NCBI GenBank assembly: GCA_963575745.1
Contig: CAUYUJ010017969.1
Span: 26,001-90,000, forward strand
DNA: 64,000 bases
Origin: Prorocentrum cordatum
Lineage: Eukaryota > Sar > Dinophyceae > Prorocentrales > Prorocentraceae
Reading direction: 5' to 3'
Shown here in pieces: positions 1 through 64,000 of this stretch. Below the pieces are notes generated by a model that was not told the DNA's origin, did not search any database, and was given only the letters and a program-made list of their open reading frames with translations. How positions within the stretch are numbered: position 1 is the first letter of the stretch; every line of letters starts with the position of its first letter. A program made the translations under genes and the position numbers.

Positions 1-1812
1 GGAAGGTCCTCTCGTAGGCCTCCACCACAGGACCTGGCAGCGCATCCTTGTATACGAAGGCACCTGGATACTCGAGTGCCAACTTGGCATGCCGTTCGCG
101 GTCACCAAAAAATACCGATAGATTCTGCAAAGGCACCAACTCTTCCGCCACGCCCAAGCGCTGACATAAAGATACACGCACAGCCTCCAAACCAGGTCTA
201 GCCCGGGCGCGACAGCCAACCGCCCGGGTGTGGCCGAGCTTGCTATCCAGAGAAACCAAGGAATACAAGAACTCCCACTCCTGTTGCTCTAGGTGCTCGC
301 TGGTCCAGTATTCGCCACGTTGCTCGCGATAGCGACGATACGCTACGAGCCGCTGCGTGGTCCTGCAATCCACGAGATACTGCGCCAGTAACTGCTTTTT
401 CACCTCCTCGGCCGAGACACCCTTCTGCAGCTGCTCCAGGACATACTCCCCGCATACGTGGCTGTGTATCTCCTCAGCATTCTCCAGTATTGCCAGCTGC
501 TGGGAGGGCGCCTTCAGCCACTTCTCCAGGGACAACAAATTGGCAAATACCCCGGTCTCCGCGCGATACTTGTCCACCAGCGCTCGCCCTCTCAAGCCTT
601 CTACGTGGTACCAGTACTGGAGGTCCCTGCGCGACAACGCGTAGACGGCGCAATTGCCATGTTTGGCACCGTCTCCGAGTCGATACTTGCCGAGCCACTC
701 TCGCAAGGCATACTGACCCGCCTCATACCCCCAGGCCTTCAGACGCACCTGCATATTCTGGTAAGTGAGGCCAAGGCCCAAGTCGGAGACCTGCTCTCGA
801 TACCGCTTGCCGCATGCCGCCTCTACAGCATCCCCCGTCAGCAGCTTTATACAAACCACATCTGTGGAAGAAGAAGCTGCCGTGGCCTGCTGCTTCGATA
901 CGGGCTCCTCCCAGTCGACCGCGGCAGGCCGTTTGCCCACGCGGACAGATCCGGTGGCGGCTGGCCGTTTCAATACCCCGCCTGCGACCTGTGCCGCCGG
1001 GCGCTTCAATACACGCTTGGTGACGGCCTGGGCGGATGAAGCCGCCGCCTGCACTGAGGAGCTCACCGACGCATACACATCGCACCACTGTCTCAACACT
1101 CCTCGGGACACCAAGACAGCTTTCCGTCGCATACGCAACGCGGTATGCAACGTGTGGTACTTCAGCCCTGGATATACCGCGCGCACGTGGTCACCAAGTG
1201 CCGCGTCGAGCTTTTCAGCCGTGTCATACTGCAAAGGTCCAGAGTCAGGGTGATACTTCACGTGCCATTGCCTCAAAACCATACCGCTGACAGCGACGGG
1301 AGGATCGCTCTCCGAGAGAAGCTGCGAGAGGACCTCCGCGGCGGCCTCGTCGGCGAAGCTCTCCCGATACTGATTGAGTCGAAGACGCTGGCCTATACAT
1401 TCCTCCACAGCTTGGGCAGTATTGAATGCTCCCTTGGCGCCCCACTCAGTGCTGAGCCACTTCTGGCATACCCTGGCGTCAGCAGATACAGATAAATGTC
1501 CCAGGAGCCACTGCTTCAGGACGGCCCCGTCAGTAGTCCCCTCGGGCATGTCTGTGCGAATACGTTCTCCATACCAGGTCTCCAAATGGCCAGCGTTCTG
1601 CACTATGACAAGCGTCTCTTTGGAAGAATACTGCAGTAGCCACGCCGTTGCGACCGGATTTGACACATACAGTGGTGGATCCAACCGTCGGAGCGCCCCA
1701 CATAATTTGAAAGCTGTATTATACTCGATGCCCAGATGGCGGATGGCAGAGCCGTGCTGCTCCTCCAGCTCCTTGGCGCTAGAAATACTACCTTGCCAGG
1801 CACAACCCGATA
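1..1812 (-). CDS. Tandem-repeat protein with W-x2-KY(R) repeats and KRPAA linker, partial
   Basis: One minus-strand frame stays open from about 1942 down to base 1 with no stop (about 640 codons) and leaves the window at its C-terminal side. Reading downstream it holds at least five degenerate repeats of about 50 residues. They start like L-E-x3-G and end in a tryptophan/tyrosine signature such as RQWHVKYH, REWLGKYR or QKWLSTEW. After the repeats, near 970-1050, comes a linker with three KRPAA motifs, a basic pattern that could be a nuclear localisation signal. A further repeat and a Tyr/Leu/Gln-rich region follow. The pattern is periodic and compositionally normal, which supports real coding. 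No catalytic motif was recognised and the family is not known to me. It could be a host protein or an unknown transposon protein. The start is not visible; the preceding repeat lies in another frame. Confidence 0.6.
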
Positions 1813-1980
1813 CTTGACCCACCAAACCTTGCACGCCTGGTGACTGACCTGGATACCCTTTGCAACGAGCGCCTGATGCAAATAAAACGGGCTGCCGCAG
1901 TCGGCCAAGGGAGGCCGCGACAGCTCTGGGCCATACTGCTCGTCAAGGGCTTTCGCCGACAAAGCCATGACCCATCCAAG
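1803..1980 (-). pseudogene. Upstream repeat unit of the same protein in another frame
   Basis: This piece encodes one more copy of the 50-residue repeat, beginning near ALDEQYG and ending WWVKYR. It lies one frame away from the long open frame downstream. The shift occurs within about 20 bases (near 1795-1815). That is too short for an ordinary intron, so a one-base indel or an assembly error is likelier. The open frame continues upstream to about 2229, but there it reads into dispersed repeat DNA and no longer looks like protein. An exon border may lie near 1970. Confidence 0.45.
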
Positions 1981-2059
1981 AACACAGGCGATAACTTGAT
2001 CCGAGATGGCTACGGATGTGACAGTGATCAGTGATTTTGTTCGATGACGTGGTGACACA

Positions 2060-2700
2060 CTGACTTGTTGTGGTACCATGCCGACAACGACGACGCGACG
2101 ACGCGCGCATGTGTCCCGCATGATATTTTTTGCAAGGGACTGTGGCCCCTGGCAGGCGCGCGAACGCCGTTGAAAGAGCTTGCGAAAACAGCTCGCGCGA
2201 GCTCTATAACATAAATGTTGAAAAACCATTGGTTTTTAAGGATTCGGACAGCGCGCGCGGGTAGAAATTTTGAAAATTCGTACAGATGTTTCGAGAACCT
2301 ACGGTGCGATTCGTATGATTTTATGTTGCGCGGTGCTAAAATTCCTAAGAAACCCAATGATTTTTGAAGATTTCGGCGTGCGCGCGCGAAGAAAAAACGA
2401 ATGTGTCCCACATGGAATTATTTGACAGGGATGATGGCCCTGGCAGGCGCGCAACCTTTGTTGCAGAAGTTCGAAGCACGTGAAAAAGTTGCTCGCAAGA
2501 GCCCGTTTGACAGAAATGTTGAAAAAGTATTGGGTTTCCTAAGAAATCCGCAAGAGCGCGCGGGGTGAATGTTTGAAACCCTTTTTTTGAAAAACCATTG
2601 GGTTTTTCATGTTAGTATGTGAAAATCGCTACGAAGACTAAGGTTTTGGAAGGATTACGTCTTGCGCGCGCGAATGTGCACTTCGTGTCATTTGTTGCAA
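2060..2700. repeat. Dispersed hairpin plus alternating-CG repeat modules, site 1
   Basis: This stretch holds several diverged copies of a module. Each has an AAACC/GGTTT hairpin followed by a GCGCGCG run and then a TGTCCC...TTGCAAGGG motif. A clean hairpin is at 2588-2609 (TGAAAAACC, ATT loop, GGGTTTTTCA). Related modules recur at 44045-44560 and 46890-47340. No gene is seen here. Confidence 0.6.
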
Positions 2701-2719
2701 GGGGTTATTGAAGTCTGGT

Positions 2720-2854
2720 CATGTTAGAACAAGAAATGTCCACTTTGCCTATTTTTTGCAAGGGAAAACCGATCGTAACAACACAACATGTTAGAACAAG
2801 AAATGTCAACTTTGCTTTATTTTTTGCAAGGGAAAACCGATCGTAACAACACAA
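2720..2854. repeat. Two tandem copies of a 67-68 bp unit
   Basis: The units at 2720-2786 and 2787-2854 both start CATGTTAGAACAAGAAATGT and end in ACACAA. They differ at only a few bases. The same start, in the form GTTAGAACAAAAAATGTC, follows the hairpin modules near 44526, so the unit belongs to that repeat family. Confidence 0.8.
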
Positions 2855-2984
2855 CCGGATCTGGTATACCCCGTTTTGCCTGAGACTTCCTCACGAAAAT
2901 GATGAAAATGTGGCTGCGGCCTAGGCGCGGCGGGGGGGGCGCGCACCAGGGGCCCCAACAATAATTATTCTTTAGAATTAATAA

Positions 2985-3108
2985 TGTTCAACAACAACAA
3001 CAACATCATCATCAGTATCATCATCATCATCATCATCCTCATCACCATCATCATCATCGTCATCACCATCGTCATCATCATCACCACCATCATCATCATC
3101 ATCGTCAT
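2985..3108. repeat. CAT/ATC triplet microsatellite
   Basis: Imperfect CAT triplets with AAC at the left end. The tract cuts off the 3' end of the LINE 1 frame, which runs straight into it. Confidence 0.9.
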
Positions 3109-3836
3109 ACCAACTCGTACTCCAACTCGAGGTGGTTCCTCTTTACCAACACGTACTCCAACGCCGCACGCCCCACCTCTTGGTACGCCAGGACACGGGC
3201 AGCCTGCCTGTGCGGCGAAGACACCGCGAAGTCGAAGGCAGCAGGCGCTCCCTGGAACCAGGAGGGAATGTAGACATCTGCAGGCCGGCGCCCATTCACC
3301 TGGACGTCGTCTGGGCGGGGCGGTAGGAGGCCAGGTTGCTCGAGCGTCGGGTTGAAGCCCGCACTGGTGGCGAAGGTGCCGACCACGTTCCTCGCCCCGT
3401 TGCGCCGGTGGACGCGATCCCCGGCCCCCGCGCATAGTCCTGCGCGCCGGCCGTGGCGGTCGCAGACGTCCTCGCAGCAGGGGCAGAAGGGCTCAGTCTC
3501 GTACACGGGCATGAGGAGCCTGCGCTTGACCTCGCACGCGAATTCCTCGGGTTCGAAAAGGAGCCCCAGCTGCTCGCTGGGCTGCGCCTCGAGGAAGTCT
3601 GACGCGCCAGGCAGCATCTCTGAATTGATGTCAGCGCGGTCAGCTGCCCCCAAGCCCGCCAGAAAGGTCTGGTGCCCGCGTTCGTCCACCGCGGCAGAGA
3701 GCTGCTTCTGCGCGGCCCTGTCGAGCGCCGCCGGGTCGAGGCCGTCCGCCGGCGCCAGCAGGGCGTTGTACGCCAGGAGCGCCTGCCCCATCCAGCGTAG
3801 CCGCGCTGTCCGGCGCCCGCGTGTAGGCCGGGTCAA
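3105..3836 (-). pseudogene. LINE 1 C-terminus: zinc finger and restriction-like endonuclease
   Basis: This frame continues the RT after a one-base shift. It holds a Cys/His cluster (CPCCEDVCDRHG...C), then RVHRRNGARN, then RRPADVYIPSW and AAFDFAVSSP. The cluster, the R-H-N segment and two Asp-bearing strands (PAD-V and DFAV) match the layout of R2/CRE-type restriction-like endonucleases. In the family this domain nicks the target DNA for target-primed reverse transcription. The frame ends abruptly in the CAT microsatellite. Confidence 0.6.
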
Positions 3837-5235
3837 GGACGCAGCACAGGTGCCGCGTGGCTGCGAGGCTGGCCAAGTATGCGCCGGGCGCGTGTGCTGT
3901 CAGCTCCCGCAGACCGAGCCCCGCGTGGGCGAGCCCTCTGGCTGCCTGGCGCCACTGCGCGTCCGTCAGGTCCGCCGCCAGCAGGTTCGACAGCGCGCGC
4001 CGCTGGCCGTCGTCGAAGCAGCGCAACGCTTCCGAGAGCAGAGCAGACGGCGCCGCGCGGGCGCTGCACACGAGTTTCGCGTAGCTCGCGCAGTAGCGCA
4101 GGAGCGCGAGGCCAACCTGGGGGCGCACGTTGGCGAGCGCCTCCAGGGCGGGCTTCGTCTTGTCGGCGCGGCGCTGGGCGAACGCCTCGCAGTAGTCCTT
4201 CGCCCCAACAGGCGCCCCCAAGAGCTTGAAGCCGCCTCTGAGGACAACGCGGTCGACCCCCGTCTCTGCGCCCGCCAGGAGAGGCGCAGGGAAGAGGTCT
4301 GCCAGGCCGCCCGGCCTGCGTCCGCAGGGGAGCACGAGCTCGCACTTGCCGAGGTGGAGCAGGAGGCCCAAGTCAGGGCAGCGGCGCTGCAGAGTCGCTA
4401 GTGCACGCGCCACAGCCTCCTTCGAGCCCGCCAGGAAGCCGTCGCCCAGGTAGAAGGCGCATAGGTCCAGGTCTGCAGCGCCCGCAAGCTCCTCCAACAC
4501 CGCGCGTACGGCGAGGGCGAAGATCAAGGGCCCTAGCGGGCCCCCCTGTTGCACGCCTGCCTGCGAAGACATCACATGGCTGCCAAAACACAGATTGGGG
4601 GGCTCCGCGTAAGCCCAGCTGGCCCAGCGCTCCAGCTCCGGGAAGCGGGCACGGACAGCGCGCAACGCGGGGTCACGGTGCAGCGAGTTGAAACCGTTTG
4701 CAAAGTCGAGCTTGAGCAGCACCTTGTCGTCCTCGTCTGCATTTCGCTCGCACCACTGGCGCACGGCGTGAACCGTGGCTTCAGCCCACAGGGGGCTGCA
4801 GCAGCCTGTCTGCAGCGGCCAGAGCATCTGGCGCGCACGGCCCTCGACGTGGTCGCAGAGCACCTTGCTGGTCAAGCGGCGCAGGACCTCGCCGACCGCG
4901 ATCGGACGAAGTCCCCCGTCGTCCTTTTCCAACGCCACCAGCTTCGCACCTGCCAGGTGCGGCGCCAGCCCCCGCGGGGCCTCTCCGTTGGCGAGGGTCC
5001 GGCACGCCGCGGCGAGCAGCTCCGCGACCGTCGCCCGGGCGGCTGGGGTCACGGCGTCAAGCAGGTGCTGTGCTCGGAGGCCAGAGGGGCCAGGGGCCGC
5101 CCCTTTCGGGAAGGCTCGCAGCGCCCGCAGCGTCGAGTTCGGCGTGAGCTCGGGCGCGGCCAGGAGTTGGCCCAAGTGCCCCAGCGGGAGGGCAGCCGCA
5201 GGAGGGTGCAAGCGCTCCAGCGCACGAGCTGTCTC
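3800..5235 (-). pseudogene. LINE 1 reverse transcriptase with YLGD in place of YLDD
   Basis: The frame reads KGAAPGPSGLRAQ (about 5110-5065), a conserved lead-in of such RTs. It continues with LRPIAVGEVLRRL, motif A KLDFANGFNS (about 4680-4716), motif B around QQGGPLGPL and motif C at 4439-4459. Motif C reads AFYLGDG. The usual YxDD has lost its first Asp to Gly, which should abolish metal binding and polymerisation. The palm and thumb are otherwise continuous. The frame stays open past 3800, but sense is then carried by another frame. Plus-strand open frames opposite this gene are shadows. Confidence 0.75.
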
Positions 5236-5372
5236 CTGCCTCCCTCCCTCCCCCCTCCCTCCCTCCCTGCCTCTCCCCCATCCCTGCCTCCCTTCCTGCT
5301 GCCCCCCCTCCCTCCCTCCTCCCTTCCTCCCCCCTCCTCCATCCCCCATCCCCCCCTCCCCCCCCCCCTCGG
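5233..5372. repeat. Pyrimidine (CCCTCC) low-complexity tract
   Basis: Almost pure C and T on the plus strand. It truncates the 5' side of LINE 1. A separate G run lies at about 5545-5562. Confidence 0.9.
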
Positions 5373-6029
5373 CCAGTCGCGGGGGTGGCGCCCCCACTGG
5401 CTCTCTGGGGGCCGCCCAGAGGGGCGCCGTCCACGGTCCACTGCGCCCTGGGCCGCCTTCGTCGCGAGGCAGGCCCCGAGTTGCGACGCGGGCCGAAGGT
5501 TGCCCGCGCCCTCTGCGCCGGCCAGCCAGCGCGCCAGGGGCACGGGGGGGGGGGGGGGGGGAAAGGGGGCAGGCGCAAGGCGCGCGCGGCAGCAGGGGAG
5601 ACCAGGCAGGGACGGGGAAAGGAAAAGAGCGGCGTGGCCAGGGGCGGGGGGCGGTCGGGTCGGCGCCGCTGGTGGTCGTGGTCGCGGCGCTGTCGCGCTG
5701 ATCGTGGTCGTGGTCGCGGTGCTAGCTGGCGATGGTTGTCGTGCCGGCGTTGGTCGTGGTCGCGGTGCTGGCGGTCGTGGCGGTTGTCGTGATTAGGGTC
5801 GTCGTCGTGGTGCTGGTGGTGGCGGCGGTGGTTGTCGCGCTGGTGGCGGTTGTGGTCGCGGCGCTGGCGGCGGTCGCGGTGGTTGGCGCGCTGGCGGCGG
5901 TTCAGCTGGCGGCGGCCGCGCCAAAGGGCCGCCTGCCTAGCGCCCGAGCACGCTCAGCAGCATCTCAGCACTACCCCTTTGGAGGGTTCTGCTGATCTGC
6001 CGCCAGAGGCCGCCCAGCAGCTCGGAGCG
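5373..6029. other. Low-complexity spacer, no gene
   Basis: It contains a poly-G run and then, at 5650-5930, imperfect repeats of GGTCGTGGTCGCGG type. In the minus direction these read as Thr-rich sequence like the Ser/Thr-rich modules at 9.7-11.3 kb. No bounded gene can be defended. Confidence 0.6.
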
Positions 6030-6030
6030 G

Positions 6031-6452
6031 TCACTGTCGTCGAGGCCGACTCCGCAGCTGCGGCCGAAGCTGGCTGCCTCGTCGCTGGGCCAGCCGCCCG
6101 TCTCGAAGACAAGGGGGGCCAGCTCGCCCCCGTGCGGGGGGGGCCGCTCCCGCTTCTTGCCCACCGCCTGGAGCGAATGTTGAGCGCACGCAGGTGATGC
6201 TCCAGTCGACGTAGACGCGGCGTCCGGCGGCTAGGTCGTTGGCGGACAGGCCCAGAACCGCCTGCCGGAGCACTCCCGCGCGGGGGCGTCGGCGATCCCA
6301 GGCGGGAACGGATTGCTCCGCGGGCGCGGCGAAGCCAGCGAGCTCGGCGCGCTTCGCAGAGCGCCAGTCGCGGCAGCTGTTGCGGCGCCCGCTGCGGGAC
6401 TCACCCACCTCGCACTTGACGGCGCGCCAGCCGCGCGGGCCCAGGAGCTCAT
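6031..6452 (-). pseudogene. LINE 2 C-terminal remnant
   Basis: Two overlapping frames carry short plausible pieces, including LSANDLAAGRRVYVDWSIT (about 6190-6250). The strand-like RVYVDWSIT resembles the last strand of the endonuclease region in LINE 1 (AAFDFAVSSP). The similarity is weak and assignment rests mainly on position downstream of the RT. Confidence 0.35.
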
Positions 6453-6748
6453 TGCACAGGCTGCCGCTCCGGCGGCGGCGCCGGCAGCGTGAGCCAGGCG
6501 GGCAGACCAGGATGCAGACGAGGGTTGGGCTTACGGGGGTCGTCTGACTGGCTGCGGGCGCCCGTGCCCCCGCCCCCCCGCACGCATAGGCGGCGGCCCT
6601 CGTCGAGCGCCCGCAGCAGCTTCTCCCCGTCGGCCGCGGAGGCCGTCTTGCCCCAGTGGTTATGCAGCTCGGGCCGCGGTTCTGCCGCGCAGCCTATCCA
6701 ATCGAAAGGCGCCTCGAGGGCGTCTGCAGCCCGGAGAGCTGCCTCCGC

Positions 6749-8670
6749 CTAGTCGAGCGTCTGCTGTGTCCGCGGGCAACAGGCTTGGAATTCCTCTAGC
6801 GAGCTGGCTCCAAGGCAGGCCATCACGTCGCGAAGAAGCAGGGCCCAGCTAGCAGCGTAGGCAGCAGGCGCCGCCCGGGTAGCCGAGGGGAACGCGCGTC
6901 CGCCGTCGGCAAGGCGCAGCGTGGCCAGGAGCCGCTGGCGGGGGCCCAAGGTTCCGCTGGCGATCTCCCCCAGGCAGCCGAAAAGAACGCGGCCCAGCTG
7001 CTCCGCCCAGCCCCCTGAAGGTCGGTTGGCGCGGAGGCGGTGGGCGACGCATCCGCGGGCGAAGGTCTGCAGGAAAGCGAAGGCGCTCTCGGCCCGCGGG
7101 CCTGTCGCAGCTCTTGCGGGCGGGTGGCAGACGCCGGCGCCTCGGCCGCGGCCGCGGCCCCGTCTGAGCCGGCATGGACAGTCACCCCGTCGCCCCCCCC
7201 CCACCCCCACCCGCTCAAGCCAGGGGGCAGCGTTTTCCAAACACGCGAGGTGGTCGACCCAGCGCCCCCGGACAGCGGCGGGCAAGTGGCCGCGCCCTCC
7301 CGCAGGCCACGCCTGCGTCTTGCCCCGTTTGACTGCGAGTCCGCGTCGGGCGAGGCTGTCGGTCGCGACCTGCATGGCTGCGTTCGCGTGCCCTGGCGGG
7401 ACGAAGACCATGATGTCGTCGAGGTAGCTGAGAACCCTGCAGGAGGTCGAGAGGGCCTGGAGGCGGCGGTCGACTTCGCCGAGCGCGTCCGCGGGCAAAC
7501 CTGGCTGGCCCACGCCGCTGCTAGCCCGAATGCGGCGCGCGTCGTCTGCAGGGTCGCCCCACCAGTAGTGCCGCGTGGTGCCCGCGAGCCAGCCGTGGGA
7601 ACGCCGGAACAGCCGCGCGGCCCGCTTGCGCACACTGCCCAGCCCTGCCTCGGGGGACGCCGTCGAAGGCGTTGGAGCAGTCGAACGCCAAGGCGACCCC
7701 AAGCGGGCGCTCTTCCGAGAGCACTGCGGGGCACTTGTTCACGAGTTCGCAACCCAACCCGCCGCGTGGCCGACCACGCACTGGCGGGGGCCGACTGCGC
7801 CCTTTATGTCGTCTTTGTAGACGTCGCAGGCAGCCCTCGCAGCGAGGCGGCGGAGGACGGAGCCGCAAGCAATCGGCTGGAGGGTCACGCTACGCATGCG
7901 CTGGGCCAACAGCCGGGCCCCCAGGTTGGCGCGCGCGGCCTCCACGCTGAGCTCGCCGAGCAAGAACGCGACCGCGACGCCGGCCACCGCCTCGAGAGCG
8001 GGAGTGTCCGCCAGCAGCGTGCACAGTGCTCAAACCTGCCGCCGTTGGGCCCCGTTCCGGAGCGGCGCGGGCTCTTCGCCGGTCTCTTGGCTGCGGCCGC
8101 GGCCAGGGCTGCGCGAGTGTCCCCGTCTGGTGCGGCTGGTGCCTGTGAGAGGTGCTGCTCCGGCCACCCTGGAAAGAAGCTCTGGAGGCCGGCCTGGACG
8201 CCGGGCCCTGCGGCCAGCGCGCCAGGGCGGAGGGCACGCTGCATCGCCTTGCTGATGAGGTGTTCGCCCAGCAGCGACTCCACCGACTGGGCGCCCTGCT
8301 TGGCTGTTGGAGCGCTGCCTCCTCTTCTCAGCCCGCGGGTCGTGGCCGTCGTGGACTCGCGCCAGAGCCCCCCCCAATCCCCCTGTTCAGCCATCCGCAA
8401 ACGTCGCGTAAGATCCTGGTCAAACCGCCAGAAGTGCGCGCCTTCTGGCCCCCGCGCGTTTTCCGGCGTGAACAGCATCAGCCTGTCGAAAAACGTGAAG
8501 GCCTTCTCTGCCCTGGCCTGAGCGGCAGCATCGCCGGCGGCTCTCGCGGCCAAAAGCTGCTCGGCAACGCGCCCGCACAGCTGGGCCAAGCGGCGCTCAC
8601 GTTCGCCGGCGCCTGGAGGATCGTCGGGACGTAATGCCCCAGGGCGTCGTAGTCCATAGTGCCCCACCAT
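6749..8670 (-). pseudogene. LINE 2 reverse transcriptase, in pieces
   Basis: Successive fragments in different frames carry RT landmarks. These are TGPNGGRFEHC (about 8035-8070), VTLQPIACGSVLRRLAAR (about 7850-7900), motif A ALAFDCSNAFDGVPR (about 7655-7700) and motif C SYLDDIMVFVPP (about 7400-7435). The YLDD catalytic pair is intact, but the frame is not. The fragment from 7702 to 6749 continues through thumb and linker. The element must have been active once; this copy cannot be translated as one protein. Confidence 0.7.
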
Positions 8671-9572
8671 TGCAGGTTAGCGGGTTGGATCGGCACGCTG
8701 CTGGCGGGGGCCCCTGGCTCGGGCCCGAGCGCCCCGTCGTCCCCCTCCAGCAAGGGCACGCCTAGCGCAGCGGCCTGGCGGGCGGTGTCTGGGCCCGTCC
8801 GAGCGCGTTTGGCTCTGCCGCGGTCTGCGACGTACTCTGCCCCGGTGGGCTGGCCAGGGCGGCCGCAGTGGCCGCGGACGGCGTTCCGCTGCCCTGGCGA
8901 AAGGGCCTCCGCTTCCCGCACCTGGTCGCAGGGCCCCAAGCCGTCCTCCACGCATGCAGGGTGGTAGTAGAGCGGATTGGCGAGGTCTGGGCTGCACACC
9001 CGTTGGCCCCCCTTGGCAAGGGCTTCCTGGCAAGCTGGTGCTCGGCAGAGGGCGCCGCGCCTACTCTTCAGCACGCTCACCGCCGAGGCGGTTGCGCGCA
9101 AGTCTCGTCCTCCCGGGACTCTGGGCTCGGCGTGCGGCTGCGGTGGAGGCGGCCCCGCTGCCCCTGGGAACGCAGGCCAGCAGGCCGCGGCAAGGACGGG
9201 CACGCAGGCATGGGGCTCCAGAGTTGGGCACCCCGCGACGGCGACTGCGGCGCTCAGGAGATGGCAGAGCCGCGGCGCGGTGTGGGCGCCCCTGAGGATG
9301 GCCACAAGGCCCCCGACCCCGCAGAGCGCACGGAGACCTCCCATCCGCATCGCGCTGAGGGCCATGACGGGCACAGGAGCGCCAGAGCTGACAGCGAGCA
9401 GGGACGCCGCGGGGAGACTCCCCGATGTGATCGCTTGTCCGGCCAAGGTCAACAGCACCGCGATGGGAGTTTCTGGGCGTCGCGCCTGGAGGAGGCCCCA
9501 GAGCACGACCTCCGACGTCACGCGCGTGGCCATGAACGCCCCGAGCAGTACCCTGTCGATGCACCCAGGCAC
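8612..9572 (-). pseudogene. LINE 2 N-terminal region with zinc-binding cluster
   Basis: A hydrophobic Ala/Leu/Val-rich stretch comes first and may not belong to the element. It is followed by a Cys/His cluster: CRAPACQEAL, then VCSPDLANPLYYHPACV and GPCDQV (about 8930-9060). A conserved-looking segment LQWWGTMDYDALGHYVPTI follows (about 8625-8690). The spacing C-x4-C...C...H-x2-C resembles a nucleic-acid-binding zinc finger. After VPTILQAPA the sense continues in another frame, so this is the broken start of the LINE 2 polyprotein. Confidence 0.5.
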
Positions 9573-9737
9573 CCCAAAGTCGGGGTATGCGGCGCGTGGG
9601 TCAGGTGAGTCCGCGGTGGCGGTGCTCGTGTTGGCGGCGCCGCTGGCAGACCCAGCGCAGGATCGGAGGTTGTGCAGGTAGTAAAACTCCGCGCTGGTGG
9701 CGGCCCTACCGGGTGGGCCCGAAGGGAGGGGCGTCGC

Positions 9738-11299
9738 CTAGGCGGGCAGGGAGGGGTGTGCGGCCCATGCGCTGCTCATAACCGTACTGCTGCTGACCAC
9801 CTCGTGCAGGCCTCGGTGCTGGCGCACTGCTGGCGTCGATGCTGGCGTCGGCGCTGGCATCGACGATGTCGCTGTCGTGGAGCTCACGGTGGAAAGGGCC
9901 GTGGGAGTCCCACTGCTCGAAGTGGTACTCATGGTCACCGCCGTGCTCATGATTGTGCCCACACTGGTGGTGAACGTGTTGCTCAAGGTCACGCTGCCGC
10001 TCGTCTGAGAGGCACTGCTGGTCAGCGAAGCGCTGGAAGTCCTGGTGGTCAACGATGCCGTTGTCGTGGAGTTCAGCCTGGAAGTGGCCGTGGACGTCAC
10101 ATGGTTGGAGATGGTACTCGCCGTCGTCACCGTGCTGGTGTTCGTGCCCGTGCTGGTCGTGGCAATGCTGCCCGTGGTCATGCTGCCGCTCGCCAGGGCC
10201 GCACTGCTAGTCACCGAAGCGTTGAAAGTCCGTGTGGTCGACGGTGTTGTTGTCGTGAAGATCAGCGTGGAAGTGGCCGCGGATGTCGCCCTGCTCGAGC
10301 TGGTAGTCGCCGTCGTCGCCGTGCTCGTGTCCGTGCCCGTACGCGTAGTGACCGTGTTGCTCGAAATCCCGCTGCCGCTCGCCTGCGACGCACTGCTACT
10401 CACCGAGGCGCTGGAGGACCCCGTGGTCGACGATGCCGCTGTCGTCGGGCTTACCGTTGAAATGGCCTTGAGAATCCCACCGCTCGAACAGGTAGTCGCC
10501 GTCGTCGCCGAGCCCGTGCCCGTGCACGCACCGGTCGTCACCGTGCTGCTCGAGGTCCCGCTGCCGCCGGTCTGCGACGCACTGCTAGTCATCGAAACGC
10601 TGAACTCCCAAGGGTCGACGTTACTGGTGCCGTGGAGCTCACCGTAGAAGTGACCATTGACGTCGCACTGCTCGAGCTGGTAGTCGCCGTCGTCGCCGTG
10701 CTCGTGCCCGTGCCCGTACCGGTCGCGACTGTGCTGATCGCGGTCACGCTGCCGCTCGTCTGCGACGCGCTGCTCGTCAGCGAAGCGCTGGGAGTCCCCG
10801 CGGTCGACGATGCCATTGTCGTGGGGCTCACCGTGGAAGCAGTCGTGGACGTCGCTCCGCTCGAGCTGGTACTCGTTGTCGTCGCCGTGCCCGTGATGGT
10901 GCGCGTGCGCGTCGCGACCGTGCTGCTCGAGGTCGCGTTGCCGCTTGTCTGCGACGTACTGCTGGTCCGCGAAGAACTGGAAGTCCCGGTGGTCGGCGAC
11001 GCTGTTGACCGGGCGCTCACCGTGGGAGCGGCCGTGGACGTTGCAATGCTCGAGCTGGTACCCGCCGTCGTCGCCGAGCGCATGCTCGTCCTGCCTACCT
11101 CGCGACTCCGATGGCGCGGAGGGGTAGAAGAGGGGGAGGACAATGGGGAGGAGAAGCAAGACGAGGAGAGGGAGATGGAGGGGCCCAGCGTAGGCGTGGA
11201 CGTTGGTACCGGCGTCTGCGTTGGCGTCGGCTCTGGCGTCGGTGCCGTTGCAGTCGTTGTCGTAGGCGTCGGTGCCGGCGTGGGCGTGGACGCTGGCAT
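9738..11299 (-). pseudogene. Ser/Thr-rich repetitive protein, frameshifted (mucin- or wall-like)
   Basis: Two minus-strand frames, 11299-10589 and about 10600-9738, read as one Ser/Thr-rich protein if joined by a single-base shift near 10590-10600. The chain repeats blocks such as SASLTSSASQTSGSVT and ATSTVSSTT every 63 residues, from the 189-bp DNA repeat. Such chains are typical of O-glycosylated surface or wall proteins. No signal peptide or anchor was found, and the composition may only reflect the repeat. Several pyrimidine tracts followed by CAG/GAG suggest introns on this strand. It could be a host gene split by the YR element, or a non-coding expansion. Confidence 0.4.
9832..11090. 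repeat. 189-bp tandem repeat, about 6-7 diverged copies
   Basis: The phrase GTCAGCGAAGCG and its variants occurs at 10021, 10210, 10399, 10588, 10776 and 10965. The spacing is 189, 189, 189, 188 and 189 bp. The unit equals 63 codons, and divergence between copies largely keeps the minus Ser/Thr frame. The single 188-bp interval is where the reading frame breaks. Confidence 0.85.
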
Positions 11300-12031
11300 T
11301 GTGCTGCTGGTCCCGTTCGCGGACGTCGACGCAGAGCTGCTGCACTCAGCTGACGTGCTCCCTGTTGCCCCTGTGGTCCCAGTCGCCCTGCCTGCCTCGC
11401 GACTCCGATGGGATGGAAGTGAAAGTGAAGAGGAGCTGGAGGAGGAGGAGGAGGAGGAGGAGGAGGAGGAGGAGGAAGGGGAAGTGTGGGAGGGGGAGGA
11501 CGACGAGAAGGAGAAGCAGCTTCAATGGGGAAGGGGACATGAGGACGAGAAGCAGGAGACGGCGTCGTGCCGCTGGTTCCACTGATATTCGTCGAACTCG
11601 TCGCCCTCGCGGATGTACTGGTGATTGTGGCCGTGGTGGTACGCGACCCTGCGATGACCGACGACGTCGTGCCTACTGTTGATGTCGAAGTGAGCGGCAC
11701 ACCGAAGGATCTGATCTCGATGGTGTGGAGGAAGGTAGGAGGAGGACCATAACGACGACGGCGACCAGAAGGAGAGGGACTGGAAGGAGGTAGAGGCGGC
11801 GGAAGACCCAGAGGAGGAGGGGAAGGGGGAGTAGGAGGGGGAGCAAATGAAAGAGGCAGGGGCGGAGGAGGGGTAGCGGGACGAGGGGAAGAGGGCAGGG
11901 AGGAGTAGGACGACCAGATGGTGCTGTTGGTGCCCGTCGTGATGCTGAACGTCGTCATGCTCCTGGTTCCCGCTGCGATGCTGGCCGTCGTCGCGCGTGT
12001 CTGCCGATCGCCTGCCTGCGAGCTCCGACGA

Positions 12032-12064
<33 letters not shown>

Positions 12065-12122
12065 GAGGAGGAGGAGGAGGAGGAGGAGAAGGAGGAGGAG
12101 GAGGAGGAGGAGGAGGAGGAGG
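11300..12122 (-). other. Pro/Ser/Thr-rich candidate exons and GAG/CTC tracts
   Basis: Minus-strand sense here is Pro-rich, then Thr-rich (TSTSTVGTTSSVIAGS near 11650-11700), and ends in long pyrimidine tracts at 11426-11475 and 12039-12122 (GAG triplets on the plus strand). Each tract is followed on the minus strand by a similar ...CGGAGTCGCGAGGCAGGCAG or GGAGCTCGCAGGCAGGCG border, like a polypyrimidine tract plus AG acceptor. A similar border occurs near 11095. Exons of the same Ser/Thr-rich gene are a reasonable guess, but no exon can be bounded securely. Confidence 0.35.
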
Positions 12123-12280
12123 ATTCTCCCGCTCGCGCGCCAGCGAGCTGTCTCCGAGCGCGGCCGCGGCGTGCGCGCGCGGGGCGGCCCAAAATGGGCA
12201 GGCCCGTCCCGCGCGCTCAAGCCGGGGCGCCGCGCGTCAGACGGTGGAGTCCGTCTGGTCGCCGAGGTCGGCGAGGCAGC
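12123..12280 (-). repeat. Split direct repeat B2 (158 bp), 3' terminus of the YR element
   Basis: Identical over 158 bp to B1 at 12369-12526. Its outer end (ATTCTCCCGC on the plus strand) abuts the GGA tract. A 34-bp purine-rich spacer separates it from A2. Confidence 0.9.
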
Positions 12281-12314
12281 GCCCGTCAGCCTTAGAGTGG
12301 GAGAGGAGGGAGGG

Positions 12315-12369
12315 GGGCTGAGAAGCTGCGGAGACAGCAGGAGCTTGCTCACAGAGAATAGAAGAAGCA
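12315..12369 (-). repeat. Split direct repeat A2 (55 bp)
   Basis: Identical to A1 at 22447-22501. It starts GGGCTGAGAAGCTGCGGAGA on the plus strand. It abuts B1 with base 12369 shared, giving the same junction that circularised element ends would form. Confidence 0.9.
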
Positions 12370-12526
12370 TTCTCCCGCTCGCGCGCCAGCGAGCTGTCTC
12401 CGAGCGCGGCCGCGGCGTGCGCGCGCGGGGCGGCCCAAAATGGGCAGGCCCGTCCCGCGCGCTCAAGCCGGGGCGCCGCGCGTCAGACGGTGGAGTCCGT
12501 CTGGTCGCCGAGGTCGGCGAGGCAGC
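12369..12526 (-). repeat. Split direct repeat B1 (158 bp)
   Basis: Identical to B2. It lies 11 bp after the recombinase stop codon (12538-12540), so the 3' end is very compact. Confidence 0.9.
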
Positions 12527-12537
12527 CATACCCGTGC

Positions 12538-13375
12538 TCAAGGACCTTGCGAAGTGACAAGGTTTTGGCGGGCGGCCGCAAGCAGGGCAGGCCAAGCGGC
12601 GGGGCCGACTTGGAGGAACGAAGCGACGAGGCGGTCGCTGGCGGTGGCGAAGAACAAGATACGAGCCCGCGCGTGCTCGGGGAGCGCAGCAAGAACTGTA
12701 GAGGCGGCGGCGGCTTGCAGGTAGCGTTCGGCACTGGAAGCCTGACGCCAGCGCCCTCGCCAGAAGACGCGAGGGACGTCTTCCGTGGCGATATAAAAGT
12801 CTGTTGCGCCAGAGCCCCGCAGACAAGCGGGCGTCAGGTTGAGCCCCTGACCTGCTTTGGCAAGGGGGACGCCCAGAGCCAAAAGCAGATGATTCCACCG
12901 AGTACGGAAGCCGCTCGCACCGAAGGGGGCGAGAGGATCGGTGGAAGCCAGCCTCCCAAACACAAGATTCAATATCTTCACCGTGCCCCGATCGGAGCAG
13001 CGAGCATGTTGCGTCGGGTACGTTCTTCTGGTCTTTGGAACAAGAATCGAAAGAAAAGCATCTCCTTCGACTTCGAGACGGTCGCACGGAAGCGACAGGT
13101 CACAGCGGCGGGACGCCAGCAGTTCGCCAGGCCTGAGGAACATCGTGAAGCCCATGAGCAGCAGTGCCGCCATCACAGGCCAGTCCCAGGCGAGACAGAG
13201 CCCGACCATGGCGCGCAGCAGCGCGCGTGGCAAGGGGGGACGGAGCTTTGGCGGCTCCGCAAGCTTCCATTGTTTCGCTACGTCCCAAGCTTCTGTCAGA
13301 AAGGCCTTCCAATGCGGATGGGCGCTCTGGATTCCCAAGATGGCGTGGACCAAAATATAATGGGGAAACCTGCAT
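12538..13375 (-). CDS. Tyrosine recombinase catalytic domain (ORF3 frame) of the YR element
   Basis: This frame is entered at -1 from ORF2 near 13362-13368. It carries TMFLRPGELLASRRCDL (first Arg, about 13130), LVPKTRRTYP (possible catalytic Lys), TPACLRGSGATDFY (second Arg of the HxxR box, with Ala at the usual His, about 12815-12833), FWRGRW and SAERYLQ with the nucleophilic Tyr (about 12716-12739). The SAM-like helices just upstream (LTSAYLDRRSRSIDAFELWL, about 13475-13530) lie in the ORF2 frame. A complete recombinase therefore needs the frameshift or one more C in the run. It should integrate circular cDNA at short matching sequences. Confidence 0.8.
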
Positions 13376-16300
13376 CATGAAGCCACACGCCGAAGGTCGC
13401 TAGGAAACGGGCGAGAAGTATCCCGCTTCGGTAAAGCGTGGCGGGTGGCACGCCAGTGTGTTCTGCTAACCACAGCTCGAAGGCATCAATCGATCTCGAA
13501 CGACGGTCGAGATACGCGGAGGTGAGGTGAGAATCGCGCACGAAAGGAGTGCGCGGAGGGCGAGCGGGCGCGGGCGGCGCAGCTCCACTAAGCCCTTGGC
13601 CGGCGGTCGGCGCCGCGGCTCCCAGAGAGATGCAGAGGCCGCAGACGCACCACAGGATGAGCGCAGGGCGGCCAGGGCTCGGAGAGCTGATGAGTGTGGC
13701 GGCCCTCCTGCGCCTGGACGCGTAGAAGGGCGGAACGAGGGCGTCCCGCCCGTCGGTCTCGAACCCCGACGCCTCAGCCAGCATCGCCCGCGCCGAGCTG
13801 AAGGACCCGCCCATGTTACGGTAGGCGCGGCGAGCCCCTGCTTCGATCTCGGCTGGCAGAGCGTCCCCTTTCTCGAGGGTCGGCCAGTCAAAAGGCGGGC
13901 GCGGCTCGGCACGCGCCGCTGCGGCTGCTTCGGCCAGCTCGGAACGAGCTGCCGAGGACGTGAGGCCCGAATGATGAGGCACGGGCACCACCTCCGCGAA
14001 GGCGTCGAGGATCTCGGACGGAGGGGAATGGGATCCCCACAGCGCTGCTGGGATGGCGCCGTGACTGTCCTGCACGTGGTACAGAAAGTCGAAAAGGCAG
14101 GCCAGTTTGCCCGCGCGCCGCCGCTGCTCGATCTTTGAGCCGAGCCCGATGCCACGGATGGCGCCCGCTCCCATGGCCTGGAGGTCAGCATGTGCGGGAA
14201 TAGCCTCGGGCTCGACGACGGCCGCGTAAGGATGCAGCCACGAGGCCTCGTCGATCGGCTCGGCGCCGCCTGTCTGAAACAGGCGCTTGTAGGCGTGCAG
14301 GGCCCGCAGGAGGCAGTGCAGGTCATCCTTGCCTTCGGGCTCGGCGGCCCCTGCGGGTGCGAAAGTCCTCAGCCACGACGCCGCACTCTGGAAGGCAGCT
14401 TGCCAGGCGGGGCCCCACCTCACTACCGTGATCTTCTCGCCGCCGATGTTGAGGCGCCACGCTAGGGCGCTCGCGGCCCCTGGAGGCAGGGGCTGCTCAG
14501 CGGCCGCCGAGGCCGTGCGCCGCGCTGCGAAGGCTGCAGCCGCGGCGCTTTCAGCGTCACCGCTGTGAGCGCCGCTGAGGGGCAGCTCGGGTTCAGAAGC
14601 TCGGCCACGCACGAAGCCGCTCGAAGACCCCCCTTCCTCGGCGGCACGCCCTCCTCCCTGCGGGGCCGCAACAGCATCGCTGGAAGAGCGCATGCCTACC
14701 GAAGTCGGAGTAGCCTGAGCAGCGGAGTCCGCGCGGGAGCCGGCTGGCCGCTGCGAGGTGGCGGGGCTCGGGCGACGCTTCGGAGCGACTCGAGGAGAGC
14801 GCACCGCGCGACGCCCAAGCGGCGCACGTGAGCGCGACGCCGCACGCCCCCTAGAGTGGTGACGGGGTGGCGACGGCGGCGGGGGAACGGGCCGCGGCGG
14901 CTCGGGGCCAGCACGCGGGCCGCGGCCCCGAGAGCGGCTGCGAGCCGCAGCGCGAGCGGCGGGCGGAGAGGTCTCCGCGCGGCGCGGGAAGGCCGCCTGC
15001 AAGCGGCGGAGGACCTCGGGGTTCAGGCCCGCCACGACGCGCTCGAGGTCCACCGAGGAGTCAGTGAGAGCACTCAAAACGACGTCCTCGAGCTCCGTCG
15101 GAGAGTCCTCCTCGCACGCGGGCTCCGCTCTCGAACGGCTGCGGGCGCTCGCTGGAGGGGACCCCTCAGGAGTGTGCGGGCCCTCCGATGCCTCTCCCGC
15201 CGGCGGCCCCGACGGCTCCTCAGGCGCGCTCGAGACGTCGATGGGAAGCGAGGAGCCGCCTCCCGAGGGCGAAATGTGATCAGTCCCGTACGGGTTCGGC
15301 GACCGCGTACGGCTGCGGGCAGGGCTGCGGCTCCGCGGTGGAGGGCCCACTCCCGCGGCGGAGCTGGGGCGTGCGGCACCTGCCCAGTGGCGCGCATTAG
15401 CTGTGCGACGCGACCTGCGGCCAGGCGTCGTGGCGGCTCCCTCTTCAAGGGCGGGAAGCGCCGCCGTCGAAGCCCGCCGCTGCTTCTTGGCGCGCTTGTT
15501 GCGCGCGGCGCCCGTGCGCGAGGCGGAGTGTGGTGCGTGACCACCGCGATTGGGCTGGTCCTCGACAGCCTCCTCCCGCGGGCCCAAACGGGCGCGGACA
15601 GCGCGCCCCTCGCGACGGCTGAAGCTGGACGCTGGGTCGTCGGCAGGCCTCGCCAAGGCGCGCGGGTCCTCAGCCTCCACATCGGCCAGGGAGCGCCCCG
15701 TGGACGACGCGGGGGCGTCCCCAGCACGAGCGGCACGATCCGCATTGGCGAGGCCCGTCGAGACCTCAGCGTTGTGCAGGACGGCGCGCAGAGTTTTGCG
15801 CCAATCCCGACCCAGCTGGACGGGAGCCGTACGTGGCAAGCCCGCGGCCTCACGACTGGCGGCCTCGCGCAAGCGGCGGAAGTAGGCGCGGTCGGCCATC
15901 CCCTCCGCGAGCTCGGCGCGAGCGACGGCACGCTCGCCTTCGCCGCGTGCTGGAGCCTGCACCGTGCGCCTTGTGGCGTCGGCCCGCGCGGTGCGGAGCG
16001 CGTCGAGCTCCACGCGGCCGCGCGACACGGCGGAGGCGAGGATGGCATCGGACTCAGCCGCCCGCGTCGCGAGGGCGGACGAAACCCTGCTCGGGAGAGG
16101 CGCACCCGAGGCGGGGAGGGCAGCCCGAGGGGCCAGCTCGGCACTCGCCAGGGCGACCCGCGAAGAAACCGCCTCCTCGAGCGCCTGAAGGGCCATGGCC
16201 GACCCAGGAGCCAGCTTGCCCTTGCGGGCGCCCTTCCCTGCCGCTTTTGCCTGGGCGAAGGCGCGAGCGGCAGGACCGTCACCGCCCGTGCTAGGAGCAG

Positions 16301-19300
16301 CGGGCGGCGCGGCGGCCTGCGAGAGCGCCTGGAGCAGCACTGACTTGGCGTCACAGAGCTGCTTCCACTTGAGCGCGCGGGCTGCACGCTCGCCAGCCCC
16401 CAAGTGCGCAGGGGTCCTGTCTGGATGGTAGACTAAGGACTGGCGCCTGAAGGCGGCTTCGATGGTGCTGCGCGAAGCCCCGTCCACGACGCCAAGCAGC
16501 TGGCGAGACGCGCTCACCCTGGCCGCTCGCTGGAAGACGCGGGGGGTAGCAGCCGTGGCCCCCTTTGGCGCTTCCTGCGAGCCGACGCGCGACGAGCCCC
16601 CCCCGATCGCAGGCGGAGGGGCCGCTGCGGCCTTGGAGCGGAGGGCCAGGGGTGGCGGGCGCTTGGCGGCTGGGGGAGCCGAACCAGCGCTGGCGGCGGC
16701 AGGGTCGGGGCCGCGCGCGCCGCCCTCCGAGAATACAGGCGCCTTGGGCGAGGCGTCTGCTGTGGGCGTGAAACGCCGGCCGCTGTCAGCGAAGAGCGCG
16801 TTGCGAGGCCCGCGACGCTCTCCGCTGGCGAGAGCAGCTTCGCTGTTGCTCTCGGCGGCGCCCGAGGGGTCAAGGGCGTCGCCCTGGGCGCCGTCGCCGG
16901 CGGCGTCGGCGGCCATGCCCGCACCCAACGGGAGGGTGGGGGCGGCCGCCCAACGGTGGCTGAGCACCCCCTCGGGGCCTCGAGCCACAAGCTGCGCAAC
17001 AAAACGGCCCCAGAGACAAGTAGGGAATGCCGAGCGAGAGTCGGCGTACGCGATGCAATCAAAGCGAGTAAATTCTCCTCTCTCTGCTTCCACTAACCAG
17101 GCGGGAGGGGCACGGGACGGGGGCCTCACCGCGCGGTTGCGCGTGGGATCGTCGGCCCTATGCACGTCCGTGGGCACGTACATGCCTCCCATATATAAAC
17201 CTCCTCCTATCACATAGGGCAAAGTGGTCGAGAGAACATGTGATAAACCAGGAGAGCTGCTGCGCCCGTGCGCGGTCGCGCCCAAAGCTACTTTTGAATC
17301 CAAGAGGACGGGGATCCGAGAGTCGGGGAGGCGAACACAACAGTATTTGCACAGACTCTTATACACGGTTGTCTCAAGGATATTGATGTGACGAGGCATG
17401 CGAAACTCCCATTTGTACGCGAGCCGAAAGCGCAGCGACTCTGATAGCTCGGTGACCCAGCGCGGCGCGACAGGGGGCTCAAGAGAAGGGAGCCCCAGGT
17501 CGTGATGCAGCTGGGTGAGCTCAGGGCCCACGGGCACGCCGCGGCTGAGCACGGCGAGGAGGCTCCGATTGTGCAGAATCGTGTGCCACCCCCCGTGCTC
17601 CGATCTGCGCCACAGCTCGGCAGAGAGCTGCGGGCTGATGGGAGCGCGGACAACGCCCCCCCAGCCGAGAGACGCGTCCGCACCGAACAACTCGGGGCAA
17701 GGCTGCGCCCGAAGGTCGGTTATAGCCGTAAAGGCTAGGAAGGTGCAGGCCAAGAGCTCGTCGCGAACATAAGGGGGCAGGTCGTATTCGATGCCGTCCT
17801 CGGTCGCCAGGCGCGACAAGAAGTTGTAGACGTGCGTAAAGATGGCGAGTAACGGGCGGCGATAGAGGAAGACCTGGACCCAGCAGCCCACCAGAGAGGC
17901 TAGCAGGGAGCGGGTGGTGATCCCGAGGTAGATTTGGATCAGGGTCAGCCTGCACAGGGCCACTGTCCGCACAAGAGGAGCGCAGACGATGCCTATGCGC
18001 CCCTCCACCTCGGCGCCCACCACCACTTTGTGCGTTTCACCGCGCGCGCGCTTGCCTGGATGCTGTATCAGGCCCACGCGCGGGTAGCCCGCATCACACG
18101 CGGCAAAGACCTCACGATCACGGCGACACGGGTCGTCGGGGCGAGGAGCGGAGCCACGCCACGAGAGCTTCTGAAAACCTGTGTGGTCATCAATATTCAG
18201 CATCTCGACAAACGGGCCCCGCGGAAAGGGCGAGCGGTGGACAACCTGCTCGTGAGGCCTCAAAGCCCCGAAGCTGTGCAAGACGCCTTCATGCGCAGAG
18301 TTGGCAATCTCCACAGCCATGTTGTCGCCCATCGCCAGAGCATTGAGGCAGGGCGCGACATCCACACCCTCCAGCTCGGGGCGCCAGGCTCGAAATGCCT
18401 TGAAACGAGAGGATGGCAGGCGAACGCGCAGGGCGTTACGTCTGGCACGCGCGGGAGGGACGCGGAACGTGTAGTAAAATTCCCGAAGGTCGTCACAAGA
18501 AACTGCCAGCCATTCCCCAGGTGCCAGCCCCAAACGGCACAGGAGGAAACCTTGGCCAAGGCGCTGGGTGCTGGAAGAAATTGAAGCACAGCGGCTGTTC
18601 ACAACCGTGGGGTTCAGGATCAGCCTGTCGAAATCGCTGTCCTTCGGTACCCTGAAAGCTCCACAGGCTTCATCCCAGGCGAGGTCCGAAGCAGGAGTCA
18701 GGTACAGGGCGCCGCAGGCATCCCACTTCTGGAGTAGGGCCCACAGCTCGGCGCGGTCCATATGGACGCGCGCTCCCTTCTGGCCAGCAGGCCACTCTGA
18801 TGCCGGTAGCCGCATAGCCTCAGGATCGAGGAAAGCTTCGCGGACTCGCGCGTCAGAGAGGAAGGGAACGGGATCAAACTCTGGCGAATAATCCCACTTG
18901 ATGCGAGATGCCCTGACTTTCAAATCGAAGGGCTCGGCCTGGGTGGAGTCCCAAGCCGCCGCAGTCGCCAACGACCCAGGCACCGGAGGAGCGCCGGTCG
19001 GGCAGTGCCGCATGGGGGCAGGCACAGAAGAAGAGGAGGTGAAAGAGGCCTCCAGAGCTGCAACATGGGTGGCCAGGCCATGGAGCGAGACCTCGGTGGA
19101 GTCGAACTTGGCGAAAGCCCGACCTAGGTCGCTCTTGCCGCCACGGGCAAGGCGAACTGCGATCCGACACAACCGTTCGATACGGGTGCGGACGCCCTCC
19201 TGGCAGGGCGAGACCGTGGCACGGACGCGAGCCTCGGCGGGAGCGAGGCTGGGATGACCCAAGGTGAGCCAGTTCAACGCAATAACGGAATACTGCGCGA

Positions 19301-19965
19301 GCGTCCGCGCCGCGCGCCGCAGTCTCCAGCGCTCCCTGCGCCTCGCCGACAAGCCGTCAGGCGGGGGACCAAGAGGAGGAGCAGGCGGGCACGGCCAAGG
19401 ATCGCGGGGAGGCGGCCCCAAAAGGTACGGACCGTCCCTGTCCATTGCACGCATAGATGAGCGGGAGAAAGAACCAAGAGAACATCGAGCACCCATCCCA
19501 ACCTGGGACAGCGCTGCTGCCCAGTGGGTGATATCAATGTTCGCGCCTGGGAACAGGCGCAGCAAGGCAGACAAGTCAGCGACGAATGGCGCGACTTTGG
19601 CAAGAGCAGCAGAGGTGCCTGAAGGAGAGCAAGCACCAGCAGGGACACCAACCTCAGGGGCTGCAGGCCCCCTGGAGGGCGCGCTCGACTGAGGCAAGCG
19701 TCGGCCAAAATGGCCCGAGGGATCCGAGAAGCGGTTCGAAGCAGAGCGAAGGGCGTGGTGGCGGAACGTACTCCTCCCTGCGGGGCCGCAACAGCATCGC
19801 TGGAAGAGCGCATTCCTACCCTCACGCCCTCGCTGTGCCCAAACGCGCCTAGCAACCGCAACAGCGTCGGTGCAGTCTGTGTGCGGCGGCGTACCCCGGC
19901 CCCCCGCAGGCCCACCCTTCCAGGTGGCGGGCGCCGAAGGCGCCTTCAGTCTTTCTTGGGCACCG
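13296..19965 (-). CDS. pol: Pol-like ORF2: RT, RNase H, J-domain, Ser/Arg region, recombinase N-terminus
   Basis: About 2,220 codons without a stop, in the -1 frame of gag. RT: AFRVPKDSDFDRLILNP (about 18605-18655), motif A CDDLREFYYTF (about 18470-18505), motif B MGDNMAVEIAN (about 18300-18335), motif C NIDDHTG (about 18178-18200). RNase H: GADASLGWGG (about 17657-17690), the ILETTVYKS Glu, LLDSKVALGA and HRADDPTRN (about 17137-17162), so D, E, D and D are all present. A J-domain follows (separate entry), then Ala- and Ser/Arg-rich sequence, a conserved-looking block (WRLNIGGEKITVVRWGPAW, about 14400-14470), a hydrophobic segment (about 13600-13720) and the recombinase SAM-like N-terminus. 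No ATG marks the start; expression by frameshift from gag or from an internal start is possible. Confidence 0.8.
13362..13368 (-). promoter_or_regulatory. Candidate -1 frameshift heptamer T-TTC-CCC
   Basis: In the ORF2 frame the codons are GGT TTC CCC ATT. The heptamer TTTCCCC fits X-XXY-YYZ, and slipping back one base gives CCC CAT TAT ATT, exactly the frame of the recombinase core. CCC slippage is usually weak, and a one-base deletion from a C5 run explains the same data. Confidence 0.4.
14651..14700 (-). repeat. Internal 50-bp direct repeat, copy 1
   Basis: Matches 19771-19820 at 49 of 50 positions (CTCCTCCCTGCGGGGCCGCA... start). Both copies lie in the ORF2 frame range, 5,120 bp apart and in the same orientation. 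Here it encodes GMRSSSDAVAAPQGG. Confidence 0.85.
16315..16522 (-). other. J-domain (DnaJ-like) inside the retrotransposon pol frame
   Basis: Within ORF2, about 69 residues read SASRQLLGVVDGASRSTIEA, then AFRRQSLVYHPDRTP and LKWKQLCDAKSVLLQAL. This matches the J-domain plan: L-L-G-V, a helix II basic patch, the invariant HPD loop (H 16425-16427, P 16422-16424, D 16419-16421) and helix III with the xAxxVL pattern. In the family the HPD tripeptide stimulates the Hsp70 ATPase. It sits between RNase H and the Ser/Arg-rich part, which is not a known retroelement module position. Recruitment of host Hsp70 for particle assembly or integration is an inference. Confidence 0.75.
19771..19820 (-). repeat. 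Internal 50-bp direct repeat, copy 2
   Basis: The partner of 14651-14700, with one mismatch (T for G at 19814). It lies just downstream of the gag stop and is read in a different frame from copy 1, so selection on the peptide does not explain the identity. Confidence 0.85.
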
Positions 19966-21886
19966 CCTTCGGCGCCTTGGAAGCACCCTGGGTCTTGAAG
20001 GGCTGCTTCGCAACCTTGGGCTGCTTGGGCTGGTGAGGAGGGTGCTTGGGGAGCGCGACGGCGCGCTCGGCGTCGAGACGCGCCCGAAATGCTTGCAGCT
20101 CCTTCACGTATTCGCCCTGCGCCGACAGCCAACGAGGGTCCACCAGAGGTGAAAACGGGGTCTGGGCCTCGCGCTCCGTGTGAAGACTCGTCACGCGACA
20201 CGGGGGAGGCTCCAGTCCTGTGAGGAACCAGGCGGCTTCGAGATAGCCGCGGTCCCCCGCCAGTTGGTCGATGAACATGCACTGACACGTCAGTAGAGTC
20301 TGGACTCTCTCGGGATTGCCCTCTTCGCAGGCCCGCCACAGCTCGGCGCTGAGAAAGGCGAAATGCGTCAGCAACTCGTGCGTCGTCGGCTGAGCCCCCA
20401 ACGGACTGTGCTCCCGAAAGTACTGATGCATGGCCATGGGGGTCACGGCGCTGACTTCCACGCCTAGGACGCGAGCCAGATTCTCCTTCATCAGCCCTCG
20501 CACGTCGGGGCCGTGCTGTATCAGCGCTTGCTGCCACTCGCGCCTCCGAGCAATGCCCCCCATCTGAGCCGATACGGGCGCGGGCTCGCCCGAGCTCGCG
20601 GGCGGAGATTGAGCTGAGTCGCTCAGGGTCCCCAGCAGCGGATGGACGGTTGGACGATGGCCCCGCCCCTGCTGCAGAAGGAGGGACTGGTGCAGGCACT
20701 GTAGCATGAGGCTGAAGTCCGTCGGATTGGCCGTATGGGGCGGCTCTAACCCGTCGGCGCCGCCCGCCTCGGCAAAGCCGTCGACCGCAGCGGGATGGGC
20801 TAACCCAGGTGGCGGCGGAGGGCCCATCGTTCCGAAGCCCGACGAAGGGGCCCGAGGGACAGCCAGAGAGCGCGCCTTTTCCCACGCCGAGACCAGCGCG
20901 GAGGTCGGACCCTTGGGACGCGCGGAGACCCGCTGCGGGGCCACGGGCGCGTGGGACAGGACGGCCTCGATCCCCGCAGGGTCCAGCCCGAGGCGCACCG
21001 CTTCGTCGCTGAAGAGCTGAGGCACCTCGGGCCGATCGCTCCGAGCAGGCGGCTCGGGGCCCAGCGATTCGGGTCGGCCGACCATCGTGGAGGCTGCGTG
21101 GGCTGCAAGCAAAGCGCGCATTTCGGCAGCTACTTCGGCACGGGTCATAGGAGCCCCGTCGTCCAGAGCCGCCGCAGGGGCACCAGGAGCGATCGAAGCG
21201 GGGCCCGCGACCCGTGGCGGCGCGGCTGCGCCCGTGCGCTTCGGGGGCGGGCCGCGAGGCGCTCCAGCGTCCGCGGGAGATCGCGCACTTGGGGCCGGGC
21301 GTTCGGCGTCCTCGTCGGCCGCGAACCCTTCGGGCTCTTCCATCTCGTCGGCAGAGTGATAGGGAGTAGCCCGATCGGCCCCTGGGAGCGGCTCCTCCCC
21401 TGCGGTAGGCGGGGCGCCGTGCAAGCGTGCGTAACCCTCGCGAAGCACCCGAACCCCTGAAGGGTGTGGCCAATAGACGCGGCCCCGCACCTCGGCGAAG
21501 GGGACGATGGCCGCGTCCTCGCCGACCTCTAGAGGGTAAAGCGACTCGAGCTCGAGCTCTGCAACCTCGATATCCACGACGAGGACGGAGGCAGTAGTGG
21601 CGAGCGGCCGCGAAGCGGCCCCCTGGAGCTGGGCGTCCACTAGCTGGAAGGGGCCTATCATCCCCGCAAAACCCCCCGCCTCGGCAGCCTCGAGCTCCGC
21701 CGTAGAGCGAAAGGCGCCAGGCAGGGCCAGGAGGATGCCCCCTTCTCGAGACGCGAGGGGGATAGCTGCCCAGCTGGTGTCGCCGTCGTCTAAACGCCAA
21801 CGTGCGTAGCCGCGAGCCGTGGGAGCTGCGAATGGGTAGAGCTCGGGCCATAGAGGCCCTCCGCCAACTGGTGGCAGCTCGGCCAT
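19946..21886 (-). CDS. gag: Gag-like ORF1 of the YR retrotransposon
   Basis: A 646-residue frame from ATG 21886 to the stop at 19946. The N-terminal half is Pro/Ala/Glu-rich with one structured block (residues about 20-150). The C-terminal third is helical and better conserved in character: LLTCQCMFIDQLAGDRGYLEAAW, split here as LLTCQCMFIDQ and LAGDRGYLEAAW, then FSPLVDPRWLSAQGEYV. It ends in a Lys/Pro-rich tail (KQPKVAKQPFKTQG) suited to RNA binding. No CCHC knuckle is present. Position and tail suggest the particle-forming protein. A longer open frame covers this region in the pol frame, but its Arg/Ala composition marks it as a shadow. The gag stop overlaps the pol frame, which lies at -1. 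Confidence 0.65.
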   Translation of the reverse strand: MAELPPVGGGPLWPELYPFAAPTARGYARWRLDDGDTSWAAIPLASREGGILLALPGAFRSTAELEAAEAGGFAGMIGPFQLVDAQLQGAASRPLATTASVLVVDIEVAELELESLYPLEVGEDAAIVPFAEVRGRVYWPHPSGVRVLREGYARLHGAPPTAGEEPLPGADRATPYHSADEMEEPEGFAADEDAERPAPSARSPADAGAPRGPPPKRTGAAAPPRVAGPASIAPGAPAAALDDGAPMTRAEVAAEMRALLAAHAASTMVGRPESLGPEPPARSDRPEVPQLFSDEAVRLGLDPAGIEAVLSHAPVAPQRVSARPKGPTSALVSAWEKARSLAVPRAPSSGFGTMGPPPPPGLAHPAAVDGFAEAGGADGLEPPHTANPTDFSLMLQCLHQSLLLQQGRGHRPTVHPLLGTLSDSAQSPPASSGEPAPVSAQMGGIARRREWQQALIQHGPDVRGLMKENLARVLGVEVSAVTPMAMHQYFREHSPLGAQPTTHELLTHFAFLSAELWRACEEGNPERVQTLLTCQCMFIDQLAGDRGYLEAAWFLTGLEPPPCRVTSLHTEREAQTPFSPLVDPRWLSAQGEYVKELQAFRARLDAERAVALPKHPPHQPKQPKVAKQPFKTQGASKAPKAVPKKD

Positions 21887-21945
21887 CAATGGGCGCAGCC
21901 GAGGGAGCTGCTCCCTGAATGCTGGGCGTCTGCCCGCACGAGCGC

Positions 21946-22410
21946 TCAGGGCCGCGGCGGAACCCCGTAAGCCAGCGCTCGCGCCGCACGGCGGTCCTGC
22001 TCAAAGGGGGCAGGAACCGCTCCGCGCGGCCAGGCGGAGGCCCTGAGCCTCCGCCACGCGTACGGGCCCAGCAGCCCGATGCAGCAGCCTGCGCAGGCGC
22101 TGCACGCGGCCGTCACCCCAAGGAGGGCGACGACCGTGCTGAGCAGCCAGGGCGAAACCCCGCCGCTCAGATCCACCGCCAGCCCGAGGCACACGGTGGG
22201 GCAGGCGGAACCCGCCGAAGGGAGGGGGCAGAAAGCCCCCTCACCCTCGGACGAGTCCGCCTGCTGGATGGACCAGGCCGGCGCAGGAGGCCCTGGGTCC
22301 TGAAGAACAGAGAAAGGGGCAGACACGAGCCGCTCGTAGAGCGCGGCCCGCAGCCCCCTGAAGAAGATCTCCCCAGCGCCTCCGAGAGCCGCGTGTGCGA
22401 GCGCCTGCAT
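21946..22410 (-). CDS. ORF0 of the YR element: small predicted membrane protein
   Basis: A 154-codon frame with ATG at 22410, just inside A1, ending at 21946 before the gag-like ORF. Residues 1-35 could form an amphipathic helix. A hydrophobic stretch at about 87-118 contains WLLSTVVALLGVTAACSACA and then GCCIGLLG, long enough for one or two membrane passes and rich in Cys. A basic tail follows (YAWRRLRASAWPRG). The open frame extends upstream through A1 into Pro-rich repeat DNA. No family was recognised. Supporting points are its position and its -1 frame relation to gag. High GC makes chance frames of this length possible. Confidence 0.4.
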   Translation of the reverse strand: MQALAHAALGGAGEIFFRGLRAALYERLVSAPFSVLQDPGPPAPAWSIQQADSSEGEGAFCPLPSAGSACPTVCLGLAVDLSGGVSPWLLSTVVALLGVTAACSACAGCCIGLLGPYAWRRLRASAWPRGAVPAPFEQDRRAARALAYGVPPRP

Positions 22411-22446
22411 AAGGCGTCCGCACGCGCGGCCGACGGGGGGGCACTT

Positions 22447-22501
22447 GGGCTGAGAAGCTGCGGAGACAGCAGGAGCTTGCTCACAGAGAATAGAAGAAGC
22501 A
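22447..22501 (-). repeat. Split direct repeat A1 (55 bp), 5' terminus of the YR element
   Basis: Identical to A2. Its outer end (AGAAGAAGCA on the plus strand) is followed directly by GGA triplets. Transcription of the element should begin in or near here, although no promoter motif is recognisable. Confidence 0.9.
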
Positions 22502-22565
22502 GGAGGAGGAGGAGGAGGAGGAGGAGGAGGCGGAGGAGCAGGAGGAGGAGGAGGAAGAGGAGGAG
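22502..22565. repeat. GGA triplet tract flanking the YR element
   Basis: Continuation of the GGA tract interrupted at 12122. On the minus strand it is a pyrimidine tract that directly precedes A1. Confidence 0.85.
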
Positions 22566-22992
22566 TTCCCATCGGAATTCCCACCCAGCCGCAGCGGCTG
22601 TCAGTTTGCCGCGCTTCGCCCGCGGCGGCGCGGCCGCCCCGCGCGGGCCGCGCGCGGGCCGCGGCCCGGCTCGGGCGGGCCGCGCCTCTTGGGGCCGCCC
22701 ACCTCTCCACGCGCGCCCTGCGGAGGCGCGCGGAGCCTCGGGGCCGAGCGCGCTCTCTACGAAGGACGCGGTCCACACCCGTGACCCCCAGCACCCCGCG
22801 CAGCGCCCCCAGCACGCGAGCGCTGGGCACCCTGCACGACATGCCTTCCAGGGAAGGTGGCAGTAGCTGCATCGTCCAGTTCAGTCGCACTGCTCGTCGT
22901 GCTGGCCACAATGGTGTTGCTGTCGACGTGCTGGTCACGGTGGTGCTGCTGCCGTGGGTGCTGCACGTCGTGTTGGTCAATGTCGCGCTGCT

Positions 22993-23031
<39 letters not shown>

Positions 23032-23559
23032 ATTGCTGGTTGGTCGCCGCGCTGAGGAGTCGTTGCGCCCAGATATCTCCTTCTCCTCTCCTCGGCGCTT
23101 TCCTCTGCTGTCGCTATGGCTGGAGGTGGCCCCAGGGTCTCGTCCCTCTCCGCGACGGCACTGCATCGGCTGCGCGGCTCGTCTTGCTGGGTTGGAGCAA
23201 CCAGGTTCCGCGGGCGACGGCCTTCAAATGCATCTCCGCGCTGACTTCCCCCAACTGCCCCCGCACGTGGACGCAGGGGGCGCTCGTCCTCCCCCCCCCC
23301 CCCCCCCCAAGCCGATGTTCGCAGCAGGTTGTGTCCTGAGAGTACTGCTGGTTCTGGTGCTGAACGCAACGTCGCGCTGCTGCTGGTGCTCAATGTCGCC
23401 ATGCTGCCGTGCTGGTTGCTGTCCTTCTGCGTGCGTCTCGGGCTGGGCGTCGTCGCTGGGCACGCCAGCGCTGCGTCCGTCGCTGCCGTCGGGCTGGTTG
23501 CGGGCGCTGGACTCGCGCGCTGCGATGTCGAGCCAAAGTTGCAGCATGTACATGAGGCT
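22566..23559 (-). other. Ser/Thr-rich fragments, CT microsatellite and poly-C
   Basis: Minus-strand sense contains short Thr/Ser-rich runs (SSTTVTSTSTATP near 22880-22960 and SMATLSTSSSATLR near 23350-23420), like the sequence left of the YR insertion. A CT repeat lies at 22994-23030 and poly-C at 23291-23308. No intact exon can be drawn. Confidence 0.4.
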
Positions 23560-23597
23560 GTTGTACCCAGGGCGCCCTTTGCATGATTTACGCATCT

Positions 23598-23720
23598 TCT
23601 CTGAGATGCACTCCGTGGTAGTAGCGCCACATTGCCTGCAGACCCAGCGTGTCTCTGCACGCATGAAGATGAGCGGGTGGCTGCGGTGTGCAGCGTGGCC
23701 GTGCTGGGTGATGGAATGCC
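23598..23720 (-). pseudogene. LINE 3 C-terminal zinc-finger remnant
   Basis: Reads HPLIFMRAETRWVCRQCGAT, then ECISEKMRKSCKGRPGYNS. The pattern H...C-x2-C-G...C-x-G-x-P is a recurring C-terminal motif of LINE-type polyproteins in dinoflagellate-like genomes, as far as I can recall it. It is short and separated from RNase H by a frame change. Confidence 0.45.
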
Positions 23721-24249
23721 CTTGGCTCGGTGGTGGTCCAGCGCAGCCCTGTTGGAACCAAGTTTGCACTCCTTCGAAGCTGGTGCCCCGTCCCACTCGT
23801 TAGGCGCAGCACTTGCGCACCCACCCTTTCCCACGTCGTGGCCTTGTCAGGCCGTGGGCGGTGAGTGGGCGTCGACCGTCAGGCTGTGGTGGTCCGTCGA
23901 CAAAGTAGCCCCGTCGACGTCTACGCTGCGCCCGTCGTTGCTTCAACTGGGCTCTTCGCGCTGCTCGAACTTCGTGGTCCTCTGTTGGGCGTCGGTCCAC
24001 GGCGTCGACTGCGGCGGCGGCGACGCGGCGTCGTGCAAGTGCTGCCGTAGCGTTGACCCAGACGTAGCATGAGATTTGGGCGTCGCCGATGTCGCTTTCG
24101 CGGGCTGCTCTCTCTGCAAGCTTGTCCACCTGGCTGTTGCCGTACCACGCGCGGAGGGGAAACCCTTGCGCTTTGCTTCCTCCCAAGCAAGGTGACTGTT
24201 GATGTGGTGGACTGCTATGCGCGATGGCCCTTGGTCGTCGCAGAGGTTG
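23721..24249 (-). other. LINE 3 interval between RNase H and C-terminal finger
   Basis: Minus-strand frames here give basic, Ala/Arg-rich sequence (LARRRVAAAAVDAVDRR) with no recognisable domain. It probably belongs to the element. Confidence 0.35.
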
Positions 24250-24640
24250 AGCTCGCCCCCGATGAATTCCCAGAGGTCGTCGTTGGCGTCGGCTGTGGCT
24301 TGGTTCCGATACCGCCTGTCGCGCCATCCCTTGTACACGAGTTCGCTGTCCGCCCAGTAGTGTAGTGGTCCAGTGGTGTGGCGCAGGCAGTCTAGGAGGG
24401 CCCATAATTATGCTCGGTTGCGTGTCTGTCGTCTGTGCGGTAGGGGTCCGAAGCGCGCCGGATCAACGTTGAAGCCGTCGTTGTCGGAGCCTGATAGCCG
24501 CACCCAAGCCCATCCACATCTGCGGCACCGCCAGTCTGCGCTGCGCGCGCCCCCCAATCCGTCTCCGTAGACGACCAGGGGCGACCCGTCTGATGCGCTG
24601 ATCTTGTCTGCGTGGATCATCTCGCCGGCGCTGCTGGCCT
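24250..24640 (-). pseudogene. LINE 3 RNase H with the catalytic Glu codon changed to TAA
   Basis: One frame carries PLVVYGDGLGG (first Asp, about 24560), then NRA-stop-LWALLDCL at 24406, then HYWADSELVYKGW (Asp) and AVHHINSHLAWEEA. RNase H normally reads R-A-E-L at the stop position, so the TAA sits exactly on the catalytic Glu codon (GAA to TAA would do it). All else is in frame. The domain would remove element RNA during cDNA synthesis. Confidence 0.6.
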
Positions 24641-25700
24641 CCTCTTCGGTGGTGCATTCTGGCGGCACCGACCAAGGATGCGGCGTGATGCCACGTAGCC
24701 AGAAGGCTGGCGTGGCGTTGTGACCTGATTCGGGGCCTGTGCCCGTAGTCGGTCGGACTTGACGTAGGCGGGGCTGTCGCTGCGGCAGCTGCACCCGCCC
24801 CAGATACAGTGGTAGTCGGTGTCGATATGGCCGCGCTCGCAAAGGTTGCTCCCGTGGCCGAATGTGGGCTGCTGTCGCGTTCGCGTCCATGTGCCTGCGC
24901 ATACCGCTGCGAGGAGCCCCCCGTACTCGCGGTGCTTGCCGTGGTTTCTGAGCCATTGCAGGCGCCGTCGAAGATCCGTCGCGTCTGCCCCGTGCTGTTC
25001 CAGGCCCCACCCGTGGTAGTGGCTGGCTGCGGCTGTCCAGAGCTTCACGCGGGCGCCGTTAAAGATGGCGTCGAGGATGTCTGTTGGGTCGCCTATCTCG
25101 CCGTCTTGCGGGAACTTCCAGTCGCAGCCTTCGCTGTCGATCCAGTGGTCGGGGCCTCTGGAGTCCCAGCCGAGCTCCCACAATTCCATGATGATGGTTG
25201 CGATGGGGCCTCGGCGTTGCGTCCATCGTCGCGTTGCAGGTGCCTGTAGCATCCTGAAGTAGATATTAAGCCACGCGCGTCGCACTTGTGCTCGAAGGTC
25301 GGGGCTGCGAGCCCAGCAGCTGAACCAGTTGGAGAACTTCGTCTTCGCAATGGTGTAGGCTGGGTCCGTTCCCTCCAAATCGAGGAAGGTAGTCAGGCAG
25401 CGTCCTGGCCAAGGTCGTCGGAGTGCCTGTGCGCACCGTCGTCGCGTCGCTCGTAGTGCTGTGGGCACCAGGCCGTGGAATGCGGCACCATGCCTTGTGG
25501 ATGCCATCGCTCCCTGCTGCACTAGCCTGGCCTTTGTCGTGGCGTGGAGTCTCTTGAGCTTGGTTCGTACTGCCCGCAGTCAGCGCCTCGCAGCTGTCCA
25601 TATTGCTGCGCAGGTCGCTCGTCGGGCGGTGCCGCGCGCTGCTCGGTCTGCTCCCAGGTCGCGCCCTTCTGTGGATGCCTGTACGTCGATGCCGAGGTCG
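24617..25700 (-). pseudogene. LINE 3 thumb/linker region with Cys/His cluster
   Basis: The sense continues from the RT with basic helices (KLKRLHATTKARL). A long Trp-rich region follows (NWFSCWARSPDLRAQVRRAW; IIMELWELGWDSRGPDHWID) and ends in a possible zinc cluster (NLCERGHIDTDYHCIWGGCSC, written here as NLCERGHIDTD and YHCIWGGCSC, about 24780-24850). Such linkers join RT and RNase H in this LINE type. No catalytic role was recognised. Confidence 0.5.
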
Positions 25701-25719
25701 CGGAGTTGGCGCTAAATTG

Positions 25720-27579
25720 ACTGGGCATGTTTGATGCGCGCGGTCATCAGTGTGGTTCCGTCTGCGGAACGGAGTCCTTGTTCCTGCAGCACCAGGAAGA
25801 GGCTGTGGGCGGCGGTCACAGTGGCAGTGGTGATCTGGGACCTGCTGCCTAGGATGCGGATTCTGATGTCATCGAACCAAGCGCGTGGTAGAGGTCATGG
25901 TAGAGTGCTGGCGTCGGCAAGCTTGGCCATCGCCGCGCATACTACAGTGCGCGCTACATTGTTGGCATGCCGCGAGCCTGCCTAAATGGAGCGGTCTGCG
26001 TATAGCGGGTTGGAGTACGACCCTTGTCGTCGTAATACTCGTGCTGCGGAATCATGAGGTAGATTGGCCGCGCGGGGAACTGCATGCGGAGCGCGGCCGG
26101 CATGGTCTTGTAGATCCGAAGGCTGCCGTAGAACTTCTCGATGTCCGCCCGGAAGATGGACTCGGCCATGTTGAAGGTGTCGGCGCACTCGTCTGTGATG
26201 AGTCGTCGTAGCGCCTCGCGCAGGCAGCTGTCGCCCGCGATGGCGGCATCCCATTCACGTTCTTGGTATGCAGCCCATTGGCGGACTCGGGCTCTGTGTA
26301 GGAGCTCCCAGCATTGGAAGAGTTGTGAGAGTAGCGCCAGCGCACGGTCCCTTTTCTTCGGCTTCGGGATGATCATGACGATGGACAGCAGCAGTTGCCA
26401 TGGCCACGTCAGTCGGTGCTCGCATAGGTTGAGGAGGTCGATGACTGCTTGGCGTCCTGGTCGTGGTAGGCGTCGCACATCGGTGCACCTGATGACGTCG
26501 ACGCCGTTGCCCTTGTCGGGCCCTCCTTTGAGGCAGCGGTCGAGGTCCTCTACGGTCCACGGTGGAGTGGGGCATTTTTGTCGCGTTCGTTCTCGGAGCG
26601 CTGATAGCAGCGTTCGGTGCTGGAGGTGTGGGATGTCGCTGCATGTCCGGGCCTCGGTGAAGTCTGTGGCCTTGACGTCGACGATTTCGAGCGGGCTGCT
26701 GAGTACTTCGCCTTGAATTACGACTTCCTGTTCCCGACGCGGCGCAGGCTTGGCGATCTTGCGCAGCACTCCAGGCGTCGCGCTGGATGTCGCGAGCCAC
26801 GCACTGCACTCGCGGTGGCTGATGCGTAGGTCAAGTCGGAGGGCGTTGTTCTTATCGTCCTGCGCTTGTTGTTCCGTGCCCTGGAGTGCGTCAGTTGGAG
26901 CGTCTTCGAGGTTGTTGAGCCGTTGTCTCCAAGGTTGGTGGTGCAGTCGTGCCGAGTCCGATACATGGCGCCCGAGTGGTGGCAGTCCTTCACGTACCGG
27001 GCGTCGTCCTGCGGCTCGTAGACTGCGTCGTTGTTGCTGTCCGCGTGCCCGCTGTCGTAGCTTGACCAGTGTGTTAAGGATGTTTTCCGTGCGGCTCCAC
27101 CAGTCGGATCTGTGGGATGCGCATCGTTGTTGGTGGTCGGGCATTCGTGTCTGTTGCGTCTTGAATTCGCACGCCCGTCCGCGTCCGAGGAAGTGGTGGC
27201 GGTCTTCCAGCGGGATGTGGTACGTCATGCAGTAGAACGTCTCGAGCGCGCTGATGAAGTGCCGGCATGTTGCGCCTAGCTGGTCGGCGCTGTCGGGGTC
27301 GACCCGGTAGGCGGCACAGTTCTGGGCGTAGGGCGGGGCTGTGCTGGTGGGGCCGTGGTGCATCATGTTTGCTACCTCCCACGTATCGTCCACGTTGATG
27401 GCGTCGGTCTCGCGCGCTCGTGCATTGAGTCGATCGAGTGGCGGCATCTGCCGCGGCGCCCTTCGAGCGCCCGCGCGGTCCATGTCGCCGTTGAACTCCG
27501 AATTCGGCGCCACGGTCACGTCAACCACGCTGCTGTCCTCGGCCATATGAGCCTCGGTGGCGTCGTGGAGGTGGCCCAT
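25720..27579 (-). pseudogene. LINE 3 reverse transcriptase
   Basis: The frame contains a linker and then KGNGVDVIRCTDVRRLP, SIVMIIPKPKKRDRALALL (fingers) and motif A FRADIEKFYGSLR (about 26115-26150). It stops at 25954. In the next frame motif C reads RAWFDDIRIRILGSR (about 25840-25885), with both Asp present. A TAG at 25712-25714 follows HAQSI, and the sense resumes directly (RQLRDLGIDVQ). The polymerase therefore keeps its catalytic residues but not its continuity. Confidence 0.65.
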
Positions 27580-28770
27580 GTCGGGCCGACGACATCACGT
27601 CGGGGGCGTCGAAGTGGCGGCGGGGTAGTTGGGCGTCGTGGTGGAGGGCGACCTCGCTGAGGTCGTCGTCCACGAAGTCGGAAAAGTCGCCACCATCTTC
27701 GCCCATCGCGCTGTGTCGTGGTGGTGGCGCTGTGGTGGGAGTAGTCGCGGTTGCTGCGGTAGGGTGGCGTTGCCATCCGCGCGGCCCATGCGCTTCCCAT
27801 CGTGCTGAGTCCTCCGCGTCTCGGTCGAACGGCGTCGCAGTCGTGCGCGTAGTCGTTGTGCTCCTCTGTCTCTGCGTATGCTTCGTCGTCTCGGTCTCCT
27901 TGGGGCGTGCCGGGCGTGGGCAGGCCTTCGGTAGCTGGAGTCGTCGGCTGAGGTCGGAGTCCACGTCTGCTACAATGGCGATGTCGAGCCCGATGCGTGG
28001 CTTCCAAGGTACGTCGTGCACCGGTTGGATTCCTCGCGCGAGTCGTTGCCCGCCGTCGCCGACCAACGCGCAGTCGATGTTGGAGGGCAGGGCGTCGCCG
28101 AGGAAGCAGGCGCGCTGGTCGCTGTCGAGCCCGACGTACGCTGTAGCTCCGAGGGCGGTTGTCCATCCTGATTGTACCATGTCTTCGCACGGCCTGTCGG
28201 AGTCGCCGCAGAGCAACCAAGGCGCGCGCGCGTGCGCAGCGCTGAGGAACGCGACCAGCGACGTCAACTGCCTGGAATTCACGCCTCTGGTGGTGGAGTG
28301 GGACAGGCCCAAGTAGATGGAGATGATGAGGAGCTGGGAACCGCGCATGCGCAGAGTGACTGGCGTCCAACCGCACATGTTGCAAGCGTCGTGATGCCAG
28401 CTGTGGGCGTCTGATGTGGTTGCACCCGAAACTGCTGCACGTGGCCCCTGGCGCCGGTGCCACGTCGCCTTGAGGCGGCCCTTGACGCGGACCCCCGCGC
28501 CCCCGCAAGTGCCTGTCCCGCTTCTGTCGCTTGCCCGCGCTGCTGCGAACACTGCTGAGAAGCCCGCCTTCTGCAGCTCGTGCCCCGTGCTGTCGAGCTC
28601 GCGGCGGGCCAGGCGGGTCTCCTGCAACGCGTAGACGTCGCGCGGCTGCTGTGCTCCATCGCGACGAAGCCAGCTCATGACCGTCGGGCCCCACTTAGTG
28701 ATGTTGGCGCTGAAGATGCGGCGCTCGAGGTGGGAGTCGTCGCCAAACTCCCCCCACCACCGCGCCGCGA
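27521..28770 (-). pseudogene. LINE 3 AP-endonuclease-like domain
   Basis: From about 28770 the frame reads RIFSANITKWGPTVMSWL and DVYALQETRL (catalytic Glu). It continues with GGAGVRVKGR, LLIISIYLGLSHS, WLLCGDSDRP (the GDxN box, with Asp at the usual Asn), SNIDCALVGD and KPRIGLDIAI. These match the exonuclease-endonuclease-phosphatase fold that nicks target DNA in LINEs. The last box normally carries a catalytic His; here the site reads Arg (PRIGL), a change that one G-to-A difference would explain. The domain is followed by an Asp-rich tail and a frame change. Confidence 0.65.
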
Positions 28771-28773
28771 CCT

Positions 28774-29651
28774 TCAGCGGGTCGCGGGGGCCTCTGAGGA
28801 GGCCGCCGCGGTCCGCCGCTGTCGGAGGTAGTCCTCCGCAGCGTCCGTCTCATTCGTCTCCGCGGGTTCGTCGTCGTCGGCTGCTGCTGGAGTTGGGGCC
28901 GCGGCTGCTGCCGGCGGCGGCGCCGCTGGCGCCGCTGCCGCCGCCGCCGAGGAATCCGCCCCCCTCTTCTTGCAGGCCCGTTGGATCTCGGCCCTCTCCT
29001 GCTCCGCTTTCAGCTTCGCCGCCTGGAGGTGCTGCTTCAGCTGGCCCGCGAACGCCCTGGTGTTCCTCTGCAGCTGCTCCAGCACCTGGCGCTTGGCGCC
29101 GTCGACCGCCTTGCGCCCCTGCTCGTCCAAATCGAGCGAGCGCGCAAACTCCTGCTCCACCTCGGCGATCTGCACGTCGCTCGGCGAGAGCAGGTCTGCG
29201 CCCGTGTCGAGCAGCTGCTCGAAGATGCTGCGCTGGCTCGCGTTCTGCGGCTTGCCCTCCTACTGGGCCTCCTCGATCGCGCGCTCGGCCTTCACGACCG
29301 CGCCCGCGCGCTCCTGCAGGGTGGACTTGGCTTTCTCAGCCTTCTGCTGCGCGATCTCCGCCTGCTCGAACGCCCACATGTACTGCTTGTTGGCGTGCTC
29401 GAGCTCCTTCGCCGCCTCGGCCAAGCGCGCGGCGTGCGTCTTGGTCTGCGGCTCGGGCGCCCCCTGGAGCGCATCCGCGACGCCTGCGAGCTGCTTCGCG
29501 ATGGCGTCCCAAGTGGCGAGCTTCAGCGCGCCTATGCCTATGGACTCCGCGACCGTCTTCAGCGCCGATGCCAAGTGGGCGACGCCGCCAGCTGCGGCGT
29601 CGCTGCTGGTGCCGCCTCCGCCACGGGGTCTTGCACTGCGCTCGCCGATGG

Positions 29652-29691
<40 letters not shown>

Positions 29692-29845
29692 CCAGTTGGA
29701 CTGATGCTGCTGCCGCTGCTGCCACTGCTGCGGCTTGCCCGTCTTGGGCCTGGCCACGCGGCAGCCGCAGCTGCACCAGTAGTCGTTGCGCTCGAGGGTG
29801 GCGTGCCACCAACAGGACTGGCACCTCTTGCAGGTCGCCGGTCGC
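28774..29845 (-). pseudogene. LINE 3 ORF1: zinc finger, poly-Gln, coiled coil; one internal TAG
   Basis: The frame opens with a Cys cluster (TCKRCQSCWWHATLERND, then YWCSCGCRV, about 29750-29845), likely nucleic-acid binding. A poly-Gln run encoded by CAG/CTG repeats follows (29655-29690). Then come long helices rich in Ala, Glu, Gln and Lys, with heptad character (AKELEHANKQYMWAFEQAEI; AKRQVLEQLQRNTRAFAGQ). A single in-frame TAG (29260-29262) interrupts them after IEEAQ; the sense continues in the same frame to 28774. ORF1 proteins of LINEs bind element RNA and form trimers, and this architecture fits that role. Confidence 0.55.
29655..29690. repeat. CTG/CAG microsatellite encoding poly-Gln
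   Basis: About 12 GCTGCTG triplets on the plus strand, read as Gln in the ORF1 frame of LINE 3. Confidence 0.9.
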
Positions 29846-30097
29846 CCAGGTGGCGGCAGGCGCCTTGCTGCCGTGGTGCATCTCGAGGATCTCGAAGTCG
29901 CGAGCCCCCCGCAGTCGCCGCATGGCTGTGGACCGCCTGCGGCGCAGGCGGCGGTGCCAAGCAGGCGAGCTGGCGCGCTCGCGTCGCCCTCTCGGGACTG
30001 GGGCCCCCCCCTCTATGGCGCGGACCCGCCCGCCCCGCCGCGCGGTGCAAGATGGCTGCGCGGGGGCGGGGGCGGGGGCCACTGGGAAGCCACCTAG

Positions 30098-30190
30098 GAG
30101 GAGGATGAGGAAGGAGGAGGAGGAGGAGGAAGAGGAGGAGGAGCAGGAGGGGGGGAGAAGGAGAAGGAGGAGCACAGATAGCGGGAAGAG
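30098..30190. repeat. GGA/GAA purine tract
   Basis: Imperfect GGA triplets and GAAGGA runs. On the minus strand it encodes a Ser/Pro run ending the Ser/Thr-rich frame upstream. Confidence 0.85.
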
Positions 30191-30249
30191 AAGGAAAGGG
30201 AAAAAGAAGAAGGAAGTGCCGCGTAGCTGGTCCCAGTCGCAGGTGCAGG

Positions 30250-30640
30250 GAGGCGGCTGCGGATGCGTTCCGCCGTGCTGAGCTTCGCGTCGCTGTACAT
30301 GCTGTTGAGGTCTGGCGTTGCGCCGCCCCCCGCGCAGCGTGACATCTGGGCGCTGGTGATGCTGGGGCGGGATGCGACTGCGGAGCTGCTGGTTTCAGTG
30401 TTGCTCAGCGTGGGCGTACTGTGTGAAGATGTTGCGTTAATTCCATAGCTCGTCTCACTCGTGGATCCGGGGCTGATGCTGCTGCGCCCCGTCGTGCTCC
30501 CCGACGTGGTCGTGCTCGTTCTGGTCGCACTGCTCAGCGTTGCGCTGCTGGTCCCGGACGCAGTACGGGAAGAAGGCGCGGTGTTTCTCCCGGTTGCGCC
30601 GCCCCCCAAGCTGCGCCTTGCCCCACTCGCGGGGCTGCGA
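30250..30640 (-). other. Ser/Thr-rich open frame, third occurrence
   Basis: A minus frame reads SGTSSATLSSATRTSTTTSG and NATSSHSTPTLSNTETSSSA. It resembles the modules at 9.7-11.3 kb and 22.9 kb in composition and in underlying GTTGCGCTGCTGGT-like DNA words. It may be an exon of a Ser/Thr-rich surface protein or a remnant of the same repeat family. No start, signal peptide or splice sites are secure. Confidence 0.35.
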
Positions 30641-31389
30641 AGTCCTTGCGGGAAGGACCCTGGAGGAAGCCAGAAAACACCGAGGCCCGCCCGCCCTCCC
30701 GAGACCGTGAAGTCCAGCGGAGGGGGCCAGACGGAACCGACGGTCACGTCGGGAGGGGCGAGGGCCCCCCCCAGGGGGACAAGGAGGGCAGGCAGCGAGG
30801 GAAAGGAGGCCAGTCGTGCGAGGCGAGCCCAGCGCGCAACCGGGCGAGGCGCCCAAGCTGCCCGCGATCGGAGCGGCTGCGCCGCTGGTCCACGGAACTA
30901 TGCTGCAAAAGCTGGTGTCGCTGCGAATTGGCGAAGACGTCGGGCAGGCAGCTGTTCCGAGTGTGGACGGGCTGGTGGGCCCAAGTGGCGACGAACTGGT
31001 CGGGGTGGGAGTCGACGACGCTTCCGCTGTCTGAAGCGGCGCGCTGGCCAGAGCTGGGCTGAGGACTACTTGATGAGCTGGTCGGCGTTGGACTCAGCGA
31101 TCTGGTCGGGGTGTGCGTCGGCGAGCGGGTCGTCGTCGGAGTCGGGATCGGCGCGCCAGCCTAAGCGAGGGCCGGCGGATTCGTCGAATTCCGTTGTCGT
31201 CGGCGGGGGTCGGGAGCGGGATGGCAAGGGGGAGGGGCCAGCCGCCCCTACTTCGAAGATGCATTCATTAGCTGCTATGTACGCTGCATTGCGAATTAAA
31301 AAAAGCGTTACCACGGCCGGCCAGGCCGATCGCAGGAGGGGGGGGCGGGGCGACGGGCGGAGGGAAGAAGGTGTGGTGGTGGCGGGGCC
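30641..31389. other. No supported gene
   Basis: GC-rich sequence with small frames on both strands, including an acidic 82-codon minus frame ending at 31066. None carries a recognisable motif. Confidence 0.5.
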
Positions 31390-32148
31390 AGCTTAGAATT
31401 CGGCGCCTCGTCCTCGGGCAAAAGGCACAGCCCTCCCAGCCAGGGGCGTTCATCGGCTCGTTCTGCACCGTCAGCCACCTGAGGTTGATCTGGTGGCTCT
31501 TGTATGCGGAGATCCACCTGGATATGTACTTGGCCCAGACGGCGGAGCACTCTCCCATCAGCCCGTTTGGAAGTCCGACGTGCCCATCTGGCCGTTGGTC
31601 TTCATCCAGGCCGGGGGGCTCCAGGGCGACGCCAGCGGCCGAAGCTCTCGGCCTTGGGCGTCCACCTTCTGTGCCGCGCGCTTGATGAGCGGGATCAGCG
31701 ACTTCGTGTCGTGCTCCACGCCGTCGTCGAAGTGCACAAGGTCCCAATCGTCCTCCTCGTCGTCGAAGCTGTAGCTGTCTTCCGAGAAGTCGCAGCTGTT
31801 GATGTGCACCCGGCCGCTGCTGTAGCCGATGCTGCCCTCGACGAAGTACCTGTCGAGCAGCTCCTCCTAGCGCTCTGGGCTGAGATTGTCGAAAATGACC
31901 GCGGCCACCTCCGTGAACGCACCACCGAAGCCCATGATCTCCTGGTCTACCTCGGACGGATCGACGATCACGATGGGGCCCGAGAAATCGAAATCCTCCA
32001 GGATCTCGACGTCGTCCTTCGCTTCCAGCATCCCGCCGCCCTTGGCCGTCTCTACGAGCTTCGCGCCCTCCTGGCGCGATCCCGCCGAGGTCACCGGCTC
32101 CGCCCGCAGAGGCCGCACCTCAGGTTCCCGCCGCGGGCGCAGCGCCAC
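31390..32148 (-). pseudogene. Glucosylceramidase (GH30) fragment, interrupted
   Basis: Minus-strand sense matches the N-terminal half of GH30 glucosylceramidases, lysosomal-type enzymes that cleave glucose from glucosylceramide. Seen in order: IMGFGGAFTEVAA, YSSGRVHINSCDFSEDSYSF, IPLIKRAAQKV, SPWSPPAWMKTNGQMG, WAKYISRWISAYK and LTVQNEPMNAPGWEGC. The NEP Glu (about 31449-31470) is the family's acid/base residue. Breaks: an in-frame TAG at 31867-31869 (LSPER-stop-EELLDRYF, where Gln would fit), a one-base shift near 31560 and another near 31420. Homology stops near PEDEA at about 31390, so only about 230 of some 450-500 residues are present, without introns. It is probably a pseudogene or a truncated retrocopy; assembly error cannot be excluded. 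Confidence 0.75.
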
Positions 32149-33299
32149 GGTGCAGGCCGGGGCACAGCGAAGCCACTGGGCGCCCTCGCGGCTGCGGCGG
32201 TCGAGGCCTCGGGGCCGCTGCTCCAGCTGGGCGCCGCGCCGCCGCAGCCGCCCTCGAGCAGCTGCTGCGCCTCGCAGTGCGGCCTCTGGGGCTGCGCCGG
32301 CTCCATGGCTGGCGCGCCCCAGCCGAGCGCGCGCGCCCTCCTCCCTCCTCTTCCTCCGCCTCCTCCTCCGGGCTCCAAAGTGGCGCGGGGGCAGCTCGGG
32401 CCAGGGCCACCCCTGGCAGCCGCCGCACGAGAATCAGACCGCCGTCGACGAGACTCACGTGGCCGGAGGCCTCGAGGCCTCCTCCCTCCTCCTCCCTCCT
32501 CCCTCCACAGCTAAACAATAGGAATACTTCTCTCCTCTCTCTCCTGGTGGCGTCTGGGGATTGTTCGGCACCCCTCCGCGCACTGGTACTTTTACACACA
32601 GGGTTCCCAGGAGTTGGGTTTTCGCTTGGGCTTTTCTTCCAAATGCTACTCTCGCTGAAGCGTCGGTTGGCGGACGCACGCTGGCGGCAGCAACGGCAGA
32701 ACCAACAGCAACAACAGAGGCACCAGCAGCAGCTGGACAATCCGAGCGCTCACTTAAGCTGGAAAGGTGGGCCTGGCGCAAATGGGTCCGCGGGGGGAGG
32801 CGCACCGTTACTTGCAATACTTGTTGCCTGGATGCAATAGCTTGCGCGCGGAATGCAATAGTTGCGTGCGGATTCACGAGTGTGCCCTTTTGCGTACGCA
32901 TTCGTTATCGCCCATGCAAGAGTTCGCGCCCCCCGCAATAGCTGTGTACTAGTGCAGGCAACGGTGCACATTTAGGGGACGAATGCACCGCTCGCCGTCG
33001 ACCCATCTGCGCCACACCCACTTCTCCAGCTCAGAGTCTTTTGTCGCGCTCCGAGGCCGCGAGCCAGCTGGGCAGCTCTCGCGCAGCCTCCGAGGGATCC
33101 TCGCCGGCGTAGGCCACTGCCCGCCCCTGACACACGAGCCGCCGCCAGCTCCCAGGGCGGCCGGGCACCAGGGAGAAGGAGGGCCCCGCGGTCGGCTGGG
33201 CCTCCCCAGAAAGGAGGGACGCTGGAGCCTGCTCCTGATTCATGAACACCCCCTCCCCAACTCCACCGGCGGCCGACCTGAAACAATGCCACCTCTCCC
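32149..33299. other. No supported gene
   Basis: Low-complexity Ala/Pro/Arg frames on both strands. A CAG/CAA-rich patch at 32690-32740 and GCAATA-rich sequence at 32810-32870 are the only texture. Confidence 0.5.
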
Positions 33300-33540
33300 A
33301 CCATCCCTGTCAAAGCAATACCGAATACACTTGGCGGCAAAATCTTGGACCATGCGCGGGCGTCCCGCGATCACTTTGTATTCTGGCTTGACAGGGACGG
33401 CGGAGATTTCAGCATATTGCCCGATGTGCGCAGACCAACCAGTCCTGTAAAAAAACAATGCAAAGTGATTGCGGGTGCACATGATGGCCACCCCGCCGCC
33501 TTTTTGCACGCATTGGCTTTTGACAGAGACGGTGGTGGGA
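33300..33540. repeat. Imperfect inverted repeat with 3' arm near 33460
   Basis: CCCGCGATCACTTTGTAT (about 33364) is matched by ATGCAAAGTGATTGCGGG (about 33460) in opposite orientation, about 80 bp apart. GACAGRGACGG-type words repeat nearby. Its nature is unknown. Confidence 0.5.
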
Positions 33541-33569
33541 GGTCGCCATGTTTCCTTATGTGTGCTGTC

Positions 33570-33790
33570 ACGTGCACTGGCACACCTGGCACACCTGGCA
33601 CAAGCTGCGCGCGTCGCGCACTTGGCGCACCTGGCGCGGCTCGAGTACGTGGCACACTTGGCACTTGTGGGGCACGCAGCGCATCTGGCACACCAGGCGC
33701 GGCCGGCACGCTTCTTGAGCCCCTGGAGCGCCTGGCGCACCTGGTGCGCGCGCTGCGCTCAGCAGGCGTGGCGCATTTGCCTGCATCGTG
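33570..33790. repeat. 9-bp minisatellite (CTGGCACAC / CTGGCGCAC)
   Basis: Many degenerate tandem copies of a 9-bp word. On the plus strand it reads LAHLAHLAQ-like sequence, but the frame has no boundaries of a gene. Confidence 0.8.
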
Positions 33791-33799
33791 CACCTGCCG

Positions 33800-35077
33800 T
33801 CCGCACTGGTTCCCACCGTCTGACCATCCAATTGCGACCGTTGAAGATGTTGAGACTCGGAAGCTACAGATGTATCGGGAGGGCGGTTGGGAGGGAGCGA
33901 GACGGCTTGCGGCGTGTGGGTAGCTTGAACCCTTCCCCTGCCCCGCCCGACCAGTCAGAGCGCCCAGAATGGCCCAAAGTGGGTCCAAGAGGGCCCCATG
34001 AGGCCCAAAATTACCTCCAATATGGCTTACGGTATGCCAAGATGGCTCCAGATGGCCTCCAAGATGCCTCCAGGAGACCTCAACACTGCTCCAAGACGGC
34101 TCCAGAAACGCCTGAAGGGAACCCAAGAGCGCCAAGAGGTCCCCCTTTTCTTCGCCAAGGCGAAAGTCGCAGACGCCGCGCACGCACAGGTCGGTCGGGC
34201 AGCACAGGGCCACCTGTACAGCAAATTCATGCACGGCAGAAAGGGGTTAAGAAGAGAGGCTGCAGGGCGGCCACGGAGGTACCGAAGCCGTCACGGGAAC
34301 GGAAAGAGCGCTCCCAGGAACTTGCCCGAGATGGCTCACGACACCGCCCGCTCTTGGGAGCCTTGGCGTTCAGAGCTCTTTACATCATCGTTCGTACTGG
34401 GAGCCTTGGCGATTAAAGCTTTCCCTGGGAGCCTTGGCGATTAAAGCTTTCCACAGCATCGTTCGTACTGGGACCCGTGGCGATCCGAGCTCTTGCCGAC
34501 ATCGTTCGAAGTGTACATGCCCCGCGACCCCGCTATCCTTCCCGAGCATCTTGCCCCGTTCCCCCTTCCTTCCCAAGTATCTGTAATTCGTCATGCGGGG
34601 CAGCTCCAATATCGCACACGATGGCTCTTGGGAGTCTTTGCGTTCAAAGTTTTGCACGTCGCTGAGAGCGCTTGGGACCTTGGTGATCAGTCTGGGGCCT
34701 TTGTCACCGCTCGCTCTTGGGAGCATTGGCGTTCAGCATTTTCACCTCAATGTGTTGCTCACGGGGGGACCTCGTGACAGGCTCATAGAAGCAGATTGAA
34801 GGCCTCTTGGGCGCCTCTTGAGGGTCTTTTGGGGCCGTTTTGGGGCCGTCTTGGACCGTCTTGGAAGGCTTCGGCCGGCTTGGGGGGTTCATGCGGCCCT
34901 CTTGGGCTCCTCCTGTTGCCCCGTTGGGGTTACTCTGGGAACCTCTTCGGTCGGGCTCTATGGGGCCCTCCATGGGCCGTTTTCTGATTTTATTGGGCCG
35001 TGATAAGGCCGACATAGGCCGTTTTGAAACCCTTTTGGGAGCCTCTTGGGACGCTTTGGGGCGATATCGGGGGCCCC
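33800..35077. repeat. Repeat-rich spacer with GGGCCGTTTTGG-type words
   Basis: No gene is seen. Two tandem 28-bp copies (TGGGAGCCTTGGCGATTAAA start) lie at 34399-34454 with diverged copies around them (34345-34500). From 34800 to 35070 there are loosely repeated TTGGGGCCGTTTT words, like the sequence right of the copia element (42890-42930). Confidence 0.6.
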
Positions 35078-35175
35078 TGTGAATCATGTAGGACACGATA
35101 GACGTTTAGAGAGTCTGTATCGTCTGTGCTATGTTTGCCTGTCGTGCATAGCGTTATATATTCATATACATATAT

Positions 35176-35213
<38 letters not shown>

Positions 35214-35322
35214 GTATATCCATTTTGGAGCATGCTACGGTCGTAGCTCGGGGACTGTGTGTACACAGTGCGTCGCCGTGACCGGTGAGCAAGAGAATAC
35301 AAACATCACATCTGCACTGACA
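35078..35322 (+). repeat. 5' LTR of the copia element (245 bp)
   Basis: Starts TGTGAATCATGTAGGACACG and ends CTGACA. It contains an expanded TA tract (about 35158-35217) that accounts for its greater length than the 3' LTR. Outside the TA tract the two LTRs differ at only a handful of bases. Confidence 0.9.
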
Positions 35323-35427
35323 TTGGAAGCGGAGCCGTGGCTCCGAGAGCTGCGGCTAGGCACGCAATGTCAGGGACCTCCGGAGCCCCCGCGCTGCGCA
35401 CTGACATGGCCATCCCGACATGGAATG

Positions 35428-36530
35428 AAAGGCCGAGACGCTGGAGGACTACGCCATTGCGGTGGAGCTGTTGACGCTGGGCTCATCGAAAGAGGTGAGG
35501 CCTCTGCTGGGACCCAGGCTGGTGGCCGCGTTGCCACAGGAGTCGGCCCAGCAGCGCTTCACCCTTCGACTACCGAGGTGGCCTCGACCTTGACGGAGCC
35601 CCGCTGGAGCCGAAGCCGATCGCCACAGTGGACGGCCTCAACAACCTGATCGAGGCGTTCAGAAGGGAGCTGGGGACGCAGGTGATGCCCGACATCGGCG
35701 AGAAGACAGACGCGTACTTCCACGCAGGTCCTGGTCGGAGTGCACTGACTCGGCGCCTGGGACAGAGCATGGCGCACTGGATCGAGACTGAGGAGGAAGC
35801 CTACGATCAGCTACAGCGGGCATACAAGCTGCTGGTGCCCGACGTGGGAGACATCCTACCAAGTGCTGTGCGTGGAGTCCTCCACTGGCGCAACAGTAAT
35901 CTGGACCGCTCGGAGAGAGCGGTGGTGAGCAGCACCATAAAGGGAGACTGGAAGCTCGAGAATGTGAGAAGACGCCTACGCGACGCGTGGGCTGAGAACG
36001 ACCTGGCCGTGCGAGGCAAGAAGACGAAACAGAGCAACCACCGCGCGGCCCACTACACGGATGAGGCCCACTGGCAGACCTACGACGAGCAGGGTACCGA
36101 CCACGAGCTGCCGCCGGATGAGCACGTGCAGGCGGACGAGGAGGACGTCGCGGCGCTGGAGGAGCACGAGGCCCTGGCCGCGCAGGAGGCGGACGCCGCG
36201 ACACGCACCTGGGAGCAGGCCAGGAAGCTGCTCAACGATGTCTCCAGGGCCCGTGGCTACTACCCTGTCGTGGGCCTGGCCGCGCTGCCTCAGGCCCGGA
36301 AGGGCACCGGCAAGGGCGCTCGGGGGGGGCCCAAGGGCCGAGGCCGAGGCGACAAGGGTGCGTCGTCCCCTCCGCGAGCCCCAGCAGGCCAGGCGCGTGA
36401 TCGACCGGGACGACACCAGCAGGGCCGCGGCGCTGGCATGAAGCGTCTCCTCTGTCGTCAGCTGGGACACGAAGCAGTGGACTGTCCATCCAGATGCCAG
36501 ACTGGAGGCAACGGCAACGGGAACATGAAC
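35428..36530 (+). pseudogene. gag: Copia gag with damaged zinc knuckle
   Basis: The first piece (35428-35585) reads KAETLEDYAIAVELLTLG and LLGPRLVAALPQESAQQRF. The sense then shifts frame to VDGLNNLIEAFRRELGTQ and continues for about 300 codons. A Gly/Arg-rich stretch precedes the CCHC region (36450-36486): LLCRQLGHEAVDC. The first Cys of C-x2-C-x4-H-x4-C is replaced by Arg (CGT for TGT), which should weaken RNA binding. No ATG is seen at the shifted frame. Confidence 0.65.
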
Positions 36531-37457
36531 ATTGGCTACGAGGAGGCGGACGACGAGGCAGTGGAAGAGGCCACCGTCTCCTGCGTGTCCTACTGGGAGA
36601 GCGACGACAAGTGGGTCCTGGCCATCTCCCCGAACACCGCGCTGGGCCTCAGCTTCTTCTCCGAGGCCGACCTCCGAGGCTTCGCGATCGTGGACAGTGG
36701 GGCCTCCAAGTCCATGAGAGGGCTGGCCCTCTTCGAGTTTGCCTGGGAGCAGATCTACGACGCGTACGGCCAGGACCTGACGGAGATGAACACGACGGAA
36801 CGGACTCACTTCACGTACGCCGACAATACAACGGGCATGAGCGTCGGGAGAGGGGGCATCCTTCACCCGTTAGGACTGCGAGACCAAGGGGGCAAGCTAT
36901 GGTTCTCGCTTGTGCCTTCGGAGAGCTCGATGCTGTTGGGCCTGGACTACCTGAAGGAGGCGGAGGCGAACGTGACGCACGAAGGCTACCTAGAGTTTTC
37001 GGACGGCCACCGTGAGAGGCTCGAGGCCATGCGCTCTGGCCACTGGGGCATGCCGCTCCTCTAGGGACAGCGACTGCACTCGGACAGCGCGGAGCCGGGT
37101 GACAGTACCAACATCACTGAGGGAGCAGAAAATCCGCCATCAGCCTCCGCCGTCGTCCTGGCCGCTACGGGCACCCCGACGGGTGACACATCAGACTCAT
37201 CACCACCATCATCTCCACCGCGAATACGACTCGATCGATGCGGACCAAGGCGAGTACCCTCCCGAGTACACCGACACGACACGGATACTGAGATCGACTG
37301 CGACACGAGCGAGCACTATACCGAGACGAACGGCAGCGCGATCGAATACACTACCGAGTCAAACTGCCATGCGATCAAAACTACGGGGTCCCAGTGTTAC
37401 CTCGAAACCTGGGACCATCTTCGTGTCCGTCGCCAGGTGGGCTCGAGTACGAGATGA
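36531..37457 (+). pseudogene. Copia aspartic protease and spacer, with TAG and TGA
   Basis: The active-site motif IVDSGASKSM lies at about 36687-36717 (DSGA for the family's DTGA/DSGA). A typical strand pattern follows (FTYADNTTGMSVGRGGI, MLLGLDYLKEAEANV). A TAG at 37062-37064 follows GMPLL, and the frame then runs on through an acidic Ser/Thr/Pro spacer to a TGA at 37455. The protease would release mature proteins from the polyprotein. Confidence 0.65.
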
Positions 37458-37481
37458 ATTTTCAGAGCATTCCATATCCAC

Positions 37482-38453
37482 ATGCCGAAAGGCAAATCAA
37501 ACAGCGAGGAGATCGACACGGAATGGGAGAAGCTGGGCGAGCTCCCGCCCGCCGGGGAGGCGCCCACATCCTCAGCCGGACCTGCCTGCTCACAGCCACC
37601 TGTCTCGTTGCGCCCTGGGCCTACCAGGCCGACAGTGAGCACGGAGTCGCAGCCAACGGTGGAGGCGGGCCCTGCATCGAAGGAGTACGACCCATCGCCC
37701 GAGGAGCTGTACTGCGACGCGCTGGAGCAGGCCAGCGACCTCTTGGCGGAGGCGGACCTCCAGGCGAACCCCGAGCAGGTGGCCCACGTCTGCAAGAAGA
37801 TGGCCCGGTCGGCAGTGTACGAGGAGGCGGCGCTCCGGTCACGGCTCGTCAGCCTCAAGGGCCGTTGGGCGGAGCTTGCCGAGCAGGAGTGCATGCGCCC
37901 GCCCCCACATCGACCGAGCGGCCGAGTACCTGAAGAATGTGGTCCCCCAGGAGACGCGTCCTGTGCCGCAGGTGCGGAACAGTCGCCGCCGCTGCGCCGA
38001 GGGGGCCGGCGAACCCTCGAAGAGAGACCCAGAGGGGACCTCCCAGGACACAGGGGAGCCCGGCCACCACTGACATCGCCTGATGTCCCTCGCTCAGGAC
38101 AGGAAGAAGTGGAGTTCTCGTGGCCAGATCCTCAACTACAGCAGGAACGGTCTCCCGAAGTCCGTGGACGGCCCAGCGAGGGGGCTGGGGAAGCACCTGG
38201 GTCGGTGGGGCTGGCGAGAGATCCGCCCCTACTGGTAAAGGCTCAGAGCATCGCCGAGAAGCGCGCAGTGGTCGACCAGCTGCAGGGCTACCAGGCAGAG
38301 CTGAAGGACATCTTGTTGGCGGTGCTGAGGCCCTCGCAGCTGGACCTGCTCGAGATCGGATGCCCGGAGGACTCGTCTCTGGGCCAGGCTATGGAGAAAG
38401 AGGGCGGCACCGTCTACCGCATGGGTCTCTGGAACAAGCACGACTTCAGGTGA
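37482..38453 (+). pseudogene. Copia spacer and start of methyltransferase-like domain
   Basis: Same frame as gag. An acidic, helical region (EELYCDALEQASDLLAEADL) and a Pro/Arg-rich region lead into LDLLEIGCPEDSSL and YRMGLWNKHDF (about 38340-38450). E-x-G-C...S-x-L resembles the SAM-binding first motif of Rossmann methyltransferases. A TGA at 38451 and a frame change separate it from the catalytic half. Confidence 0.5.
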
Positions 38454-38463
38454 CCAGGGCACG

Positions 38464-38930
38464 GTGACCAGGGCCAAGGCACTCATCGAGGCCCAGAGAC
38501 CTCGGCGAGTTCACATCTCTCCGCCGTGCACGCCTTTCTCCATCCTTCAGGCCCTGAATCAGAAGAGTGACCAGCAGATCGCGAGCCTGAAGAAGAAGAG
38601 TGCCTGGGGTACCAAAGTCATGGACAACATGATCGAGGTCGGCCTGCACGCACTACGCCAGGGATGCGAGCTCAGTCTCGAGCAGCCTGCGAACGCCACC
38701 AGCTGGAGGACCGTCCAGTCACTGATGAACCTTCGAAAGCAGCTGTACGAGGTCACCACACTAGGATGCGCCTGGGGCATGCGAGACAGCGAGACCGGAC
38801 GGGCAGCGTACAAGAACTGGAGGTTCCTGGTGTCCAACCAGCGGGCAGCAGAGGCCCTGGAACGGAAGTGCCCTCGAGACCAAACGCATCGACAGCTGGA
38901 AGAGTCAAAGCGGGTAGCCGACTCCGCCAA
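38464..38930 (+). pseudogene. Cytosine-methyltransferase-like catalytic half in the copia polyprotein
   Basis: The frame reads RRVHISPPCTPFSILQALNQ (about 38496-38555), like motif IV (PC with the catalytic Cys, then x-FS) of C5 cytosine methyltransferases. It is followed about 45 residues later by ELSLEQPANATSW (about 38668-38706), like the Glu-containing motif VI. With the SAM-type motif upstream, the order fits a DNA cytosine methyltransferase or a relative. Retrotransposon-encoded cytosine methyltransferases are known from dinoflagellates. Target-recognition motifs were not identified, so activity is uncertain even for an intact copy. Confidence 0.55.
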
Positions 38931-39099
38931 GTACCCGGAGGCACCGTGCCGTGCTCTCAGCCAGGAGGTGCTGGCCCAGGCCCAGGTGTCGGGGATCGCC
39001 GCTGGCGTGAACGAGATCGAGGGCGTGCTGAAGGAGCTGACGGAGGGACAACTCAAACAGGCCGAGGCCCTCACCCTCGAGAAGGACACCGAGACGGAG

Positions 39100-40176
39100 G
39101 ACCCGACGGACGAGTTGAGGAAGTCGGTGCGTCTCAAGCTTCATCGGCTACACTCGCAGCTGGGACACCCTGGCGCCCGAGCGTTCAAGGAGTTCCTCCG
39201 ACGACGACAGGCCCCCAGCTGGGTACAACGGGAAGCCGGAGAGCTGAAGCGTGCCGCTTGCAAGCGGTTCCAGAAGCAGCCCATGCATCCCACGGCATCG
39301 GGGAGACTGGCGGACCCGCTGGACGTACTCGTGACGGACGGGTTCGACTGGGTCCATCCTCTGTAGGGGACCCGGGCGCGAGGCACTCTCCTAGTGGACG
39401 AGGGCAGCGCGAAGGCGGTGGCCCGCGTGCACGCCACACAACGTGATGGCGGCGGATGTGGCAACACCAACGCGGACGAGGCCTGGGACACCTTCGTGCG
39501 CTGCTGGGCTCAGTATTTCGGACGCCCACTACAGATCCGTACCGACCCTGCGGGAGAGTACGAGGCCCACGTGAACAAGGAGAGGGCCGCGCAACACGAC
39601 ATCCGGTGGGAATCAGAGCCAGGAGGAGCACACTGGAGGACGGGCAAGGTGGAGTCCAGCATCATGCTGGTGAAGAACACGGCCACGAAGCTGGCCTACC
39701 TCGACCCAACGTGCAGCATCGACGAGCTCTTCACGTGGGCGGCGGCCGCCCACAACGAAATGCCGAACAGCTCTGGCTTCAGACCAGACCAGATCCTTCT
39801 CGGACGTCGCCTGAGGCCTCTGGACAGCGAGCTGATGGGATCAGTGGTCCCTGTGCAGGAGGAAGCTCGCTCCGGGTCTGCCGCGGAGGAGGCCATGCGA
39901 CGACGCCTCCTGGCCCGTACGGCATATGCAGAAAGTCTGGCAGATCGCCAGGCCCGACTGACCGCGGTGAAGCGCGCCCGGGCGCAGCAGGAGTACACCG
40001 CGGGAGACCAGGTCCACATCTGGCGACAGGCCGGCAAGACCAGCAAGGATAAGAACAAGACGTCCAAGGGAGGCTTCGTCGGGCCAGCTACGGTACTCGC
40101 ACACCTACGGCAACCTCAGGAGGAAGGACGCCTCTGGAACGTGGTGGTCCTGGCATTATGGGGTCAGGTTCTTTGA
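39100..40176 (+). pseudogene. Copia integrase with internal TAG
   Basis: The N-terminal HH part reads LHRLHSQLGHPGARAF. The CC pair downstream is degraded (AACKRF). The catalytic core has DGFDWVHPL-stop(39364)-GTRARGTLLVDEGSAKAV, RTDPAGEYEA (second Asp) and GKVESSIMLVKN (Glu), so the DDE residues remain. The C-terminal part (YTAGDQVHIWRQAGKTSK) resembles the DNA-binding tail. A TGA at 40174 ends this stretch, and sense resumes in frame (AAPQQLRLVSDAER). The enzyme would insert cDNA with 5-bp duplications, which matches the observed GCCCC. Confidence 0.7.
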
Positions 40177-40200
40177 GCTGCCCCACAGCAGCTACGCCTG

Positions 40201-41850
40201 GTGTCCGACGCTGAGCGGACCATGATCGAGATGGACACGGAGAGGCGGAACCTCTTGCACCAGCGCACGGACCAGGCTCTGAAGAGACTCTCCCGCGTGG
40301 TGGACATCACAGAGGAGGGCGAGCCCGACTGCGACCAGCTGGAAGATCCCGCCAACGCCGACGAGCCCTCCACGGAGACGGGCGTGAACATGGAGCCGGG
40401 CATATCGCTGGACGAGGGAGTCTCCCGAGTGACAGAGACGCCTCCGCTGGACACTCCGAGGAGGTCGGAACCGGAGCAGGAGCAGCCAGCGAGCGAGCCC
40501 TCTCCCGAGCGCGAAGCAGAGGCACCTGAAGGAGACGGAGGCGTACCCCCGCAGCCGGCGAGGGCCTACGAGCCGAGAGATGACCTGCCCTTCAGCATCA
40601 GGCAGCGGCTCAGCGAGATGAGAGGAGGCCCACGAGATCCTCCCCGAGAACCTGAAGCTGAACGACCTGCTCCTCGAGGAGAAGTTCGACCACGAGAAGA
40701 AGCCGTGAACGAGGAGGGCCCGGCGCCAAAGAGGAGCCGTGAGGAGTTTGACATCGAGGACATCCTGGCCGCCATCTCAGACGGGTCCCCAGCTTACGAG
40801 GTGCACATCGACCTCCCCGCCAAGGAGATGGACAAGAAGGCCTGGCACAGGTTCACGCGAGACCCCACGGCCTACGCCGCCGCCGCCGTGAAGAAGAGTA
40901 GCCCGAAGGTGGTCCTCCGAAAGCTGGACCACGCCATGCGGGAGCAGTTCCAGGCAGCCAAGAACGCCGAGGTCAACAGCTGGCTGGCCAACCAGGTCAC
41001 CACGGCAGCCAAGAGAGCGGATGCTGGACCAAGAGGGCCGATGAGGATGCACTGGCACCTGACGGTGAAGTCGGACGGGAAGGCGAAGGCCCGCATCGTG
41101 CTCCTAGGCTTCGAGGACCCGCGGCTGGGTCACATGAAGACGGCGAGCCCGACCGCATCCGTCAGAACTAGGAACCTGGCCTACCAGGTCTGCGCGAACG
41201 AGGGTCTGCGCCTTCACAAGGGAGACGTGAAGGCAGCTTTCTTGCAGTCTCAGAGCTCCGATACCGGCATCTTCGTGGAGCCCGTCCGCAAGCTGCGCGA
41301 GGCCATGGACTTGCAGGAGGACGAGGTCGTGCTGATGTTCAAGAAGGCCTACGGTCTGTGCGACGCCCCGAAGGAGTGGTTCGACGAGGTCGCCAGGCGC
41401 ATGGCAGAGTCCAGCTGGGTAGCCATGAAGCTGGAGCCGTTTGTGTGGACCCTGTACGATAAGGGTCGTCGGGTCGCCGTCGCGTTCGTGCACGCGGACG
41501 ACTTCAGGGAGGACAACGACATGGCGAAGACGAAGCACGAGGAGCTGCGCAACTACTGGCAGTGGGGCTCCTGGGAGACAGGGTGCTTCCGACAAAAGGG
41601 CGTGGACGTGGTGCAGCTGTCTGACTACTCCATCTCGCTCTCTTTCGCCGCCGCCGCCGCGAAGGTGGAGATGATCGAGGGATGGAGTGGACGAGCCGGG
41701 CGAGCCGACGACGCCCTGCCAGCCCCTGGGATTACCGCGTGCCGAGCAGCCATCGGAGGCTTACAGTACCTGGCATCGCAGGGCCAGAGCCTCATCGCAG
41801 CACGAGCATACTGTCGTCCTACACCAACACCGCAACCTACGGGCTGGTGA
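40201..41850 (+). pseudogene. Copia reverse transcriptase
   Basis: An acidic/Pro-rich N-terminal region is followed by HWHLTVKSDGKAKARIVLLG, motif A GDVKAAFLQ (about 41220-41250), KKAYGLCDAPKEWFDEV (about 41342-41392) and motif C AFVHADDFRED (about 41482-41515). The catalytic Asp residues are present. The frame reads without interruption for about 550 codons but loses sense near 41800, where RNase H continues in another frame. Confidence 0.75.
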
Positions 41851-42641
41851 CTCGCATCAACAAGGTGATCCGCACAGCCCACGAGACAGCCCGCGTGCCA
41901 GTGCAATTTCGTGCAGTCAAGGACCCGATCTTCATCGCCTTCCACGATGCAGCCTGGGCAGTCAGGAAGGACGGGAAGTCGCAGGGAGGCTACATCATCG
42001 GGATGGGCGAGCGAGCTCTGCTAGACGGAGAGAGTCATGCCATATCCCCTCTGCAGTTCACCTTAAAGAAGCTCCCGCGTGTGACACGGTCCAGCCTGGG
42101 ATGCGAAGTGCAGTCAGGAAACATGTGCCACGAGGACCTGACTTAGATGCGCATGGCCTGGACGGAGCTGATGCGAGGCGGTGTCAATCTGAAGGACATC
42201 CGAGGCTCCCTCCGGCTGACGCAAGCGACGATGGCCACCGACTGCAAGGGCTTGTACGACGCCCTGGCTCGCAGCGTGAGCGCAGGACTAGGCGCAGACG
42301 ATCGCCGCTCGGCCCTAGAGGCGCTTGGCCTCCAACAAGCAATGGAGGAGGGGACTACCGAGCTGCGCTGGGTCCACTCGGAGGCCATGCCGGCCGACGG
42401 TCTGACTAAAGGATCGTGTGCAGCTCGATCCGTGCTGGCAGACTTCCTGACTCGCGGCTACTGGCGTCTGGTCCAGGACCCGACCTTCACTTCCTCGAAG
42501 AAGCGGCGTCAGCAAGGCCACGAGGATATCTTCGACGACAGGATCGAGCGAGAGCCGTTCTTCCCATCGGTGAACCCCGACGATGACCTAGGTGACTTCG
42601 AGGTGCCGACCGGGTACGCCGACCACTACGACGAGAGGTAG
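41800..42641 (+). pseudogene. Copia RNase H and C-terminus
   Basis: Continues with YGLVTRINKVIRTAHETA and then IAFHDAAWAVRKDGKSQGGY (first Asp). LGCEVQSGN follows (Glu), then EDLT-stop(42144)-MRMAWTEL, ATDCKGLYDAL (Asp) and HSEAMPADGLTKG (last Asp). All four RNase H residues are visible. One in-frame TAG interrupts. The frame ends at 42641, 25 bp before the 3' LTR. Confidence 0.7.
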
Positions 42642-42666
42642 TACGATAGCTTCGACGACCTCCCAG

Positions 42667-42865
42667 TGCGAATCATGTAGGACACGATAGACGTTTAGAG
42701 AGTCTGTATCGTCTGTGCTATGTTTGCCTGTCGTGCATAGCGATATATATATATATATATAGCCATTTGGGAGCATACTACGGTCGTAGCTAGGGGACTG
42801 TGTGTACACAGTGCGTCGCCGTGACCGGTGAGCAAAAGAATACAAACAGCACATCTGCACTGACA
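42667..42865 (+). repeat. 3' LTR of the copia element (199 bp)
   Basis: Starts TGCGAATCATGTAGGACACG and ends CTGACA, followed by the GCCCC duplication. The TA tract is short here (about 42740-42760). Confidence 0.9.
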
Positions 42866-42870
42866 GCCCC

Positions 42871-43196
42871 CCCCCAGGGCCGTTTTTGGCCGTTCTGGGC
42901 CCGAAAAAGGGGAAACCCAAGAATCTGTCAAAAACCGGGAGAACAAGTTAGCCAGAGTGGACCCCACACAGTGTGAGTCTAGCGATGTATGTGATGATAT
43001 ATATATATCTATGTGTGTGTATGGAGCAAACTGCATGGTGCATTCTACTTGGAACAAAATATGTGGTGCAATCTACTTTGACTGCCTTGAAGCTCTCCTC
43101 TCCACTGCTCGTGCAAACATCCCACCCTCACACCCGCAACTTGGTCGCAAGACCTCTTAAGACCTTGACGGTAGGTACCAAATGGCACTTGGCAAC
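42871..43196. repeat. Left part of composite repeat, copy 1
   Basis: After a GGGCCG-word region, 43010-43145 contains GGTGCAATCTACTT, CTCCACTGCTCGTGCAAACATCCCACC and CGCAACTTGGTCGC (given as separate words). It resembles 46385-46530 and, as there, is followed by GAC-type triplet DNA. Confidence 0.5.
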
Positions 43197-43292
43197 GACA
43201 CCGACGCAGACGACGACAGCGACAACGACGACGACTACGACGATGCCGACGACGACTATGACGACACTGACGACGACTCCGACGACTTCGAC

Positions 43293-43324
<32 letters not shown>

Positions 43325-43816
43325 CGACACCGACGACGACGACGCCGACGCCGACGACGACGACGACGATGACGACGCCGACGACGACGGCGACGACGCC
43401 GACGACGACGACGACACCGACGACGACGACGACGACGACGCCGACGACGACGACGACGATGACGCCGACGACGTCGCCGACGACGACGACGCCGACGACG
43501 ACGACGACACCGACGACGACGACGACGACGACGACGCCGACGACGACGACTATGACAACGACAACGACGCTGACGACGACGACGACGTCGACGACGACGC
43601 CGACGAAGACGACGACAACGACGACGTCGCCAACGAAGACGATGACGACAACGAGGGAGGAGGGAGGACGACGACGGCGACAACGACGACAACAACGACA
43701 ACAACGAGGGAGGAGGGAGGACGGCGACGACGCGAACGACGACGAAGGAGGAAGGACGGCGATGCCGACGACGACAACGACGAGGAAGGAGGGAAGACGA
43801 CGACGACGACGACGAC

Positions 43817-43850
<34 letters not shown>

Positions 43851-44042
43851 ACGAAATAGGAGGGACGACGACGAGGGAGGAGGAGGAAGGACGACCACGA
43901 CGACGGAAACGACCACGACGCCAAAGAGGACGACGACGACGAACACGAGGAAAGACAGAGGACGACGTAGGCGACGACGACGACGACGACGACGACGCGG
44001 GAGGAGGGAGGACGGCGACGACGACGATGACGACGACGGCGC
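43197..44042. repeat. Long GAC/GTC triplet tract (about 840 bp)
   Basis: Imperfect ACG/GAC triplets with occasional CCG, ATG and GGA. Open frames read poly-Asp, poly-Thr or poly-Arg; these are products of the repeat and are not annotated as genes. Confidence 0.9.
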
Positions 44043-44044
44043 AA

Positions 44045-44560
44045 GAGCGCGCGCGCACGCTTTTGTTGAAAATCCGTGTTGCGAAACCTTCTGTTTTTGT
44101 AGGCTGCTTGGACACACGATTTTGAAATCCTTCCGAAACCGATGGGTTTTGAAGGATTTTGGTATACGCGCGCGACAACGCGCGCGTCTGCACTTCGTCC
44201 CGTTTTTTGCAGAGGGTTCTCGCGACGGCACACGCGCAAGGGGGTTCGACAGATTTCAACATGCGCGCGCGAAGCCCGTTTGGTAGCATTTTGTGAAAAT
44301 CTTGAAAACCGATGGTTTTCTTGAGATTTCGCAAGAGTTCGCGCGTAAGCTTTGTTAGCAAATCAGTGTTGCAAAACCCTGTGTTTTGGTATGTGTTTTG
44401 GAAACTCGATTGCGAAATCCTTCCGACACCGAAGGTTTTTGAAGGATTTTGGCATGCGCGCGCGACGACGCGCGCGTGCGCACTTCGTCCCATTTCTTGC
44501 AAGGGATTCGCAAAAAAGTCTTATGTTAGAACAAAAAATGTCACCGCATAGTGTTTGTTT
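44045..44560. repeat. Hairpin plus alternating-CG modules, site 2
   Basis: Two strong copies about 290 bp apart and a weaker one between them. Hairpins: 44124-44159 (AAATCCTTC...GAAGGATTT with inner AAACC/GGTTT), 44296-44329 and 44414-44449. Each strong hairpin is followed by a GCGCGCGCGAC...GCGCGCG run and CACTTCGTCCC. No gene was seen to 45060, only a GTTGCGC-rich patch. Confidence 0.75.
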
Positions 44561-45059
44561 ACAAGGGAACGTTAGGGGGGGGGGAACCCGGTTGGCCTGG
44601 GACATTGTGATTTCATATTTAGGATGGACTTGTGGTCAGAATCATATGTGATTTACATACCCCAAAAGGGGGGGCGATAACGCCGGGGGGGAGAGTCTAT
44701 TCTGTTTTTAGACAGGAGAACCGATGTGGCGCAGCTCGCGTTGCGCAACCTGCGTTGCGCAATACACCGTGTGCAATATATGTTGTACATCGTACGGGGT
44801 CCAATACCTACATGCATGCACATAATATTATAAAACTATGTTATATATCCGCCGGCCCCCTTGTGGGGCCACCAGGCTGTAGGGCGAAGGTTCGCAGCTT
44901 CCTGTACCAGTTGCAGCTTCCAGCTTCCACTGTTACAATTCTGCTTCTTGCTGCTTACTGCTCCTTGCTCATGGACCGCGCGAGGGGGGGAGGCCCAAAA
45001 CGGGCATTTTTACCATGCCCTGAGAGTGAGCTCTGAGTTGCTGGCGTGGGTAAAAATTA

Positions 45060-45480
45060 ACACCCCTTACGCAGATCGGCGGGGTCAGGGTCCAAAAACA
45101 CATGGGACTTGCCACATTTCTAAAATTTGCTGGCACACCTCACGCAAATCGGCGGGGTCAGGGTGCAAAAACAAAAAGGATTTGCCACATTCCTGAAAAT
45201 CGCTAACACCCCTGACGCAGATCGGCGGGGTCAGGGTCCAAACACACAAAGGATTTGCCACATTTCTGCAATTCGGTGGCACCCCTCACACAGATCGGCA
45301 GGGTCAGGGTCCAAAAACACAAAGGATTTGCAACATTTTTAAAATTCGGCGGCACCCCTCACGCAGATCGGCAGGGTCAGGGTCCAAAAACACAAAGGAT
45401 TTCCCACATTTCTGAAATCCGGTGGCACCCGTGACGCAGATCCGTAGGGTCAGGGTCGAAAAACAAACAAGTCCCGACAC
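45060..45480. repeat. 73-bp minisatellite, six copies
   Basis: ACGCAGATCGGCGGGGTCAG and its variants start at 45069, 45142, 45215, 45288, 45361 and 45434, exactly 73 bp apart. One further diverged copy lies at 45690-45765. The unit is not a multiple of three, so it is not coding. Confidence 0.9.
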
Positions 45481-45829
45481 TCCTTCACGGCGGCGCCCAG
45501 ACCTCATAATTTTATCTTTTGCATCTCCTATTATCCGAGACAGGGGGCCGGCGGCATGGGGCGAAGCCCCTACGGATATACACCTATATTCTCATACGCA
45601 CCTCTCCGAGGGAGTAGAGCTCAGAGGCGATTAATGCGTCCGTCGTTCGCGATTGTTCTGGCCGTTTCGCTCGGGACATCCTCGAAATTCTGAAAATCGG
45701 TGGCACCCCTCACGCAGATCGTGACGTCAGGGTCCAAAAACACATAGGATTTCCAACATTTTATCATAAAACCTTCAAAAACACATGGTAATTTCAATGA
45801 TTTTGACTCCGATTCTCAGAGAATGGCGG

Positions 45830-46045
45830 TTTCGCCTGAGACATCCTCCCAAAATCGAGCCCCAGACCCCTCCTCGGAGCCTCCTGGGGGCCTCCTGGAA
45901 CCTCCTGGGGCCTCCTGGGGCTTTCTGGACCTTCTGGTACCCCAGACCCCGCCTCGGAGCCTCCTGGAGTTCTCCTGGGCCTGCTGAGGCCGCCTGGGGC
46001 CTCCTGGGGCCTCCTGGGGCCTCCTGGGGCTTCAGAACTACATGC
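45830..46045. repeat. GGGGCCTCCT 10-bp minisatellite
   Basis: Degenerate tandem copies of a 10-bp word, with stray copies near 46185-46240. Minus-strand frames read PGGPRRPQEA-type repeats only. Confidence 0.8.
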
Positions 46046-46089
46046 ACACACAGAGACACAAATCACGCCCAACACATCACACGCTAGAC

Positions 46090-46180
46090 AAACATAACAT
46101 ACACACACACACACACCGACAACACGCAAAAAGCACGCACCACACAAAGCACACATCACACACACACACACACACTCACA
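46090..46180. repeat. AC/GT microsatellite
   Basis: Two CA-repeat runs separated by AC-rich sequence. Confidence 0.9.
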
Positions 46181-46384
46181 ATCCTGGGGCCTCCTGGAGC
46201 CTCTCCTGGTATCCAAGTCGGGCCTCCTGAGGCTTCCTGGGGGGCCCTGGTACACACATCGCAAGGTGTGGCAACCCCACTTGCGCTCGAGTGCGACTTC
46301 GCTGTTGCATGTCACTCCTGCTTCAAACGCCCCTTCAGCTTGTTGTATGAGCCTGGGCACACACGTGCCACTTGTATTTGTATA

Positions 46385-47340
46385 TATGGTGCAATTTACG
46401 CGCTGCAATCTTTGCGGGAAAATCTGTACGCGGTGCAACCTACGTGGTGCAATTCACCCCGCCGAACATTTTGAAATTGATAACTCCGCTGCTCGCGAAA
46501 TCATCCCACCCACCCACTCGAAACTTGGTTCGCTAAACCATGCGGCGGCGATTGCCATGACCGCTTGGCGCTGAATTGGCGCATCGCTGCGGCCGTACTA
46601 ACTCGCGCAGGCGCACAGCGGTCAGGAACTCTGGCGCGGCCGACGCTGCCGCGGTGGCCTTGACCGCTGGGCATGCCCCAGCGCGTCTCGCAGGCCGCGC
46701 TGCCGCGCTGACGCGCAAGCACTTGAATGCGACTCGGGGACTCGGGCGGGCGCGGTATCATGGAGACGTCGGCAACGGCAGACACGATTATGATAGTAGC
46801 GATGCTGGAGACGACGGCAGCGATGATGACGGCAACACCAATGACAGCACCGATACTGATCACACCGACAACGATGATGGTGGCAATGCGTCGGCGATGA
46901 AACTTTTGATGCGATTTCGACATGCGCGCGCGGCCGACGGGCGCAATGGCGAGCATGGGGATATTCAGAAACCGATCGCCCCCCTCCAACACGCGTGCAT
47001 GGGCGCTCGAATGATTCCGACATCCGCGCGCGAGGGGCCCAGCTGGTCGCATTTGACGAGAATGCGTTACATGAAAATGCTGGTTTTCTGACGGATTCAC
47101 CAAAGCGCGCGGGCAAATCTGTGTGTTGAACCATACGGTTGCCAAACCATGCGTGCTAAACTGATCTCGGCGCAATCGGTTTCAAAACGCTTCCAATTAC
47201 GGAAATGTAAACTGCCGGATACGGAAATGGTTGAACGAGTTTGGCATGCGCGCGACGACGCGCGCGCGTGGATTTGGCCACCTGATTCGCACGGGACACT
47301 TGAAAGTGATGCGTTGTTACAAACAAGTGCGCGCATATAA
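46385..47340. repeat. Composite repeat, copy 2 (leader, GAC-like tract, CG modules)
   Basis: 46385-46530 resembles 43010-43145 (GGTGCAATTCACC, CTGCTCGCGAAATCATCCCACC, CGAAACTTGGTTCGC as separate words). A shorter GAC/GAT-rich tract at 46765-46885 follows, and then hairpin/CG modules at 46890-47290, including GGCATGCGCGCGACGACGCG near 47245. The same order as copy 1 marks a composite repeated unit. Confidence 0.55.
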
Positions 47341-48894
47341 TTTCTAGAGCCACGCGCTTCTCGCGTGCGCTTAGGTTCCAGTAAGAAGCCGCCCTTGACA
47401 AGTTCACAACGGCGTGCACGCACGCACATACCCAACATGAAGTGCCAACGCATTGAAGCAGAAGCAGAAAGGCGGACCGAGGATTGCCATCTGAGGTAGG
47501 CCCAAGCATATTCATCGCGACGCGATGCAAAACAATGCAAAACCGCAAACTGTATGTATCACGTTCACGGAAATTCAACGGTGTGCTAACCCAGACAAAG
47601 CTGAACCATGTAAAAGACGAATCTGCGAAGCACTAATATCCAACACGAGCGCACTGCAAAACAATGCGCCTGCGATCAGGTGCGGAACAATCCGACGAAC
47701 CCAACAACCCAAAGAATGCGGAACTCCAATAGCGATGGAACGGGACATTCGAAGAAAGAGCCTGGGAACTTGTGCGGGGGGTCCCCAGTGCCACCAGGTC
47801 TCTTGCACACATATAAAGGGCTAGAGAAAGCGAACGGGAGAACGAGGAGGGAAAGAGGGGCCGCAGCAAGGATCTGAGAAGAGTCGAGCAAGGGGACGGC
47901 GGAAAGAGAAACAGAGGGAAAGAAAGAAAGCATTCGGGATGGACGAGCAAAGGAGAAGGAGAGAGGACGCGGCAGGGTGAACAACAACAAAGAAGATCGA
48001 GAAGGAAGGAAGGAAAAACAAAAAAAAAAAACTGATGAACCAAGAAAAATGTGTGGGGCTGTCGTGTACTGGTGGGGACGTATCTGAAGAACACGTTGGA
48101 ACAAGATTCCCTGGGTGTCTGTTTGGCCTAGGCGAACTGAGCGTCCTGTGATGATTATCACGGGCCCCGTTGGGTGATTGTTGAAAGATTGTTACGACCT
48201 GTTTGGGGGTTTTCTGAACAAGCGGGGTGTCCGACTGGGATGTATCAGAACATGCTCGGGACATCCAGGCCCGGGTCAATAGCGAACACGCCTGCCACAT
48301 TCATCGGTCAACGCTTCCCCCTCCCCTCATATGTTCAAATTTAGCGGCGAGCCTGGTGAATCGCACTTCGACCACAATCTCCCCCGCGCGTGCCAACTTA
48401 GATTTTGTCTGGGGGGAGGGGAGAGTCCGCGAATTGTTCCCCCCATACCGTCTGAGGGCCTAGTGGGGCCGAGGCTGGATCGGTTCGACGGTCGCTGGGG
48501 CCGCGGGGGCATTCGAAGCCATGTTGAGGACCTCCGGGAAACCTCTTGAAGCGGTCGCCGCCTGTCCGACCCCCTGAAGAATATTTTTTGGCCGATAAAT
48601 TGCAAATATCAGAAAACAAACCAAAATCCCGCGAATGCCGAACAGAAGCTTGTCAGGTGGGGGGCCCTCCTGAAGTTTTTTCCCTCTTGGGTCCTCAGAG
48701 CGACCCCGACGGCCGTTCCCGACGACCTCAAACGACGAACCCCCCCCGACGCCCACCGCCCACTTCACCGCTACTCCTGCGCCGCCTGGTCGGCGTCGCC
48801 GCCGTAGGGTCCGAAGCCTCGTCACGGGTGGCTCTTTTCTCCCGGCCCCTGGCCAAGCCTGTCTGATTGCGGTTGATTCCGTTCTTTCCCCTTT
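47341..48894. other. No supported gene; purine-rich patch
   Basis: 47820-48032 is strongly purine-rich on the plus strand and ends in an A run (48012-48031). Frames on either strand are compositionally biased, with no domain seen. Confidence 0.5.
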
Positions 48895-48919
48895 TCTCTC
48901 TCTCTCTCTCTCTCTCTCC
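48895..48919. repeat. TC dinucleotide microsatellite
   Basis: About 12 TC units. The surrounding 48.7-49.5 kb has open plus-strand frames of Ser/Pro/Arg-rich composition without recognisable motifs. Confidence 0.9.
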
Positions 48920-49579
48920 TCCTGCCCTCTGCCTGCTGTCTGCAACCCGCCCCCTTCTGCCCACCCGTCCGCCCTGCCGGCTACGGCCTCCCGCCCGCGC
49001 GTTCGTCGCCGTCGTCGTCGTCGTCTGCATGCTTCTCCCCTCCTCTCCCCCCTCCACCAGGCAACACAGCCTGCCCAGGACCAGCGTGGCGGCGCGTAGG
49101 GCTCTATCGGCGCACCACCCGGTCGACGAACCCAACGATTCAGGAGAATCGATGGTTGGTGGGGGTAAAGCTCGCCACCTTGGGTTGCTGTGTTGCACTA
49201 ATGTAGAACGCTCACGGAAGGGCGGCCTTCGAGCTGGCAATGTCGGGCTCCCGGGGCCCTCACGTGGGCCCCGGGATTGTCAGGAGACGATGCAGGAGGA
49301 AAAGCTGGTCGCGATCCACAGCGGGCTTCAGGACTGTCAGAAAACGAATCAGGAGCTCCAGCTGGAGCGCGGCTGGGGAGTGACTCGGGGAAGGCCGGTC
49401 GAGATGACGGCGGCCCTCGCCAGCGCTTTTCGTTTTCGTTTGGCCGCCCGAAGGCCTCTCGTCGCAAGGGCGGGATCCGCCTCGCGCTGGTCACGACGGA
49501 GGATGAAGAGGGGGGATTAGTAAAACATCCTCGAAGACCATCGGCGAACAAGTGATCGATCGGAGGGCGCTAGCTACAC
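48920..49579. other. No supported gene; weak internal repeats
   Basis: A TGTCAGGAGACGATGCAGGA / TGTCAGAAAACGAATCAGGA pair about 60 bp apart (near 49278 and 49337) is the only structure noticed. Confidence 0.4.
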
Positions 49580-49688
49580 GATCCTGAACAGGCCCATCCT
49601 GGACCAGGAGTTGTGTAAGATGCCTTCCTGCCCTAACCACGAGGGCGTATACACCGAACCTGGGTCCAGGATGGGCCTGGCCAGGATC
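49580..49688. repeat. Inverted repeat hairpin, 29-30 bp arms
   Basis: The left arm 49580-49608 starts GATCCTGAACAGGCCCATCC. The right arm 49659-49688 is its near-perfect reverse complement, ending GGCCTGGCCAGGATC. There are about three mismatches and a loop of about 50 bp. It could be a MITE-like element or a structured RNA. Confidence 0.75.
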
Positions 49689-50456
49689 GGTGCATGTGCC
49701 TAGTTGGCGCCCTCCGATTCGAAAACATCGGGAAAAATCGTCCAGCGGAACCCCCGGCCGGCCGACCGCGGAGGGCGACCCACGCGCGCAGCGACTGAGC
49801 CTCGGGGCCGCCATCGGCCTCGCCGCCGCCGCCGCCGGCTCCGAGGGCCGCCACTCCGCCGTCCCTGCGGGAGAGGGCGGGCGTGAGCCAGGGGAAGGGT
49901 CAGCCGAGACCCAGACATCCGGCGACACCAAAAAAACGAGACTGAGGCATTTCGACGTGTTCGGCCTCTCGGGGCCCTCAGCGTGCCTCGGAATCGTCCA
50001 AAAACTACTCAGGATGAAAAAACGGTACGGTGAGGCGATCCCCCCGCGAGGGCCCTTCTGTGAGCGCTTTCCCCCTGCCAGGGCCTCCTCGGTGCACACT
50101 ATCCGGGGGATAGCTTACATAGTAAGCGGGCCAGCGGCGCCACATCGCACGCTCTTTCCAACGCCAACCGAGGAAGCGGATGGGTCCGGCGAGGTTTCGC
50201 CGCGTTGCCTCCCGTTGCCGCCTCGTTGCCGCCTCGTGCGCTGGGTGGGTCTGGGGAGCTTTCGCCACGCTGCACCCGTTGCCGCCTGCAGCTTGCACCA
50301 CGCATACTGCACCACATAGCTTACACCACAAAGCCTGCGCAACATGGCTTACACAGCCACAGTGCAATAACTGACTGTTTGGGGCCCACGCTGGCTGGCA
50401 TCTTTTCTTGGGATGCCCAGAGGAATCTCCAGAGGAAGGAAAAACGGCAAAAGCCT
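49689..50456. other. No supported gene; short tandem repeats
   Basis: 50190-50300 holds two copies of a roughly 70-bp unit (GTCCGGCGAGGTTTCGCCGC / GTCTGGGGAGCTTTCGCCAC). 50285-50355 holds GCTTACACCACA-type words. No coding evidence. Confidence 0.45.
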
Positions 50457-50608
50457 GAACTTTTGGAACTCTGCGTGGACTTCTTGGATCCGCGCTGAAA
50501 CCCTCTCCCCAGCACGCAGAGTGCGCCAGGCCAGCAGCGGCGCCAGAGGCGCAGGCAGGGGGGCCCAGAGCCGATCCAAGAAACACGCGCGGAGCTCCCA
50601 AAGTTGAT
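50457..50608. repeat. MITE-like inverted-repeat element, copy 1
   Basis: The left arm (TTTGGAACTCTGCGTGGACT... to about 50497) and right arm (about 50566-50608) are imperfect reverse complements sharing TTCTTGGATC and CCGCGCG words. The core of about 70 bp contains GGCGCC. It is related to 51561-51708. Confidence 0.6.
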
Positions 50609-51560
50609 ATTTGCGCCGTTTCCTCGATTCTCGTCGCCACGGCTGAATCCGCCTCGAGAACAAGATTAGGATGACCCCAGGAGGGGTCTGAGACCAATTT
50701 TGACAAGAGTTGGGCTGGGCGGGAGGGCCACCGTTGCCTCCGCTGGCCCTCCTCCGATCCACTCCAGTCTCTGCGATTCGTGCTCTCTCTGCGCCCTCAC
50801 CCTCCCCGGCGCCTCCTGCGTCTCTAGCCCCCGACCCCTTCTCGATCCCTCCCTGCCCTTCCTCCCCACTCGTGGCCCCTTCGCTGGAGCAACAAGAAAC
50901 TTCGGTCACGGTGAGTTGTCTCTCCCCGTGCTCGTGGCACCCCTTACAAGGATGGCCCCGAACCCGACGACTCGCCCCAGCTTTCCCGCGGTGCCTTTTT
51001 GGCTGCCGGCACACGGGAAGTGGGAACCCATGAAACAAATATGTCGAGAAATCGTGACATCGAACAGGATTCATCGAATCGAAATGAACACTCTTGAGGG
51101 GACGCATCAGGACATTAGTACATGTGCCTCAGTTGGAGACGCACGCCCGACCCGAACAGAGAGCACAAAATCTTGCAGTAAGTCGTCCCCCGAACGGCAT
51201 GGCCAGGAAGCGCCCGCCACGGAACCTGTACTATCAGATGTCCGAGCGAGGGCATCGCCAGTGCGTGGCCGACGCACATACAGTACAAAATTGTTGTGTT
51301 TGGCTGGTACCGAAAGGGCGGCGGACGCGTCCGGGCGCGCGCGCGCCAGCGCCAGGCACGAGCGCCGCGCGCGCAGCCTCCAAGGAGGGCCGCGGCCCCG
51401 AGCGGTGCCCAGGGACCCACAAAGGCCGAGCTGGTGCAGCGCCACGGCGCACAGCGGCCCGCCGAGCCCAAAGGGCACCCGCAACCACGGGTCCATGAGG
51501 CGCCTTTGCGTCCCCTCGTGCGAGGCGGGGCTGTACTCGGGGAGCGGACAAGGAACTAAA
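50609..51560. other. No supported gene
   Basis: Open frames of up to 420 codons cross this stretch on the plus strand but run through both MITE-like elements and show no domain. Confidence 0.4.
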
Positions 51561-51708
51561 CATAAACTGTCGGAAGTCCGCGCTAATTTCTTGGATCGGC
51601 GCTGGATCCCACTGCTGCCTGTGGCGCCGCCCATGGTGCGTTCCGCGCGCCGTGGAGATGGGTCCAGCGGCGATCCAACAAATACGCGCGGACCTTCGAA
51701 AAATGATG
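51561..51708. repeat. MITE-like inverted-repeat element, copy 2
   Basis: Arms 51561-51603 and 51663-51708 pair imperfectly and share GTCCGCGC and TTGGATCGGCGCTGG words with copy 1. Length is 148 bp against 152 bp. Two copies 1.1 kb apart suggest a mobile family, although no transposase is nearby. Confidence 0.6.
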
Positions 51709-51980
51709 TTTATGTCACTACTTGTTCCCTGATATGTCCACGTCCACCACTTGTGGAACCGACGTCCCCGGACCCCGCGGGCGGTGGACGTAAAGATCTA
51801 CACTATGGCCCTGAGGGAGGGCGAATGCACACACAGACACCGCCTGCCGAGGTCCCCGAAGACCAATCCCCCAAGAGGTGTGTAAGTATGAACCCAGACA
51901 TGCGAAATCATGATTATTTCAGCACGGTCGGACCTAAGCAGAAAAACAAAATTCAAGAGTGAAAAGCGGGGTGCGGGAAG

Positions 51981-52098
51981 GTGTGAGCCGAAACCCTGCT
52001 TAAGATGACGTTGAGACGTATCACAGTACCCCATAGCACATTCCTTCTCGATGGGCAGGACGAGAGGTAAGAGACAAGACACTATATAGAAATATGGG
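51981..52098 (+). repeat. Dispersed repeat, copy 1 (about 118 bp)
   Basis: Shares ACCCTGCTTARGATGACGT, TGGCAGGACGARAGGTRAGA (consensus words) and GAGACAAGACAC with 62471-62586 in the same orientation, with roughly three-quarters identity by eye. Short length and dispersion suggest a SINE-like repeat. No A/B boxes or tail are clear. Confidence 0.6.
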
Positions 52099-52446
52099 CC
52101 ATCGGTGCATGTGGCATTTTATCGAACATTCTGGCTCCATAGTGCCTTTCGGGCGACACGTAGTCACATAGGACAGCACTACCCTGAGCCAAGTAGCGCC
52201 TGAAAATAAGGAGGTGAAGAGCCGAACGTCGGGCCTGTACTCAGTAATGTGATACTGTAAGAAAGGATGTCAAGTTTTAGCATCCCCAACAGCGCAAAGG
52301 TCAAGGCAAGTAGAAGACAGCACAGTCTTAGTGCCCCGCCCGCTGATAATTCGGGGGGCGTCCGACCAAACTGTCAGAAATCAAATCGCGCGGAGCAAAA
52401 TAATTATTGGCCAAACTGTCGAGCATCAAAGCTTCAAAGGAGAACA

Positions 52447-52500
52447 AGAACAAGAAGAAGAAGAAGAAGAAGAAGAAGATGAGAAGAAGAATAATAAGAA
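52447..52500. repeat. GAA microsatellite
   Basis: AAGAAG triplets with interruptions. The flanking 52.1-52.7 kb holds no recognisable gene. Confidence 0.9.
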
Positions 52501-52739
52501 GAGGGCGGAAAAAACAGAGAAGAAGGGAGCCCGCGCACGGGCTGATACTGGCACGCGGCTCCAGTCCGACACTATGGTGGCTATAGCTTAGCCAACCGTA
52601 TACAGTATCCGCTAGCCCTGAGCAGAGCGGGACTATGTTGGCGTTGTTGCGTTACCTCTGTATGGCGCATACCCGCATACCTCTTTACTTCGCATTTGAA
52701 TGACTGCGTTCCTTCCACGATTTGCAGTAGTAGCTCACG

Positions 52740-55680
52740 ATCACGAGCAGCCTCTCGCATGACCGTGGGCTGTCATATCCCGCGCATCATACCACTGCAC
52801 GCTGCGAGCGACCCATCGATCCTTCATGTGTCGAATCCAGCTGACATGTCCTAGCATGGCAGATGCGGCCGGCTTCTGCAACTCCGTACTTGATGGGAAC
52901 TTGAAGACCGACTCGGCGACGATGGTGGAGATCGCCTGTATGCTCAGAACACCGATGTCTAAGATGTTCCCGAGTTGCGTTGGCATCAGTGGTCTAGCTC
53001 GAGCTCGCTCAGCGCCACAACGGTAAGGGGGCAGTCTTCCAAGCTATAAGCTGCGGCTACCGTTCAGGCTGATGAGCTGGAACGTTACTGCAAGCGGCGT
53101 AACTGGCAGCGCGCGCCAGTCACGTGTACTACTGCATTACCGTTAGGCGCGCGCCCGCGCAGCAAGAGGTTGGTTCGTCGGATGCCATGCCCCTGAACTT
53201 CGTCATCGGCAACGTCGGTAAAGCGACGATAAGTGGAGTCGCGATGTAGGTCCACTTCTCCTGTCGGAGTCACGAGATGGCATGCCATCGTCTTCGGACC
53301 GCTTTGCAGATTGCGCGTTGCAGCGCTGAGCTTCCGCACTTCTAGGCACGTTGGTTCTTGGATACACAACCACATATACTAGTAGCCATACTTTCGTGCT
53401 CAACGAATATGTTGACGCACCACATAGGCTGATGAAAACATCAGATACCGTTTTCGCGGCCTTTCTTCGGCTGAAGCGCCAACTATCTGGGCAATGTACG
53501 GGACGAAATTCTTTGATGTATTCATCTTGGTCTAGCTGGACGCGGCAGTCCTCGGCTTTGGCTTAGCGCGCGGCTCAATTGGTGCAGCTGTGTTCATTGA
53601 CCTTACATGAACCGAACGCGCTCTCTACAAACTTGACATATGTACCAACCGTGTCCTCAACTCCTGCCATATCAATGTCATCAACGCGCTCGGCTGTTAG
53701 GATGTTAGGAGGTGTGCGCTCGTCTCAGATTCTCCGTCGCATGAGATAGGTTAAAGCTCAAAAACCCTTCGCGATGGCCCTGGGTTTCAGCGAAAATGCT
53801 CCGGGGGCATATTTGGCGCCCGCGCCCGGCTTCAGACACTGCAAGCAGAGTCTCGATCCTGCGCACGACGCGAAGCGTGGTGGAGTGCGCGACACCGACG
53901 CTGAAGCAGGTGAGAGAGTGAAGCATACCGAACGCTCTTTCTCTCCAGTAGCCTCAGCCATTTCGCAATGGGTCGAGCCCCTCAAGAAGGCTTTTTCTCA
54001 AAGCCCATGGAAGCCATGATCCGCGAGTTCACGCACGCGGCCGCGCTCGCGAGCACTCTCTGACTTGCCAGACGAGCTGCGCCAGAGAAGGTCTCTACAA
54101 GGAAAGCTTCGACATTGACGCAATCACGAGAGACCAGGCGCAATCCGGCGGCTCGCTCCATCTCGCCCGTTTCGTCGTTCACGAACTTATATGCGCAAAC
54201 ACATCTAAACGTCAAAGTGTCAGTGGCAACGTTAAGACTCTGCATCCGAATGCAGATGCTACCATCCCATATTTCACTTTCTGCGCACACGGCCTTGGAC
54301 TTCTTGGCCGCATTCGTCTGCATTTCGGCCTTCACCACGAGGTCACCCCCCTTGCAACCACAGCTCTTGGCTGCGGCTGACATGCATCCACGCTTTGTGG
54401 TCATCTAGCCTTCGCGGAGTGAGCTGCGATACTGGACCGTCAGAACAACCTTGGCCATGTCAGTTATGAAGCAGACCTCTAAATACTGACCATGCACGTT
54501 CGAATCCAGCTCGCATGCTTCGTCGCACGCGGCGATGCAAGGCACTAGGAACGTCTCGTCAGCATCGTCGTGGTAGTCACAGCCTGTTTCATGCAAGTGC
54601 CCTTGCGCTTCACTGACCACAGTCATGAACGCATGGTATTCGGTGATCATGTCAGTGGGAACCGCGTATAAAGTATCTAATGGGGTAGTCTCCAATCAAT
54701 CCTTCTCGCGCCTCTAAATCCACGCCCGCCTCCTCGTGGATGGTCGGTCTAGATAGGTCTTCGTCGAAACCGGCTGGTGGTTTTGAAGATTCGAAGCATT
54801 GGATGATACGTGCATGTGTGGATCCAGTGAAGTTGTGGCTGTTGCAGGCGGCGCCTTCGGATCCACGATGATGGAATGCCAGCGCGGCGTCGTCGTCGCA
54901 ATATACCAGGGTACAACTGTCAGCACATGGTGCCGCAGGTAACCCTTGGATGCGTCTAGCCAGGCGCACTGATACTTTCCCTTCAGCTTCTGATCAGAAG
55001 CTGCAACGCAAAGTGCACCTGAGGCGAGAGTCTGCTCGACGTGGTCACGCGCAGGATCCCCTGCTTGGTCGCCAGGTAGCCGAGCGCCATAGCAGGTCCC
55101 CATGCGGGCAGGCTCGCGATGAAGGCCAGCACTGCGCGCATAGCTGCTGCATCGGAAACAATCGTATTTCGCGGTGGTCGGGCGATAGTAGTCCACGAGG
55201 TCACTAGGTTGATAGTTGTGATGTCCTGCTGCTGTTGTCTTAGTACGTAGGGCTTGGTTAGCTTCGGCTACAGCCGGGGCCTGCGCAATGGCCTCGATGC
55301 TTACCTCCCTGATTCTCCACTTTTCATGGCCCAGAACCAGGAGGTCTGGGAGCATGCCAGTTGTCGGCCATACAGTGCCTGATGTGTCGATACACCGCTA
55401 TAGAACGCGAACGCACCACAGACACATGGGACTTCGCGCAGTAGGCGTTGGAACACGAATAGAAGGTTGCGACGTTTGAGTTCTTCCTCCATTACATGTA
55501 AGGCGTGTCGTAGGAAACCAACTCGTGCCTCAGTGGCGGTGGCATGCTGGCCTGGGGCGCGGATGCGAAGCTCTGCGCCTTTGAATTTGAAGATAGCCTT
55601 GGCGGTATCGCGGCTTAAAGCGCCCTCTCCATCGGAAACATCACCGTAGCCGGACCGCGTTGCATCCAGCATTGATGGTA
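52740..55680 (-). pseudogene. Second copia-type polyprotein remnant (integrase, RT, RNase H)
   Basis: Minus-strand sense, broken in many places. Integrase core: YGDVSDGEGALS, AELRIRAPGQHATATEARVG (about 55560) and STHQALYGRQ. Integrase tail: HHNYQPSDLVDYYRPTT (about 55190). RT: KFVNDETGEMERAAGLRLVS (about 54120-54200), FTLSPASASV and CLQCLKPGAGAK (about 53820-53850), motif C AERVDDIDMAG (about 53660-53690), LDQDEYIKEFRP (about 53510). RNase H: GEVDLHRDSTYRRF (about 53220), then WYDARDMTAHGHARGC (about 52745-52790). Integrase before RT marks it as copia-like. It differs in sequence from the element at 35-43 kb. No LTRs were recognised. Confidence 0.65.
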
Positions 55681-57803
55681 GGCGTCCAGCATAGCATGCA
55701 TCGCCTCGTAGTACTGTTTATAGAACATATGGTAGCATTATACTTCCTCCTTGAACTTGCCTGGAAGGCTGATTAATGGCATTACTGTGTCCTGGTTCCT
55801 CCCAGGCTCTGCGCTCACGGCATGAATCAAGCACGCCCTTTATCCCGTCCAATCGTACAACATCTAGCCCTACGCCCAGTAAGATGGCGGGCATCTTTGA
55901 CTCGGAGGCGCAATGCCACCGCGAGTGGAGTTTGCGTAGGTCCTTCACTACGATGGTCGGACTAAAGCTACGCAAAGTATTAAAGCTTATCTGGATGTTA
56001 AACCTAATCTGGACAGGTAGTCTCGCATGCGGCCGCGCTCCGGCCAGAGGCGGGGGGGGGGCGGCGCTGCGCCCAGAGGTGCCAGCGCCAAAACTGCCAG
56101 CACAGCCGAAGCCAAATCCGGGCGCAACTCGCGTCAATCGTAGCTGCTGGCACTCGTCGCCCTCACGCTGGCCTGCAAAATCTGATGGACGTCTAGCAGG
56201 CACGGAGGCACGTAGTTGCATGGGCGCGTTGATCTCCAAGGGCGGGCCGCTGCACCTCCGCGTCAGGATCACAAGGAGGAGGCTGGTAGGCCACGCGAAG
56301 GAATGGTTCTGTGCCCGGCACACGCACCGCCTGTAGAAAGCAAAAGATGACCGATCATGGGCGCGTCGCTGACCTCGGCGAAGTACTCGGGGAATAATGG
56401 CCGTTCCGTTGCCGGGGCTGCCGGCGTTTGGAGCGGCAGGTAGGTAGGGCGCGCTGCAAAAGCAGGAACTAGGGGCAACCGATCAGGATTGTCCGCAGAG
56501 GGACTCGAATCTGGAGCCCATTCCTATGGCGGGGCCCAGTTCGTCCCGTCAGTTACGTTCACACCCAGCAGACGCATCTCGGCGACTGCTGCCTGGCACT
56601 GTTGCTGCACGAACCTCTGCTGCTCCAGGGCCGGCTGCCTGTATCCAGGCTGTTGCTGTACTAGTGCTGCGAATGCAGACCTCATGGGACTGCCAATGGC
56701 CTGGGTATGAAGTCGCGGTGTGCCGAGTGGCGTTGTGGCCCTCACAGCAGCGGCCAAGTCCTGCTGCTAACGCAGTACGGCCACACGCTGCATCAAGTCT
56801 TCGTGCCTCGTCCCAAGATTATGCTGGCCCATGGGCGCATCCGCCACCGAGGCAATGCTCGCTTCCGACCGAGCCTGGCCTAATTGCATCAGTTCGAACC
56901 TCGTGGAGCCAGCGTTCCATGGGGGCCATGGCAGTCCAAAGCTCGCAAGTGGCCCCACTGGCAGGCTTCCGAGGGCTGTCGCCCAAGAGTCGTGCCTTGT
57001 AAAAATATGTTGGACAGAGCAGAGACGTCGCGTGCCGGTTGAGACGGCGGCGCCATGCGCGACGCCGACGACCCGGCGTCCGTTGGCAGAACAGCCCGTG
57101 GCCCAGCGTTTGTGGGAGTTGTGATCCCAGCAGGCGCCCCCGCATCAATCATGAGCCATGTGCACGCATCGCTGCCGAGAGGCCCGCCGAGCGTTTGAGC
57201 GCCGAGGGCGTACGCTTGGGAAGGCTTAAACCAATTCCGCGAGATATCACTGCACTTCGGATCTCGGGCTCATTCGGCGAGCAGAAGTACTGGGGGTTAT
57301 GCCGCACGCTGTTGTTGCTCCTGCGACCAACCATCTGCATGAAATAGTTGGTTGGTATGATGCCGTCGAAGCCCTCCGTCAACAGGATGCCGTTTGCCGA
57401 ACGCCCACCTTGCCTCTGTCCCTCAACAGAGTGGAATAGAGATGAAGATCAGGACGTCCGAGTCTGGACGTAGACCGAACCTGATCAGCGGGTCTGACGG
57501 CAGGCATGGGCAGGAACGTGCGAATTTTCTGTCAAAATTAGATCTGGGGTGAGAATTGCCTCCAAAATTCGACATACACCTTCCACGCATGCCACCTGCG
57601 TGCCATGGGTAAAAGACTTCGAGTCACACGGCTGGCCAACAGTAGTCACTGGTTTGTAAAGTGACTCTGGACATCAGATGCCAGGACGCGCATGTCCGTT
57701 CGTAGCTCGGATCCAGCCGAGTCCCCCCGAGATGTTGCGTATGCTTCAGCCGGAGACGATCCTTTTTGGCGCCTGAGTGGCCCGTCCTGTTGGCGATCTT
57801 GAA
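55681..57803 (-). other. Possible 5' part of the second copia element, no defined gene
   Basis: Small minus frames give fragments such as QQQCQAAVAEMRLLGVNVTD (about 56545-56605) and RCNPQYF-like or Arg/Ala-rich pieces. A gag region would be expected here by position, but nothing diagnostic was found. Confidence 0.25.
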
Positions 57804-58307
57804 TTAAAGCCAGGTGTGATAATATTCTTCATAGCGGCACATCCACTTGCGGACCACATTACGGCCCTTGCCTCCCCAGATGCGCCTTAGAGCATCTTTG
57901 ACCAGGATCCAGCCATCGCATCTACCCCAAGTCCCGCAACAAGCCTGAATGCTTGGAATGACGGCCCCATCTCGGCATGGACGACGCCTGCACGCGGTAG
58001 ACAACCACTCAAACATCTGAGTGAACTCGCCGTGAGTCGGGGCTGAAAGGAAATCATGAGTTAATCGTGAACCTTGGTCAAGTTGCAGAGTTCCCCCCTC
58101 GATGCTCAAACGCTTCACCGCACGACGCGCGCTGCCAATGAACTGACGATAAGCACCGCGATAGCCTATTGCCGCAATCGCGCATGGAGGGCAAACATAC
58201 TCATCATCATCGGACGCGTCCGCCCCAGCGGGAGACAGAATGGAAACGCCATACGTCTTCGCAGGCGCAGTTTTCGTCGGCGGCGCCGGCGGCGCCGCCG
58301 CTGACAA
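57804..58307 (-). CDS. Unassigned open frame, 167 codons
   Basis: Reads Ala/Pro-rich first, then DASDDDEYVCPPCAIAAIGY, RGAYRQFIGSARRAVKRLSI and a Cys/Trp-rich C-terminus (CCGTWGRCDGWILVKDALRR; VVRKWMCRYEEYYHTWL). The second half has mixed, protein-like composition. The apparent start is TTG, so the true 5' end is probably an exon border or lies upstream. No family was recognised. It may be an exon of a gene that includes the frames at 58359-60150. Confidence 0.35.
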   Translation of the reverse strand: MSAAAPPAPPTKTAPAKTYGVSILSPAGADASDDDEYVCPPCAIAAIGYRGAYRQFIGSARRAVKRLSIEGGTLQLDQGSRLTHDFLSAPTHGEFTQMFEWLSTACRRRPCRDGAVIPSIQACCGTWGRCDGWILVKDALRRIWGGKGRNVVRKWMCRYEEYYHTWL

Positions 58308-58358
58308 CGCCGCGGCGGAGGCCGCCGGCGCTACCGCGGCCGAGGGGGGCGGCCCCCC

Positions 58359-58727
58359 TCAACACTTCGACGTTGCTTTCGCTCTCTGCTGGAACGTTTC
58401 AACAAGGAGACCGACTGGCATTCGCTGAGGTAAGAGGCTGACCAACTTTGGCCGCGGCAGGCCAGCGCCCCGGCATTTCGGCTCTTCCTTTGACCCCCCT
58501 GTCTGCGGAGGCGATGAGTCTCTAGTAGCCTCCAACTTCCGCATCGCCGCGGCGTCGAAGGGCGTCTTCGGATCTGCCTTGGCAGGCGGTGCCGACCCCT
58601 TGCCCGTGTCCGAGCTTGCTCTTCCCTTGCCTGGAGTGGCCGCTCGTAATTTAGAAGCCCGGCCTCCGCGGTGCACCCGGCCGGTTCGCGATTCGTCCGA
58701 GCGCGCGGCACCTGGCCGCCCAGGCAA
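58359..58727 (-). CDS. Unassigned open frame, 122 codons
   Basis: A basic, Lys/Arg/Pro-rich chain (KADPKTPFDAAAMRKLEATR; LVSLLPQRMPVGLLVETFQQ) ending RAKATSKC. Composition is less biased than in the surrounding frames. The function is unknown and it may be one exon of a minus-strand gene. Confidence 0.3.
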   Translation of the reverse strand: MPGRPGAARSDESRTGRVHRGGRASKLRAATPGKGRASSDTGKGSAPPAKADPKTPFDAAAMRKLEATRDSSPPQTGGSKEEPKCRGAGLPRPKLVSLLPQRMPVGLLVETFQQRAKATSKC

Positions 58728-58918
58728 AGGCGCGGGCGCGCCTGCGAAGGCAGAAGCACGCTCGGCGATGCTGCCATCACGCTGCCGCGGCTTGCGCGCG
58801 GAGCCGTATCTAGCCTCGCCTGGGTTTGGTTATTGTTCTTCTTCTGGGGGTGATGAAAAATCATCCGCTTGTCCTGGGCGAAGTTGTTTCTGTGGTGCCG
58901 TCTTGGGCAGCGCCTCTT

Positions 58919-59512
58919 TCAAGTTGACTTGGGCGCGGCCGCCCTTCTCCTGGGCGCGCCCACCCTCATCCGCCAGCGAAGTGGGCGCCCCTCCTCGCCC
59001 CTCTCTCTCCGCCCCCTCGCCTGCGCTCTGCGTCGTCGGCGGCGGGGACCTTGCTGGCGGATCGGGACTGGAGTCGCCGTCGGTCCGGTTTGCTTCGTCG
59101 CGTTCAGCTCTCGCGGGCGAAGAACACTGGCGTCGGCATCGTCGCGCGGAAAGTCCGGGCGCCGATAGTGCCAGTCCTGGTTGCAGATGTGGATGATGCG
59201 GTCGTCAGAGAGCACCCTCCAATTTCCTCTGGCGTCATACAACTCTTCGTCGCTCATGGGCGCGCATTCGGCGCCGGCACCATTGCCGCGGCCAAGACGC
59301 CGCGGGCTCTCGGCGACGAGGGCTGCGCGACGGTCGACCAATCGGGCACCCAATCCACCGCGACGCCCGCTAAAAGGGGGCAGCCGCACACGCGGCAGCC
59401 CCTGCGGCTCTTGATGATATCGCGCTTGCGCTGGCGCATCTTCCCGCCGTTCGCGCCTCGGCGACGCGACGCCTCGCGTCGCCAGGCCACCAGTAGCGAA
59501 TGTTTCGCTCAT
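58919..59512 (-). CDS. Unassigned open frame with EELYDA segment
   Basis: ATG at 59512. The middle reads MSDEELYDARGNWRVLSDDR and IIHICNQDWHYRRPDFPRDD, which looks like genuine protein. The ends are Arg/Ala-rich. A related segment, GIEELYDAPCGDWAGLPW, occurs in the next frame upstream near 60100, so two exons or duplicated domains are possible. In another frame, 59390-59430 gives a possible Cys cluster (SRRGCRVCGCPLLAG). No family was recognised. Confidence 0.35.
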   Translation of the reverse strand: MSETFATGGLATRGVASPRRERREDAPAQARYHQEPQGLPRVRLPPFSGRRGGLGARLVDRRAALVAESPRRLGRGNGAGAECAPMSDEELYDARGNWRVLSDDRIIHICNQDWHYRRPDFPRDDADASVLRPRELNATKQTGPTATPVPIRQQGPRRRRRRAQARGRRERGEEGRPLRWRMRVGAPRRRAAAPKST

Positions 59513-59738
59513 TCTAGCTCTCGCCCAGCCAGCATTCCACGCCCTCTTCAGCTATTCCCACGCAAGGGCCTCGTTCGCCCCGAGAAAGGGAAGAACATCC
59601 TTTTCCCGAGCCGCTGTAGTCTTTGCCAGACGAGGGGCCAACAGCGAGCGACCGACTGCGGCCGTGGCCGCCGCTGCCCGCGCCCAGGCCCGATCCCACA
59701 GAAGGCCCGCGCCTGCGCTGCGGCCGCGGCGACTGCTG

Positions 59739-59744
<6 letters not shown>

Positions 59745-59795
<51 letters not shown>
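59745..59795. repeat. CT dinucleotide microsatellite
   Basis: About 25 CT units. It interrupts a minus-strand open frame. Confidence 0.95.
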
Positions 59796-59799
<4 letters not shown>

Positions 59800-59800
<1 letters not shown>

Positions 59801-60150
59801 GTCGGGGCCAACTAAGACAATGGGAGCCTGGCTAGCACGGCCCCACATTATGAAGATGTTGTCACTCGTTTGGCCCCAGTCCACAGCGGCCCAATCTTCC
59901 TCCGTGAGACCGAAGATCGTCGGCGCCGGGAGCTGGGGGAGACCTCCTTGCCCGTGTCCGAGCTGGAGTTTCTGCAGCTCGGCCTCGGTGGCAGGCGCGG
60001 TCTCTGCTTCCGACATGCAATCGTTATCTTCGTCATCGTCGTCAGAATTAGCACGCGCGTGCCCATGCCAAGGCAAGCCGGCCCAGTCCCCACACGGCGC
60101 GTCGTAGAGCTCCTCGATGCCGTCGCACAGGCACTCTGCGCGGTGTTCGA
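59800..60150 (-). CDS. Unassigned open frame ending at a GA tract
   Basis: Reads VEHRAECLCDGIEELYDAPC, then an Asp/Glu-rich segment, then LQLGHGQGGLPQLPAPTIFG and LTEEDWAAVDWGQTSDNIFI up to VLVGPDKG. Beyond this the frame only translates the GA microsatellite as Arg-Glu repeats, so the coding part should end before about 59800. It shares the EELYDA-x-G-x-W motif with the frame at about 59230. Confidence 0.35.
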
Positions 60151-60248
60151 CCATTATGGCAGCTTCAACGCACTGCGAAATCAAGAACCAAGTGTTTCCG
60201 GATTGAAGTTGGGAAGGATGATCAAAATTGGGGAATCTACGTACTCCG

Positions 60249-60251
<3 letters not shown>

Positions 60252-60304
<53 letters not shown>

Positions 60305-60306
60305 TT

Positions 60307-60372
<66 letters not shown>
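60252..60372. repeat. CT dinucleotide microsatellite, interrupted
   Basis: Two long CT runs separated by a short T run (about 60304-60311). The next 500 bp to 60900 hold no supported gene. Confidence 0.95.
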
Positions 60373-60375
<3 letters not shown>

Positions 60376-60904
60376 GTGGGAATTAATTCCAGAAAAAGAG
60401 CCTCGCGCGCGCATAAGCTTCATGTCATACGTTGGCCGCGTTTCTCCATTTGGTCTAGCTTGCGCCCCATGCCTCTGCCTGCAGCGCGCCCGCGACCTTC
60501 ACCTTCCCCCTTGCCACCAAAGAGCAGTTCCTGAAAAGCACGATCGGTTCATCCATCCAGGAACGCGGCCATTCTCATTCTACGCAACCCACAGGCGCGC
60601 CCACCACCCTTCCCGCGACCCTTACACTTGCGAAAGAATACGCGACGCACAGCTCGCCAAAATATCCTAACTGGCGTCTTCGCACGTCGCCTCCACTTTC
60701 TCCTAGCACGATGGTAGTCCAAGAATAAGTATTGCGCTACTTGTGCGTCATCGGCGGGCAGACCTGACCAGCCAATAGGGTCTACGCCAGCGGATGAGCA
60801 GGCGTCGATGCCTGCACCAGGATCAAAGAGCTCATCCTCTCAGTGGTTGGACAAACTCTCAGGGGCGGTCGCTTGGAGCGGCGCGTGCTCTGTGCCCCTC
60901 AATT

Positions 60905-61285
60905 GTTCTGGGGGCACCTGCAGTCCGGGGGGGGTGCCTATAAAGTCCGGGGGGGGCACTTGTAGTCCAGGGGGGGGGGGCCTGCAGTCCGGGGGGGGGG
61001 TACTTGTAGTCCGATGGGGGGGTACCTGTAGTCCGGGGGGGGGTACCTGTAGTCCGGGAGGGGCGCGCACGGGCGCGCGCTTTGGCTTCCAGAGACTACG
61101 TGGCGAACGCGGGGGGGGCTGTAGTTCCGGGGGCTAGGGGGGTACCTGTAGTCCGGGGGGGGCACCTGTAGTCCGGGGGGGGGTACCTGTAGTCCGGGGG
61201 GGGCACCTGTAGTCCGGGGGGGGGCACCTGTAGTCCGGGGGGGGGGGGCCTGTAGTCGGGGGGAGGGGAGGGGTACCTGTAGTCC
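60905..61285. repeat. G-rich minisatellite (CCTGTAGTCCGGGGGGGGTA unit)
   Basis: More than a dozen copies of a unit of about 20-25 bp combining ACCTGTAGTCC with runs of 6-10 G. On the minus strand it reads GLQVPPPDYRYPPP-like repeats. Multiple G runs make quadruplex formation likely. Confidence 0.9.
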
Positions 61286-61521
61286 GGGGCCCCAGAACTT
61301 TTGAGGGACACAGAGTAGCTGGCAGCTGGTGGCCAGCCAGCGCCAGGGCCAGAGGCCTGCGCGCATCGGAACCTGGCCCAAGAGCGTCGCGGATTCGGCG
61401 GGCCCCCCGCCATTCCAAATATTACCTGACGCGGCCGCCCGCGCGTCGCCCACTTCGGCATGACAGGCGCCGGCACTGCGGCCACTGAATAGGCCCCCGA
61501 TGTTTCTAGGGGCACGCTCTG

Positions 61522-62196
61522 CTATGTGCCGACAGCTGGGCGCGCTTTCCAACCGTTGGCCGCGTTGCCGTTGAGTGCGCGCGGGGCGGCCGGTGGTTGA
61601 GCGGCTGCAACAGTTGCGATGCTCGGGAGGCACCTGCGCCCAGAGCACGGAACCATAGGCGCTGGGATTTGGAAGTCCTGCACGTTGACGACTGCCGAAT
61701 CGTCTTCCAGCCTGGCCATGTCAAGTCGGGCCAATACTGAATCGATGCGTTCGCCCGTCTCGGCCCCGAATTTGAGCCGTCGATCGCCCTCGATGTTTCC
61801 CATCTGGCGCTTAGGAAACACATGATACGGGTGGCCCCGTCGGCGCATCCACCCCGCAAGTCGCGCCGAAAAATGACGGCGGTAGACGGCGCCCGCATGG
61901 CGAGAGCCCCGGCGAGACCCCGAGGCCGCGCGGCAGCGCGGCGGCCTATCGAGGTGGAGCCACGTCGCCGCTTGCGACACAAGCCACGCGCGTGCTTCGC
62001 GAACGAAGTCGTGGAACGGTGCGTTGCCAGCGGGGCCCCAGCGGGGGGCCCGAGCGCGCGTTTCACCCAGTCTCCACATGCATGCCACGGCCAAACCAGG
62101 GCATGCCCATATATTCCCAAAGATATTAAATTTGACGCCGTGCACGTTCACACTGCGCTGGGCGATGTCAGGGTCTGTCTCTGGCGGCCAAGGCAC
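61522..62196 (-). CDS. Unassigned open frame, 224 codons
   Basis: ATG near 62196 is possible. The middle reads RRHFSARLAGWMRRRGHPYH, VFPKRQMGNIEGDRRLKFGA and ETGERIDSVLARLDMARLED, which looks like real protein with mixed hydrophobic and charged residues. The last 40 residues are Ala/Pro-rich. No motif or family was recognised. A second minus frame overlaps it but is Arg/Ala-rich and is taken as a shadow. Confidence 0.35.
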   Translation of the reverse strand: MPWPPETDPDIAQRSVNVHGVKFNIFGNIWACPGLAVACMWRLGETRARAPRWGPAGNAPFHDFVREARAWLVSQAATWLHLDRPPRCRAASGSRRGSRHAGAVYRRHFSARLAGWMRRRGHPYHVFPKRQMGNIEGDRRLKFGAETGERIDSVLARLDMARLEDDSAVVNVQDFQIPAPMVPCSGRRCLPSIATVAAAQPPAAPRALNGNAANGWKARPAVGT

Positions 62197-62470
62197 CCGA
62201 TGGGGTCGCGACTGCGCGGCCGGCGCGACGCGGCCGTCATTTTACGGCTGCGCGCGGGGGTCAGGCACGCAGGCGGCGCATGGCCACGCGGCGCGGGGAG
62301 GCTGGAATAGGATAATATGTCACAAATTGGTCGAAGATCACGGGGGACGTAGCGGCCGATAGCCAGCGCCGTTGGTCACGGCAGCGCGCCGCGGCAAGGC
62401 GTTGCGCACATAACACCCGATGCAAGGGCCAGCCACATCAAGATCAGGCCAGCTACGGCGGCGCACGGGG

Positions 62471-62586
62471 GTGCATGCCGAGACCCTGCTTAGGATGACG
62501 TCGTAGAAGCATCGCGGCCTTCCATGGCTTACCCCTCTCGATTGGCAGGACGAAAGGTGAGAGACAAGACACGAGATAGAGAGATG
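62471..62586 (+). repeat. Dispersed repeat, copy 2 (about 116 bp)
   Basis: The partner of 51981-52098 in the same orientation. It is followed directly by a GGCGA pentamer repeat. Confidence 0.6.
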
Positions 62587-62616
62587 GGGCGAGGCGAGGC
62601 GAGGCGAGGCGAGGCG
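62585..62616. repeat. GGCGA pentanucleotide repeat
   Basis: About five tandem GAGGC/GGCGA units. Confidence 0.9.
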
Positions 62617-63580
62617 CCAATCAGTCGCCCTGGCGGGGATGGACCAACGAGAGCCCAGCGGCGGCGCCGGAGCGCCGAGGAACATGCCAATCGAAGTGAA
62701 GGAGGGAAGAGGGGGGGACTCAGGCCGCGTCGATGCAGTTTCGCACGCAGCCCCCACACTTAACTCCAAAGCCAGGGGCGCTGCCTTATCCGTCGCAGCG
62801 CGTCTCCACCCGACGTCGCCACCGTCGCGCGCAGCCACTGCGCGTGCGAATTGCGCGACTTCGGCACCCCACTTCCGTCGCCCTCCTCGGCGTCGCAAGG
62901 TCGGGCGCGGGTCGCGGACGTTCGGGGCCCACTGGAACGAAAACCAAGACCACGCGCTGCAGTCGCAGATTGCGACGGGCAACGCCCACCACCACTTCCG
63001 CTTGAAGTATACCGTAGGTCAGTCCTCCACGCACGCGCGCCGAGCACGCCCCCGGGCTGCGCGCGTCGATCTTCGCATCAAGTCTCCCCGCGGTACCAAC
63101 CCGTATTATTATTCTCTGTCCTCGCCTCTGTCGCGGCGGGTGGGGGCGCCCGCTGCGTCGGCGCCCGCCGCTTCGTCGACGTCGTCGTCGTTCGCGTGGC
63201 TCTGCGCACTGCGACGGCGCGGCACCCCGATCACAGGCCAGAGCGCACTCCGCCCGGCACGCCGCAGAGCGAGGGGCAGAACGCCGATGAAGGTCCGAGA
63301 GGAGCACCCACACATCACTGATGCTGCGATTGTTCCGAGTAAAAGCCTCAGCCGACTGTTGAGGCGGGAAGCGCTCGGGCGTCAACTCGCATCTCAATCG
63401 GACGAATCGACCCCATCCTGCGGCAATCCAATGGCGGGCCCCCTTTTCGTGGAAGTGGCGAGAAGCGGGCTTCCCCCCTACATGCTTCGCGCTATGGACA
63501 GAGCGAATTTGTGCGATGCGGCCGCCCTTGATGTCGACATGAGTAATTCCCCCCCCTCTCTCTCCGGCTGACGTTCGTCT
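62617..63580. other. No supported gene
   Basis: Long frames exist on both strands (310 codons plus, 300 codons minus over the same DNA), both Arg/Ala-rich. The minus piece ITHVDIKGGRIAQIRSVHSA (about 63480-63540) is the most protein-like, but neither strand can be preferred. Confidence 0.4.
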
Positions 63581-63584
63581 AGAT

Positions 63585-63660
63585 CTTGGTCTTGTCTGGG
63601 CGCAGAGCCAGACCGCGCATCTTGGCATGGGATGCGAAGGCCCTAGCAAACAGGCAACTG
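63585..63660 (-). pseudogene. Possible RT motif-D fragment
   Basis: A short minus frame reads FARAFASHAKMRGLALRPDK and then TKI-stop. It resembles the segment after motif C in LINE RTs (x-G-L-x-L-x-x-D-K-T-K). Only about 25 residues support it, so chance is possible. Confidence 0.25.
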
Positions 63661-63756
63661 GACCTTCTGCGGGCACAGCCCAACCCACGCGAAGGAAGCC
63701 GGAGCCCCGCGAGCCGCCCGCGACGCAAGGGGCGGCGCGCGCGCGCTGCGCAAGCC

Positions 63757-63790
63757 CCCCCCCCCCAAAAAAAAAAAAAAAAAAAAAAAC
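63757..63790. repeat. Poly-C followed by poly-A
   Basis: About 12 C then 23 A. On the plus strand it could be the A-tail of a retroposed sequence, but no element was identified to its left. Confidence 0.8.
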
Positions 63791-64000
63791 TACGACGCAT
63801 CACCCCACCCAGCGCGCGCGGCCAGCGAGCAGCCGCCAGCCGTTCCGAGCGTCGCGAGCGCGACAAATCATGCGCAACAGCCGCGCGATAACAACTAAGA
63901 ACAAGCCATAATCAATCGAGGCCGACACAAGCACTGCACGACCAAAAAATAATGGCGCGACAACAGGACAAGTAACGCCACGAAAACTGAGCGACAACTG

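Follow-up and report, generated by a model that had tools for sequence, protein, structure and literature searches.

A high-copy DIRS-order tyrosine-recombinase retrotransposon of Prorocentrum cordatum with a J-domain in Pol and frequent insertion at microsatellites

Introduction

Tyrosine-recombinase (YR) retrotransposons of the PAT/Ngaro/VIPER type are laid out as A1-[ORFs]-B1-A2-B2 split direct repeats with gag, RT-RNase H and YR. In dinoflagellates, an A-coding-B-A-B arrangement was described for SymbioDIRS-Dnmt3 from Symbiodinium, a YR retrotransposon whose Pol contains Dnmt3 and whose YR has an ORF of its own (de Mendoza et al. 2018, PMC5890265). DIRS1-like elements, which carry inverted terminal repeats along with internal complementary regions, are described as integrating without target duplication, modelled as recombination of a short junction with an identical 3-bp target, often ATT (PMC3266345). 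Besides, tyrosine transposases of the Tn916/Tn1549 type are presented as bacterial DNA elements without reverse transcription (PMC5871717).

Here, we analyse an element within a 64,000-nucleotide stretch of the Prorocentrum cordatum genome (the window). Its likeness to the PAT/Ngaro/VIPER type is one of layout, from which it departs by a 34-nt spacer between A2 and B2, a J-domain, a fused YR and microsatellite insertion sites. With SymbioDIRS-Dnmt3, a relative that the original prediction for this locus had overlooked, it shares the repeat arrangement and a divergent RT poorly fitted by Pfam; judged by the published description, the present element is set apart by the absence of a methyltransferase-like insert, an added J-domain and, in open copies, a YR in the Pol frame. 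Like DIRS1-like elements as described, it shows no target duplication past a single shared base and its integration can be modelled via a short junction, but it has direct repeats only; from the Tn916/Tn1549 type it would differ in involving reverse transcription.

Results

The element occupies 12123..22501 of the window on the minus strand, its parts following each other in the order A1-ORFs-B1-A2-B2:

22447..22501, minus strand: A1, 5' terminal repeat, 55 nt
12369..12526, minus strand: B1, 158 nt
12354..12374, no strand assigned: junction core GAGAAT-N9-ATTCTC
12329-12338 and 12393-12402: outer 10-nt inverted arms around the core
12315..12369, minus strand: A2, 55 nt (base 12369 is common to A2 and B1)
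12281..12314, minus strand: 34-nt spacer from A2 to B2
12123..12280, minus strand: B2, 3' terminal repeat, 158 nt

As originally predicted, A1 equals A2 and B1 equals B2 letter for letter, and the B1-A2 junction, GAAGAAGC-A-TTCTCCC, is the join of the outer ends, which in the window copy read AGG followed by ATTCTCCC at B2 and GAAGAAGC-A followed by GG at A1. The predicted PAT/Ngaro-type arrangement, with split direct repeats enclosing a YR and a motif-based RT and RNase H, is likewise supported; the A2-B2 spacer had gone unmentioned. Neither inverted pairs of at least 25 nt nor long terminal repeats besides A and B were found between 11000 and 24000 of the window, and an Rfam scan at gathering thresholds as well as a search of viral contigs returned no matches. 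As to the inverted arms, a centred 10-nt pair arose in 1/3000 shuffles, in a test devised after the pair had been noticed.

A search of the 4.13-Gb assembly for further A/B-bearing copies found many in which these repeats are kept: the 404-nt B2-A2-B1 block recurs with 99-100% identity at 40 scored places (window included), drawn from 697 first-look candidates, and the flanks of these places mostly differ. This recurrence rules out an assembly duplication and, together with the exactness of the repeats, excludes a chance origin. The outer ends are fixed to the base. At the 39 places examined (window included; C3425 begins at a contig end and was left out), the B2 end was identical in all 39, and the A1 end in all 31 whose fetched stretch held A1 (window included), six others being without A1 and two too close to a contig end; one flank was common to two places, C5506 and C2092. 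A second sample comprised 60 of 100 prepared sites, and the B2 end was recognisable in 56 of them (the remaining four included one N and one altered end). Its first base was kept in 54/56, and position 0 was A in 54/56. The original prediction had argued from repeat identity that the element is young. This argument is weakened by the finding that the A/B block is 401-402/404 identical to that of a subfamily whose adjoining 200-nt stretches differ by ~4-11%, so that repeat identity is no age clock here; the 99.7% identity of the window copy's coding part to copy L078 is a better sign of recent activity.

The coding part contains the following features:

19946..21886, minus strand: ORF1, 646 aa (coordinates include the stop), gag-like solely in its position
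13299..19496, minus strand: Pol frame, from the first Met past ORF1
17727..18926, minus strand: putative reverse transcriptase domain, by motifs (dN/dS 0.025)
17127..17726, minus strand: putative RNase H domain, by motifs, D-E-D-D conserved (dN/dS 0.066)
16317..16517, minus strand: DnaJ J-domain with HPD motif (Pfam PF00226, 1.3e-5)
13758..14474, minus strand: conserved domain of unknown fold ahead of the YR (dN/dS 0.09-0.13; no Pfam match)
12541..13550, minus strand: tyrosine recombinase; the Pol frame covers its N-terminal part to about 13362, and a different frame its catalytic part

ORF1, for which no credible Pfam match was obtained, has a dN/dS of 0.163 against copy L076 (0.013 for aa 501-600). 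A spliced-leader-like stretch with 3 mismatches lies at 19699-19714; matches of this kind number 2 in the window and reached at least 2 in 8/100 shuffles. RT and RNase H are assigned by their motifs, with RT residues D185, D285 and D286 (numbering of window 17121-19043, minus strand) invariant in the rows reaching them. The RT rows matched no Pfam or PDB RT profile, and neither in the element nor in the relatives scanned did a Pfam profile for RT or RNase H attain E 0.05; weak Pfam matches across 33 rows were to Phage_integrase (2/33, best 0.061) and to the C-terminal domain of a viral polymerase (1/33, 0.059). The RNase H of the window copy is without an insert that is found in many relatives. 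Since profile searches gave no match for this insert, it is termed methyltransferase-like from motifs only, namely a P or V followed by an invariant Cys, and an E-x-P, which we take to be of that kind. Pol itself had no DNA-methylase Pfam match at E up to 1. In an RT tree of 46 rows (relatives with a long enough RT match), the element nests among relatives bearing the insert, and its lineage appears to have lost it. A sequence from another species (P0001; not in the tree) is 85% identical over the RT and ends, by eye, at the apparent start of the J-domain. A protein database search with the J-to-YR part yielded no homologue at E 0.001 among 8000 candidates scored, a weak sign of absence given an Ala-rich query and a narrow length window.

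Structural modelling predicts that the YR has an Xer/Cre fold, and conserved columns add to this; YR rows gave no profile match against PDB sequences. Contrary to the original impression of an intact element, a single-base difference within a homopolymer run disrupts the YR frame of the window copy. Among four copies read, L076 alone is open throughout Pol and continues as a single frame through the YR, the window copy, L077 and L078 each being broken. This fusion of the YR to Pol in open copies had been overlooked, and Pol and YR probably form one frame in many copies besides L076, with YR frames of at least 2890 aa in 69 of the 139 scored copies and of only 278 aa in two, window copy included. 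A programmed frame change was rejected, as the YR frame of 137/139 scored copies continues upstream beyond the break point. Copy C14270 shares with the window copy the same one-base difference in the same homopolymer column. Because their outer flanks are unlike, and because over about 1.9 kb the window copy differs by 5 substitutions from C14270 and by 0 from L008, common descent is a less likely source than a recurrent indel or an error in reading the homopolymer.

The J-domain in Pol had equally escaped the original prediction. It scores 25.7-26.1 bits against PF00226 (window copy 25.7), just under the Pfam cut-off of 27.8, and the J-domain of L076 matches PDB DnaJB1 (8.9e-4). The HPD motif is kept in all four copies read, and the substitution pattern indicates that the domain is under purifying selection: dN/dS is 0.064, 0.031 and 0.094 in three pairs, which are not independent, versus 0.24-0.49 in the linkers (for one pair, Fisher p 0.014 or 0.032 depending on the rounding). 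All 150 scored J-domain matches are stop-free and span residues 2-67 of 67; these were the best 150 of 715 candidates, so that decayed J-domains are under-sampled. We know of no earlier case of a J-domain inside a retroelement Pol. A literature search by title and abstract found none among the papers listed either, and the combination of a J-domain with microsatellite insertion in a YR retrotransposon was described nowhere in the literature searched. DnaJ, J-domain, chaperone and Hsp were absent from a text on accessory domains (PMC6338049), as was the word DnaJ from the main text of PMC5890265.

Microsatellite targets, also overlooked before, flank the window copy on both sides:

12040..12122, plus strand: target microsatellite (GGA)n, B2 side
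22502..22565, plus strand: target microsatellite (AGG)n, A1 side

Period-3 arrays account for 41/80 distinct insertion sites and for the most part are (ANN)n sharing their strand and phase (12 AGG vs 0 CCT), with A at -3 in 38/41 and at -6 in 39/41; two sites fall between the array and low-repeat classes. This set is without C14276, its strict site pattern left out C15855 and C2092, and sites identical over their last 25 nt were collapsed, so that independent insertions into identical arrays count as one. The low-repeat sites favour A-N-A-W-N-N-A, often followed by T, which partly resembles the element's junction core, and show no preference for the core bases G at -5 (8/37), G at -2 (9/37) and C at -1 (8/37). 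The A at -4 of the element core is not supplied by the main arrays. Both flanks at 31 places (filled sites only) revealed a single shared base (A) and no further target duplication.

Discussion

The present element is a high-copy DIRS-order tyrosine-recombinase retrotransposon, with a YR (modelled fold and conserved columns), split direct repeats and no target-site duplication. That the A/B pattern is accidental, the element being LTR-like, LINE-like or an artefact of assembly, is scarcely credible: while the RT is too divergent for Pfam, the same ends recur at many loci, the YR fold is modelled, and the surroundings (11000-24000) contain neither an inverted pair of at least 25 nt nor, apart from A and B, any long terminal repeat. 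It is distinctly unlikely, too, that the family is merely SymbioDIRS renamed, with nothing new to it. Both have an A-coding-B-A-B layout in a dinoflagellate, as far as described (PMC5890265), and the RT nests among relatives with the methyltransferase-like insert; the present family, however, lacks this insert, has an extra J-domain and carries the YR in the Pol frame of open copies, whereas in the 2018 description the YR has its own ORF, and the word DnaJ is missing from the main text.

We consider it unlikely, if less so than either of these readings, that the J-domain is a passive passenger, i.e. a captured host exon carried along by a split-repeat YR element of otherwise ordinary kind. The domain is short and set between poorly conserved linkers, the literature searched offers no J-domain partner in retroelements, and the dinoflagellate and diatom literature checked mentions DnaJ apart from retroelements. 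Against this stand a dN/dS below that of those linkers in all three pairs, the HPD motif in 4/4 copies and the full-length, stop-free state of all 150 scored matches (best of 715). As for the sites, the microsatellite bias might stem from chromatin or from the repeats themselves (e.g. array instability or breaks) rather than from the recombinase core, and the share of period-3 arrays (41/80) would fit this, as would the 133/1221 nearby windows that are microsatellite-like and point to repeat-rich neighbourhoods. We nonetheless regard this as very unlikely, since strand and phase are nearly fixed (AGG but never CCT; A at -3 and -6 in nearly all arrays), low-repeat sites have the A at -6 as well, and break repair is not expected to yield one fixed end together with one shared base.

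In our judgement, the likely best explanation is a high-copy DIRS-order YR retrotransposon family with split direct repeats that proceeds through a circle and core recombination and has an Hsp70-recruiting J-domain. An RNA without the outer ends would be translated into gag and into a Pol polyprotein that comprises RT, RNase H, the J-domain, the domain of unknown fold and the YR, and the internal B1-A2 stretch would join the ends into a circle during reverse transcription. The YR may then recombine the circle core AGAAGC-A-T, located between inverted arms contributed by A and B, with a genomic site that would have only few bases in common with it. Such an exchange would leave target bases at the B2 side and the element core at the A1 side, with one base (A) common to both. 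As (ANN)n arrays supply in-register A's at -6, -3 and 0, this would explain the microsatellite bias. On the other hand, random resolution of the heteroduplex overlap would predict swapped target and element cores, and their absence (0/95 places) is a point against the proposed exchange. The J-domain, in turn, may bring Hsp70 of the host to the Pol particle, where the simplest role of Hsp70 would be RT folding or activation, or particle remodelling. We cautiously lean towards a more specific version, in which Pol has an Hsp70-recruiting J-domain, the lineage apparently lost the methyltransferase-like insert of RNase H, and the YR seeks (ANN)n via near-homology-free recombination, as a eukaryotic parallel to the Tn916 type.

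Circularisation and site choice of YR retrotransposons have mostly been modelled so far and are poorly understood. With many near-identical copies and base-exact ends, the genome itself reveals the attachment site, with its core, its inverted arms (part in A, part in B) and a target preference that would account for the bias towards microsatellites. Besides, whereas host Hsp40 and Hsp70 are described to serve the RT of hepadnaviruses (PMC10138296), the J-domain in Pol raises the question whether a retroelement may bring its own co-chaperone.

Repeat layout and genomic copies

Two exact repeat pairs, A (55 nt) and B (158 nt), were found where the original prediction had placed them, and the DIRS-order tyrosine recombinase (YR) retrotransposon that carries them reads A1, ORFs, B1, A2, spacer, B2 along the minus strand:

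12123-22501, minus strand, the element
22447-22501, minus strand, A1
12369-12526, minus strand, B1
12315-12369, minus strand, A2
12281-12314, minus strand, 34-nt spacer
12123-12280, minus strand, B2

The B1-A2 junction indeed equals what results when the outer ends are joined, a single base (A) being shared. According to an excerpt of PMC5890265, this A-coding-B-A-B layout is already known in dinoflagellates.

The expectation of further copies with the same A/B repeats was borne out. The 404-nt block B2-A2-B1 was scored at 40 places including the window's, at 99-100% identity (697 candidates in the 4.13-Gb assembly), and the YR at 139 (6148 candidates, same assembly); copies were sampled through either, those without A/B repeats being reachable by the YR route only. 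B2 started at one fixed base in 39/39 places, and A1 ended at one fixed base in all 31 places where it was present in the fetched stretch (six had no A1 there and two were not covered; copies C5506 and C2092 have a common flank). In a second sample, the first base of B2 was kept in 54 of 56 recognisable B2 ends (4/60 places lacked such an end). Since the block thus occurs at many places with fixed B2 and A1 ends, we rejected an assembly duplication as its origin. Three copies (L127, L152 and L153; C13651, C8687 and C16733) have an identical 30-nt left flank; either the region was duplicated or the copies inserted into a repeat.

When the window is compared with four copies from a diverged subfamily, 401-402 of the 404 block positions are identical, while the adjoining 200-nt stretches are only ∼89-96% identical; the A/B repeats are thus either strongly constrained or swapped between elements. 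The spacer is retained within the block of sampled copies. Besides, a 61-nt direct repeat (93%) lies within the element at 14640-14700 and 19760-19820, one copy preceding the reverse transcriptase (RT) and the other the pre-YR domain, each in a different reading frame; L076, L077 and L078, three other genomic copies, have it at both places, too.

Coding capacity and relatives

ORF1 (646 aa; dN/dS 0.163 against L076) is, judging from its substitutions, evolving as a protein. Pol comprises RT motifs, RNase H residues, a J-domain, a conserved domain of unknown fold and the YR. In the RT, D185, D285 and D286 are invariant across the rows that reach these positions, and the RNase H residues D456, E557, D582 and D631 are present in 22/24, 13/13, 13/14 and 13/13 rows, respectively. 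Of four copies, L076 has a wholly open Pol in one frame, whereas Pol is broken in the window copy, L077 and L078. The claim that the element looks intact therefore did not hold: a single base in a homopolymer run breaks the window copy's YR, which is open in other copies. Counted from stop to stop, and hence including the overlap with gag, the YR-containing frame spans at least 2890 aa in 69 of the 139 scored copies, between 278 aa and that length in 68, and 278 aa in two, namely the window copy and C14270 (L013). Because the window copy has no substitution relative to copy L008 across the sampled 1.9 kb, the break is possibly a reading error. At the YR homopolymer, C14270 shares the one-base difference in length, its outer flanks are unlike those of the window copy, and the two are not closest copies.

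Related proteins stem from Amphidinium carterae (P0014, P0024) and Polarella glacialis (P0045), among other sources. In an RT tree of 46 rows, P0002 is nearest to the window (100/99), and the window nests in a set where 29/46 rows match a ∼210-aa insert between two RNase H parts. This insert has methyltransferase-like motifs, yet searches of Pfam and PDB gave no match. It is absent from the window copy and from the relative P0001, and P0045 has no match to it; on a parsimony reading, it would have been lost in the window's line, most near rows being uninformative fragments. On the plus strand of the window, 38458-38976 resembles the insert of P0041 in translation (27%, E 4e-5) and may be what is left of a related retroelement. 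In the relative P0015, a 2A-like motif (DIERNPGP, residues ∼780-800) lies between RNase H and YR, where it might serve to free a YR that is fused into a polyprotein; no NPGP was found in the window's Pol frame.

Target preference and integration

At the B2 side, 41 of 80 distinct insertion sites are period-3 arrays (16 ATG, 12 AGG, 10 ATC, 2 AGC, 1 AAC), with AGG arrays never in CCT orientation among the 41. Numbering positions around the shared A (0), A occupies -3 in 38/41 and -6 in 39/41 of these. In the first sample, 22/36 left flanks were microsatellite-like, compared with 133/1221 windows in the same neighbourhoods and 39/2133 within the 64-kb window. Among the 37 sites with little period-3 signal, A occupies -6 in 30 (p 8e-11 against a background of 0.29) and -4 in 27 (p 4e-8); -3 is A or T in 32 (p 4e-7) and A in 18 (p 0.009). 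The tested positions were chosen after the counts were seen, and some of the 37 sites retain faint repeats or repeats of another kind, for example (AT)n. Of 31 sites, 21 have T at +1; within the 11 of these 31 that lack a microsatellite-like left flank, the count is 8.

At its own junction, the element reads AGAAGC-A-T. Preferred target bases match this sequence at -6, -4, 0 and +1, match in part at -3, and differ at -5, -2 and -1; in the common arrays, A occupies -6, -3 and 0, and -4 is not A. Two inverted pairs surround the junction, GAGAAT/ATTCTC and a perfect 10-nt one, centred at 12364 and 12365.5, and each has one arm in A and the other in B. In a shuffle test designed after the pairs were seen, 1/3000 shuffles produced a 10-nt pair with such centring and 380/3000 a 6-nt pair, so the inner pair by itself is weak. 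Apart from a circle, the B1-A2 junction is the sole place where the A and B arms come together, which fits a circular intermediate with a complete recombination core.

After integration, target bases remain on the B2 side and the core of the element on the A1 side. A 6-7-bp heteroduplex resolved at random would yield products with the two cores swapped; these were found at 0/95 places. Exchange may involve no more than one or two bases, or repair may be biased. The closest working analogue is Tn1549/Tn916 transposition, for which an excerpt of PMC5871717 describes a melted non-homologous crossover requiring a single base of identity; DIRS1-like elements have a 3-bp junction, often ATT (PMC3266345, excerpt). 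In open-licence literature, mostly titles and abstracts, we found no microsatellite-directed YR integration among the matches listed.

A J-domain within Pol

The Pfam DnaJ match just misses the curated cut-off of 27.8 bits, both in the window (1.3e-5, 25.7 bits) and in L076 (9e-6, 26.1 bits), and L076 matches DnaJB1 in PDB (8.9e-4). The HPD motif is present in 4/4 copies read. Pairwise dN/dS of the J-domain is 0.064 (window-L076), 0.031 (window-L077) and 0.094 (L076-L077), whereas the linkers on either side have 0.24 to 0.49 and RNase H has 0.04 to 0.11; the difference from the linkers gave a Fisher p of 0.014 or 0.032 by rounding, for one pair, and the pairs have sequences in common. Across the genome, 150/150 scored matches span residues 2-67, stop-free and at ≥95% identity, a biased set, being the best of 715 candidates. 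P0001 (85% identical) ends in what by eye is the apparent start of the same J-domain. A J-domain in a retroelement was not found among the matches listed from open-licence literature, again mostly titles and abstracts. Hepadnaviral RT acts with Hsp40 and Hsp70 of the host, as an excerpt of PMC10138296 has it; whereas those viruses take Hsp40 from the host, this element encodes a J-domain in its own Pol, and Hsp40/Hsp70-type help may thereby be supplied in cis.
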